Source of the DNA: a virus
Direction: 5' to 3' (one strand)
Virus record (IMG/VR): IMGVR_UViG_3300046466_000161
Location: 1 to 37,036 of that record
DNA: 37,036 nucleotides
The position numbers and the translations under genes were made by a program. Positions 1-37,036 of this stretch are shown here, one piece after another; position 1 is the stretch's first letter, and every line of letters starts with the position of its first letter. Below the pieces are notes generated by a model, which worked only from the letters and a program-made list of their open reading frames with translations, was not told the DNA's origin and did not search any database.

Positions 1-2013
1 AGTTATCCGTCAGTATATGAACATGCTACAAATTGTGTAGACCTAGGTATCTATGATTCAGATATTTTAAATAAGTATACAATAGAAGAATGGGAGAGAA
101 TCGATAATTGTATCGATCATAGTCGTGACCTTCTTTTTACATTTGCTGGTCTTCGCCAAGTTTCTGACAAGTACCTTGTTCAGGATCGTAGTACAAATGA
201 AGTATACGAGACACCACAGTTCATGTATCTCATGATTGCTGTGACACTCTTCCAAAATTATCCACAAGAAACCCGTTTAAAATACGTTAAGGATTACTAT
301 GACGCAATCTCCAGACACAAAATCAACATCCCAACTCCCATCATGGCAGGTGTCAGAACACCCCTTCGTCAATTTGCATCTTGCGTTTTGGTTGATATTG
401 ATGACACCCTCAATAGTATCTTTAGCAGTGATATGGCTGTTGGCTACTATGTCTCACAAAGGGCTGGTATCGGCATTAACGCAGGAAGAATCAGAGGGAT
501 CAATGCTAAGATCCGTGGAGGAGAAGTTCAGCACACAGGTGTTGTCCCCTTCCTTAAAAAGTTTGAATCAACTGTACGATGCTGCACTCAAAACGGGATC
601 AGAGGTGGGTCAGCGACTGTCCACTTTCCGATCTGGCACCAAGAAATAGAAGATATTATTGTTCTTAAGAACAACAAAGGAACAGAAGATAATAGAGTTA
701 GAAAGTTAGACTATAGTATACAAATTTCAAAATTATTCTATGAAAGATTTATTGCAAGTGAGAACATTAGTTTATTCTCTCCTCACGATGTTCCTGGTTT
801 ATATGATGCTTTCGGAACTGATGGTTTTGACGAACTATACAGACAATACGAAGCAAACGAGACCATCCCTAGAAAAACTATTGGAGCACAAGAATTAATT
901 CTTGATATCCTTAAGGAAAGAGCAGAGACTGGTCGTTTGTATATTATGAACATTGACCATTGCAATGAACATTCTTCCTTCCTTGATAAGGTAAATATGA
1001 GTAACCTCTGTCAAGAGATTACACTTCCAACTGACCCTATCAATCACATTGATGATCGTGACGGTGAGATTGCACTGTGTATTCTATCTGCTATCAACGT
1101 AGGTAAGATCAATAAGTTAGATGAATTAGAAAACCTCTGTGACCTAGCAGTCCGTGGTCTAGAGGAACTTATTGATTATCAGAACTACCCTGTACAAGCA
1201 GCGGAACGTTCTACACTTGCTCGTCGTTCACTTGGTATTGGTTACATCGGACTTGCACACTACCTAGCAAAAAATGGATACAGTTATGAAGATCCCGCAG
1301 CATGGAAATCAGTCCACGACTTGTCTGAATCTTTCCAGTTCTATCTACTTAAGTCAAGTAACACAATTGCCCAAGAAAAAGGGGCATGTGAAGCTTTTCA
1401 TAGAACCAAGTATGCGGACGGTCTCCTCCCAATCGACACTTATAAGCGTGACATCGATGAGTTCTGTGGGACAGAATTAAGTTATGATTGGGAATCTCTT
1501 AGAGAATCTATCTTGGAGCATGGATTACGGCACTCAACACTGTCCGCACAAATGCCTTCAGAGAGCAGTTCCGTTGTGTCAAATGCAACAAATGGAGTTG
1601 AACCACCTAGAGGATACTTGTCCGTTAAGAAATCTAAGAAGGGACCCCTTAAGCAGATTGTTCCACAATATACTACGTTGAAGAACAATTACACATTGCT
1701 TTGGGATATGAAAGGTAATGATGGTTATATCAAGATAATTTCTGCTATGCAGAAGTTCTTTGATCAAGCAATAAGTGGTAACTGGAGTTACAATCCAGCA
1801 AATTATGAAAATAATGAGGTTCCTGTATCAGAAATGGCAGGTGACCTTCTTAAAACATATAAGTATGGATGGAAAACATCATATTATCAGAACACATACG
1901 ATCAAAAAGAGGAGGAACCATCACTAACCGATGAGAAGAAAGAATCAATCAAAGATTTATTAAACCAAATTCTAGAAACAGAGGAAGACGACTGTGACAG
2001 TTGCAAAATTTAG
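1..2013 (+). CDS. nrdA: Ribonucleotide reductase class Ia, large (alpha) subunit, 5'-truncated by window edge
   Basis: This subunit reduces ribonucleoside diphosphates to deoxynucleotides, using the radical generated by the neighbouring NrdB. The frame is open from base 1, so the N-terminus (about 90 residues by comparison with E. coli NrdA, including the ATP-cone region) lies outside the window. The 670 visible residues match E. coli NrdA throughout: the SCVL active-site cysteine (codon at 382), SQRAGIGINAGRIR, the NLC-E motif with a second active-site cysteine, ALC-LSA with the third, PSE-SS--SNATNG-EPPRG, the double-tyrosine radical relay in SYYQNT, and a C-terminal CDSCKI redox cysteine pair. 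In the cyanophage setting it supplies dNTPs from recycled host RNA. It is followed after 10 bases by nrdB. Identity is secure. Confidence 0.98.
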   Translation, partial: SYPSVYEHATNCVDLGIYDSDILNKYTIEEWERIDNCIDHSRDLLFTFAGLRQVSDKYLVQDRSTNEVYETPQFMYLMIAVTLFQNYPQETRLKYVKDYYDAISRHKINIPTPIMAGVRTPLRQFASCVLVDIDDTLNSIFSSDMAVGYYVSQRAGIGINAGRIRGINAKIRGGEVQHTGVVPFLKKFESTVRCCTQNGIRGGSATVHFPIWHQEIEDIIVLKNNKGTEDNRVRKLDYSIQISKLFYERFIASENISLFSPHDVPGLYDAFGTDGFDELYRQYEANETIPRKTIGAQELILDILKERAETGRLYIMNIDHCNEHSSFLDKVNMSNLCQEITLPTDPINHIDDRDGEIALCILSAINVGKINKLDELENLCDLAVRGLEELIDYQNYPVQAAERSTLARRSLGIGYIGLAHYLAKNGYSYEDPAAWKSVHDLSESFQFYLLKSSNTIAQEKGACEAFHRTKYADGLLPIDTYKRDIDEFCGTELSYDWESLRESILEHGLRHSTLSAQMPSESSSVVSNATNGVEPPRGYLSVKKSKKGPLKQIVPQYTTLKNNYTLLWDMKGNDGYIKIISAMQKFFDQAISGNWSYNPANYENNEVPVSEMAGDLLKTYKYGWKTSYYQNTYDQKEEEPSLTDEKKESIKDLLNQILETEEDDCDSCKI

Positions 2014-2023
2014 AAAGGAATCT

Positions 2024-3175
2024 ATGAAAACCCAAGTAAAAGGTATGACGGTATTCAATACAGATATCGTTGATACTACTAAAGGACAGATGTTCTTTGG
2101 TCCTCCACTAGGAGTCCAGCGATACGATAAGTTTAAGTATCCTATATTTGACAAGTTAACACAGACACAGTTAGGTTTCTTCTGGAGACCAGAAGAAGTA
2201 TCATTACAAAAAGACAGGGCAGATTATCAAACGTTAAACAATGCACAGAAACACATATTTACTAGCAATCTCAAGTATCAAATCCTCTTGGACTCCGTAC
2301 AAGGTCGTGGTCCTGGTATTGCTTTCGCTCCTTATTGTTCCTTACCTGAGTTAGAATCTGCTATGAGTATTTGGCAGACTATGGAGATGGTTCATAGTAG
2401 GTCATACACTCACATTATCAAGAACGTGTACCCTGACCCTTCAGACGTGTTCGATAAGATATTGAGTGATGATAAGATCCTTGCAAGGGCACAGTCCGTT
2501 ACAGGGGCATATGATGACTTCTTACAGGCAGCATCTGAATGGGGTTCTGGTAGACAGTGGCAACATGCTTTAGAAGACACACCTAATGCAAAGGATGAAC
2601 TCTATGAATTAAAGAGAAAACTATACAAAGCAGTAGCAAATGTATACATTTTGGAAGGGATTAGATTTTATGTTAGTTTCGCTTGTAGTTTTGCTTTTGG
2701 TGAGCTTAAGTTACTTGAAGGTTCTGCTAAGATCATATCATTGATAGCAAGAGATGAGTCACAGCATATGGTTATCACTCAAAACATTCTTAAAAAATGG
2801 CAAGAGGGTGATGATCCAGAGATGAAACAGATTGCTGAAGAGGAACGTGATAATGTTTATAAGATGTTTGAGAACACAGTTCTAGAAGAGAAGGAATGGG
2901 CAGAGTACCTATTCAAAGATGGATCTATCATTGGTCTTAATGATAAACTTCTTTCTAACTATGTTGAATGGACTGCTAACCGTAGATTAAAAGCGATTGG
3001 TTTCGATGCAATCTTTGATACACCATTAGCAAACAATCCATTACCTTGGACTGCACACTGGTTGTCTTCTAAAGGACTACAAGTAGCACCACAAGAGACA
3101 GAGGTGGAGTCGTACATGATAGGGAGCATTAAACAAGATGTCAAAAAAGACACGTTCGCAGGGTTTCAGTTATAA
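2024..3175 (+). CDS. nrdB: Ribonucleotide reductase class Ia, small (beta) subunit
   Basis: This subunit carries the diiron-tyrosyl radical cofactor that activates NrdA. The protein of about 383 residues aligns along its full length with E. coli NrdB, including MFFGPP near the N-terminus, FFWRPEEV, the iron ligand Asp in LLDSVQG, the E--HSRSYTHII segment holding the ligands Glu and His and the radical Tyr, RFYVSFACSFAF, ARDE-QH with the distal Glu and His ligands, and a C-terminal FAGFQL tail that should dock on NrdA. I chose ATG 2024 because an AAAGGA ribosome site lies just upstream and the resulting N-terminus fits the family. A GTG at 1994, inside the nrdA end and behind GAGG, is a possible alternative. 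It is co-transcribed with nrdA. Confidence 0.97.
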   Translation: MKTQVKGMTVFNTDIVDTTKGQMFFGPPLGVQRYDKFKYPIFDKLTQTQLGFFWRPEEVSLQKDRADYQTLNNAQKHIFTSNLKYQILLDSVQGRGPGIAFAPYCSLPELESAMSIWQTMEMVHSRSYTHIIKNVYPDPSDVFDKILSDDKILARAQSVTGAYDDFLQAASEWGSGRQWQHALEDTPNAKDELYELKRKLYKAVANVYILEGIRFYVSFACSFAFGELKLLEGSAKIISLIARDESQHMVITQNILKKWQEGDDPEMKQIAEEERDNVYKMFENTVLEEKEWAEYLFKDGSIIGLNDKLLSNYVEWTANRRLKAIGFDAIFDTPLANNPLPWTAHWLSSKGLQVAPQETEVESYMIGSIKQDVKKDTFAGFQL

Positions 3176-3626
3176 CTTTGAAATTGCCTTTGGCAAAGGA
3201 AAAGATACAACTTTACAAAAGATAAAGAGGTGGATCAATAAACAGAAACCACCTCTCAATACTATTTTGAAATATCTTTTTTCATACATAGAAAAATGGT
3301 ACTGGGACGGTAAAGTCTTGGATACTATGGCAGGTGTTGACTTAGAAACCAAAAAATTACATGAACTATGGGAGGAAAATGACAGAGAACTTACCCCACA
3401 CGTCGTGGAGAGAGGAGTATTTGGAGACGACGGGTGGTCTATCGAAATTTCAAACCCAGCTTTTGAAAGAGGGACCGAAGTCTCTGTCCCAAAGTTGGTT
3501 ACTCCAAGCAATGTACGGTCAGTGGAAAAAGAGAAAGGGAATCAAAGACCCAGAACCACCAAACTGTCAGAGCAGCATGAAGGAGTGGGAAGAGTCAATC
3601 AAGAAATACCAGACCCGTGGGACTAA
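3138..3626 (+). CDS. Hypothetical protein downstream of nrdB
   Basis: I do not recognise this 162-residue protein. It begins inside the last codons of nrdB (overlap 38 bases) and has a basic N-terminal half with a likely helical segment around residues 40-55 (LKYLFSYIEKWYW). The C-terminal half contains FGDDGWSIEISNPAF and ends in PDPWD. Third-base GC in the C-terminal part is lower than in the competing frame at 3379-3630 and closer to that of neighbouring genes, which mildly favours this frame as coding. There is no strong ribosome site before ATG 3138, so the real start could be internal. The last third is overlapped by a second open frame with a strong ribosome site, so the exact gene structure is uncertain. 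Confidence 0.55.
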   Translation: MSKKTRSQGFSYNFEIAFGKGKDTTLQKIKRWINKQKPPLNTILKYLFSYIEKWYWDGKVLDTMAGVDLETKKLHELWEENDRELTPHVVERGVFGDDGWSIEISNPAFERGTEVSVPKLVTPSNVRSVEKEKGNQRPRTTKLSEQHEGVGRVNQEIPDPWD

Positions 3627-3630
3627 GTAA
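3379..3630 (+). CDS. Candidate small protein in an overlapping frame
   Basis: This 83-residue frame starts at ATG 3379 directly behind a strong GGGAGG ribosome site (3370-3375). It ends in a TAATG junction that overlaps the pebS start by one base, which is the usual way genes join in this genome. The C-terminal half is basic and protein-like (SWLLQAMYGQWKKRKGIKD, then many Lys and Glu). It lies wholly inside the hypothetical gene at 3138-3626 in another frame. Its third-base GC is higher than that of its neighbours, which argues against it. Either this is a genuine overprinted gene coupled to pebS, or the signals are coincidental. I do not recognise a family. Confidence 0.4.
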   Translation: MTENLPHTSWREEYLETTGGLSKFQTQLLKEGPKSLSQSWLLQAMYGQWKKRKGIKDPEPPNCQSSMKEWEESIKKYQTRGTK

Positions 3631-4256
3631 TGGATCTTTGGAAAAATTATAAAACCGTTGTATCAGATGTCTTTCCTGATATAGAATTTGTTGAAAGACA
3701 TGCTGAATGGACTAATGATAAGGGTGTAAACCTAACTGCAGATCTGTATAAAGGTGAACACTTAATCAAGTCAAGACAAGTTGAAATTTGGGATGATAAA
3801 TCTTGTAGCATCCACAACAATATAATATACCCTAAGACAGGATCTAATTTACCCTGTTTTGGTATGGATCTCATGGGAATGAGTGACAAGAGAGTTGTCA
3901 TTGTGTTTGATTTTCAACATCCTGTGGAAAAATACCTATTTTATACACCAGAATTACCTAAAGTAGAGGGAACCTATAGGTTCTTTGAAGCAGGTAATCA
4001 TTTTTCAGACAACCTTATTGTTAGATATTGTCAACCTGATGAAGTAGATGAATACCTACCATTGTTTGAAAAATATCTGAGGTTTTATAAAAATATGTTG
4101 AATGAGAGTCAACCAACTGGTACTGACACATCAGAGTACATAGACTTTGACAAGTATATGATAAGACTTGACCCTATCTCAGGGTATTTGTCTAATAGAT
4201 TTGGCAAAGAAGAGGCTCATACTCTAATTAAAGAATTCTTTTTCAGTTATGCTTAA
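3630..4256 (+). CDS. pebS: Phycoerythrobilin synthase (ferredoxin-dependent bilin reductase)
   Basis: PebS reduces biliverdin IXalpha to phycoerythrobilin in two two-electron ferredoxin-dependent steps, a job that needs PebA plus PebB in the host. The 208-residue protein matches the known cyanophage PebS family: LTADLYKGEHLIKSR, YPKTGSNLPCFGMDLM, KRVVIVFDFQHPVEKYLF, YRFFEAGNHFS, VRYCQPDEVDEYL and YMIRLDP-SGYL. The two catalytic aspartates are present at D80 (FGMD) and D181 (RLDP). Their spacing of 101 residues equals that of D105 and D206 in the P-SSM2 enzyme. It is somewhat shorter than the 233-residue P-SSM2 protein because of a shorter N-terminus. It is followed after two bases by pcyA, giving an unusual tandem of two bilin reductases. 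No heme oxygenase gene lies in this window. Confidence 0.93.
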   Translation: MDLWKNYKTVVSDVFPDIEFVERHAEWTNDKGVNLTADLYKGEHLIKSRQVEIWDDKSCSIHNNIIYPKTGSNLPCFGMDLMGMSDKRVVIVFDFQHPVEKYLFYTPELPKVEGTYRFFEAGNHFSDNLIVRYCQPDEVDEYLPLFEKYLRFYKNMLNESQPTGTDTSEYIDFDKYMIRLDPISGYLSNRFGKEEAHTLIKEFFFSYA

Positions 4257-4258
4257 AA

Positions 4259-4936
4259 ATGATTAAAGATTTATCCGATATTATCCGCAAGCATCAAAAA
4301 ACTCTACCTAACATAGAGGAAATGGATGTTGCTGATAAGTTTAAAGAAGTCTATAAAGAAACAGAAGATGGCAATCTAGTCATTGAGAATGAAATGCACA
4401 TGTGTACTGGATTACGTAAGGTACACATGGAAATTGCTAATCTGGGAGCACTAGATATCATTCATTGTATCTGGTATCCTGATCCAGACTTCGATCTGCC
4501 TATTTTTGGTGCTGATATTGTATCTAATAGGAACATTGTTACTGCTGCTATCACAGATATTTCTCCTGTAGGTGACCTAGAACACCCAATCTATGAAGAG
4601 ATAGAGGATATTAGCAGGATGCATAGTTTTAAACACAACAGAGATATACCTGCATGGGGTGAGATCTTCTCCCCTTACTGTAAGTTTGCTAGATTGGAAA
4701 CCGATGAAGAGAAAAGCACATTTTGTAAGGTAGTTGACCAGTATCTAGATGCATTTGTGGGTGCTGTGTGGAAATCTACTATTGATTACAATGGAGCAGA
4801 ACAAAGAAATGAAGCACAGATAAACTATTGTACAAATCAGAAGAAGAACGACAAAACTAGAAAGATTCTTACCAATTATTTTGGTGACAAGTGGGCAGAG
4901 AATTATATCAATCAAGTCTTATTTGACGAGCCATAA
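4259..4936 (+). CDS. pcyA: Phycocyanobilin:ferredoxin oxidoreductase
   Basis: PcyA reduces biliverdin IXalpha to phycocyanobilin with electrons from ferredoxin. The 225-residue protein has the PcyA core: TGLRKVHMEIANLG, LDIIHCIWYPDPDFDLPIFGADIV, AAITDISPV and PAWGEIFSPYCKFARL. The three residues known to be important in Synechocystis PcyA (E76, H88, D105) are kept here as E58, H69 and D86. This favours PcyA over the phage PcyX branch, which makes phycoerythrobilin, although substrate outcome cannot be proved from sequence. It sits two bases after pebS and is probably translated with it. Having both reductases would let the phage draw biliverdin to two different bilins. Confidence 0.92.
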   Translation: MIKDLSDIIRKHQKTLPNIEEMDVADKFKEVYKETEDGNLVIENEMHMCTGLRKVHMEIANLGALDIIHCIWYPDPDFDLPIFGADIVSNRNIVTAAITDISPVGDLEHPIYEEIEDISRMHSFKHNRDIPAWGEIFSPYCKFARLETDEEKSTFCKVVDQYLDAFVGAVWKSTIDYNGAEQRNEAQINYCTNQKKNDKTRKILTNYFGDKWAENYINQVLFDEP

Positions 4937-4939
4937 ATA
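4932..4939 (+). promoter_or_regulatory. Late-promoter-like box CATAAATA
   Basis: The box matches the NATAAATA late-promoter consensus described for T4-like cyanophages and spans the pcyA stop codon. It is only about 10 bases before ATG 4950, so a transcript would start very close to that codon or to the GIY-YIG start at 4961. The match could be a chance product of the TAA stop and A-rich context. Confidence 0.35.
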
Positions 4940-4960
4940 AGGTGATGATATGATGCAACA

Positions 4961-5437
4961 GTGGCACAGAAACATGATGTACAAAAGGATGTTGAAGAAT
5001 ATCCAAATCCCTGGCAATATATGGGTACCATTTTTAGTGGGACTGATCTTGGGGACTACTATGGTTTTGTTTATAAAATTACCTGTCAAACAACCAACCG
5101 TTGCTACATCGGAAGAAAGTATTTCTGGCAGAAACGAAAGCCTAGAAGTAATAATTCAACTAAAAAGCGGAGAAGAGTTACAAGTGAGAGCAACTGGAAG
5201 AACTACTATGGAAGTTCTGAAGAGCTTAAAGCAGATAGAAAAATACTTGGAGACTCAGCGTTCAAAAGAGAAATCTTATCCCTCCATACCACCCCAGGAA
5301 GAGTCAATTATGAAGAAACAAGACAACTCTTCCTTCATGACGTTCTAACTGAGGCACTTGACAACGGAGAACCAGCATATTATAATTCTAATATACTAGG
5401 AAGGTACTATCGTAAAGATTATTTTACTTGTGATTAA
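4961..5437 (+). CDS. GIY-YIG endonuclease-like protein
   Basis: The 158-residue protein has a GIY-YIG nuclease-like N-terminal core: YYGFVYKITC (residues 33-42) as the GIY strand and CYIGRKYFW (48-56) as the YIG strand with the following Arg. Next come a basic stretch (KRKPR, KKRRR), SNWKNYYGSSEELK, FKREILSLH and NYEETRQLFL, where Glu 118 or 119 could be the metal-binding acid, and NSNILGRYYRK at the end. Small proteins of this kind are common in T4-like marine phages and may be homing or repair nucleases. The start is probably GTG 4961, since an in-frame TGA lies at 4946 and the first in-frame ATG (5021) would remove the start of the domain. The strong AAGGTGAT ribosome site at 4939-4946 is better placed for ATG 4950 in a different frame. 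Confidence 0.8.
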   Translation: MAQKHDVQKDVEEYPNPWQYMGTIFSGTDLGDYYGFVYKITCQTTNRCYIGRKYFWQKRKPRSNNSTKKRRRVTSESNWKNYYGSSEELKADRKILGDSAFKREILSLHTTPGRVNYEETRQLFLHDVLTEALDNGEPAYYNSNILGRYYRKDYFTCD

Positions 5438-5457
5438 AAATTTCATATATATTAAAA

Positions 5458-5700
5458 ATGACTGAACCTCATATGAGTTTTCCTGCACCAAAGTATTTAA
5501 AATATGATCCTTGGTTTGGTCCTGCTGTTCTTTCAGAAGAACAACAAAAATATATGCTTGCTGAATTGGAAAGAGATAATATTTTGATACCTTTAAGAGA
5601 AGAAAAAGCAGATGTTGACAATATCCATAAAGTGATGTATAATCTAGCTACCCAATGGAAAAAACGATTGGGTGGAGGATCCGAAAGTTATTGGATCTGA
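5458..5700 (+). CDS. Hypothetical protein, 80 aa
   Basis: I do not recognise this small acidic protein. It has a Pro/Tyr-rich N-terminus (APKYLKYDPWFGPAVLS), a helical Glu/Lys-rich middle, and a Gly/Ser-rich end. It begins 20 bases after the GIY-YIG gene behind an AT-only stretch without a clear ribosome site. Base composition and codon choice match the neighbours, so it is likely real. Confidence 0.65.
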   Translation: MTEPHMSFPAPKYLKYDPWFGPAVLSEEQQKYMLAELERDNILIPLREEKADVDNIHKVMYNLATQWKKRLGGGSESYWI

Positions 5701-5724
5701 CGTGAAATTGACCTTTGAGGAGAG

Positions 5725-5949
5725 ATGATTAACCTAGAAGAAAAATTTGAATCCTACATCAAACATGGTAGTAGTAAGGGTTTTCGTATAGATGGTGTTA
5801 TTGAACCAGTCACGGGGTATGGTTACCATTGTGATGGTTCCGACATCGTTGGGTACTGGGTTAACACTAGAAATTATAAACTGTACTATAATATGAACGA
5901 ACAGTTCATAAAAATGGAACCTTTAAATGAACACAGCAACTTAACATGA
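5725..5949 (+). CDS. Hypothetical protein, 74 aa, coupled to talC
   Basis: This is an unknown 74-residue protein rich in Tyr, Gly and Asn (FRIDGVIEPVTGYGYHCDGS, VGYWVNTRNYKLYYN). A TGAGGAGAG ribosome site stands just before ATG 5725. The last codons overlap the talC start as ATGA, so the two genes are probably translationally coupled. No domain is evident. Confidence 0.75.
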   Translation: MINLEEKFESYIKHGSSKGFRIDGVIEPVTGYGYHCDGSDIVGYWVNTRNYKLYYNMNEQFIKMEPLNEHSNLT

Positions 5950-6596
5950 AAATATTTTTAGATACAGCAGACATTAATGAGATTCGTGAGCGTTGGGACA
6001 CTGGTATTATTACTGGTGTAACTACTAACCCAACTCTTGTTCGTAAAGCAGGTGGTAAGTATGTAGATCTTGCCAAATCAATCCTAGAGGAGTTTCCAGA
6101 GATTGAATCTCTTTCTTTGGAAGTCTCTGGTGAAAGTTACATGGATTTCTTGCGTAACATGGGTGATTTTTATCTTGGTCATCCTTCAGTTACATTGAAA
6201 ATTCCTTGTACAAGAGAAGGTCTTAGATTTGTTACGCATTGTGCAGAGAATGGAGTACCAACTAATGTAACATTATGCTTCAGTGCTGCTCAGGCAGTAA
6301 TGGCAGGTCTTTCTGGTGCTACTATGATCTCACCATTCGTAGGTCGTATGAATGATAACTCTTTTAGTGGTGTTGAACTTGTTCGTTCTATCTCACAACT
6401 ATATAAACAGCATGGAGTAGAGACTAAGGTCTTAGCAGCATCATTAAGAGATGCTCATCATGTTTCTAGGTGCCTTCTTGCGGGTGCTGATATAGTAACA
6501 CTACCTCCTAGCACCTTTGATAAGATGTATGATAGTGTACTAACTCGTGAAGGGTTAGAAATATTCAAAAACGATTTCAAGGAGATGGGAGGTTAA
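5946..6596 (+). CDS. talC: Transaldolase (TalC type)
   Basis: Transaldolase moves a three-carbon dihydroxyacetone unit between sugar phosphates in the pentose phosphate pathway. Cyanophages carry this short form and are thought to use it to steer host carbon away from the Calvin cycle towards NADPH and ribose. The 216-residue protein has the family signatures MKIFLDTADI, GVTTNPTLV near residue 24, the Schiff-base lysine K85 in VTLKIP, NVTLCFSAAQA, SPFVGRMND, and DIVTLPP near the C-terminus. The length is typical of the small TalC/fructose-6-phosphate aldolase family. It is coupled to its neighbours by ATGA at the start and TAATG at the end, and the glutaredoxin gene follows. Confidence 0.97.
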   Translation: MKIFLDTADINEIRERWDTGIITGVTTNPTLVRKAGGKYVDLAKSILEEFPEIESLSLEVSGESYMDFLRNMGDFYLGHPSVTLKIPCTREGLRFVTHCAENGVPTNVTLCFSAAQAVMAGLSGATMISPFVGRMNDNSFSGVELVRSISQLYKQHGVETKVLAASLRDAHHVSRCLLAGADIVTLPPSTFDKMYDSVLTREGLEIFKNDFKEMGG

Positions 6597-6835
6597 TGAC
6601 ATTCACCGTATACTCTAAACAGGGATGCCCTTATTGCGAAAAATTTATCGCAATTATTGAATACGAAGAACTAAAACATGTTGTTTATGAACTAGAAAAG
6701 GACTTTACCAAAGAGCAGTTCATTGCTGAGTTCGGTGAAGGTTCTACATTTCCACAAATTGTGGTGAATAGTCAAAAATTAGGTGGTTGCCGAGAGGCAA
6801 TTGAATATTTACAAGAAAATAAAATTGTTGCATGA
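6596..6835 (+). CDS. Glutaredoxin (CPYC type)
   Basis: This is a small thiol-disulfide oxidoreductase of 79 residues with the active site C11-P-Y-C14 after an initial FTVYSKQG strand, the cis-proline TFPQIVV loop, and the LGGC-EAIEYL C-terminal helix typical of glutaredoxins. In T4-like phages glutaredoxins reduce the class I ribonucleotide reductase encoded here as NrdAB. The start overlaps the talC stop by one base (TAATG), with GGGAGG upstream as ribosome site. Confidence 0.93.
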   Translation: MTFTVYSKQGCPYCEKFIAIIEYEELKHVVYELEKDFTKEQFIAEFGEGSTFPQIVVNSQKLGGCREAIEYLQENKIVA

Positions 6836-6836
6836 C

Positions 6837-6989
6837 ATGATTGAATTAACTGAGGCAGAATTTAAAGGAGACCTAGCCAAATATACTACACGTATAGAAC
6901 ATGGTGAGGACTTCCTTATTAAAAAAGAAAGTGGTGAAAAATATATTGCCACTGACATTGAAAAATTCAAAAACCCTTGTGACATATAA
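6837..6989 (+). CDS. Small Phd/YefM antitoxin-like protein, 50 aa
   Basis: The 50-residue protein begins MIELTEAEFKGDLAKY and continues with IEHGEDFLIKK and a short acidic-basic end. This is the order and spacing of the N-terminal DNA-binding fold of Phd/YefM type II antitoxins (a short strand, helix AEF---L-KY, then GE-FLI). No toxin gene adjoins it, so it could be an orphan antitoxin-like regulator or an unrelated small protein. I chose ATG 6837, two bases after the glutaredoxin stop, because an upstream in-frame start at 6783 would lie inside glutaredoxin. The similarity is by eye only. Confidence 0.6.
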   Translation: MIELTEAEFKGDLAKYTTRIEHGEDFLIKKESGEKYIATDIEKFKNPCDI

Positions 6990-6993
6990 TAAA

Positions 6994-7032
6994 GTGGCAC
7001 ACCCCCTTCCCAAAAGGAAGATGAGGTGCTAC
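6994..7032 (+). promoter_or_regulatory. Imperfect stem-loop in the 6990-7057 intergenic gap
   Basis: Outer arms GTGGCAC (6994-7000) and GTGCTAC (7026-7032) pair with one G-U, and an inner stem CTTCC (7006-7010) with GGAAG (7016-7020) closes a CAAAA loop. A TATAAT hexamer overlaps the preceding stop codon (6985-6990), so an RNA starting about seven bases later would begin with this hairpin. There is no U-tract, so it is not a simple terminator. It may be a 5' stabilising or regulatory structure for the next gene. Confidence 0.45.
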
Positions 7033-7057
7033 AATTACAAGGTAAACAAAAAAACTC

Positions 7058-7336
7058 ATGACCGCAACCGTAATCTTTGAAAGATTCCCCTATCGTTACG
7101 TTCAGTGTGGAACCCTTGATATCAATGGTTTACCAGACTATCGTATATTAAAATACAATGAGGTAACTAGGAGTTACCAAACAATGTACTATCTTGATAG
7201 TCAGATACAATTAGATTGCTGTCTTGAAGATCCTGAGTACACTAAGTGGTTAGACCCAGACCCTGAAGTGGGTGCTTATCCTAACAAATCCGATTCCGTA
7301 AAAAACGAAAACTATGTCAATACAATCTCATCTTGA
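7058..7336 (+). CDS. Hypothetical protein, 92 aa
   Basis: This is an unknown acidic protein with a strand-rich N-terminal half (ATVIFERFPYRYVQCGTLDI, then RILKYNEVTRSYQTMYYLDS) and a CCLEDPEYTKWLDPDPEVG acidic segment. The ribosome site is weak (AAGGT well upstream of ATG 7058), and the stem-loop at 6994-7032 lies in its leader. The end overlaps the next gene by 23 bases. Confidence 0.7.
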   Translation: MTATVIFERFPYRYVQCGTLDINGLPDYRILKYNEVTRSYQTMYYLDSQIQLDCCLEDPEYTKWLDPDPEVGAYPNKSDSVKNENYVNTISS

Positions 7337-7622
7337 AAGTGCTGAAGAATCTATTCGTCAGGCACTAGTAGAAGCGTTAGCAGAAAAGAAAGATGGAACT
7401 CTTTCAGGACTGTTTGATCTTCTTAAGACTGTTAAGAAACTTAAATCAAATAATATTGATTATGATTTCACCAATGATCTCGTATTCAATTCTGATTACA
7501 TAAATGACACTGCTAGTATCGGTGATATTAAAATCGATACTAATGTTGGTGCAGATATTATTAGTTTCCCCACACCAGAAGGTTCTGTAGATCTTACTAA
7601 CAATATTGAATTGAATCTATAG
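7314..7622 (+). CDS. Hypothetical protein, 102 aa
   Basis: This unrecognised acidic protein has a helical N-terminus (SHLESAEESIRQALVEALAE, then SGLFDLLKTVKKLK) and an Asp/Asn-rich C-terminal part. It may be a small virion or assembly protein, but there is no direct evidence. It overlaps the previous gene by 23 bases, and the oxygenase-like gene starts immediately after its stop. Confidence 0.7.
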   Translation: MSIQSHLESAEESIRQALVEALAEKKDGTLSGLFDLLKTVKKLKSNNIDYDFTNDLVFNSDYINDTASIGDIKIDTNVGADIISFPTPEGSVDLTNNIELNL

Positions 7623-8264
7623 ATGAAATACGAGAACAACTTCAGTGTAATGTTCTCTGTCCCACCGTTAATGCAAGCATTATATCCCCATGAGGATTTT
7701 GATGACATCGTTAACTATATAAAAGGATTACAATATGGAACTAATAATAAGTGTCACGACAATTCAAAGTCAATAGACACATTTGTTCTCAATAAAGACA
7801 TTCTTAGTAATCTCAATGAGTTTATCAAAGACTGTGTTAAAGAGTATACTGATAAAATCTTCGTTACTGATCAGAAACTTAATGTCACACAGTCTTGGGT
7901 AAACAAAACTAAGATAGGACAAGAACATCATTACCACTATCATCCAAATAGTATTCTTAGTGGAGTATTCTTTTTGCAGTCAGGTGGTGAAAACATAGCA
8001 CCAATTAAATTTTTAAATAATAGGAACGATGCCTTTCGTTTAGAATTTAAAAAGAATGTTAATCCATTTAATGAATTCAATCAATCATCATACGAGTATC
8101 CTTCCCAACCTAGGGTATTAGTATTGTTTCCTAGTTATATTCCACATTGTGTACCATTAAATACTGGTGATGATAGATACAGTCTTTCTTTTAACACCTT
8201 TCCATCAGGTTCATTTGGGAGTAAAACGGGTTTAACATATGCCAATTTGGAAAAGGAGGTTTAA
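7623..8264 (+). CDS. 2-oxoglutarate/Fe(II) oxygenase-like protein
   Basis: This 213-residue protein is of the phage family with a cupin-like 2OG-Fe(II) oxygenase fold. The likely iron ligands are H105 and H107 in HYHYHPN--LSGVFFLQ and the distal H175 in FPSYIPHCV. R185 in DDRYSLSFN would bind 2-oxoglutarate. The HxH pair in place of the common HxD is also seen in the second such gene at 31387. Substrates are unknown; phage members may hydroxylate proteins or modified bases. The stop codon lies inside the terminator hairpin that closes this gene block. Confidence 0.75.
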   Translation: MKYENNFSVMFSVPPLMQALYPHEDFDDIVNYIKGLQYGTNNKCHDNSKSIDTFVLNKDILSNLNEFIKDCVKEYTDKIFVTDQKLNVTQSWVNKTKIGQEHHYHYHPNSILSGVFFLQSGGENIAPIKFLNNRNDAFRLEFKKNVNPFNEFNQSSYEYPSQPRVLVLFPSYIPHCVPLNTGDDRYSLSFNTFPSGSFGSKTGLTYANLEKEV

Positions 8265-8278
8265 CACCTCCTTTTTTT
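8253..8278 (+). terminator. Rho-independent terminator after the early block
   Basis: A perfect 8-bp stem, AAGGAGGT (8253-8260) with ACCTCCTT (8266-8273), closes a TTAAC loop and runs into seven T residues. It overlaps the end of the oxygenase-like gene. The loop also contains TTAACA (8261-8266), which lies 17 bases before TATAAA (8284-8289) and so may double as the -35 of the next promoter. Confidence 0.93.
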
Positions 8279-8283
8279 ATGGT

Positions 8284-8291
8284 TATAAATA
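8284..8291 (+). promoter_or_regulatory. T4-type late promoter TATAAATA
   Basis: This is a perfect copy of the T4 late consensus TATAAATA, right after the terminator and 37 bases before the first virion gene. The same bases form a sigma70-like -10 (TATAAA 8284-8289) with TTAACA 17 bases upstream in the terminator loop, so both early-type and late-type initiation are conceivable. Confidence 0.8.
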
Positions 8292-8328
8292 TTTCTAGCT
8301 TAGAAAAAGTGTCTTCAGGACTAGAAGT

Positions 8329-10659
8329 ATGTCAAAAATTCTCGCAAATCAAATTGCTAATTACGGGGACAATTCTCCTGTCGAGGTAAAGGAAGGAGTA
8401 AACATCCCTGCTGGTAAACCAATACAAGCATCAGGTGCTGCGGGATCTTCGGGACAACTGCTATCCTCTACTGGTTCATCTATAGCATGGATAGATGCTT
8501 TTGATAGAAGTTATAATAGTCTTACTAATCTACCAAATATACCTGCAGCACAGGTTAATTCAGATTGGAATGCTGTTGGTGGCATTGCTTCAATTTTAAA
8601 CAAACCAGTTATACCTCCACAAAATTCTGTAACTGTAGTCAATGCTAGTGGTAGTGGTAATTTATCATTCAATGGTGTAAATGGTGAGTTTACATTCACA
8701 CCAACAGATCTCTCCTCGTATGCAACAACAACTCAACTTACTAATGCAGTAGCAAACTCTTCTCAGTGGGATACATCATATGGTTGGGGTAACCATGCTA
8801 GTGCTGGTTATGCAACAACTGGTGATGTTGCTACTGCTGTAGGAAATTCTAGCAACTGGGATACTGCATATGGATGGGGTGATCATAGTATTGTAGGATA
8901 TCTAACATCAACTACCGATACACTACAGGAAGTTACTGCAAGAGGTGGTAGTACAACAGAACAGATTATTGCTAACGGTGGTATTAGAGCACTCAATCTT
9001 ACTAGTGGAACTGTAAATGACCTTGAATTTAAACACGATAATAATACTAGTAAATCCTTTATTTCTCACACAAATACTACAGATAATTTCTATGTTGAGT
9101 CAGTCACTTCCCTATACTTAAATGCGGGTAGAGATGGTGATCCAGGTGCTTTATATTTTCAGTATAATGATTCTACTAAACTAACTGTAACTTCTGCTGG
9201 TGTTCAAGTTGGTGATCTTTATGTTTCTGGAACTACTGATCTAACAACAGGTGATCTTGCTGACGTTGATCTTACTATTGGACCTACTGATGGTCAAGTT
9301 TTAAAATGGGATGACACTAGTAGCAAATGGAAGGCAGCAAATGACCTTCAAGGATCTGGTGCTGGATTATCATTAGCAGATTTCTCTGTTACTACACTTA
9401 CAGCAGGAACTAATGCACTTACATATAACCCTGTTAATGGTGTATTCTCATATACTCCACCCGATTTCAGTGATTATGATACAGCATTTGGTTGGGGAGA
9501 TCATGCTCAAGGAGGATACTTAACCAGTGAAACTGATCCTGTATTCTCTGCTCATGTAGCATCAAATATTTTACAGACAAATATTAATAACTGGAATGCA
9601 GCACATGGTTGGGGTAATCATGCCAATATGGGGTACTTGATTGCTTCAGCTACTGACAAAAGTAATTGGAATACTGCATACGGTTGGGGAGATCATGGTA
9701 TTGCAGGGTATATACAGACAGAGACAGATACTTTTGCTAGTGTAACTGGTAGAGGTTCTTCAACATCTACAGCATTGACTATAACAAATGCTGGTACAGG
9801 ACTGACACTGACAGGTGGAAATACAACAGGTAGATTAGATGTTCAAAATGCTGGTGCTTATGCTATTTCATTAGATGCCCTTATTGGTATCAATACTTAT
9901 AATGGTGTTGGATTAAAGATTGGAAACTATGGAACTAATGCTTGGAGAGCACAGATTGATGGTAGTAGTGGTGATATTAATGCTGGATCATACGTAACAA
10001 ATGGTAGTTTAACTGCTGGATCTATGACTGTTGGTGGTTTGACATACCCAACTACCAACGGGACTCAAGGTTATGTCCTTACCAGTGATGGTGCAGGAAA
10101 TGTTGGATGGGCAGCATCAACAGGTGGTGGTGGAGGTGGAGGTGCCAATGTAACCATTGGAGATACTGCACCTGGATCCCCTTCCTTTGGTGATCTTTGG
10201 TGGGAATCTGATAAGGGTCGTCTAAAGATTTACTACAATGATAGTGATAGTTTCCAATGGGTTGATGCATCACCACCACTATCACCAACAAATCTATCCA
10301 ATGGTGATAACTTAATCTCAACAACAGGATTAACTGGTTCTGGTTTTGGTACAGAGAATGGTATTGAATTCTCCACTGATAACAACGGATCTGCTGGACT
10401 TCGTTGGAGAATTACTACACAGGGTCACCTATTACCTGCTGCTAATGATACATATGACATTGGTAGTGCTTCTTTTAAAATCAGAGACATGTATGTCAAT
10501 GATGGATCTATTCACACAGAGAGTGGAAAGGCATTATCATTCCATAATGGTCAATTATCATGGGGTGATGATCCAGTTATCACTGTAGAAGTTCTGCAGC
10601 AACTGTTATCTTCATGTACTAGCTTTGGTCAGTTCAAAGATCACATCATGGGTCTATAA
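8329..10659 (+). CDS. Tail-fibre-like virion protein with YGWGDH repeats
   Basis: This 776-residue Gly/Ser/Thr/Asn-rich protein is of the type seen in cyanophage tail fibres and appendages. The N-terminus (MSKILANQIANYGDNSPVEV) resembles other phage structural proteins that begin with an attachment segment. Five repeats of the form NW-TAYGWGDH---GY lie between residues about 143 and 461. Further on are a poly-Gly hinge (near 602-607) and a C-terminal part with LLPAANDTYDIGSASFKIRD, a common fibre motif preceding receptor regions. There are no transmembrane segments. It is first in the late block, behind a late promoter, and would act in virion assembly and host recognition. The exact fibre (long or short) cannot be decided. 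Confidence 0.8.
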   Translation: MSKILANQIANYGDNSPVEVKEGVNIPAGKPIQASGAAGSSGQLLSSTGSSIAWIDAFDRSYNSLTNLPNIPAAQVNSDWNAVGGIASILNKPVIPPQNSVTVVNASGSGNLSFNGVNGEFTFTPTDLSSYATTTQLTNAVANSSQWDTSYGWGNHASAGYATTGDVATAVGNSSNWDTAYGWGDHSIVGYLTSTTDTLQEVTARGGSTTEQIIANGGIRALNLTSGTVNDLEFKHDNNTSKSFISHTNTTDNFYVESVTSLYLNAGRDGDPGALYFQYNDSTKLTVTSAGVQVGDLYVSGTTDLTTGDLADVDLTIGPTDGQVLKWDDTSSKWKAANDLQGSGAGLSLADFSVTTLTAGTNALTYNPVNGVFSYTPPDFSDYDTAFGWGDHAQGGYLTSETDPVFSAHVASNILQTNINNWNAAHGWGNHANMGYLIASATDKSNWNTAYGWGDHGIAGYIQTETDTFASVTGRGSSTSTALTITNAGTGLTLTGGNTTGRLDVQNAGAYAISLDALIGINTYNGVGLKIGNYGTNAWRAQIDGSSGDINAGSYVTNGSLTAGSMTVGGLTYPTTNGTQGYVLTSDGAGNVGWAASTGGGGGGGANVTIGDTAPGSPSFGDLWWESDKGRLKIYYNDSDSFQWVDASPPLSPTNLSNGDNLISTTGLTGSGFGTENGIEFSTDNNGSAGLRWRITTQGHLLPAANDTYDIGSASFKIRDMYVNDGSIHTESGKALSFHNGQLSWGDDPVITVEVLQQLLSSCTSFGQFKDHIMGL
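8757..9712 (+). repeat. Five coding repeats for the W-x-x-xYGWGDHxxxGY module
   Basis: Five copies of a roughly 20-codon unit occur near 8757-8820, 8847-8905, 9475-9525, 9592-9640 and 9661-9712. Each encodes a Trp, then (A/S)(Y/F/H)GWG(D/N)H and a Gly-Tyr. The DNA copies share tggggt/tggggagatcat words, so they are possible sites for recombination between fibre genes. Confidence 0.8.
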
Positions 10660-10667
10660 AATAAATA
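10660..10667 (+). promoter_or_regulatory. Late-promoter-like box AATAAATA
   Basis: The box begins just after the stop codon of the preceding fibre gene and ends 23 bases before ATG 10691, leaving room for the GGAAGGAG ribosome site. It matches the cyanophage NATAAATA consensus. Confidence 0.6.
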
Positions 10668-10690
10668 ACACGGAAGGAGTATCTTAACCA

Positions 10691-11662
10691 ATGGCAATCA
10701 ATTTTCCCTCTACAGCAGGGCAAGCAACTGACGGAACGTTCACATATGTAGCAGCGGGTATTACCTACTCGTGGAATGGGGAAAGCTGGAATGCTGCTGG
10801 TAGTGGTGCTACTGCAACAGACAGAACAGTTTTCAGTGCTACCACTGCATCTGCTGGATCAACGTCACTATCATACAATTTTAACAATGGTGTTTTTACA
10901 TACACGCCACCAGATCTTAGTAGTTATTTGACAACAACTGGTGATCTTAATACACATACTAATGTTAACCATGGCACTCCTAGTAATGGGGATCTGTTGT
11001 ATTGGAATGCAACTAATATCGATTGGGAAAATCTAACACCTGGTTCTGGTAGTGGTTTAGATGCTGATCTCTTGGATGGTAATCAGGGATCTTATTATCA
11101 GAATGCTAATAATATTAATACAGGAACCTTAGGTTCTGGTAGATTATCTGGATCATATAATATCAGTATTGGTGGTTCTGCTGCTAGTATTCCAGAAGTT
11201 GACGACATTGGTAATGCAACTATCACTACTCCTACTGATGGTCAAACTCTTAGGTATGATGGTAGTAATTGGATCAACAGTGATGTAAGTAGAAGAAGAA
11301 CTATTGCTGTTACACAACCAAGTGCTACTGATGGTAGTGCGTATAATTTATCAATGAGTGGTGCTCCAAATACATATGCTCTTTTGAAGATTGAAACATC
11401 ACATGCTGCGTGGGTAACACTATACACAGATACTACTAGCAGAACAAATGATTCTAGTAGGAATGAGAATACTGACCCAACACCTGGTGATGGTGTTATT
11501 GCAGAAGTAATTACTAGTGGTTCAGTAGCACAGAAACTTACTCCAGCATCATTTGGGTATAGTGACACACAAAACAATACCATCTACATAAAAGCAGTAA
11601 ACAAAAGTGGTAGTACAGTTAACTTACAGGTAACTGTAACTGTAGTTGCACTAGAGGAGTGA
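10691..11662 (+). CDS. Virion structural protein, fibre-like, 323 aa
   Basis: This Gly/Ser/Thr-rich structural protein begins MAINFPSTAGQATDGTFTY followed by ITYSWNGESWNAAGSGA, an N-terminal motif common to cyanophage tail-associated proteins. The segment NGVFTYTPPDLSSYLTT (near residues 67-83) is nearly the same as segments in the protein at 8329, so the two genes share modules. The C-terminal domain (from about residue 205) is strand-rich and may form a capping or interaction fold. A strong GGAAGGAG ribosome site precedes the ATG. The precise virion position is unknown. Confidence 0.75.
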   Translation: MAINFPSTAGQATDGTFTYVAAGITYSWNGESWNAAGSGATATDRTVFSATTASAGSTSLSYNFNNGVFTYTPPDLSSYLTTTGDLNTHTNVNHGTPSNGDLLYWNATNIDWENLTPGSGSGLDADLLDGNQGSYYQNANNINTGTLGSGRLSGSYNISIGGSAASIPEVDDIGNATITTPTDGQTLRYDGSNWINSDVSRRRTIAVTQPSATDGSAYNLSMSGAPNTYALLKIETSHAAWVTLYTDTTSRTNDSSRNENTDPTPGDGVIAEVITSGSVAQKLTPASFGYSDTQNNTIYIKAVNKSGSTVNLQVTVTVVALEE

Positions 11663-11663
11663 T

Positions 11664-13364
11664 ATGTCATCAAAAGTATACGTTGTCACCCTATATCGTA
11701 GGGAAGATCTACCAAATTTTTATGCTGAAATGGCAGGGAATAATATCCCTTTAGAAAAGAAGAGACCTATCAGTAGAAATACAAATTATTATTTGACTGA
11801 AGAACAAGCAGAAGAACTACGTAAAGATCCTAGAGTCTGGGGCGTAGAATCTCAGGAAGACTTTAAGATTAAACCATGCGTTGTTAATAGAGAACCATAT
11901 AATAAGAGTGGTAACTTTTGGAAAGCAGATACTCAGGGAGGAACAACTATTAGTCCTAATGATTTGCAATGGGGACATATTCATTGTGCAGGAGATGATG
12001 CACAACGTGGTAAGAATAACTTTGGACCTATAAATCTGGGATGGAGTTACGAACAATCAAGTGGTGATGTTGATGTCTTTAATTCTGGTAGACATGTAGA
12101 TGTTGTTATTGTTGATGATTGTGTTTCATATGATAGTGAAGAGTGGTATAGTCAATCTACTAATCAGACAAGATTTGTTCAGTATCAGTGGTTAACTGAA
12201 CTGAATACTTTGGTTAATACTATTGATGATGACGCACAGTCAGAACCAGTTGGTACTATTACATACCATGAAAATGCAAATATGCCTTCTTACCATGGTA
12301 ACCATGTAACAGGTACTGTTGCTGGACAGCATTATGGGTGGGCAAGAGAAGCAAATATATACAATCTTGCAGTTATTGATCCATGGGCATCTGGTCAGGC
12401 AATTCCTCCACTATTAATCTTTGATTACCTCAGAGCATTCCATAGATTAAAAGGTATTAATTCAGAAACAGGTAAGAAAAATCCTACTATAACCAATCAT
12501 AGTTATGGTGGTATTAGATACATGCCCAATCAGCAAAATCTTACATTTGGTGATTTGCAATCGGTAACATTCAGGGGGGTGCAGTATGATTCTGGTAATC
12601 CAGGACCATCTGGTTGGACTCAGAGTGGTGTGGAAGATGATTTTGGTGTTAGATTTAACTTATCAGAATATCCAACATATAGTTCATCAATTGCTGCTGA
12701 TGTACAAGATGCTATCGAAGAAGGTATTGTTGTTGTAGGAGCTGCTGGAAATGATAATTTATTAATAGCAGAAGTAGGTGATCAAGATTGGAATAATACT
12801 TTACAAGTTAATGGTGTTGGAACCTTTTACTATAATAGAGGTGCATGGCCCAATAGTCCTGATAGTGGTGCAATAAATGTTGGTGCTTTGAATAAACAAG
12901 CAGACTTTAGAAGATCTACTTACACGCAATTTGGTCCTGGCATTGACATCTTTGCTCCTGGTGATAATATTGTATCTGCATTTGGAAATAGTGGTTTAAC
13001 TGATAGTAAATACGTGCAAGGATCTGGTAATTATTACTATCCTATTTCAGGAACTAGTATGGCATCACCTCAGGTATGTGGTGTACTTGCTTGCTTAGCA
13101 ACAGGAAAGGATAGATTTAATCAAGAACAATCGTTTGCATACTTAGAAAAGTTATCTAAAGATAATGATATGACATTTAATCTCTCTGGTGGAGGTTTAG
13201 GTGATAATACTTGTTCGTTTGGTAGTCCAAACAAATATCTTTTAGCACAGTCACCAAGGGAAATTGTTGGTTTCATTCAGGATGTTGATGGTAGAAGAAC
13301 ATTTGGTGGTCAAACATACCCTAGATCTAATAGGTTATATGCACCATCTCCTACAAGTCAGTAA
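11664..13364 (+). CDS. Subtilisin-like serine protease (peptidase S8) in the fibre cluster
   Basis: This is a 566-residue subtilase. The catalytic triad is visible: D151 in VVIVDD, H211 in YHGNHVTGTVAG and S465 in SGTSMASPQVCGVLA, with N363 in GAAGND as the oxyanion-hole residue. GINSETGKKNPTITNHSYGG and DIFAPGDNIVSA are also typical of the family. Residues 1-70 (KVYVVTLYRREDLPNFYAEM, then YYLTEEQAEELRKDPRVWGVE) resemble an I9-type propeptide that folds and inhibits the protease until cleaved. There is no signal peptide. Its place between fibre genes, one base after the previous stop, suggests a virion-associated enzyme that processes structural proteins or cuts host surface proteins. The target is unknown. 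Confidence 0.9.
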   Translation: MSSKVYVVTLYRREDLPNFYAEMAGNNIPLEKKRPISRNTNYYLTEEQAEELRKDPRVWGVESQEDFKIKPCVVNREPYNKSGNFWKADTQGGTTISPNDLQWGHIHCAGDDAQRGKNNFGPINLGWSYEQSSGDVDVFNSGRHVDVVIVDDCVSYDSEEWYSQSTNQTRFVQYQWLTELNTLVNTIDDDAQSEPVGTITYHENANMPSYHGNHVTGTVAGQHYGWAREANIYNLAVIDPWASGQAIPPLLIFDYLRAFHRLKGINSETGKKNPTITNHSYGGIRYMPNQQNLTFGDLQSVTFRGVQYDSGNPGPSGWTQSGVEDDFGVRFNLSEYPTYSSSIAADVQDAIEEGIVVVGAAGNDNLLIAEVGDQDWNNTLQVNGVGTFYYNRGAWPNSPDSGAINVGALNKQADFRRSTYTQFGPGIDIFAPGDNIVSAFGNSGLTDSKYVQGSGNYYYPISGTSMASPQVCGVLACLATGKDRFNQEQSFAYLEKLSKDNDMTFNLSGGGLGDNTCSFGSPNKYLLAQSPREIVGFIQDVDGRRTFGGQTYPRSNRLYAPSPTSQ

Positions 13365-13383
13365 CTACACTTTCTATTAAGGA

Positions 13384-13391
13384 CATAAATA
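13384..13391 (+). promoter_or_regulatory. Late-promoter-like box CATAAATA
   Basis: It lies in the 56-base gap after the protease gene and 29 bases before ATG 13421. It matches the cyanophage NATAAATA late consensus and has a free position in non-coding DNA, which makes it more credible than copies inside genes. Confidence 0.7.
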
Positions 13392-13420
13392 AACACGAGC
13401 ACTAGTATCTGATAGGTTAG

Positions 13421-16400
13421 ATGGCTGATCGTTTTCCATTGATTGTTAATTCTACATCAAAAAAGATTGAAGAACTTGTAGCAGGAGACAACTTAGAACT
13501 ATCCAACAATGGGATTGTGGTTAGTGGAGATACAGGTGCGGGAAAATATTTAACGAGTGATGGCACGAATGTTTTCTGGGGTGTACCTGGTGATGTTTAC
13601 TTAACACAAACCCAGACGTTAGAAAATAAAGTCTTCAATAACTGTACCATATCTGGTAACTTAAATACTTTAACTAATATCGCTAACAACGCTCTAGTTA
13701 ACAGCGGTATTACTATTAATGGAACTACTATTCCTCTTGGTGGATCAGTAATCACTCCTAACGATAATACTACTTACGCTATATCTGCTGACGACGGTGC
13801 ATCTGCATCATCAAAAACTATTTTAATCACTGCTACTCCTGGTGATACTACCAGTAGTGTTAACTTTGCGGTTGCAACTGCGAGTTCTGTACCATCAGGT
13901 GAGAATGCTCTTAACTTATCACTTGATAGATCTGGAAATACAATCACCCTAACGGGAACAGTTTTAGATAACAATACTATTACTAGACTGCAGTCTGCTA
14001 CTGGTGGTAACTTAGTTTCTGGTGATATTGTTATTGCTGCTGGTAACTTTACTACAGTATCTCAGGTAGATAAAACAATTACTATCTCTGGTCAGGACAC
14101 TGATACTATTACTAGAGTTAGAGCAACCACTGGTCAGTCATATACTGCTGGTGACTTTACATTCCTTGCTGGTGGTGCTGCTTCTGTAACTCAGGGTCAG
14201 GATGTAAATAGTGATCCAACAATTACTTACGAGTCAGTTAATACTATTACCAGACTTAAGGGTGGTTCTTCTGGATCATTAACATCTGGTGATGTCACTA
14301 TCACTGGTGGAAATGCTCTTGGTGGAAACGTAGCAGTATCACAAAGTGGAAGCACTATTGAGATTGATAGCACAGATACCAACACAGTAACACAGTTGGC
14401 CAGTGGATCAGAGGTTCTTGGGTCTGGTGATTTTAGATTTCTTGCATCTGGTGCTACTAGCATTAGTGCAGCAGACAACTCTGGTGTAACTGAAATTACT
14501 ATCAGTTCTGTTAACACTGACACTGGTGCATCTCAATCTGCTGGTGGTGGTCTTGTAAAAGCAGGGAATGAATTTAGTATCAAGAACAATACTAACTTCA
14601 TTGGTAACACTGTCATGAAGTGGGACAGTGGTAACTCACAACTTACTAATAGTATCCTTGAGGATGATGGAACAACACTCACTGTTGGTGGTGACTTAGT
14701 TGTAGAGGGTACACAAACTATTTTTAACACCAGTGTTCTTCAAGTAGAAGATAATCTTATTGAACTTAGAAAAGGTCTTAGTTTAACAGCTGCTAGTGGT
14801 GGTATTCAAATTAACTTAACTTCAGATAGTGAGGGTAATGTTGAATCTTATAGACAATTAGAATGGCATAATAGTGGTGGATATTGGAGATCATTTGATG
14901 GTTCTGTTGACAATAGATTTGTAACAGAGACTGAGACACAGACTCTTACTAATAAGACTCTAACATCTCCTACGATGACCAACCCAGATTTGGGAACTGC
15001 TACTGCTACAACTATTAATGGTGTTACCATTTCTACAGCATCATCAGCAACACTTACTATCAGAGATGCTAAAGAACTTAATGTACAGAGAGATCTTCTA
15101 TTAACATCTGATAACAACTTACAAGAAATTACTGTCAACTTCAGACAGGGTGGTAGTGTAGCAATGACTTCGGATACTCTTGCAGTATTCAACTCAACAA
15201 CTTCTACACAGTTGAGAGCATTGGTTAGCGATACTACTGGTACTGCTAAATTAGTTTTCCAAGATAATCCTAATATTATTAGTGGAATGACCACCACATC
15301 TAGTGGTCTTACAATCTTTAATACCACTGCAACTTCTATTCTTGCTTATGGTGCAGCAGAATCTATTACCTTTGGTGCAGCAACTGGTACAACATTAATC
15401 AATCATAGTCTAACGGTTACAAAAGATACTACACTTGGAGCAACTTCTAGTGATGATCTCTTAGTCAATGCAACTGCTAACTTTGAAACGAATGATATTC
15501 TAATTCGTGGTACACAGACAGATCCAATGTCTATTGGTAGAGGTGCTGGTGCTGTTGGAACTAATACTAGAATGGGTGTTGCATGTTTAGATAACATCAC
15601 TTCGGGATCTCAAAATACTGCGATTGGCTACAAAGCACTCCTCACATGTAATAGCGGTGCATCGAATACTGCAGTGGGTGTAAGGGCTTTGAGCCAAAAT
15701 GGTGTCGGCACGAACAATATTTCAATAGGCCGAGATTCAATGCTCTCAAATACTTCGGGAGATAAGAACGTTGGGATTGGAAACAATACATTAGAGAGCA
15801 ATGAGGCGGGTGAAGCGAATGTCTGTATTGGACACTATGCTGGTTATGGTATTACTGGTACTGGTAACGTCGTTATTGGACCAGCAGATAATGAGAACTC
15901 AACTAACGTTACTTACCAGTTAGATAATCCATCTGGTGATAGACAGTTAGTTATTGGTTCTGGTACAGAAGCATGGATTAAAGGTAATGCTTCGTTTGAT
16001 ACTACTGTAAGTAATAACTTGACTGTTGATGGTGATGCTCTTATTCAAGGATCATTGACAGTTAACGGTACTGTAGTTAGCATCAACTCAACCACTATGC
16101 AGGTTGATGATAAGAATATAGAACTTGCTTCTGTTGTTAACACTACCTTCTCTTGTATCACAGTTGATGGATCTAATATAATTTCAAGTATTACACCAAC
16201 TGCAGGTTTGATTCCTGGTATGGAAGTTAACTCCACTACTGGTGGTATTAGTGTTCCTGTTGGCACGACTATTGTTTCGCTTAATGCTAACCAAGCAACA
16301 CTTTCAAACTCTGTTACTGGTAGTGGAACAGCAACTGTTGTTGCTTCTGGTCCTTCTGATCTTGCAGCAAATGGTGGTGGTATTATTCTTAAGGGACTTG

Positions 16401-17047
16401 ACGCATCACTTGGTGGTACAGGAGATAAGACAATCCTTTATGATCACAGCAGAACAGATAAGTATTGGACAGTTTCTGAAAACCTTGAGATTGCATTCGG
16501 TAAGAAGTTTGTTATTGGTAACCAGTTAGCAATATCTGCTACTGCTCTTGGTACAACAGTTGTTGACTCTTCACTAACATCAGTTGGTGTTCTAGTTGGT
16601 CCTGCTGGATCACCCGCACTAGAAGTTAATGGTGCTGCTGTTCTTGGTGGTAGAGTTCTTGAGAAATCATTTAGTAGTTTCAGTTCAGGATTTACTATCA
16701 ATAGTAATGTTATTAGTGTCACTGCTGCTGCAGCAAATACTGTTTGTGGTAACACTTCATCCAACACTGCTATTAATGAGTGGGCGTTTAATACTGCTGA
16801 CCCAGATGGTAACCTTATTGCAAATAATCAATCACTTACACTTACTTTAATTGTGGATGCTTCTACCGCGTCTACATATGGTGATGCCTGTTCTGTTGAT
16901 GGAAACAGCGTTACTAACGGTGTCGAATGGTCGGGTGGTTCACCACCAGTTGCTACATCAAATACCGACATTCTTACTTTTGTAATTATCAAAGACGGTT
17001 CTGGTGTCATTAGAGTCTTTGGTCAAGGCAACACAGACTTTAGTTAG
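13421..17047 (+). CDS. Large repetitive virion protein with NTAIG repeats, 1208 aa
   Basis: This fibre or appendage protein is made of several repeat sets. Residues about 180-370 hold four degenerate units starting NTITRL/NTVTQL and carrying SGD, spaced about 45 residues apart. Two stretches with VEGTQTIFNTSVLQVEDN-IEL and VNGTVVSINSTTMQVDDKNIEL are near-duplicates at about residues 430 and 885. Residues about 727-830 hold NTAIGY-AL, NTAVGVRAL, NNISIGRDS, NVGIGNNTL and NVCIGHYAG units, the left-handed beta-roll type of repeat known from trimeric adhesin heads and phage fibres. The base composition of that segment differs from its flanks. The end is strand-rich. It is behind a late promoter, and the role is probably host contact. 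Confidence 0.82.
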   Translation: MADRFPLIVNSTSKKIEELVAGDNLELSNNGIVVSGDTGAGKYLTSDGTNVFWGVPGDVYLTQTQTLENKVFNNCTISGNLNTLTNIANNALVNSGITINGTTIPLGGSVITPNDNTTYAISADDGASASSKTILITATPGDTTSSVNFAVATASSVPSGENALNLSLDRSGNTITLTGTVLDNNTITRLQSATGGNLVSGDIVIAAGNFTTVSQVDKTITISGQDTDTITRVRATTGQSYTAGDFTFLAGGAASVTQGQDVNSDPTITYESVNTITRLKGGSSGSLTSGDVTITGGNALGGNVAVSQSGSTIEIDSTDTNTVTQLASGSEVLGSGDFRFLASGATSISAADNSGVTEITISSVNTDTGASQSAGGGLVKAGNEFSIKNNTNFIGNTVMKWDSGNSQLTNSILEDDGTTLTVGGDLVVEGTQTIFNTSVLQVEDNLIELRKGLSLTAASGGIQINLTSDSEGNVESYRQLEWHNSGGYWRSFDGSVDNRFVTETETQTLTNKTLTSPTMTNPDLGTATATTINGVTISTASSATLTIRDAKELNVQRDLLLTSDNNLQEITVNFRQGGSVAMTSDTLAVFNSTTSTQLRALVSDTTGTAKLVFQDNPNIISGMTTTSSGLTIFNTTATSILAYGAAESITFGAATGTTLINHSLTVTKDTTLGATSSDDLLVNATANFETNDILIRGTQTDPMSIGRGAGAVGTNTRMGVACLDNITSGSQNTAIGYKALLTCNSGASNTAVGVRALSQNGVGTNNISIGRDSMLSNTSGDKNVGIGNNTLESNEAGEANVCIGHYAGYGITGTGNVVIGPADNENSTNVTYQLDNPSGDRQLVIGSGTEAWIKGNASFDTTVSNNLTVDGDALIQGSLTVNGTVVSINSTTMQVDDKNIELASVVNTTFSCITVDGSNIISSITPTAGLIPGMEVNSTTGGISVPVGTTIVSLNANQATLSNSVTGSGTATVVASGPSDLAANGGGIILKGLDASLGGTGDKTILYDHSRTDKYWTVSENLEIAFGKKFVIGNQLAISATALGTTVVDSSLTSVGVLVGPAGSPALEVNGAAVLGGRVLEKSFSSFSSGFTINSNVISVTAAAANTVCGNTSSNTAINEWAFNTADPDGNLIANNQSLTLTLIVDASTASTYGDACSVDGNSVTNGVEWSGGSPPVATSNTDILTFVIIKDGSGVIRVFGQGNTDFS

Positions 17048-17058
17048 AGGACTTATAA

Positions 17059-20000
17059 ATGCCAGTAGGATTTAGTAGTGCCGCGAGGAACTTATTTCTC
17101 TTAGGTTCAACGGGAGCAGTTGCATCAAACTTTTTCAAACAGGTAGATGAATCTTCAAATGCCTTAGGTACTTGGATACCAAGAAGTATAATTTATAATT
17201 CTTCTGATCAAAAGTATATTGTTGGTGGATATAATAAAGATTCCAACACAAAAGATCGTGGTTGGATTAGTAAAAGAGATTATGATATCGAAACTGATCC
17301 AGAGAACCCAACAACAACACAAGAATGGAATGTAGAATCTCAATATGCAGTACCCAATGGTGGTAATGTTAGATTCAAGTCAGTAAAACTTGACGTTAAT
17401 GATAAAGTTATTGTAGCTGGAACAATTGATATTGTTACTGGTGATGTACCATTAGTTGCTAGGTACTCTGCTACTGGTGTATTGGAATGGCAAGCAACCA
17501 GTTATTATAATGGTAGAGCAACCGATATTACTTCTGATGATAATAATTATTATATCTGTGGAACCAATGATTTAGGAGAAGCGTTTGTTGAAAAATATGA
17601 TACAAATGGAAATCCTTTGTGGTCTCAGATAGTAGATACTGGATATCCAAATGGTGAGACTAGATTAGAAAGTATTGGTGTTAATGATAGAGGACATGTT
17701 GTTGCTGGTGGAACACTGGATGCTACTACTCCCGAACGTGGATATCTTATTAAGATTAATACTGACACTGGTGAAGTCTTATGGGATAAAACATTCTCCC
17801 GTGCATATGATGAGGATGGTACTTTTGGATATAATGCACCAGTAAATATATGGGAATTGTATGTTGATAGTAGGGATCAAATTTATGTTACTGGTACATA
17901 TGGTAGTCCAGAACGTCAGTGGATTGCTAAATTAACACCAGAAGGAAATATTATTTGGCAGAAGGGAACTAATAATACAACAAATGTTTTGGATGGTCTT
18001 AGTATAACGCCCATAGGAATTAGATCTGATGGTGAAACAGAACAGACTATTGTTTTATCACAGCAAGCAGATACCATACAAACTTATCTTATTTTATCAA
18101 AATATTCTAAGGATGGTGAACTTGTTTGGAGAAGAAAGATGGATAAGGGTAATACATCTAGTGCTTCTCCTCTTAGAACTTTTGGTGCTAGCTTAGACGC
18201 AGACCCATCTTTTTATTATATTTCATATGTAGATCAATCTTTCAATGCTGTTTCTGGAACACCAGATACTTACTACTTTGGTAAAGTAAGTAGTTCTGGT
18301 AATGGTTTAGGTGCTTTTGATTATGATGATGGTAGTGCAGTAACACTAGAGTATACAATCTATACTGGTGATACTGATGCAATAGAAAGAATAAAAGATG
18401 GTTCTGTTAGGTATGATACTAGTGATATGATGTCATATCCTTTTGGTGCTAATCAATTAGTCTTTGATGATTTTGCTACACCTGTTACAAATAAAAAGAG
18501 ACAAGTAACTCAAAATAATTCAGTTGATCTTACTCTTGGTTCTGCTATGAGAATTGCAGAGGGTTCAGAAATAAACCTGGTGGGTCATACTGGTGTAGTA
18601 GACACAGGACTTGGACCCCTATTACTCGTTGATTCTCGTGGTGATAATGTGGTTGGTGGTAGTATGAGAAACATTGCTGGTCAAGCATCTAGTAATTATA
18701 ACGCTTGGTCTAATACTAATGCCACTTGGGATTCTACAGTAGCAGGAGGAGCATGGGACTTTGATGATAGTGTTCCAAGTAGAATGTCTTTTGATATATC
18801 ACCCTTCTTTAATACTGCTGCTGACACACCATTCACATTAGAAGTGTGGGCACAAAGAGACGATAGTAATAGCTGGCAGACAATTGTTTCTATTGCTACC
18901 TCATGGATTCAAATAGCATTTGATTCTAACAATAGAATTGCTTGTGGTAGAAATGGTGGCGGTGGTGGTATTAATGCTAGAGCTGGACTCTTTACAACAG
19001 AAGCAGACCGCTGGTATCATATTGTCATGACTTATGATGGCAATGATAATGGAACTAATGCTTATATTGACATCTATGTTGATGGTGTGAAGACTAGATC
19101 CAAGATAGACATGGGTGTCAATGGCAATAGTAATGGTTCTAACTTATATCTCGGAAGACATGCTGGTGATGGAGAATTTTTAGATGGTTATGTTGGAGAA
19201 GTTCGTCTTTACAATAGAGAATTGAATGAGATAGAAGTTGCTCAAAATTATAATGCTAGTAAAGAAAGATTTACTGGCGAACCACAGTTCGGTAAAGTTC
19301 TCACTAATGATGTGGATGTTAGTTGGGTAGATCAATCCAATGGGTACAAAGCATACGTCGGTAATACTTCACCAACATATAGTGCCAGTGATGGTTCGTG
19401 GGAATTTGATGGTAATGGTACTAATCTCAGAGATCATCTCACCATTGATATAGAAGAATTTACTATCTATGGATGGGAAATGTGGTTTGAAAACTACAAT
19501 ATTATCAATAATAATGACAACAGCATTGGAGGACCATCAGGATATCAGGTACTAGCATCATGGGCATACCCTGCTGGTATTACTTTAGGTGGATGGACTG
19601 CCTCTGCTACAAATGAAGCTATTACATTCTGGTCCAGAGAAAATGGTGCTGGTGGTGGAGATAGCGACGCAACATACACTAGAACAGAGGTGCCGACAGG
19701 AAAACATCATTTATTTGTTAGATGGAATGGTTCTACCTACGATATTTTTGTCGATGGTGTAAAACAAACCGTTTATAGTTTGAATGGTGGTAATGCTGCT
19801 CAATTGGTAACATACACAGGAAAGTGTATTCACATTGGAGGTAACAATTCCACTTACTTCTTCAATGGTAAAATTTTTGAGACAAGATTGTATCAAAAAC
19901 AAATATCTGAAGCACAAGTATTACAAAACTACAACGCTACCAAGGCTAGGTACCTTGATGAAAAAGTTTCAACAGCACCAAAGGTTGTTGGTAACAGATT

Positions 20001-21174
20001 AGTAGTTGACAATAATTTAATATTACACTATGACTTTGGAAACAGAGCATGTATTGATGGAGCACATAATAAAATTCCATGGAGTTTTGATGAAGGAAAC
20101 TGGGGTGAAGGTAGTAATGGAACACTTGTTAGAAATGCAGGTATTGCTCCTGATGGAACAAACACTGCTACTAAAGCATCTACAGTATCATCTGACATAG
20201 ATACTAGTCCACAACTGGGAATGGTGGCACCTGGACTTACTGGTCAGATAGCAATAACAGGAGGCAAGACATATACTCTTTCTATATGGGCTAAGGCAAG
20301 TACACCAGACCAAGTTGGTAATGACTTTAAGTTGAGATGGAAACGTGTTCAAGGAACTAATTTATTTCCTGAAATTACTTTTCAACTGGAGGAAGATTGG
20401 AAACGTTATAGTGTAAGTGGAACAACTTTTTCTGATAACAGTACGATTGCTTGTTATGTTGGAGGAGTTATTGGTAGTGAAGCATTAGTTTGGGGTGCTC
20501 AACTAGAAGAAACATCGTCTTCTCCTATATTTGTTCCATCATACGGAACTGCAAAAGTCGTTCCAACCACAGTAAAGAACCTCTCAAGTAGTTCTTTCCC
20601 TGGCACAATCAACGGAGGAGCTACATTTAATAGTGCTGGTGAATACTTTGAGTTGGATGGAACCGACGATTACATCGGATCAAGTAGTGTAGTATCACCT
20701 GGATCAGATGACTTTAGTGTTATCTTCTGGTATAAACTAACTGGAAGTGGAGGTCGTGGTGGTCTGTTTGAGAGAGCATCTGCTTCTCCTTACAGTGGAT
20801 GGTCATTAGGTCAAGGAGGACCAACTAATTGGGGTATTGATATTAGAGATGCCAATAATGATAATGCTTCTTTCCAATATACTTTCCCAACAATTGACCA
20901 GTGGTATTGTGATGCTTTTACTTGGAACTATTCAGGACAGACACTAATACCATATAGAGATGGTTCTAATGCTGGAACAGCTACTGTCTCAGGAAGTGTT
21001 GGATCTCTGGATGGTAATACAAGATACCCCATGGCGATTGGTGCTAGACTTGATAGTGCTCTTGCAATATACTTACCTATGGAGTGTGGTGAAGTCCAAG
21101 TTTATAACAAGGTTCTAACTGCTACAGAAATATCCCAAAACTTCAATGCCACACGTGCTAAGTACGGTGTCTGA
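17059..21174 (+). CDS. Large virion protein: beta-propeller-like N-terminus and three LamG-like domains, 1371 aa
   Basis: Residues about 30-400 contain repeated D-IYV-G-----W--K---GN--W units (for example EAFVEKYDTNGNPLWSQIV), as in quinoprotein or SBBP beta-propellers. Three concanavalin/LamG-like modules follow at about 565-730, 780-960 and 1190-1371. Each has F(T/S)---W, a WYH-V--Y-G or equivalent segment, an IYVDG segment and the closing G-V-E-RLYN--L---E--QNYNA. Between modules two and three, residues about 1010-1155 (GKTYTLSIWAKAS, then VWGAQLEE) look like a carbohydrate-binding-module fold. The set suggests binding to host surface sugars. The gene follows the previous stop by 11 bases. 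Confidence 0.82.
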   Translation: MPVGFSSAARNLFLLGSTGAVASNFFKQVDESSNALGTWIPRSIIYNSSDQKYIVGGYNKDSNTKDRGWISKRDYDIETDPENPTTTQEWNVESQYAVPNGGNVRFKSVKLDVNDKVIVAGTIDIVTGDVPLVARYSATGVLEWQATSYYNGRATDITSDDNNYYICGTNDLGEAFVEKYDTNGNPLWSQIVDTGYPNGETRLESIGVNDRGHVVAGGTLDATTPERGYLIKINTDTGEVLWDKTFSRAYDEDGTFGYNAPVNIWELYVDSRDQIYVTGTYGSPERQWIAKLTPEGNIIWQKGTNNTTNVLDGLSITPIGIRSDGETEQTIVLSQQADTIQTYLILSKYSKDGELVWRRKMDKGNTSSASPLRTFGASLDADPSFYYISYVDQSFNAVSGTPDTYYFGKVSSSGNGLGAFDYDDGSAVTLEYTIYTGDTDAIERIKDGSVRYDTSDMMSYPFGANQLVFDDFATPVTNKKRQVTQNNSVDLTLGSAMRIAEGSEINLVGHTGVVDTGLGPLLLVDSRGDNVVGGSMRNIAGQASSNYNAWSNTNATWDSTVAGGAWDFDDSVPSRMSFDISPFFNTAADTPFTLEVWAQRDDSNSWQTIVSIATSWIQIAFDSNNRIACGRNGGGGGINARAGLFTTEADRWYHIVMTYDGNDNGTNAYIDIYVDGVKTRSKIDMGVNGNSNGSNLYLGRHAGDGEFLDGYVGEVRLYNRELNEIEVAQNYNASKERFTGEPQFGKVLTNDVDVSWVDQSNGYKAYVGNTSPTYSASDGSWEFDGNGTNLRDHLTIDIEEFTIYGWEMWFENYNIINNNDNSIGGPSGYQVLASWAYPAGITLGGWTASATNEAITFWSRENGAGGGDSDATYTRTEVPTGKHHLFVRWNGSTYDIFVDGVKQTVYSLNGGNAAQLVTYTGKCIHIGGNNSTYFFNGKIFETRLYQKQISEAQVLQNYNATKARYLDEKVSTAPKVVGNRLVVDNNLILHYDFGNRACIDGAHNKIPWSFDEGNWGEGSNGTLVRNAGIAPDGTNTATKASTVSSDIDTSPQLGMVAPGLTGQIAITGGKTYTLSIWAKASTPDQVGNDFKLRWKRVQGTNLFPEITFQLEEDWKRYSVSGTTFSDNSTIACYVGGVIGSEALVWGAQLEETSSSPIFVPSYGTAKVVPTTVKNLSSSSFPGTINGGATFNSAGEYFELDGTDDYIGSSSVVSPGSDDFSVIFWYKLTGSGGRGGLFERASASPYSGWSLGQGGPTNWGIDIRDANNDNASFQYTFPTIDQWYCDAFTWNYSGQTLIPYRDGSNAGTATVSGSVGSLDGNTRYPMAIGARLDSALAIYLPMECGEVQVYNKVLTATEISQNFNATRAKYGV

Positions 21175-21180
21175 TAAATA
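21173..21180 (+). promoter_or_regulatory. Late-promoter-like box GATAAATA
   Basis: It overlaps the stop codon of the LamG protein gene and is 39 bases before ATG 21220, a normal distance for a T4-type late promoter. It fits NATAAATA. Confidence 0.65.
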
Positions 21181-21219
21181 CATAAAGCATAAGTATATCA
21201 AATCCGAGGAACATAGGTA

Positions 21220-24200
21220 ATGGCAAGAAAATCCATTAAAAGTAATTATTATCTCTTTGATGCGTCCGCTAGAGAAGTTATCATCCCTGGTGGTATTCAG
21301 CGTGAGCAATTAGTTCTTATCACTAATGTAACATCCAACAAGGTAATCTATAATTTCTCGGATCCTGAACTGACTGCTACTACATACGAAATCACTACTG
21401 ATATTCGTAACAACACCACTACTAGGGTTGTGTTGTCATATAATACAACTGCAATGTCTGACACAGACAAGTTGCAGATCATTTATGATGATTTTGAAGA
21501 GACTATAAAACCAGCAGAGACATACAATGATGCTGTAAACAAGCACAAGATGTCTCAACCACAGGCACAGATTGATACTGACTTTGAGTATGGTACTCAG
21601 GATACTAAGTGGGAATCGTTGGCAATGATCAACAACAACCCATTTGCATATAAGTCACAAGATCCTATTGTAATTACTGAGATGCAAACCTCTACTAACA
21701 GTAGAGAAGTTGAGGTCTCATGCTCTAACTCCCCTGCTGCTGGTTCTGCTATCTATGTTCAAGACTCTGAATTCCAAGGTGCGAACGGTGTCTTTATTAT
21801 TGATAGTGTAAGTACATTAGGAGCGTTTGTTGGTTTTAGATATACTGCAAAATATGAATGGACTCAGGGTGCTCAGGACGTATATACTCCTGCAAGAACT
21901 GCTATCTATCAAGGTATTCACTTTAGTGGATCTGATCTTGGTGGAACAATAACCTTGTCCACACCATCTGGTGTGATGTCTGGTTCTATTGAAGTAGAAA
22001 CATCACAAGCACATGGTTTGGAAGTTGGTAATGAAGTTGCAATTGCTGGTTCTTCTGGTACCAATGTTAATGGATCTTGGGTTATTTCTAGAGTAGAAAC
22101 CCCAACTAAATTCTTTTATTTCCCTGATGCAGCACCATCTGGTTCTGTAAACAGTGGAACTATCAAACTATATCCAAGACCACAGGGAGCATCTGTACAT
22201 AGATCTTTTGATGGTGGTGTTAAATTCTCTACTAACTCTTCTTCTAAAAATCAACAGGCAATTAGACAAACAAAAAGATATTTCCGTTATCAGTCTGGTA
22301 AAGGTGTCTCATTCTCTACTGGTTCTATCTTGGAACCAGCACTACCAAACCTTGATAATATCTCAGCATCTGGTACTACAGTAACTGTTGTATCTTCTGA
22401 AGCACATAACGTTACTAGAGATACAGTTGTTGATGTTCGTGGTGTAACTGATAATAATTACAATGGTGTTTATGATGTTACTAATATCATTGACCCATAT
22501 ACTTTTGAGTATGTTACGTCATCTGCTCCATCTGAATCAGAAGCTTCTGGTGAGTATACTGTAACACCAGTTAATTCATATGGTACTAAGTTAGAACTTG
22601 GTATGATGGATCAACAGAATGGTATCTTCTTCCGTTGGGCAAGTGGTAATCTTAGTGTTGTACGTAGAACTTCTACATTCCAGTTGGCAGGTAGAGTTTC
22701 AGTAGCAAATGGTAGCACTTTGGTTTCTAGTTACACTGGTCCTAATGGACAGGGTACTAAGTTTTCAAAACAGTTGAAGCCAGGTGATTATATTATTCTT
22801 CGTGGTTCTTCTTATCGTGTTGATGGTATTGTTTCTGATACACAGTTGGTTATTTTCCCTGACTATCGTGGTCCTAATGATTCTGGAGCACTTGCTGCAG
22901 AGAACATGATCGTAACTAAGACTGTAGAAACAGAATGGAATCAGTCTGACTGGAACATTGACCGTTGTGATGGAACTGGTAAGACTGGTTATACTCTTGA
23001 CCCAACCAAGATGCAGATGTTCTACATGGACTACTCTTGGTATGGTGCAGGTTTTGTACGTTGGGGTTTCCGTGCTTTGGATGGTGACGTTATCTACGCA
23101 CACAAGATTCCTAACAACAACCAGAACACTGAAGCATACATGAGATCTGGTAACTTACCAGCTCGTTATGAAGTTAATACTCTACCTCCTGCTACTACTG
23201 CATCTAAGACATTCTCTAGTGGAGATACTACATTATATCTAAACACAGCACCAACACACTTCCCATCATCAGGAACTCTTCGTGTTAAGAGAACTACTAG
23301 TGGTACTGCAGGTGTTCAGGAATATATTAATTACACTGGTAAGACTCAATTCATTCAAGATGTTATTAATGTGAGTGGATCTGCAAATACTATTGAAGTT
23401 GCATCTACTACTGGTCTAAGTCCTGGTGGTCAGCAGACTATTATCTTTGACCAACCGTTCTCAAATATTGTTTCTAACAAACCATACTATGTTGCTGCAG
23501 TTCCATCTGCTACAACTTTTAAAGTTACTTTAACTCAAGGTGACTCAACTGGTATCTCTCTTGATACACAGGTTGGATCTCCATTGTCTCCACTTGCACG
23601 TTCATTCTCTGGATCATTTACTGGTATTATTAGAGAGCAAGCTGGTAACTCAAGTGTTGACTTGACTATGGCATCTGGTACATCTTCTGGTACTGTAAAC
23701 TCCAACACTGGTATTCAGAAAGGACAAAGACTTATTGGTAGTGGTGTTCCCGCTGATACTTTTGTTCATTCTATTAGTGGCAATAATATTATATTGAGTA
23801 AAGCAGTAAACAGTGCAAACCCATCTGGTGTTAGGTTTATTCCTCTTGGATCTTCATCAGCACAGAACTTTAACTATGATGTTACTCAACCAGTTGGTGT
23901 AGAACTGATTGGTGCAACGTCTGTACCACAGATTAGTCACTGGGGTTCATCTATTATCATGGATGGTAGACTAGACGATGACCGAGCATATGTGTATACG
24001 GTTGGTACTAAATTAAGAAGACAGATCGGTACTGGTAATAACAAGACACGTTCTGTTCTTGCTCTTAGACTAGCACCATCTGTTGACAATGGTATATCTG
24101 GTGATTTTGGTACTAGAGATCTTGTTAATAGAATGCAGTTGGTTCTACGTAGCATGGACGTGCTATCTGAGGGACAGTTCTTTGTGGAACTGGTATTGAA

Positions 24201-24558
24201 TCCAATTCCAACTCAAACTGTTGATTGGTTACCTGTTGGTGGTACATCTCTAGCACAATATACTAACATGAATGGTCAATCTAACATTGATTATATTGGT
24301 GGTGAAGTTATTTACGGATTCTATGCTGGTGGATCTGATGGTAACGCTATCCCTGAAAGTTATAGTCTAGCTGAAGTTAAAGAGATCTCTAACTCCATTC
24401 TAGGTGGTGGTACAAATGACTATGAAAATACACAACCACCAAATCCATCAGGTATCTTCCCAGATGGACCAGAGGTTGTAGGTATCCGAGTTACTAACAT
24501 TGGTAGTTCTGCTGCTAAGATTGACGCACGTATTTCTTGGAAAGAAGCACAGGCATAA
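21220..24558 (+). CDS. Virion structural protein, 1112 aa
   Basis: This long Ser/Thr/Val-rich protein has an N-terminus of the kind found in conserved large cyanophage structural proteins (MARKSIKSNYYLFDASAREV, then PGGIQREQLVLITNVTSNKVIYNF). Repeated V(T/E)V(S/V)----AH(G/N)(L/V)--G--V-(I/V) units (around residues 250 and 385) resemble short beta modules. The region around residues 600-660 (WNQSDWNIDRCDGTGKTGYT, MFYMDYSWYGAGFVRWGFRA) looks like a folded core, and the C-terminal 200 residues are more regular. No transmembrane segment or enzyme motif is seen. It lies last in the row of large virion genes, so it is probably a baseplate or tail component. A similarity to the VrlC-like proteins of other cyanophages is possible but not confirmed. 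Confidence 0.78.
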   Translation: MARKSIKSNYYLFDASAREVIIPGGIQREQLVLITNVTSNKVIYNFSDPELTATTYEITTDIRNNTTTRVVLSYNTTAMSDTDKLQIIYDDFEETIKPAETYNDAVNKHKMSQPQAQIDTDFEYGTQDTKWESLAMINNNPFAYKSQDPIVITEMQTSTNSREVEVSCSNSPAAGSAIYVQDSEFQGANGVFIIDSVSTLGAFVGFRYTAKYEWTQGAQDVYTPARTAIYQGIHFSGSDLGGTITLSTPSGVMSGSIEVETSQAHGLEVGNEVAIAGSSGTNVNGSWVISRVETPTKFFYFPDAAPSGSVNSGTIKLYPRPQGASVHRSFDGGVKFSTNSSSKNQQAIRQTKRYFRYQSGKGVSFSTGSILEPALPNLDNISASGTTVTVVSSEAHNVTRDTVVDVRGVTDNNYNGVYDVTNIIDPYTFEYVTSSAPSESEASGEYTVTPVNSYGTKLELGMMDQQNGIFFRWASGNLSVVRRTSTFQLAGRVSVANGSTLVSSYTGPNGQGTKFSKQLKPGDYIILRGSSYRVDGIVSDTQLVIFPDYRGPNDSGALAAENMIVTKTVETEWNQSDWNIDRCDGTGKTGYTLDPTKMQMFYMDYSWYGAGFVRWGFRALDGDVIYAHKIPNNNQNTEAYMRSGNLPARYEVNTLPPATTASKTFSSGDTTLYLNTAPTHFPSSGTLRVKRTTSGTAGVQEYINYTGKTQFIQDVINVSGSANTIEVASTTGLSPGGQQTIIFDQPFSNIVSNKPYYVAAVPSATTFKVTLTQGDSTGISLDTQVGSPLSPLARSFSGSFTGIIREQAGNSSVDLTMASGTSSGTVNSNTGIQKGQRLIGSGVPADTFVHSISGNNIILSKAVNSANPSGVRFIPLGSSSAQNFNYDVTQPVGVELIGATSVPQISHWGSSIIMDGRLDDDRAYVYTVGTKLRRQIGTGNNKTRSVLALRLAPSVDNGISGDFGTRDLVNRMQLVLRSMDVLSEGQFFVELVLNPIPTQTVDWLPVGGTSLAQYTNMNGQSNIDYIGGEVIYGFYAGGSDGNAIPESYSLAEVKEISNSILGGGTNDYENTQPPNPSGIFPDGPEVVGIRVTNIGSSAAKIDARISWKEAQA

Positions 24559-24561
24559 ATA
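24554..24561 (+). promoter_or_regulatory. Late-promoter-like box CATAAATA
   Basis: It overlaps the stop codon of the 1112-residue structural gene and lies 21 bases before ATG 24583, in line with the other late boxes between virion genes. Confidence 0.6.
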
Positions 24562-24582
24562 GAATGGCCTTGATAAGTTATA

Positions 24583-25035
24583 ATGACTAATGAAAAAATT
24601 AAAGAGGTAAAGGAAGAGAAGAAAGGTATATTTGCTAAGGCAAAAGATGCACTTCTTCCCGACCCCGAAGAGCAAGCAGCAATCATCAGTACATTTGTCA
24701 GAATTACTGTGCTGGCCTGGTCTGGAGGGATCTTAACTTTAAACTATGTCGCCATACCTGGCGTCCCTCAACAGAAAATAGATCCGACATTTATAGCTTC
24801 GGTTTTTACAGGAGTTTTAGCTAGCTTCGGAATTCAGACCGCATCTAAGAAAGGTGACGGTACTATGAAGATGGATAAGAATGGTAACCCTACTAATGGT
24901 GGACCTCCTCCTGTCACTGCTAAAGATATCGAAGCGATCATAGCGAAAGCTGGATCTGGTGGACCTGTTCAAACTATTAGAGTTGAACAAGCACCTCTTA
25001 AAATTACTACCGACGACAAACCCTATAAGTTATAA
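24583..25035 (+). CDS. Small membrane protein with two hydrophobic helices, 150 aa
   Basis: The protein has a charged, Lys/Glu-rich N-terminus (residues 1-30), two likely membrane spans (about 33-57 and 68-86) separated by a short turn with VPQQKIDP, and a soluble Gly/Pro-rich C-terminus. This two-span layout with a short loop is compatible with a holin or other small phage membrane protein, and the position after the structural genes would suit lysis. There is no endolysin next to it, however, and the C-terminal tail is long for a holin. I do not recognise the family with certainty. Confidence 0.75.
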   Translation: MTNEKIKEVKEEKKGIFAKAKDALLPDPEEQAAIISTFVRITVLAWSGGILTLNYVAIPGVPQQKIDPTFIASVFTGVLASFGIQTASKKGDGTMKMDKNGNPTNGGPPPVTAKDIEAIIAKAGSGGPVQTIRVEQAPLKITTDDKPYKL

Positions 25036-25037
25036 TC

Positions 25038-25262
25038 ATGCAAAAAATAATTAATGTACTCGCTGTTACGTCTTTTGTTGTATCTGGTGCCGCTGTTGGC
25101 GGTGCTGGTTACGTATATCTTAACAAGGATGCCCTCTTAGATGGCGTCAAAGGAAAGATTACTGAGGCAGTAATGGGATCAGTAGGTGGAGCACTTCCAG
25201 ATGCTATAGGCGGTGCTATGCCTGAATTACCTGGTGCAACAGGACCTGCTCTTCCTTTCTAA
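25038..25262 (+). CDS. Small membrane-anchored Ala/Gly-rich protein, 74 aa
   Basis: An N-terminal hydrophobic segment (about residues 4-27, INVLAVTSFVVSGAAVGGAG) may be a signal anchor. It is followed by a helical amphipathic stretch and a Gly/Pro/Ala-rich tail ending PALPF. It starts two bases after the previous stop and is probably co-expressed. Its function is unknown; it could belong to the lysis or virion group. Confidence 0.7.
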   Translation: MQKIINVLAVTSFVVSGAAVGGAGYVYLNKDALLDGVKGKITEAVMGSVGGALPDAIGGAMPELPGATGPALPF

Positions 25263-25278
25263 ATTATATTTGTAATAT

Positions 25279-26046
25279 ATGATGGAGATCCCTGAGATTA
25301 AAATCAAGGGTGGTGAGATTGATACTGTTCGTATCCCTTACACTCCTGATTATTTGGCACAACCACCCCAAACAATAAGAATAGGTACACCAGTCACTAG
25401 TCAGATTGGCGTACCTATTGTTGATGTGCCTGGTTGTGTGGAAGCACATCAGGTTGATGAGAATAACATGCTGGAAGGAGATGATCCTAAAGGTGTGAGG
25501 GTTTATTGTGATGGTCAGCAACCATCCTTTAACCCTATTGATTACAACAAAGAAGATTTGCAATTCACAGGAGAGGCAGAGGTGCCCGCTATACCCCCTC
25601 CAAAGGATCTTGAGGTAGATGCACCAGAAATACCAAAGAAGACAGTTACAAAGGAAATAAAGTGCCCTACAGAGGCACAACAATTAAAGCAACCAATTGG
25701 TACGTTAGTTAAAGATGGAAAAGAAAAAATTATTGAGTATAGATTGGTTGGAAAAGAATGTATAGCAATATCTGAAGAAATATCTTTTGCAGATCAGGTT
25801 GTTAAAGGAATACCATCTGCTAATCAGGTTGCACAAACTGGAGGTATAGCAATCGTAGCAACCGCAGCTGCTACTGCAACTCCTATCCTATTGAAGGCTA
25901 TCAAACCCATAGTTAAACAGGCAGTTAAAAAAATTCAGAAACTATTAGGTAAAGAACCTCCTAAACTATCTGCTAGTGATATTAGAGCTGATAAGTATCG
26001 TGAGAAGAAAGGACTACCTCCTATCAAACGTCCTAAGAAAAAATAA
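25279..26046 (+). CDS. Hypothetical protein, 255 aa, Pro-rich with C-terminal hydrophobic segment
   Basis: The N-terminal half is Pro/Ile/Glu-rich (IPEIKIKGGEIDTVRIPYTP, IPPPKDLEVDAPEIPKK) with cysteines in DVPGCVEAH, RVYCDG, EIKCPTEA and GKECIA. An Ala/Thr-rich hydrophobic stretch at about residues 192-210 could span a membrane, and a strongly basic tail (KKIQKLLGKEPPK to IKRPKKK) follows. It ends exactly next to the stop codon of the reverse-strand gene at 26047. The layout suggests a virion or membrane protein, but I do not recognise it. Two adjacent ATGs (25279, 25282) are possible starts. Confidence 0.7.
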   Translation: MMEIPEIKIKGGEIDTVRIPYTPDYLAQPPQTIRIGTPVTSQIGVPIVDVPGCVEAHQVDENNMLEGDDPKGVRVYCDGQQPSFNPIDYNKEDLQFTGEAEVPAIPPPKDLEVDAPEIPKKTVTKEIKCPTEAQQLKQPIGTLVKDGKEKIIEYRLVGKECIAISEEISFADQVVKGIPSANQVAQTGGIAIVATAAATATPILLKAIKPIVKQAVKKIQKLLGKEPPKLSASDIRADKYREKKGLPPIKRPKKK

Positions 26047-26054
26047 TTATTTTT
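26039..26054. repeat. AT-only palindrome at the convergent gene junction
   Basis: AAAAATAATTATTTTT is a perfect 16-bp palindrome. It spans the TAA stop codons of both the forward gene (26044-26046) and the reverse gene (26047-26049), which abut with no spacer. It could act as a weak bidirectional terminator, though AT-only stems are poorly stable. Confidence 0.6.
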
Positions 26055-26952
26055 CTTTTAGTGTACCAATAGAATGAGTTCCTAAGGATGATGAATCAGT
26101 TGATACTTCTTTAGGAGTAAGATCAATTTCTTTTACTTCTTTCTTTTCGGTTCCTTCAATGTTATGTTTATGTGGAACCATAAAGTTCACACCAACTACC
26201 TGTACGTCAGCACATATCTTTGCATACTCTGTGTTAGGAGCGAAACGAATTCCCTGTTTCATCAATTCTCCGCAATTTTTTAACCTGGCTATCTCAAAAT
26301 CAAGTCGCTTATTGGCATTCGCTTGAGTCATCAAGTTAATATTTGCTTGTGCTGCTGCTTTACATTGGTCTTGTAATGACTTATCTAATGGTTTAGACCA
26401 TGTAGCACTAAAACCTACTGCAATGTTGGTGTTATTCTTTTGACCTGTTCTTGTGGGGATGTGGTATAGTACGTCACCTGGATTGTCTAACACACCATCC
26501 TCATTCAAGTCTGACATGTCGTACACAGGATCCATATAGATTGGCTCATAGGGATGCTGTTGTGACACCGCACCTGTGAGGTATGGCGTGAAGTTCATGG
26601 TAGGTCCTTGGCATTGTATACCACTACCATATGTGTTGGTTATGTATGGACCTTGTAAAACCTGTATTGCCTGGTTGGTTACTGAGCCAGAACTATTAGC
26701 TATGGGACTTGCTGTTGCACTCACACCCCCTACAGTCTCCGCCCTTATGACAGGGGCAATCGCAAGATTTAGTAGACATAATGCTCCTATTGTTGGAATA
26801 TACTTGTTGTGTCGGTGATTGATGTCACCTCTGTTTCTCTTTGAATTATTGTGTGGTTTTGAAGCCCAGCTCCAGAAAGGGTTTCTGTGAACTGAAACGC
26901 TGCTCCTGGTGTTGTCTGTACAAAGTTCGGTTTGCCTGTTATACTTGTCCAT
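26047..26952 (-). CDS. Predicted exported protein with unclear start, reverse cassette
   Basis: The conserved-looking part is RHNKYIPTIGALCLLNLAIA-PVIRA, a good signal peptide with cleavage near VIRA-ET, followed by a mature protein of about 230 residues. That part has TNQAIQVLQGPYITNTYG, an acidic DLNEDGVLDNPGD loop like a calcium-binding EF-hand loop, and KRLDFEIARLKNCGELMKQG. The only ATG in frame before the signal peptide (26952) would add about 48 residues that overlap the coding sequence of the upstream gene and look like noise. No ATG, GTG or TTG lies close to the signal peptide. An ATC behind GAGG, an ATT at 26799, or a frameshift are alternatives. Phage exported proteins of this type may be virion appendage or host-surface factors; the function is unknown. 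Confidence 0.65.
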   Translation of the reverse strand: MDKYNRQTELCTDNTRSSVSVHRNPFWSWASKPHNNSKRNRGDINHRHNKYIPTIGALCLLNLAIAPVIRAETVGGVSATASPIANSSGSVTNQAIQVLQGPYITNTYGSGIQCQGPTMNFTPYLTGAVSQQHPYEPIYMDPVYDMSDLNEDGVLDNPGDVLYHIPTRTGQKNNTNIAVGFSATWSKPLDKSLQDQCKAAAQANINLMTQANANKRLDFEIARLKNCGELMKQGIRFAPNTEYAKICADVQVVGVNFMVPHKHNIEGTEKKEVKEIDLTPKEVSTDSSSLGTHSIGTLKEK

Positions 26953-27233
26953 GATGATGTCACGCCATTAATAGTTACATTGTTTGTTCCTGTCGTGGGT
27001 GACAGGTTGCCATCAGCGGTTACGCCTGAGCCAGTCACAGAATATTGATATCCTGTGTTGTAGTCCATAGAATTTATTGTCTCAGTTACCTTACTAGTAG
27101 TCTCCGTGTGGCTCGACATTGAGCCCTGGGTAAAATTTGGTACCACGGGGACTGCCTTGACATCTGCAGTAGTTAATACTACTACTGCACTTGTCACAGT
27201 AAATGAGATTATCTTTCCAAAACGGATGTTCAC
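26787..27233 (-). CDS. Predicted exported Thr/Ser-rich protein, 148 aa
   Basis: It starts with GTG at 27233 behind a GAGGA ribosome site. The N-terminus NIRFGKIISFTVTSAVVVLTT--VKA is a signal peptide, and the mature part begins VPVVPNF. The rest is Thr/Ser/Gly/Val-rich and likely all-beta (VTETINSMDYNTGYQYSVTG, VTINGVTSSW, FQFTETLSGAG). It lies 12 bases after the gene at 27246-27740 and directly before the next exported protein, so the three form one reverse-strand operon. No family was recognised. Confidence 0.8.
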   Translation of the reverse strand: MNIRFGKIISFTVTSAVVVLTTADVKAVPVVPNFTQGSMSSHTETTSKVTETINSMDYNTGYQYSVTGSGVTADGNLSPTTGTNNVTINGVTSSWTSITGKPNFVQTTPGAAFQFTETLSGAGLQNHTIIQRETEVTSITDTTSIFQQ

Positions 27234-27245
27234 GAGGATTCCTCA

Positions 27246-27740
27246 CTAATCGATAACGGTAATCTCAGATACGAATTGTCCAGTAGCTGTAGTACCTGCT
27301 CCACCAGCTGTTATGCCAATGACTGAGGCACTTGTGAGAGTTCCAGCCAAGGTATCTTTAGCACCAGCTGCAACTGAAGTAAGACTACTAAAGTTAGGGT
27401 TAACACCAACAGTCGCCGCACCTGTGGGGACCGCATCAGCTTGAGTGTACGACTGGGCAAAGCTGAAAGCCGCACCTGCTGTGTCTTGGGTCGCTGCAAT
27501 GGCACCTGGCGAGTAGACGCCTGAGGTTATGGTACCTGCACTGACCGTCCCAGCCGTCGTTCCATCAGTTGTGTCTATGTTTGAGCCACTTATAGCGAAA
27601 GAAGAACCTATTCTTGAAGCTGTTGATCTTGCAGCGTCAACTGTAAGTTGCACACTAGAAGCGTGTTTAGTAACAAGTCCACCAGCATTTGCTGCACTGG
27701 CAGTCATCAATAACATTATAATAGGAATTAGTTTCTTCAT
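27246..27740 (-). CDS. Predicted exported Ala/Thr/Gly/Ser-rich protein, 164 aa
   Basis: It has a classic signal peptide MKKLIPIIMLLMTASAANA followed by GG, and a low-complexity mature part made of Thr/Ser/Ala/Gly with many short beta segments (TTAGTVSAGTITSGVYSPGA, AAGAKDTLAGTLTSASVIGI). It resembles self-assembling surface or fibre proteins, but no specific family is evident. It is first in the reverse-strand cassette, behind a late-type box on the same strand. Its base composition is higher in GC than its neighbours. Confidence 0.82.
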   Translation of the reverse strand: MKKLIPIIMLLMTASAANAGGLVTKHASSVQLTVDAARSTASRIGSSFAISGSNIDTTDGTTAGTVSAGTITSGVYSPGAIAATQDTAGAAFSFAQSYTQADAVPTGAATVGVNPNFSSLTSVAAGAKDTLAGTLTSASVIGITAGGAGTTATGQFVSEITVID

Positions 27741-27770
27741 GAATATGCAAACGAGTCATTGTGTCCGTAT

Positions 27771-27778
27771 TTATTTAT
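27771..27778 (-). promoter_or_regulatory. Late-promoter-like box GATAAATA on the reverse strand
   Basis: Read on the reverse strand the box is GATAAATA, with an overlapping AATAAATA at 27767-27774. It lies 30 bases before the start codon of the first exported-protein gene, so this cassette is probably expressed late, with the virion genes. Confidence 0.65.
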
Positions 27779-27864
27779 CAAACTTGCTTATGTTCACAGT
27801 AAGCATTTATTTCGTGTAAGAATCCCTTATATTATTAATAAGAAATACTTATTTCGACCGTACC

Positions 27865-27893
27865 TTGACATAACTTAATGTTTGCTATATAGT
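27865..27893 (+). promoter_or_regulatory. sigma70-type promoter for the hli block
   Basis: TTGACA (27865-27870), a 17-base spacer and TATAGT (27888-27893) form a near-consensus host-type promoter, 24 bases before the first hli start. The rest of the 177-base gap between the reverse cassette and hli is AT-rich with a short inverted repeat (ATTATTAATAA near 27831), without further genes. Confidence 0.8.
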
Positions 27894-27917
27894 ATTGTTA
27901 CGTTTCTTAACAAACGA

Positions 27918-28142
27918 ATGACAAGTTCAACATCCAACATGGATCGTTATACAACTACTGAGTATGGTAAGCAGAACATGTTCTCTGCTGAACCACCTAT
28001 GCAGTATGTTGATGACTATAAAGGATATGGACCAAGTGCAGAGCAACTTAACGGTCGTCTTGCGATGATCGGTATGGTAGCAGCCTTGACATCCTACATT
28101 TCATCTGGTAGTATATTCTTCTTTGGAGCTTTCGGTATTTAA
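27918..28142 (+). CDS. hli: High-light-inducible protein
   Basis: This is a single-helix chlorophyll-binding protein of the Hli/Scp (ELIP-like) family that protects photosystem II from excess light. The 74-residue protein has the signature AEQLNGRLAMIGMVAALTSY (residues 46-65) with the Glu and Asn-Gly-Arg ligands, followed by a hydrophobic C-terminus (GSIFFFGAFGI). I chose ATG 27918 because it follows the consensus promoter at a sensible distance; an upstream in-frame ATG would lie inside the promoter. It leads a block of three hli genes before psbA. Confidence 0.93.
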   Translation: MTSSTSNMDRYTTTEYGKQNMFSAEPPMQYVDDYKGYGPSAEQLNGRLAMIGMVAALTSYISSGSIFFFGAFGI

Positions 28143-28294
28143 TGCCCGATTCTAATCAACTCTATGAGGACATGGAAAAGCTAAACGATCTCTATGAAGA
28201 GTTACTTTGGCACCACGATGATGAATTACAGTTCACCCATGATGGTGAACAAATCATAATCATAAACAAAACACAACAGGAACAAAAACAATGA
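28142..28294 (+). CDS. Small acidic protein between hli genes, 50 aa
   Basis: This 50-residue acidic, probably helical protein (NQLYEDMEKLNDLYEELLWH, then Asp/Glu and a Gln-rich end) is coupled to the hli before it by TAATG and to the hli after it by ATGA. Its tight packing in the block is the best sign that it is real. It has no hydrophobic span and no recognised domain. Confidence 0.7.
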   Translation: MPDSNQLYEDMEKLNDLYEELLWHHDDELQFTHDGEQIIIINKTQQEQKQ

Positions 28295-28398
28295 CACCAG
28301 AAGCAGAAAAGTTTAACGGTTGGGCAGCAATGATCGGTTTCGTAGCCGCAGTTGGTGCTTACATGACCACAGGACAAATTATTCCAGGTATCTTTTAA
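28291..28398 (+). CDS. hli: High-light-inducible protein, minimal, 35 aa
   Basis: This is a very short Hli protein consisting of little more than the chlorophyll-binding helix: AEKFNGWAAMIGFVAAVGAY (residues 5-24), then MTTGQIIPGIF. The Glu and Asn-Gly of the family motif are present, but the usual Arg after NG is Trp here. The start overlaps the preceding gene as ATGA. Confidence 0.9.
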   Translation: MTPEAEKFNGWAAMIGFVAAVGAYMTTGQIIPGIF

Positions 28399-28445
28399 GA
28401 CAATAGGTCTCTATTAATTCTACCCCTAACACAAATCTAAGAAAA

Positions 28446-28589
28446 ATGACTTCAAACACAGCAACAATCTCTGATAAAGCACAAAAACTTTGGGCAGAGA
28501 AATGGAATGGCAGACTTGCTATGCTAGGTCTTATCGCAGCAGCAACATCTGACTTTCTTACAGGACATATGTTCTTCGGACAGTTCTGA
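28446..28589 (+). CDS. hli: High-light-inducible protein, 47 aa
   Basis: This is the third Hli protein of the block, with the signature AEKWNGRLAMLGLIAAATSD (residues 17-36), including the full E--NGR motif, and the C-terminal LTGHMFFGQF. It is likely to act as a single-helix pigment-binding protein in the thylakoid membrane with the D1 protein encoded downstream. It starts 47 bases after the second hli. Confidence 0.93.
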   Translation: MTSNTATISDKAQKLWAEKWNGRLAMLGLIAAATSDFLTGHMFFGQF

Positions 28590-28590
28590 T

Positions 28591-28773
28591 ATGATGACGG
28601 AACTAGTAGCAGTAGATTCATTTCCATACTGGAAAGCAATTGCTTGGTGTTTCTACCCAATGACAGTTTTAGTATTGATTGAACTCTTCTCACGGTTCTT
28701 GAATAATGATGACGATGATGATGACCGAGATGGTGGCATAATGACCCCAGTTTACCAAGGAGCACAAGCATGA
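28591..28773 (+). CDS. Small membrane protein, 60 aa, in the hli-psbA block
   Basis: It has one probable membrane span (about residues 12-37, FPYWKAIAWCFYPMTVLVLI) followed by an Asp-only patch (six Asp) and a short tail. It starts one base after the third hli stop and overlaps the next micro-gene as ATGA. The context suggests a thylakoid or photosystem-related role, but there is no recognised family. Confidence 0.75.
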   Translation: MMTELVAVDSFPYWKAIAWCFYPMTVLVLIELFSRFLNNDDDDDDRDGGIMTPVYQGAQA

Positions 28774-28844
28774 TTTATCAAATTGTATTCGCATGTGTAG
28801 TAGGATACACAGCAGTTAGCGGACTTCCATTTGTATTCTCCTAA
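28770..28844 (+). CDS. Membrane micro-protein, 24 aa
   Basis: A 24-residue frame (MIYQIVFACVVGYTAVSGLP then FVFS) made almost wholly of one hydrophobic segment, coupled by ATGA to the gene before it. Its size resembles the single-span small subunits of photosynthetic complexes, but no homology is claimed. The coupling and position before the terminator at 28868 support a real gene. Confidence 0.55.
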   Translation: MIYQIVFACVVGYTAVSGLPFVFS

Positions 28845-28867
28845 ATACATTTGAATATCGCCGCCGC

Positions 28868-28906
28868 AAAAAGAGACCTCTGCCAAATAACAGAAGGTCT
28901 CTTTTT
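28868..28906 (+). terminator. Strong bidirectional terminator after the hli block
   Basis: An 11-bp perfect stem, AAAAAGAGACC (28868-28878) with GGTCTCTTTTT (28896-28906), is extended inside by CTG/CAG. It has a run of A on one side and T on the other, so it could work in both directions. It ends the hli operon. Confidence 0.93.
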
Positions 28907-28923
28907 CATGGTATAATATATTG

Positions 28924-29061
28924 ATGGATAAATCTGAAATCAAAAAACATTTAAAATTTCTCAATAATCTTAAACGAGACTTACAACGAAACCCTAGACA
29001 CAGAGTTCCTAAGCACCCATTCAGAAGATATGGGTATAAATACCCATCTTTTAAGGGTTGA
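28924..29061 (+). CDS. Small basic protein, 45 aa, upstream of psbA
   Basis: This very basic 45-residue protein (IKKHLKFLNNLKRDLQRNPR, then HPFRRYGYKYPSFKG) could bind nucleic acid. A TATAAT hexamer (28912-28917) directly after the terminator is only six bases before the ATG, so a transcript from it would be nearly leaderless. There is no ribosome site. The 3' end overlaps both an 18-base palindrome and the psbA promoter -35. Moderate confidence only. Confidence 0.5.
   Translation: MDKSEIKKHLKFLNNLKRDLQRNPRHRVPKHPFRRYGYKYPSFKG
29030..29047. repeat. Palindrome enclosing TATAAATA
   Basis: The arms ATGGGTA (29030-29036) and TACCCAT (29041-29047) close a TAAA loop. The core (29035-29042) is a perfect T4-type late box TATAAATA on the forward strand, about 195 bases before psbA. 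It may be an operator-like site, a hairpin or a late promoter. Confidence 0.55.
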
Positions 29062-29091
29062 CAAAAACGTAACAAAAGTTTATAATAAATA
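29058..29091 (+). promoter_or_regulatory. Consensus sigma70 promoter overlapping a late box, for psbA
   Basis: TTGACA (29058-29063), a 17-base spacer and TATAAT (29081-29086) form a perfect sigma70 promoter. An AATAAATA late-type box (29084-29091) overlaps the -10. The combination would allow psbA transcription by host-type polymerase early and by the phage late sigma factor later. The leader to ATG 29237 is about 145 bases. Confidence 0.88.
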
Positions 29092-29098
29092 AATTGAG

Positions 29099-29118
29099 AT
29101 GAGGGTTTCCTCATTTTT
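29099..29118 (+). terminator. Terminator-like hairpin at the start of the psbA leader
   Basis: ATGAGG (29099-29104) and CCTCAT (29109-29114) close a GTTT loop and run into a T tract. It lies just downstream of the expected psbA start site (about 29093), so it is either a terminator for upstream RNA or an attenuator in the psbA leader. Further inverted repeats follow: CCCC/GGGG (29124-29127 with 29142-29145) and CCACTA/TAGTGG near 29162-29183. Confidence 0.7.
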
Positions 29119-29236
29119 ATTATCCCCCTAACCAAGACCACGGGGTTATAATGTCTTTTTATCCACTAGTGAAGGGATTAGTGGAAATATTATATCGCTC
29201 TTACCCTTTGAGCCCTATAAACATCTTATTGTCCTC

Positions 29237-30319
29237 ATGACAACTCTTCAAAGAAGAGAACAAGGTCTCCTATCTGGATGGTCCGAGTTCTGTGACTGGG
29301 TTACATCAACAAACAACAGAATCTATGTTGGTTGGTTTGGTGTTCTAATGATCCCATGTCTTCTAGCAGCTACAACCTGCTTTATCGTTGCATTTATTGC
29401 AGCACCTCCTGTCGATATCGACGGAATCCGTGAACCTGTTGCAGGTTCATTCATGTATGGTAACAACATCATCTCTGGTGCAGTTGTTCCATCATCAAAC
29501 GCAATTGGTTTACACTTCTATCCTATATGGGAAGCAGCGACTCTAGATGAGTGGTTGTATAACGGTGGTCCTTACCAGTTGGTAATCTTCCACTTCCTTA
29601 TTGGAATCTCTGCCTACATGGGTAGACAGTGGGAACTATCATACCGTTTAGGTATGAGACCATGGATCTGTGTAGCATACTCTGCTCCAGTGTCAGCAGC
29701 ATTCGCTGTATTCTTAGTGTATCCTTTCGGACAAGGAAGTTTTTCTGATGGAATGCCTTTAGGTATCTCAGGAACATTCAACTTCATGTTCGTATTCCAA
29801 GCAGAACACAACATACTAATGCATCCTTTCCATATGGCGGGTGTTGCTGGTATGTTTGGTGGAGCATTGTTCTCTGCTATGCATGGTTCACTTGTTACAT
29901 CTTCTCTAATCAGAGAGACTACAGGTTTGGATTCACAAAACTATGGTTATAAGTTTGGACAAGAAGAAGAGACATACAACATCGTTGCTGCCCATGGGTA
30001 CTTCGGTCGTTTGATCTTCCAATATGCTTCATTCAATAACTCTCGTTCACTACACTTCTTCCTTGCCTCATGGCCTGTGATCTGTGTGTGGTTAACATCA
30101 ATGGGTATATGCACAATGGCATTCAACCTTAACGGTTTCAACTTCAACCAGTCAGTCGTAGACGCATCTGGTAAGGTTGTTCCTACTTGGGGTGACGTTC
30201 TTAACAGAGCAAACCTAGGTATGGAAGTAATGCACGAGCGTAATGCTCACAACTTCCCTCTTGACTTAGCATCTGCTGAGACATCTGAAGTTGCATTAAC
30301 AGCACCATCAATCGGTTAA
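29237..30319 (+). CDS. psbA: Photosystem II D1 protein
   Basis: D1 is the short-lived reaction-centre core subunit of photosystem II. Cyanophages carry it to keep electron flow going during infection. The 360-residue protein is intact with all family features: [57 protein letters not shown], the [18 protein letters not shown] segment, and the C-terminal [21 protein letters not shown] with the manganese-cluster ligands and the processing site after DLA. The residue equivalent to position 130 is Gln (YMGRQWELS), as in the low-light D1:1 form. No intron interrupts the gene, unlike in some cyanophages. It has its own promoter and a structured leader. Confidence 0.99.
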
Positions 30320-30415
30320 ATGAACAACCTACTGCAGAGTCCTTATAGGGACTTGATAGAATTTGGTTTCTTTATTGCAGTGGGTCTCACGGCAGGTTCC
30401 TTGGGGTTGATTTAA
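30320..30415 (+). CDS. Membrane micro-protein directly after psbA, 31 aa
   Basis: This 31-residue frame starts at the base after the psbA stop codon (TAAATG) and encodes NNLLQSPYRDLIEF followed by one hydrophobic span (GFFIAVGLTAGSLGLI). The layout resembles small single-span photosystem or cytochrome b6f subunits, but no family is recognised. Its position before the terminator at 30436 means it shares the psbA transcript. Confidence 0.55.
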   Translation: MNNLLQSPYRDLIEFGFFIAVGLTAGSLGLI

Positions 30416-30435
30416 TTAGAATAACTGTTAGAATA

Positions 30436-30465
30436 AATGGGAGGGGTAAAATCCTCCCATTTTTA
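30436..30465 (+). terminator. Terminator of the psbA transcript
   Basis: A 9-bp stem AATGGGAGG (30436-30444) with CCTCCCATT (30453-30461) and an 8-base loop is followed by TTTTA. It lies 20 bases after the micro-gene stop and directly before the DUF2997 gene. Confidence 0.9.
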
Positions 30466-30479
30466 TACCTTTTAATCAA

Positions 30480-30683
30480 ATGAAAGAAACAATCAAATTT
30501 ACCATCGCACAAGATGGTACTGTAACCGAAGAAGTTCTTGGATTATATGGTGACGCATGTGAAAAACTCACATCAGATATAGAAGAAAGTCTTGGGTCAG
30601 TTAAGTTTAAAGAATCCAAAGCGGAGTATTACACACAGAAAAATGTCACACTTCAGTCAAATCAAAACAAAATTAAAATGTAA
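30480..30683 (+). CDS. DUF2997 family protein, 67 aa
   Basis: The small protein matches the DUF2997 pattern: KETIKFTI--DG-V-EEVLG--GDACEKLT--IEE-LG, then a Glu/Lys-rich end. In cyanobacteria and cyanophages this family sits next to the DUF1257 (Ycf35-like) gene, as here. Its biochemical role is not established. The end overlaps the next gene by 41 bases in another frame. There is no strong ribosome site before ATG 30480. Confidence 0.85.
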   Translation: MKETIKFTIAQDGTVTEEVLGLYGDACEKLTSDIEESLGSVKFKESKAEYYTQKNVTLQSNQNKIKM

Positions 30684-31032
30684 AGAGTCCTTAGTGAGTG
30701 CTTTGAATACACTAGGACATGACGTGGAACATAATGTAGAGTTAGAAGTTAGGGGTGGTCATGCAGATGGTCATCCCAAATTTAATGCTTGTGTTGCTAT
30801 TGCACCAGACATAGGATTTAGTTGGTGTGATAGGAATGAGCATTACAGATTGATTGCAGAGGAAGATACATGGGATCTAAATGTTCCTGTTCAAAGGTTC
30901 ATTGATAAACTAACGCAACAGTATGCTATTGAAAAAATCAAAAGACAAACTGCTGCAGAAGGTTATGTTATAGAGAGTGAGACTAAGAATCTTAATGGTT
31001 CAGTTGAACTCCTAGTTAGTAGGTGGTCCTAA
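30643..31032 (+). CDS. DUF1257 / Ycf35-like protein, 129 aa
   Basis: The protein starts MSHFSQIKTKLKCKESLVSA then LNTLGHDVE, the N-terminal signature of the Ycf35/DUF1257 family of chloroplasts and cyanobacteria, and includes VRGGHADGHPKFNACVAI and DIGFSWCD. The function is unknown, but the gene is common in photosynthetic genomes and cyanophages and often paired with DUF2997. I chose ATG 30643 because the family begins at MSHF; upstream in-frame codons lie inside the DUF2997 gene. Confidence 0.88.
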   Translation: MSHFSQIKTKLKCKESLVSALNTLGHDVEHNVELEVRGGHADGHPKFNACVAIAPDIGFSWCDRNEHYRLIAEEDTWDLNVPVQRFIDKLTQQYAIEKIKRQTAAEGYVIESETKNLNGSVELLVSRWS

Positions 31033-31055
31033 ATAGTACATCTACACGTATCATT

Positions 31056-31331
31056 ATGTCTTGTCCATCATTAAGAGAAGAAACCTTAAGTGCTCTACGA
31101 AATAATGCCATCGGTAATATTAGTAAAGCAAAACTCAATGTTGAAATTTACTTACACAATCCTGTAGGTATAGGTGAGCATTCAGATGTCTTAGGTGCTA
31201 TCCAAGATCAACTTGACATCATTGCAAAAGAAGAAGAACGCATTGATATGATTGATAAGCATTTCAATGACCATCATCACGAAGAAGTATCTGCTGCTAC
31301 ATACAAAGCACAAGAACACAGATACGATTAA
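31056..31331 (+). CDS. Hypothetical helical protein, 91 aa
   Basis: This unrecognised, probably all-helical acidic protein has SLREETLSALRNNAIGNISK, VLGAIQDQLDIIAKEEERID and a His-rich patch (NDHHHEEVS). I chose ATG 31056 rather than GTG 31023, which would overlap the preceding gene. A CTAAATAG word at 31030-31037 resembles a degenerate late box. The gene is followed by the promoter and terminator pair at 31334-31386. Confidence 0.75.
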   Translation: MSCPSLREETLSALRNNAIGNISKAKLNVEIYLHNPVGIGEHSDVLGAIQDQLDIIAKEEERIDMIDKHFNDHHHEEVSAATYKAQEHRYD

Positions 31332-31333
31332 GG

Positions 31334-31362
31334 TTGCAAAAATTCTTTGACTATGGTATACT
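31334..31362 (+). promoter_or_regulatory. sigma70-type promoter before the second oxygenase-like gene
   Basis: TTGCAA (31334-31339), a 17-base spacer and TATACT (31357-31362) fit a host-type promoter. Its expected start (about 31369) falls inside the terminator hairpin at 31364-31381, so RNA begun here would lack the full stem and escape termination, while read-through RNA would form it. Confidence 0.7.
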
Positions 31363-31363
31363 A

Positions 31364-31386
31364 AGGGGGTTAACACCCTCTTTTTT
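31364..31386 (+). terminator. Terminator hairpin touching the next start codon
   Basis: A 7-bp stem (31364-31370 with 31375-31381, one G-U pair) around a TAAC loop is followed by six T residues. The last T is directly before ATG 31387, so no ribosome site separates the terminator from the next gene. Confidence 0.85.
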
Positions 31387-31962
31387 ATGGAATCATTAGA
31401 AATATTTCCTGCTAGGTTAATTAAAGGTCATGCTCCTATGCTAAATGAATACAAGGAAGATCTAGTAGATTACCTCTATGATTTTTCTAGTAAGAATGAG
31501 TCTAGTGCAGCAAGTAACATAGGTGGTTGGCAATCAAACTCTTTTATGTATCGTGAACCTAGTTTCAAACCATTTAGGAATTGGATGTGGAATACATTTG
31601 AACCCTATATTACAAAGGTTGCACAGAGCATTGAAGAATTGGGTAACAACAGTCCAAATCTGGAACTCTATAATGTATGGTTTAATATAAATGAAACTGA
31701 TACATTTAATATGATGCATACACACCCACACTCCATTTATTCTGGAGTCATGTGGATCAAAGCACCAGAAGATTGTGGCAACCTTGTATTAGTAGACCCA
31801 TCAAAACATAATGTATTTGGTCTTGTTCCTACAGAATATGAGTTTGAACCAATAGAAGGTAATATAGTTTTATTCCCTTCACATGTTCCACACTATGTAA
31901 AACCAAACAATTCAGACGAGGATAGAATCTCTGTATCATTTAACATCGTATTATACAAATGA
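31387..31962 (+). CDS. 2-oxoglutarate/Fe(II) oxygenase-like protein, second copy
   Basis: This 191-residue protein is of the same broad family as the gene at 7623. Likely iron ligands are H111 and H113 in MMHTHPHSIYSGVMWIK and the distal H169 in FPSHVPHYV. R180 in DEDRISVSFNI is the likely 2-oxoglutarate-binding residue. Outside the core the two copies differ widely. The substrate is unknown. The end overlaps the glutaredoxin gene as ATGA. Confidence 0.78.
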   Translation: MESLEIFPARLIKGHAPMLNEYKEDLVDYLYDFSSKNESSAASNIGGWQSNSFMYREPSFKPFRNWMWNTFEPYITKVAQSIEELGNNSPNLELYNVWFNINETDTFNMMHTHPHSIYSGVMWIKAPEDCGNLVLVDPSKHNVFGLVPTEYEFEPIEGNIVLFPSHVPHYVKPNNSDEDRISVSFNIVLYK

Positions 31963-32225
31963 AAATTACTGCATATACAACATCAGGATGTTTTTACTGT
32001 GTTCAGTTAAAAGAACTGTTCAAACGTGCCAACCTAGAATATGAATTGATAGAGTGTCACGATGCAGATCCAATGTTCATAGAGAACTGGAAACAATTAA
32101 GAAAAGATTATCCTGACGTTAGATCATACCCCTTTGTTGTCATTGATGGCAATAGAATTGGTGGTATTGTAGAGACTGCTAAATTTCTCAAAGATAAAGG
32201 TTTGGTTTCCTCTAGACAAAAATGA
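31959..32225 (+). CDS. Glutaredoxin-like protein (CFYC active site)
   Basis: This is a thioredoxin-fold protein of 88 residues with active site C11-F-Y-C14 in TTSGCFYCVQLKELF, the cis-proline SYPFVVIDG loop (residues 58-66) and the IGGIVETAKFL helix. The Pro of the usual CPYC is replaced by Phe, which may change the redox potential compared with the CPYC protein at 6596. It is coupled to genes on both sides by ATGA, and may serve ribonucleotide reductase or another thiol enzyme. Confidence 0.9.
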   Translation: MKITAYTTSGCFYCVQLKELFKRANLEYELIECHDADPMFIENWKQLRKDYPDVRSYPFVVIDGNRIGGIVETAKFLKDKGLVSSRQK

Positions 32226-32392
32226 AAGAACTTAAAATAAATAAAGGTATAGAGCTCATGCTTAGGGGGGCGATACCGAAGGACAAAAGAAATCCAAAAC
32301 CTGAAAATGGTTTTACAATTACCAAATTATTTACCCTACGAAAGCGAAGAGTTTACTTCAACTTAGAATTTTTGTGGGACAAAGAAACATAA
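32222..32392 (+). CDS. Small basic protein, 56 aa
   Basis: This basic protein is unrecognised (MKELKINKGIELMLRGAIPK, then TLRKRRVYFNLEFLWDKET). The start overlaps the glutaredoxin stop as ATGA, which supports it as a real gene in the same operon. It has no membrane span. Confidence 0.65.
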   Translation: MKELKINKGIELMLRGAIPKDKRNPKPENGFTITKLFTLRKRRVYFNLEFLWDKET

Positions 32393-32407
32393 GTTCGGAG
32401 TTGAACA

Positions 32408-32635
32408 ATGACTGAAACGATGATGATCTTTATCTCAGTAACTACATCCTTTATCTTCTTAGCAATTGGAGTATTATTTGGATGGGTAGCTGCAGAAGTA
32501 AAGCAAGAACACATATACGTTACACAACAGGAGGAAAATTTTCATCCAGAAATGTTTAACTCGGATGGTAACTGGATTAACGAGGAACTTCTCTCAGTTC
32601 GCTTCTTAAATGAGGATGAAATTGAAGAGGAATAA
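32408..32635 (+). CDS. Small membrane protein, 75 aa
   Basis: An N-terminal membrane span (about residues 5-28, MMIFISVTTSFIFLAIGVLF) is followed by an acidic soluble part (EEN, NEELLSVRFLNEDEIEEE). It is of a type common in T4-like cyanophages, with no known function. A CGGAG ribosome site lies 8 bases upstream. Confidence 0.75.
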   Translation: MTETMMIFISVTTSFIFLAIGVLFGWVAAEVKQEHIYVTQQEENFHPEMFNSDGNWINEELLSVRFLNEDEIEEE

Positions 32636-32638
32636 ATA
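32631..32638 (+). promoter_or_regulatory. Late-promoter-like box AATAAATA
   Basis: It overlaps the stop codon of the small membrane protein gene and is 22 bases before ATG 32661. It fits NATAAATA. Confidence 0.5.
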
Positions 32639-32660
32639 TACTTACGACATCACTTAGGTT

Positions 32661-33092
32661 ATGCAATTATTATTACATGAAGTGCTTCAAAAGGTTAGCA
32701 ATGCTAAGACAAAGGCACAAAAGATTAAACTTCTACAGTCACATAATACACCAGCACTCAGGCAAATCCTGATTGCTAACTTTGATGAGAGCATTATCTC
32801 AATGCTACCAGAAGGTGAAGTGCCTTATAAAAAGAATGATGCTCCTGAAGAAACAGAGCACACTAAATTAGTACACGAGTACCGTAAACTCTATCTCTTC
32901 TTTAAGGGTGGAGCAACTATTTCTCAGACTCGTAGAGAGACTCTATTCATTCAACTGTTAGAGGGTCTACACAAGGGAGAAGCAGACGTTCTTATTCTAA
33001 TGAAGGATAGGAAGATAGGTAAGCGTTGGAAGATCACTAAGCAGTGTGTTGAAGAATCGTTTCCTCAAATCCAATGGGGAGGACGTTCCTGA
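32661..33092 (+). CDS. Conserved cyanophage protein (DUF6433-like), 143 aa
   Basis: This is a helical protein of the type conserved in T4-like cyanophages: LHEVLQKVSNAKTKAQKIKL, then ALRQILIANFDESIISMLPE, VPYKKNDAPE, and a C-terminal half around ETLFIQLLEGLHKGEADVLI. I believe this corresponds to the DUF6433 family; its function is unknown. It joins the next gene with a TGATG overlap. Confidence 0.8.
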   Translation: MQLLLHEVLQKVSNAKTKAQKIKLLQSHNTPALRQILIANFDESIISMLPEGEVPYKKNDAPEETEHTKLVHEYRKLYLFFKGGATISQTRRETLFIQLLEGLHKGEADVLILMKDRKIGKRWKITKQCVEESFPQIQWGGRS

Positions 33093-33415
33093 TGGGTAAA
33101 GGATGTAATGTTATTCATCAAGACTGTGACCCAAAATTAGCACAAGATAGAAGTCTGCCATACAATACTTTCCTCATTGAATACAGTGTGGATGGTAAAC
33201 CTAAGTTTGATATTGCTTCGGGCAGTGGGCAGGTAGATATTTTTGATGAATATTGGGATAAATACAGCAGTGATTTCAAAAATATGACACAGACAGAGGG
33301 TAGAATTAACCCAAAACTGTGGAAAGGAAAACCAAAGGCACAGAAACCAAAGGCACCTCCAAAGGCACCTCCAAAGGCACCTCCAAAATCACCACCTCAA
33401 GGGAAAAAGAAATGA
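33092..33415 (+). CDS. Hypothetical protein with a KAPP-repeat tail, 107 aa
   Basis: The first 75 residues form a possible small domain (KGCNVIHQDCDPKLAQ, NTFLIEYSVDGKPKFDIASG, FDEYWDKYSSDFKNM). The tail is made of repeats of Lys-Ala-Pro-Pro and a basic end. I chose ATG 33092, which overlaps the previous stop and has GGGAGG upstream, over an in-frame ATG at 33074 inside the previous gene. The repeat tail may be an extended linker. Function is unknown. Confidence 0.75.
   Translation: MGKGCNVIHQDCDPKLAQDRSLPYNTFLIEYSVDGKPKFDIASGSGQVDIFDEYWDKYSSDFKNMTQTEGRINPKLWKGKPKAQKPKAPPKAPPKAPPKSPPQGKKK
33347..33394 (+). repeat. Tandem 12-bp repeat encoding the KAPP tail
   Basis: Three perfect copies of CCAAAGGCACCT (33347-33382) are followed by a changed fourth copy. 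Because the unit is 12 bases, copy-number change by slippage would keep the frame and alter tail length only. Confidence 0.9.
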
Positions 33416-33678
33416 GTGCAGAGCAACAAGGACAATGGGCAATCTTCTATCGTAAGATGTCTGAACCAACAGTATGGCACACTATGAAACTGTGGAGAAA
33501 CGATGGTGTCCTTGTATCTGCAAAGACTTATGATGATGTCTATAAGTTTGGTCGTTACAAAGAAGCATTTGATTTTGCAAAGAATCTAATCATGGAAGAA
33601 CCAATAGCAAAATATGATGCTCAGGTGAAGAGAGTGTGTAAGGCAAGAGGAGAAGCATTTTATTTAGCACAATGTTAA
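33412..33678 (+). CDS. Hypothetical protein, 88 aa
   Basis: This unrecognised basic protein (GQWAIFYRKMSEPTVWHTMK, VYKFGRYKEAFDFAKNLIME, VKRVCKARGEAFYLA) starts at ATG 33412, overlapping the previous stop as ATGA, and is probably translated with it. Its mixed strand-helix pattern would fit a small compact domain. Confidence 0.75.
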   Translation: MSAEQQGQWAIFYRKMSEPTVWHTMKLWRNDGVLVSAKTYDDVYKFGRYKEAFDFAKNLIMEEPIAKYDAQVKRVCKARGEAFYLAQC

Positions 33679-33703
33679 AACGGTATAAAGAAATACAAAA
33701 GGC

Positions 33704-33735
33704 TTGACATAAATAGTATTGGTATGCTAACATAC
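33704..33735 (+). promoter_or_regulatory. Composite promoter upstream of the tandem-repeat leader
   Basis: TTGACA (33704-33709) is a perfect -35, but no good -10 stands at 17 bases; TAACAT at 18 bases (33728-33733) is the best candidate. A CATAAATA late box (33708-33715) overlaps the -35. As at psbA, host-type and late-type signals are superimposed. Confidence 0.6.
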
Positions 33736-33737
33736 CT

Positions 33738-33827
33738 ATACGTTCATCTCACAAGAGACGCAAGTAAGACGACACGGAACGGATACGTTCATCCCTAACG
33801 GGACGCAAATGCCGCCCGAAGGAACGG
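33738..33827 (+). promoter_or_regulatory. Tandem 45-nt structured leader repeat
   Basis: Two direct copies of exactly 45 bases (33738-33782 and 33783-33827) share 31 of 45 positions. Each copy begins ATACGTTCAT, holds a 4-bp hairpin, then GACGCAA, and ends GGAACGG. The first hairpin is TCTC-ACAA-GAGA and the second TCCC-TAAC-GGGA, so one T-A pair is replaced by a C-G pair while pairing is kept. This compensatory change and the constant flanks point to a structured RNA or a protein-binding array in the leader of the small gene that follows. GC content is higher than around it. Confidence 0.75.
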
Positions 33828-33859
33828 TCTAAACAACCTCATCCTACAGGAGAAAACCG

Positions 33860-33982
33860 ATGGCACAAGTCACATATCGTGGTGTTAAGTACGACACCAA
33901 CGACAATAAGCAAGCAAAATCACAGATGGTTACATTAACCTACCGTGGTGTTAAGTCTGAAAAGGAATTAACTGCTGCTTAG
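33860..33982 (+). CDS. DUF4278-like small protein with an internal repeat, 40 aa
   Basis: The 40-residue protein carries two copies of (V/L)TYRGVK(Y/S), at residues 4-11 and 26-33, the core of the cyanobacterial DUF4278 family. A strong AGGAG ribosome site (33848-33852) lies upstream. It has its own promoter, an unusually long structured leader and a strong terminator, so it is a stand-alone, probably highly controlled transcript. The function of the family is unknown. Confidence 0.85.
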   Translation: MAQVTYRGVKYDTNDNKQAKSQMVTLTYRGVKSEKELTAA

Positions 33983-33997
33983 TCACTTACTTAAACC

Positions 33998-34023
33998 AAA
34001 AGCAGGGGAAACCCTGCTTTTTA
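33998..34023 (+). terminator. Terminator with GAAA tetraloop
   Basis: A perfect 10-bp stem AAAAGCAGGG (33998-34007) with CCCTGCTTTT (34012-34021) closes a GAAA tetraloop and ends in T residues. It ends the DUF4278-like transcript. Confidence 0.95.
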
Positions 34024-34116
34024 ATGGGTAGAAATACGTAGGCAATAATATTCGTTTCAATTTTACTCCATTTCAATATTACTATAGTAAATAGTGGTAG
34101 AATTAACGAGGTCACT

Positions 34117-34152
34117 ATGATCCCTGTCGCCGCCTTATCATGTAACTGTTAA
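34117..34152 (+). CDS. Candidate leader peptide, 11 aa
   Basis: ATG 34117, behind an ACGAGG ribosome site, opens an 11-codon frame (MIPVAALSCNC) that ends just before the AAGGAGG ribosome site of the next gene. The placement is that of a leader peptide whose translation could control access to the downstream ribosome site. The 80 bases before it (34024-34103) are AT-rich with an ACTATAGT palindrome at 34081-34088 and no clear gene. Confidence 0.35.
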   Translation: MIPVAALSCNC

Positions 34153-34166
34153 GGAGGAAACTTTAA

Positions 34167-34313
34167 ATGCACAACATTCTATCACGCTCTCATTTGAATG
34201 AGTGGCGTCATCATCAAGATCAAAAACTCAACGATTATTATGAATGTCTAATTGAAACATCCCAAATGAACAATCATGAGGGTAAGAAAATATGCAAACA
34301 AATTCTTAAATAA
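34167..34313 (+). CDS. Small hypothetical protein, 48 aa
   Basis: This 48-residue charged, His/Asn-rich and probably helical protein (SHLNEWRHHQDQKLNDYYEC) has one of the best ribosome sites in the window (AAGGAGG at 34151-34157). Family and function are not recognised. It is preceded by the 11-codon frame and closed by the terminator at 34318. Confidence 0.75.
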   Translation: MHNILSRSHLNEWRHHQDQKLNDYYECLIETSQMNNHEGKKICKQILK

Positions 34314-34317
34314 ATTT

Positions 34318-34352
34318 AGAGGGGTTACAACCCCTCTTTTTTATGGTATAAT
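34318..34352 (+). terminator. Terminator fused to the next promoter
   Basis: The hairpin AGAGGGGTT (34318-34326) with AACCCCTCT (34329-34337) is followed by a T tract to 34342. TTACAA (34325-34330), spanning the loop, lies 16 bases before TATAAT (34347-34352), so the hairpin region also holds a sigma70-like -35. The next gene starts at 34383. Confidence 0.88.
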
Positions 34353-34382
34353 ATATAATCAAAGTTTTATTTCTATACGTCC

Positions 34383-34940
34383 ATGAGAAATGTGAGGCCG
34401 CAAGTCCAAAGAACTTCAGGACCATGGTATAAAGGTCATGCTCATATAGGAAAGTGTGATAACGTTGAAGGTAATTGGGAGTTCCCAAGGTCTGATGGTA
34501 AGTTAGGTTTTATTACTAAAATTTTTATAGAAGATATCCTTCACTTACTAACAGATTCTAGATTAAAAATGATAGATCTTTGTGACATTGCTTGGAAAGG
34601 AAAGCATTACTTTCCTCATCATACTGGACCTCATTGTTATTGTTGTAAGGGCAACCCCGATGATTATGATTACAAGATAAAAAAAGCAAAACATACAAAA
34701 TATAAGTCTGCTGATCCATCATATCCAGGAATTGTTTTAGAGAATGCTCCCAATCCATATGATAGTAAGTATAGAATGATTGATGGTAGGCATAGGTTAA
34801 TGAAGTTGTTGCACTCAACAAATGTGACATCATCTCTACACTATGTTTTTGATTATGATGAGATAAAGAAGTATATAATTGTGGAGGTATATTCTCACAA
34901 AGAAAAGAAATTTATACATGAGAAGTTTGAAGGGGGTTGA
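34383..34940 (+). CDS. Hypothetical protein with a ParB-like DGRHRL motif, 185 aa
   Basis: The C-terminal half contains YRMIDGRHRLMKLLHS (near residues 131-146), the DGRHR pattern found in ParB/sulfiredoxin-type nuclease domains. Before it lie HHTGPHCYCCKGNPDDYDYK, a Cys/His cluster that could bind metal, and PNPYDSK. The N-terminal 80 residues are unrecognised. A role in nucleic-acid handling is possible but unproven. The stop codon lies inside the next terminator-promoter element, and it is expressed from the promoter at 34325-34352. Confidence 0.7.
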   Translation: MRNVRPQVQRTSGPWYKGHAHIGKCDNVEGNWEFPRSDGKLGFITKIFIEDILHLLTDSRLKMIDLCDIAWKGKHYFPHHTGPHCYCCKGNPDDYDYKIKKAKHTKYKSADPSYPGIVLENAPNPYDSKYRMIDGRHRLMKLLHSTNVTSSLHYVFDYDEIKKYIIVEVYSHKEKKFIHEKFEGG

Positions 34941-34964
34941 CACCCTCTTTTTTTATGCTATGAT
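34931..34964 (+). terminator. Terminator with -35 in the loop of the hairpin
   Basis: A 7-bp stem (34931-34937 with 34942-34948, one G-U pair) around a TGAC loop is followed by seven T residues. TTGACA (34937-34942) in and around the loop, 16 bases, then TATGAT (34959-34964) form a promoter. A CATAAATA box (34977-34984) follows directly before ATG 34986. Confidence 0.88.
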
Positions 34965-34985
34965 GTTTGAACCTACCATAAATAT

Positions 34986-35153
34986 ATGGACAGAGAGAAA
35001 TTAAAATTGGTCGTCAAGAATCTCAAGTCTCTAGTGAATGTATTAGAGAGTGAGGTTTACTCTGACACTTCTGCATATCAAATACCAGAGGACGCAGACA
35101 AATCATTTGGATTCGATTACAAAGATGGAGATGACGATGGATACCCAGACTGA
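34986..35153 (+). CDS. Small acidic protein, 55 aa
   Basis: A helical N-terminus (REKLKLVVKNLKSLVNVLES) is followed by a very acidic end (FDYKDGDDDGYPD). It follows the promoter at 34937-34964 with a leader of about 15 bases and no ribosome site. It overlaps the next gene by 17 bases. Family and function are not recognised. Confidence 0.65.
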   Translation: MDREKLKLVVKNLKSLVNVLESEVYSDTSAYQIPEDADKSFGFDYKDGDDDGYPD

Positions 35154-35337
35154 ACAGTATGATGATGAGCATATGCATGTCAGATCATATGCATTAAAAG
35201 TTCTTATGAATGCGGTTGGTGGTAAAACACAATCAAACCGTGGCATTTATGAGTGTGTGGATGACTGGGTATCGAAAGGCAATGTCAGTGCATCTGGTAT
35301 TGTCAAGTATTACCTAGCATATTACAAGGATAAATGA
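35137..35337 (+). CDS. Hypothetical protein, 66 aa
   Basis: The protein (HVRSYALKVLMNAVGGKTQS, then GIYECVDDWVSKGNVSASGI and VKYYLAYY) looks like a compact helical domain. I chose ATG 35137 because GGAG lies 6-7 bases upstream; in-frame ATGs at 35125 and 35131 are alternatives. It is coupled to the next gene by ATGA. Family not recognised. Confidence 0.7.
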   Translation: MDTQTEQYDDEHMHVRSYALKVLMNAVGGKTQSNRGIYECVDDWVSKGNVSASGIVKYYLAYYKDK

Positions 35338-35606
35338 GATTCAAAGAAACAATTAAATTATCGAAACAAGCATTAAAGCTTGCCAAGAAGAACCCAATGC
35401 TGTATAATGATGAAGAGATCCGTTACATGAAGATGTCTCTTCGTGCTGCAAAGGCAGGTCTCAAACGTAAACGTGCAATGAAAAGCAAAGGATTTAAGAA
35501 TGAAGCAACGTCCACTAGTGCAACTAGTGTCAGTGACACCAGAAGCGGAGAAGACAATGGGTTACGTGGCGAGAGTCAGCAACCCAAACAATCAAGACAA
35601 TCCTAA
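35334..35606 (+). CDS. Small basic protein overlapping thyX, 90 aa
   Basis: The first 55 residues are strongly basic and helical (MRFKETIKLSKQALKLAKKN, MKMSLRAAKAGLKRKRAMKS). The last 35 are Ser/Thr/Gln-rich and lie in a different frame over the start of thyX (overlap 107 bases). The C-terminal part may simply be carried by the thyX sequence. Nucleic-acid binding is possible; the family was not recognised. Confidence 0.65.
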   Translation: MRFKETIKLSKQALKLAKKNPMLYNDEEIRYMKMSLRAAKAGLKRKRAMKSKGFKNEATSTSATSVSDTRSGEDNGLRGESQQPKQSRQS

Positions 35607-36147
35607 GGTCTCTGGTCTTCTAAAGTATTGTATCAAACACAATCACTGGTCTGTATTTGAACAGGCACACATGACTGTGGAGATATCAACTACAAGAGGT
35701 CTTGCTGCTCAGATACTAAGACACAGATCATTTACATATCAAGAGTTCTCTCAAAGATATGCTGACAGTAGTTTGTTGGGTGACAAGATTCCTTTACCTC
35801 AACTCAGAAAACAAGATACAAAGAATAGACAGAACTCCACTGATGATCTAGATGAATTTCTAGTTCAAGATTATGAATTAGAAATGGAAAAATTATTTGA
35901 TTCATCAATGAAGTTATATCAAAGTATGTTGGAGTCAGGTGTTGCTAAAGAGTGTGCTCGGTTTGTACTACCTCTTGCTACACCCACCAGACTATACATG
36001 ACTGGATCAGTCCGTTCATGGATCCATTACATTGATCTACGATCTGCTAATGGTACACAGAAAGAACACATGGACATTGCTAATGCAGTTCGTGATGTTT
36101 TCATTGAACAGTTCCCTATTTGTGCGGAGGCACTTGATTGGCAATGA
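35500..36147 (+). CDS. thyX: Flavin-dependent thymidylate synthase
   Basis: ThyX makes dTMP from dUMP with methylenetetrahydrofolate, FAD and NADPH. The 215-residue protein has the diagnostic RHR--7--S motif at R74-H75-R76 and S84 (RHRSFTYQEFSQRY). It also has HWSVFEQAHMTVEI before it, AKECARFVLPLAT, and MTGSVRSWIHYIDLR with the conserved Arg residues. The length is typical. It works with NrdAB in dNTP supply for phage replication. The start ATG 35500 follows AAAGGA and lies within the previous gene. It ends in ATGA with the next one. Confidence 0.97.
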   Translation: MKQRPLVQLVSVTPEAEKTMGYVARVSNPNNQDNPKVSGLLKYCIKHNHWSVFEQAHMTVEISTTRGLAAQILRHRSFTYQEFSQRYADSSLLGDKIPLPQLRKQDTKNRQNSTDDLDEFLVQDYELEMEKLFDSSMKLYQSMLESGVAKECARFVLPLATPTRLYMTGSVRSWIHYIDLRSANGTQKEHMDIANAVRDVFIEQFPICAEALDWQ

Positions 36148-36380
36148 AGAAACTTACATTAGATGATTATAAAAAAGCAGGTGAAGAGTTCTGGCCTAAG
36201 TATGAGTACATCTCACAAAATCTAAGTGAGGAGTCCAAGTATGGTGAACCACCTAGACCTGAAGCAGTGCTGAAAGTAATGGAAGCACTTGCTGCTGCTG
36301 CTCTTAAGCAAAAGGTTGAGGATAAACTTGCCCCTTTCGGTTTTAATAAAAAAGAAAATGCCAACGTATCCAGTAATTAA
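36144..36380 (+). CDS. Hypothetical protein, 78 aa
   Basis: This unknown, mostly helical protein (KKLTLDDYKKAGEEFWPKYE, PEAVLKVMEALAAAALKQKV) has ATG 36144 overlapping the thyX stop as ATGA. Its end overlaps the following gene by 23 bases. It is coupled between thyX and phoH and is probably an accessory phage protein. Confidence 0.75.
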   Translation: MKKLTLDDYKKAGEEFWPKYEYISQNLSEESKYGEPPRPEAVLKVMEALAAAALKQKVEDKLAPFGFNKKENANVSSN

Positions 36381-36621
36381 TAAAGTAACTGGCGAACAAA
36401 AAGAGGTTCGCATGACCATGACCGAATGGAATCAATGGTCTAATGATAATCCTGATTGGAAAAGAGATTGGAGTGATCCTTCTACTTGTCCTTCATCTGG
36501 AGAAGTTGGTGAGTGGAGAGACAAGATGAGGAAAACTCATCCTGGTTTCCATGACATTATAAAGAACAAAGTTGTTCCTAAAGCACCAACCAACAATAGT
36601 ATCTCACAAAAGTACAACTAA
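36358..36621 (+). CDS. Small FmdB-like or unrelated protein, 87 aa
   Basis: The start MPTYPVINKVTGEQKEV resembles the small cyanophage proteins that begin MPTY---N--TGE and are loosely related to the FmdB family, but the zinc-ribbon cysteines of that family are missing. The middle is Trp-rich (WNQWSNDNPDWKRDWSDP), and GFHDIIKNKV lies near the end. It ends one base before the phoH start codon. Confidence 0.7.
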   Translation: MPTYPVINKVTGEQKEVRMTMTEWNQWSNDNPDWKRDWSDPSTCPSSGEVGEWRDKMRKTHPGFHDIIKNKVVPKAPTNNSISQKYN

Positions 36622-36622
36622 C

Positions 36623-37036
36623 ATGCCTAGAAAGAAGACAACTAAATCCGCTGGTCAGGGGATGACTGCGAAGCAACGCAAGCGTCGTAAACCTATCAGT
36701 GAACAGTACATGCTTCCAATTGAACCACTGACTGATAATCAGAAGGTGATGTTTGATGCATGGGATGCAGATAAGATGATCTATGCTTATGGTGTAGCAG
36801 GTACAGGTAAGACCTTTGTCGCACTCTACAAGGCACTTAAAGATGTCTTGGGAGATGATACCCCATACGAAAAGATCTATATTGTACGATCACTGGTAGC
36901 AACTAGGGAGATTGGTTTCTTACCTGGTGACCATGAAGATAAGTCTTCTCTCTATCAGATACCATATAAGAATATGGTTCAAGCAATGTTTGAGATGCCA
37001 GATGACAATTCATATGAAATGTTGTATGATAATCTT
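36623..37036 (+). CDS. phoH: PhoH-like ATPase, 3'-truncated by window edge
   Basis: The first 138 codons are visible. A basic N-terminus (MPRKKTTKSAGQGMTAKQRK) is followed by LTDNQKVMFDAW, the Walker A motif GVAGTGKT (residues 57-64), IYIVRSLVATREIGFLPGD and the start of the helicase-like core. This is the standard beginning of the PhoH family found in nearly all T4-like cyanophages. Its exact role (RNA metabolism, phosphate response) is not settled. The C-terminal part, including Walker B, lies beyond the window. Confidence 0.95.
   Translation, partial: MPRKKTTKSAGQGMTAKQRKRRKPISEQYMLPIEPLTDNQKVMFDAWDADKMIYAYGVAGTGKTFVALYKALKDVLGDDTPYEKIYIVRSLVATREIGFLPGDHEDKSSLYQIPYKNMVQAMFEMPDDNSYEMLYDNL

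Follow-up and report, generated by a model that had tools for sequence, protein, structure and literature searches.

The DNA analysed is a 37,036-base stretch, positions 1-37,036 of IMG/VR record IMGVR_UViG_3300046466_000161, and is called the window throughout. Its encoded proteins, which we read from their translations as ribonucleotide reductase subunits, transaldolase, PsbA and thymidylate synthase, and a PhotoRC-II RNA before psbA identify it as a fragment of a T4-like cyanophage. The PhotoRC-II RNA occupies 29109-29198 (56.9 bits), upstream of psbA at 29237-30319. Elsewhere in the window, an ORF at 11664-13364 carries the subtilisin-like motifs HGNHV and GTSMASP and has tail-fibre-like neighbours, and 12-nt tandem repeats CCAAAGGCACCT at 33347-33394 encode a PPKA repeat at the C terminus of the ORF at 33074-33415. 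The locus of interest combines promoter-like elements, a tandem repeat with two hairpins and a small gene:

33704-33733, plus strand: promoter-like elements (sequence; resemblance to consensus)
33704-33709, plus strand: -35 element TTGACA (sequence)
33709-33715, plus strand: late-type ATAAATA, overlapping the -35 element (sequence)
33721-33736, plus strand: inverted repeat GGTATG-CTAA-CATACC over the -10 element (sequence)
33725-33733, plus strand: extended -10 element TGCTAACAT (sequence)
33747-33758, plus strand: P2 hairpin of copy 1, UCUC-ACAA-GAGA (covariation)
33792-33803, plus strand: P2 hairpin of copy 2, UCCC-UAAC-GGGA (covariation), the site of a loop ORF in relatives
33826-33838, plus strand: possible competing hairpin GGU-CUAAACA-ACC (sequence)
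33848-33852, plus strand: Shine-Dalgarno AGGAG (sequence)
33860-33982, plus strand: DUF4278 protein, 40 residues (PF14105, 29.1 bits, E = 1.3e-6; phrog_5049)

The first-pass annotation had described a composite promoter before the repeat, and promoter-like elements do lie directly upstream of it; among the matches listed, nearly all relatives have the same arrangement directly upstream of CGTTCA. The position of the -10 element implies a transcription start near 33740, from which the leader would measure about 120 nt, a refinement of the 145 bases first given; the order of promoter, leader and gene stands as first described. Judging from the promoter, the aptamer described below would start at the RNA 5' end or 1-2 bases from it. 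Most relatives have an inverted repeat of differing sequence at this site (arms of 6-9 nt; 97 of 132 loci among the matches listed), and a late-type TAAATA motif often precedes it. Any transcript initiated upstream of the inverted repeat could carry it as an RNA hairpin.

Spanning 33738-33782 and 33783-33827, the two copies of the repeat have 45 nt each and are identical at 31 positions, as had been reported, and they are the only adjacent pair with at least 31 matches among the 36,946 adjacent 45-mer pairs of the window. Both end in GGAACGG. We also reproduced the pairing-preserving swap between the hairpins (U-A at 33749:33756, C-G at 33794:33801) and the difference between their loops, ACAA in copy 1 and UAAC in copy 2; with two 4-nt loops and no loop ORF, the window represents a minimal form. 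A search for further compensatory changes in homologues before small genes, as the first-pass annotation had proposed, was positive: the P2 hairpins covary strongly across relatives, and in copy 1 of the short-loop relatives among the matches listed the first P2 pair is UA in 76, AU in 18, GC in 2 and CG in 2, that is, paired in 98 of 98.

These relatives came from phage records (57 with a homologue of the 40-residue protein and 192 with DNA similarity, 22 regions being read) and from an IMG/VR scan for GGAACGG-N1-6-CGTTCATCC, which returned at least 120 stretches. Phage records and the IMG/VR matches listed together hold at least 135 distinct junctions, window included. Because the junction and the three leading 5' bases of the second P2 are set by the scan pattern, the covariation claims exclude them; the pattern leaves the first P2 and P3 free. 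All locus counts given here come from related loci and do not equal independent events. Contigs with the phage element also lie inside bacterial MAG or single-cell assemblies (L154, L182, L234, L239, L254 and L259), which indicates that these binned genomes contain cyanophage contigs. Among 300 genomes of the host family the repeat junction occurred in one, and since this sole match, L154, is a contig with phage gene order, no host copy was found in those genomes; likewise, across 41 host-family genomes, phrog_504, a family of loop ORFs discussed below, was found on contig L154 only.

In sensitive mode, Rfam matched the repeat to two glutamine riboswitch families, RF01739 (glnA, type I; 33739-33830, 33.3 bits) and RF01704 (Downstream-peptide, type II; 33738-33791, 32.0 bits). 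Their gathering cut-offs are 35 and 33 bits, respectively, and because the window scores 1-2 bits below both, a gathering-level search missed them. Four relatives exceed the RF01739 cut-off (L018, 37.9; L009, 37.8; L012, 35.9; L013, 35.4 bits). Scored separately, copies 1 and 2 reach 32.0 and 22.8 bits with RF01704, and the per-genome E values for the two copies are 7.3e-8 and 3.2e-5. The RF01739 alignment runs through the 5' half of copy 1, passes over 47 nt and ends with the 3' half of copy 2. The type I P1 (CGUUC/GAACG, 33741-33745/33822-33826) and P2 hairpin (33747-33758) are present, as are, in the composite only, the loop-E strands AGUA and GAA beside P3. The short local P3 hairpin that defines the canonical form is absent, P3 instead spanning the repeats and enclosing about 35 nt, and we therefore call the element a variant type I. 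From type II, the pseudoknot strands and the C19-G41 pair are present in both cores; of the type II P2 helix flanking GGAACGG, Rfam's alignment with the window marks most pairs as non-standard. The first-pass suggestion of a structured regulatory RNA is thus borne out. A site bound by a protein, an sRNA or a ribosomal factor finds no support, since the conserved positions are those of metabolite-sensing aptamers, and the motif, for which that annotation had no name, has one.

The elements of the proposed fold are as follows:

33741-33745, plus strand: 5' strand of outer P1, CGUUC, with C1 and G2 of the ligand site (Rfam alignment, RNAalifold)
33759-33766, plus strand: core CGCAAGUA, with G18 at 33760 and C19 at 33761 (Rfam alignment)
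33763-33766, plus strand: loop-E strand AGUA (copy 1)
33767-33774, plus strand: 5' strand of P3, AGACGACA (cross-copy covariation in relatives)
33776-33790, plus strand: inner permuted core, GGAACGG (33776-33782), linker AUA and CGUUC (33786-33790) (RNAalifold)
33804-33809, plus strand: inner core CGCAAA, with G18 at 33805 and C19 at 33806 (sequence)
33810-33817, plus strand: 3' strand of P3, UGCCGCCC (cross-copy covariation)
33818-33820, plus strand: loop-E strand GAA (copy 2)
33821-33827, plus strand: 3' strand of outer P1, GGAACGG, with C39, G40 and G41 at 33825-33827 (Rfam alignment, RNAalifold)

An outer type I aptamer (P1, P2, an AGUA/GAA loop E and P3 at 33767-33774/33810-33817) would be built from the first repeat's 5' half and the second repeat's 3' half, and its P3 would enclose a circularly permuted second core that consists of GGAACGG, CGUUC, the P2 hairpin at 33792-33803 and CGC at 33804-33806. 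The pairing that joins the copies links the letters after the AGUA of copy 1 with those before the GAA of copy 2. Short forms of this P3 read AGUCG/CGACU or AGUCA/UGACU, and in the long form the innermost pair alternates between U-A and A-U; among the matches listed, 368 of 370 and 342 of 448 cross-copy pairs are standard, a result that none of 5,000 shuffles equalled, and the pairing collapses when the register is slid. No P3 hairpin of more than 2-3 bp local to one copy was found. In the window, five of the eight P3 pairs are standard and three are A.C; position 3 of the long form is C.A in 53 of 56 loci among the matches listed and A.C in two, the window included. AGUCA/UGACU occurs in L117, which has an MNTL-type downstream gene and ORFs in both loops, and in L008, L103 and L128, which have another gene context; it must therefore have had repeated origins or been transferred by recombination. 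The loop-E strands are asymmetric, AGUA being restricted to copy 1 and GAA or AAA to copy 2.

When 30 gene-less forms, the window among them, were aligned with MAFFT, the composite structure had 94.8% of cells paired, with 47 cells changed on both sides compared with 12 in shuffles and a covariation of 0.170 compared with 0.060. RNAalifold, given no structure, pairs the CGUUC of copy 1 with the GGAACG of copy 2 and the GGAAC of copy 1 with the CGUUC of copy 2, which is the nested topology, and leaves P3 open owing to its mismatches. Energy folding of the window sequence alone did not return the aptamer. As the P1-type helices are invariant across the alignment, the choice of partners rests on P3, the loop-E asymmetry and energy. 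Ordinary type I aptamers with a local P3 exist in hosts (L266) and in one MAG, so the composite can be described as a type I aptamer with a permuted core inserted in P3; the MAG example (L167, Blastopirellula) is a single canonical type I aptamer with the phage-like core CGCAAGUA-AGCC-AGA-GGCU-GAAGGAACGG and is a possible ancestor form of the composite. One locus, L128, holds a triple array of consecutive aptamer units, with junctions at 6543 and 6772 and with short, ORF and short loops.

In the crystal structure of the type II aptamer, C1, G18, C39 and G40 contact glutamine, and the C19-G41 pair and G2 complete the site (PMC6698751). All of these nucleotides are kept in the outer core (33741, 33742, 33760, 33761 and 33825-33827) and in the inner core (33786, 33787, 33805, 33806 and 33780-33782), and from these conserved contacts the RNA of the window probably binds two glutamines. 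The type II aptamer works in two pieces and swaps strands in the crystal (PMC6698751), which makes an interrupted, strand-exchanged core plausible.

The same repeat could instead hold two independent tandem glutamine aptamers, one per 45-nt copy, giving the steeper response suggested for tandem glnA RNAs. Each copy does have a CGUUCA-hairpin-CGCA-GGAACGG core that RF01704 scores separately, tandem glnA RNAs are on record (PMC2864571), and the invariant helix strands permit both pairings, so that the two folds could interconvert. We nevertheless consider this arrangement unlikely, given that the P3 strands covary between copies and not within them, with local hairpins of at most 2-3 bp, that the two loop-E strands are split between the copies, and that RNAalifold favours the nested fold. 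The first-pass annotation saw two like units; P3 covariation joins them into one composite fold.

Two further readings question the ligand or the level at which the element acts. A diverged aptamer could keep the fold and bind another ligand, or a protein-binding RNA could have reused the glutamine fold, as the Rfam scores just under the cut-offs and the difference between the core CGCAAGUA and the type I consensus CGGAAGUA might suggest. But the change at position 19 is matched at 41, G-C in type I becoming C-G here and in type II with the pair kept, all named ligand-contact nucleotides are retained, and the DUF4278 partner is that of the hosts, all of which makes such a change of function improbable. 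That the direct repeats adjoin a promoter, with an inverted repeat over the -10 box, would fit an array of DNA operators bound by a transcription factor of the phage or the host, akin to the DNA-binding array raised by the first-pass annotation. Against this, both P2 and P3 show compensatory changes, the element keeps a constant place downstream of the start predicted from the promoter, and the conserved positions are those of RF01739 and RF01704 aptamers; in view of the RNA covariation we dropped this reading, to which we give almost no weight. We thus favour, with a probability of roughly 0.78, one composite glutamine riboswitch formed by the two repeats at the 5' end of the DUF4278 mRNA, glutamine binding being predicted from the conserved site.

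In about three quarters of the relatives among the matches listed, one or both P2 loops are a complete small gene (examples are L003, L004, L014 and L021, with about 95 more). For the 131 listed loci in which both loops were resolved, first and second loops are short and ORF in 66, both short in 32, both ORF in 25, and ORF and short in 8. Second-loop ORFs among the matches listed start 4-5 nt past CGUUCA in 91 of 92 cases and stop one base before GGAACG in 85 of 92 (TGA in 59, TAA in 26), so that the aptamer core codes for their C-terminal residues (DAND or DAKAD); termination of first-loop ORFs is often at the TAA within AAGUAAG (IIGRK). P2 is kept around the second-loop ORFs, its first four pairs forming in 91, 91, 91 and 89 of 91 listed cases and the fifth, to which in most loci the start codon contributes its A, in 82 of 91. 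With median dN/dS values of 0.21 and 0.25 among the matches listed, the loop ORFs are, as judged from their sequences, under purifying selection. They belong to phrog_504, phrog_6471 and phrog_13397, families annotated with no function, and have a short hydrophobic N terminus and, in phrog_504, two invariant Cys residues; PSSM7_205, PHM1_179 and PHM1_180 are loop ORFs that had been annotated independently. In L006, L008, L010, L014 and L015 the glutamine element has a manA RNA (RF01745, 162-193 bits) no more than a few hundred bases away.

Within the short-P3 lineage, the sequence GGAG (G40-G41-A-G) is present in 57 of 58 listed loci with a second-loop ORF and in 0 of 16 without (p = 2.5e-15, kinship ignored), which suggests that in this lineage a Shine-Dalgarno sequence is built from the ligand-site strand. 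Because a loop ORF begins at the P2 stem and in most cases ends within loop E, its translation should be incompatible with a folded sensor, and vice versa. In gene-bearing relatives one sensor might then set the loop gene and the DUF4278 gene in opposite directions, with the window as the gene-less minimal form. We advance only tentatively, at slightly under even odds, the idea that cyanophages have a gene-bearing riboswitch in which a composite, strand-exchanged double aptamer holds a complete gene in one or both P2 loops, glutamine binding and loop-gene translation are mutually exclusive, and there are two opposite outputs.

The downstream ORF passes the PF14105 cut-off of 25.3 bits, in keeping with its earlier description as DUF4278-like, and the two copies of a core motif reported in it are two YRGVK motifs. 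Its start codon, which has a Shine-Dalgarno sequence, lies 39 nt downstream of where the last GGAACG begins. In cyanobacteria, glutamine aptamers stand mainly upstream of DUF4278 genes, DUF4278 spans the N-terminal part of IF17, a glutamine synthetase inactivating factor, and glutamine activates expression through both riboswitch types (PMC6316151). PirA was considered as a relative of the 40-residue protein; it is reported absent from marine picocyanobacteria (PMC8092223).

Glutamine would stabilize both P1-type helices, and G40 and G41 take part in each of them. At low glutamine, these two bases of the outer helix would be available to the tail hairpin at 33826-33838, from which glutamine binding would withhold them, and the shifted balance near the Shine-Dalgarno sequence would change translation of the 40-residue protein. 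The tail hairpin has a mean pairing probability of 0.67-0.68 over the tails of 113 relatives and about 0.4 in the window. By homology with cyanobacterial hosts, we lean moderately towards glutamine raising this translation (ON); modelling of Shine-Dalgarno accessibility in the free and bound states gave no consistent ON or OFF sign.

The family-level identity, a glutamine riboswitch in cyanophages with a DUF4278 partner, is already known, glnA matches having been published in cyanophages, for example a 99-nt match in S-CREM1 (PMC9964418). With glutamine type I (RF01739) the element shares P1 CGUUC/GAACG, the P2 hairpin, the AGUA/GAA loop E, P3 and, as in cyanobacteria, a downstream DUF4278 gene, whereas here P3 closes across repeats around a circularly permuted second core, C19-G41 replaces G19-C41, and relatives carry P2-loop genes. 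With type II (RF01704), which in marine picocyanobacteria also precedes short DUF4278 ORFs, it shares the CGUUCA-hairpin-CGCA-GGAACGG core with C19-G41, but the window is without the P2 helix that flanks GGAACGG in type II. Tandem riboswitches, such as those for glycine and the tandem glnA RNAs, likewise have two ligand sites of the same kind in a leader; here, by contrast, the sites share strands, the outer one drawing a half from each repeat and the inner one being permuted. Group I introns with endonuclease ORFs are structured RNAs that hold a complete ORF in a peripheral loop. The relatives' RNA, too, holds a complete ORF in a loop, but it is a predicted metabolite sensor in which the ORF fills the loop of an aptamer stem, with start and stop codons in or against aptamer elements, and the window has no loop ORF. 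We found no description of the strand-exchanged composite or of the gene-bearing loops in the literature searched; an earlier mention elsewhere is possible.

The finding links a common leader of T4-like cyanophages to host nitrogen status, as the phage RNA should read glutamine and control the DUF4278 protein. If correct, the interlocking would make this RNA a naturally occurring double aptamer with exchanged strands, and the relatives would be, as far as we found, the first riboswitches with whole genes in aptamer loops, in which ligand binding and translation would compete within one RNA in a manner that is directly testable.
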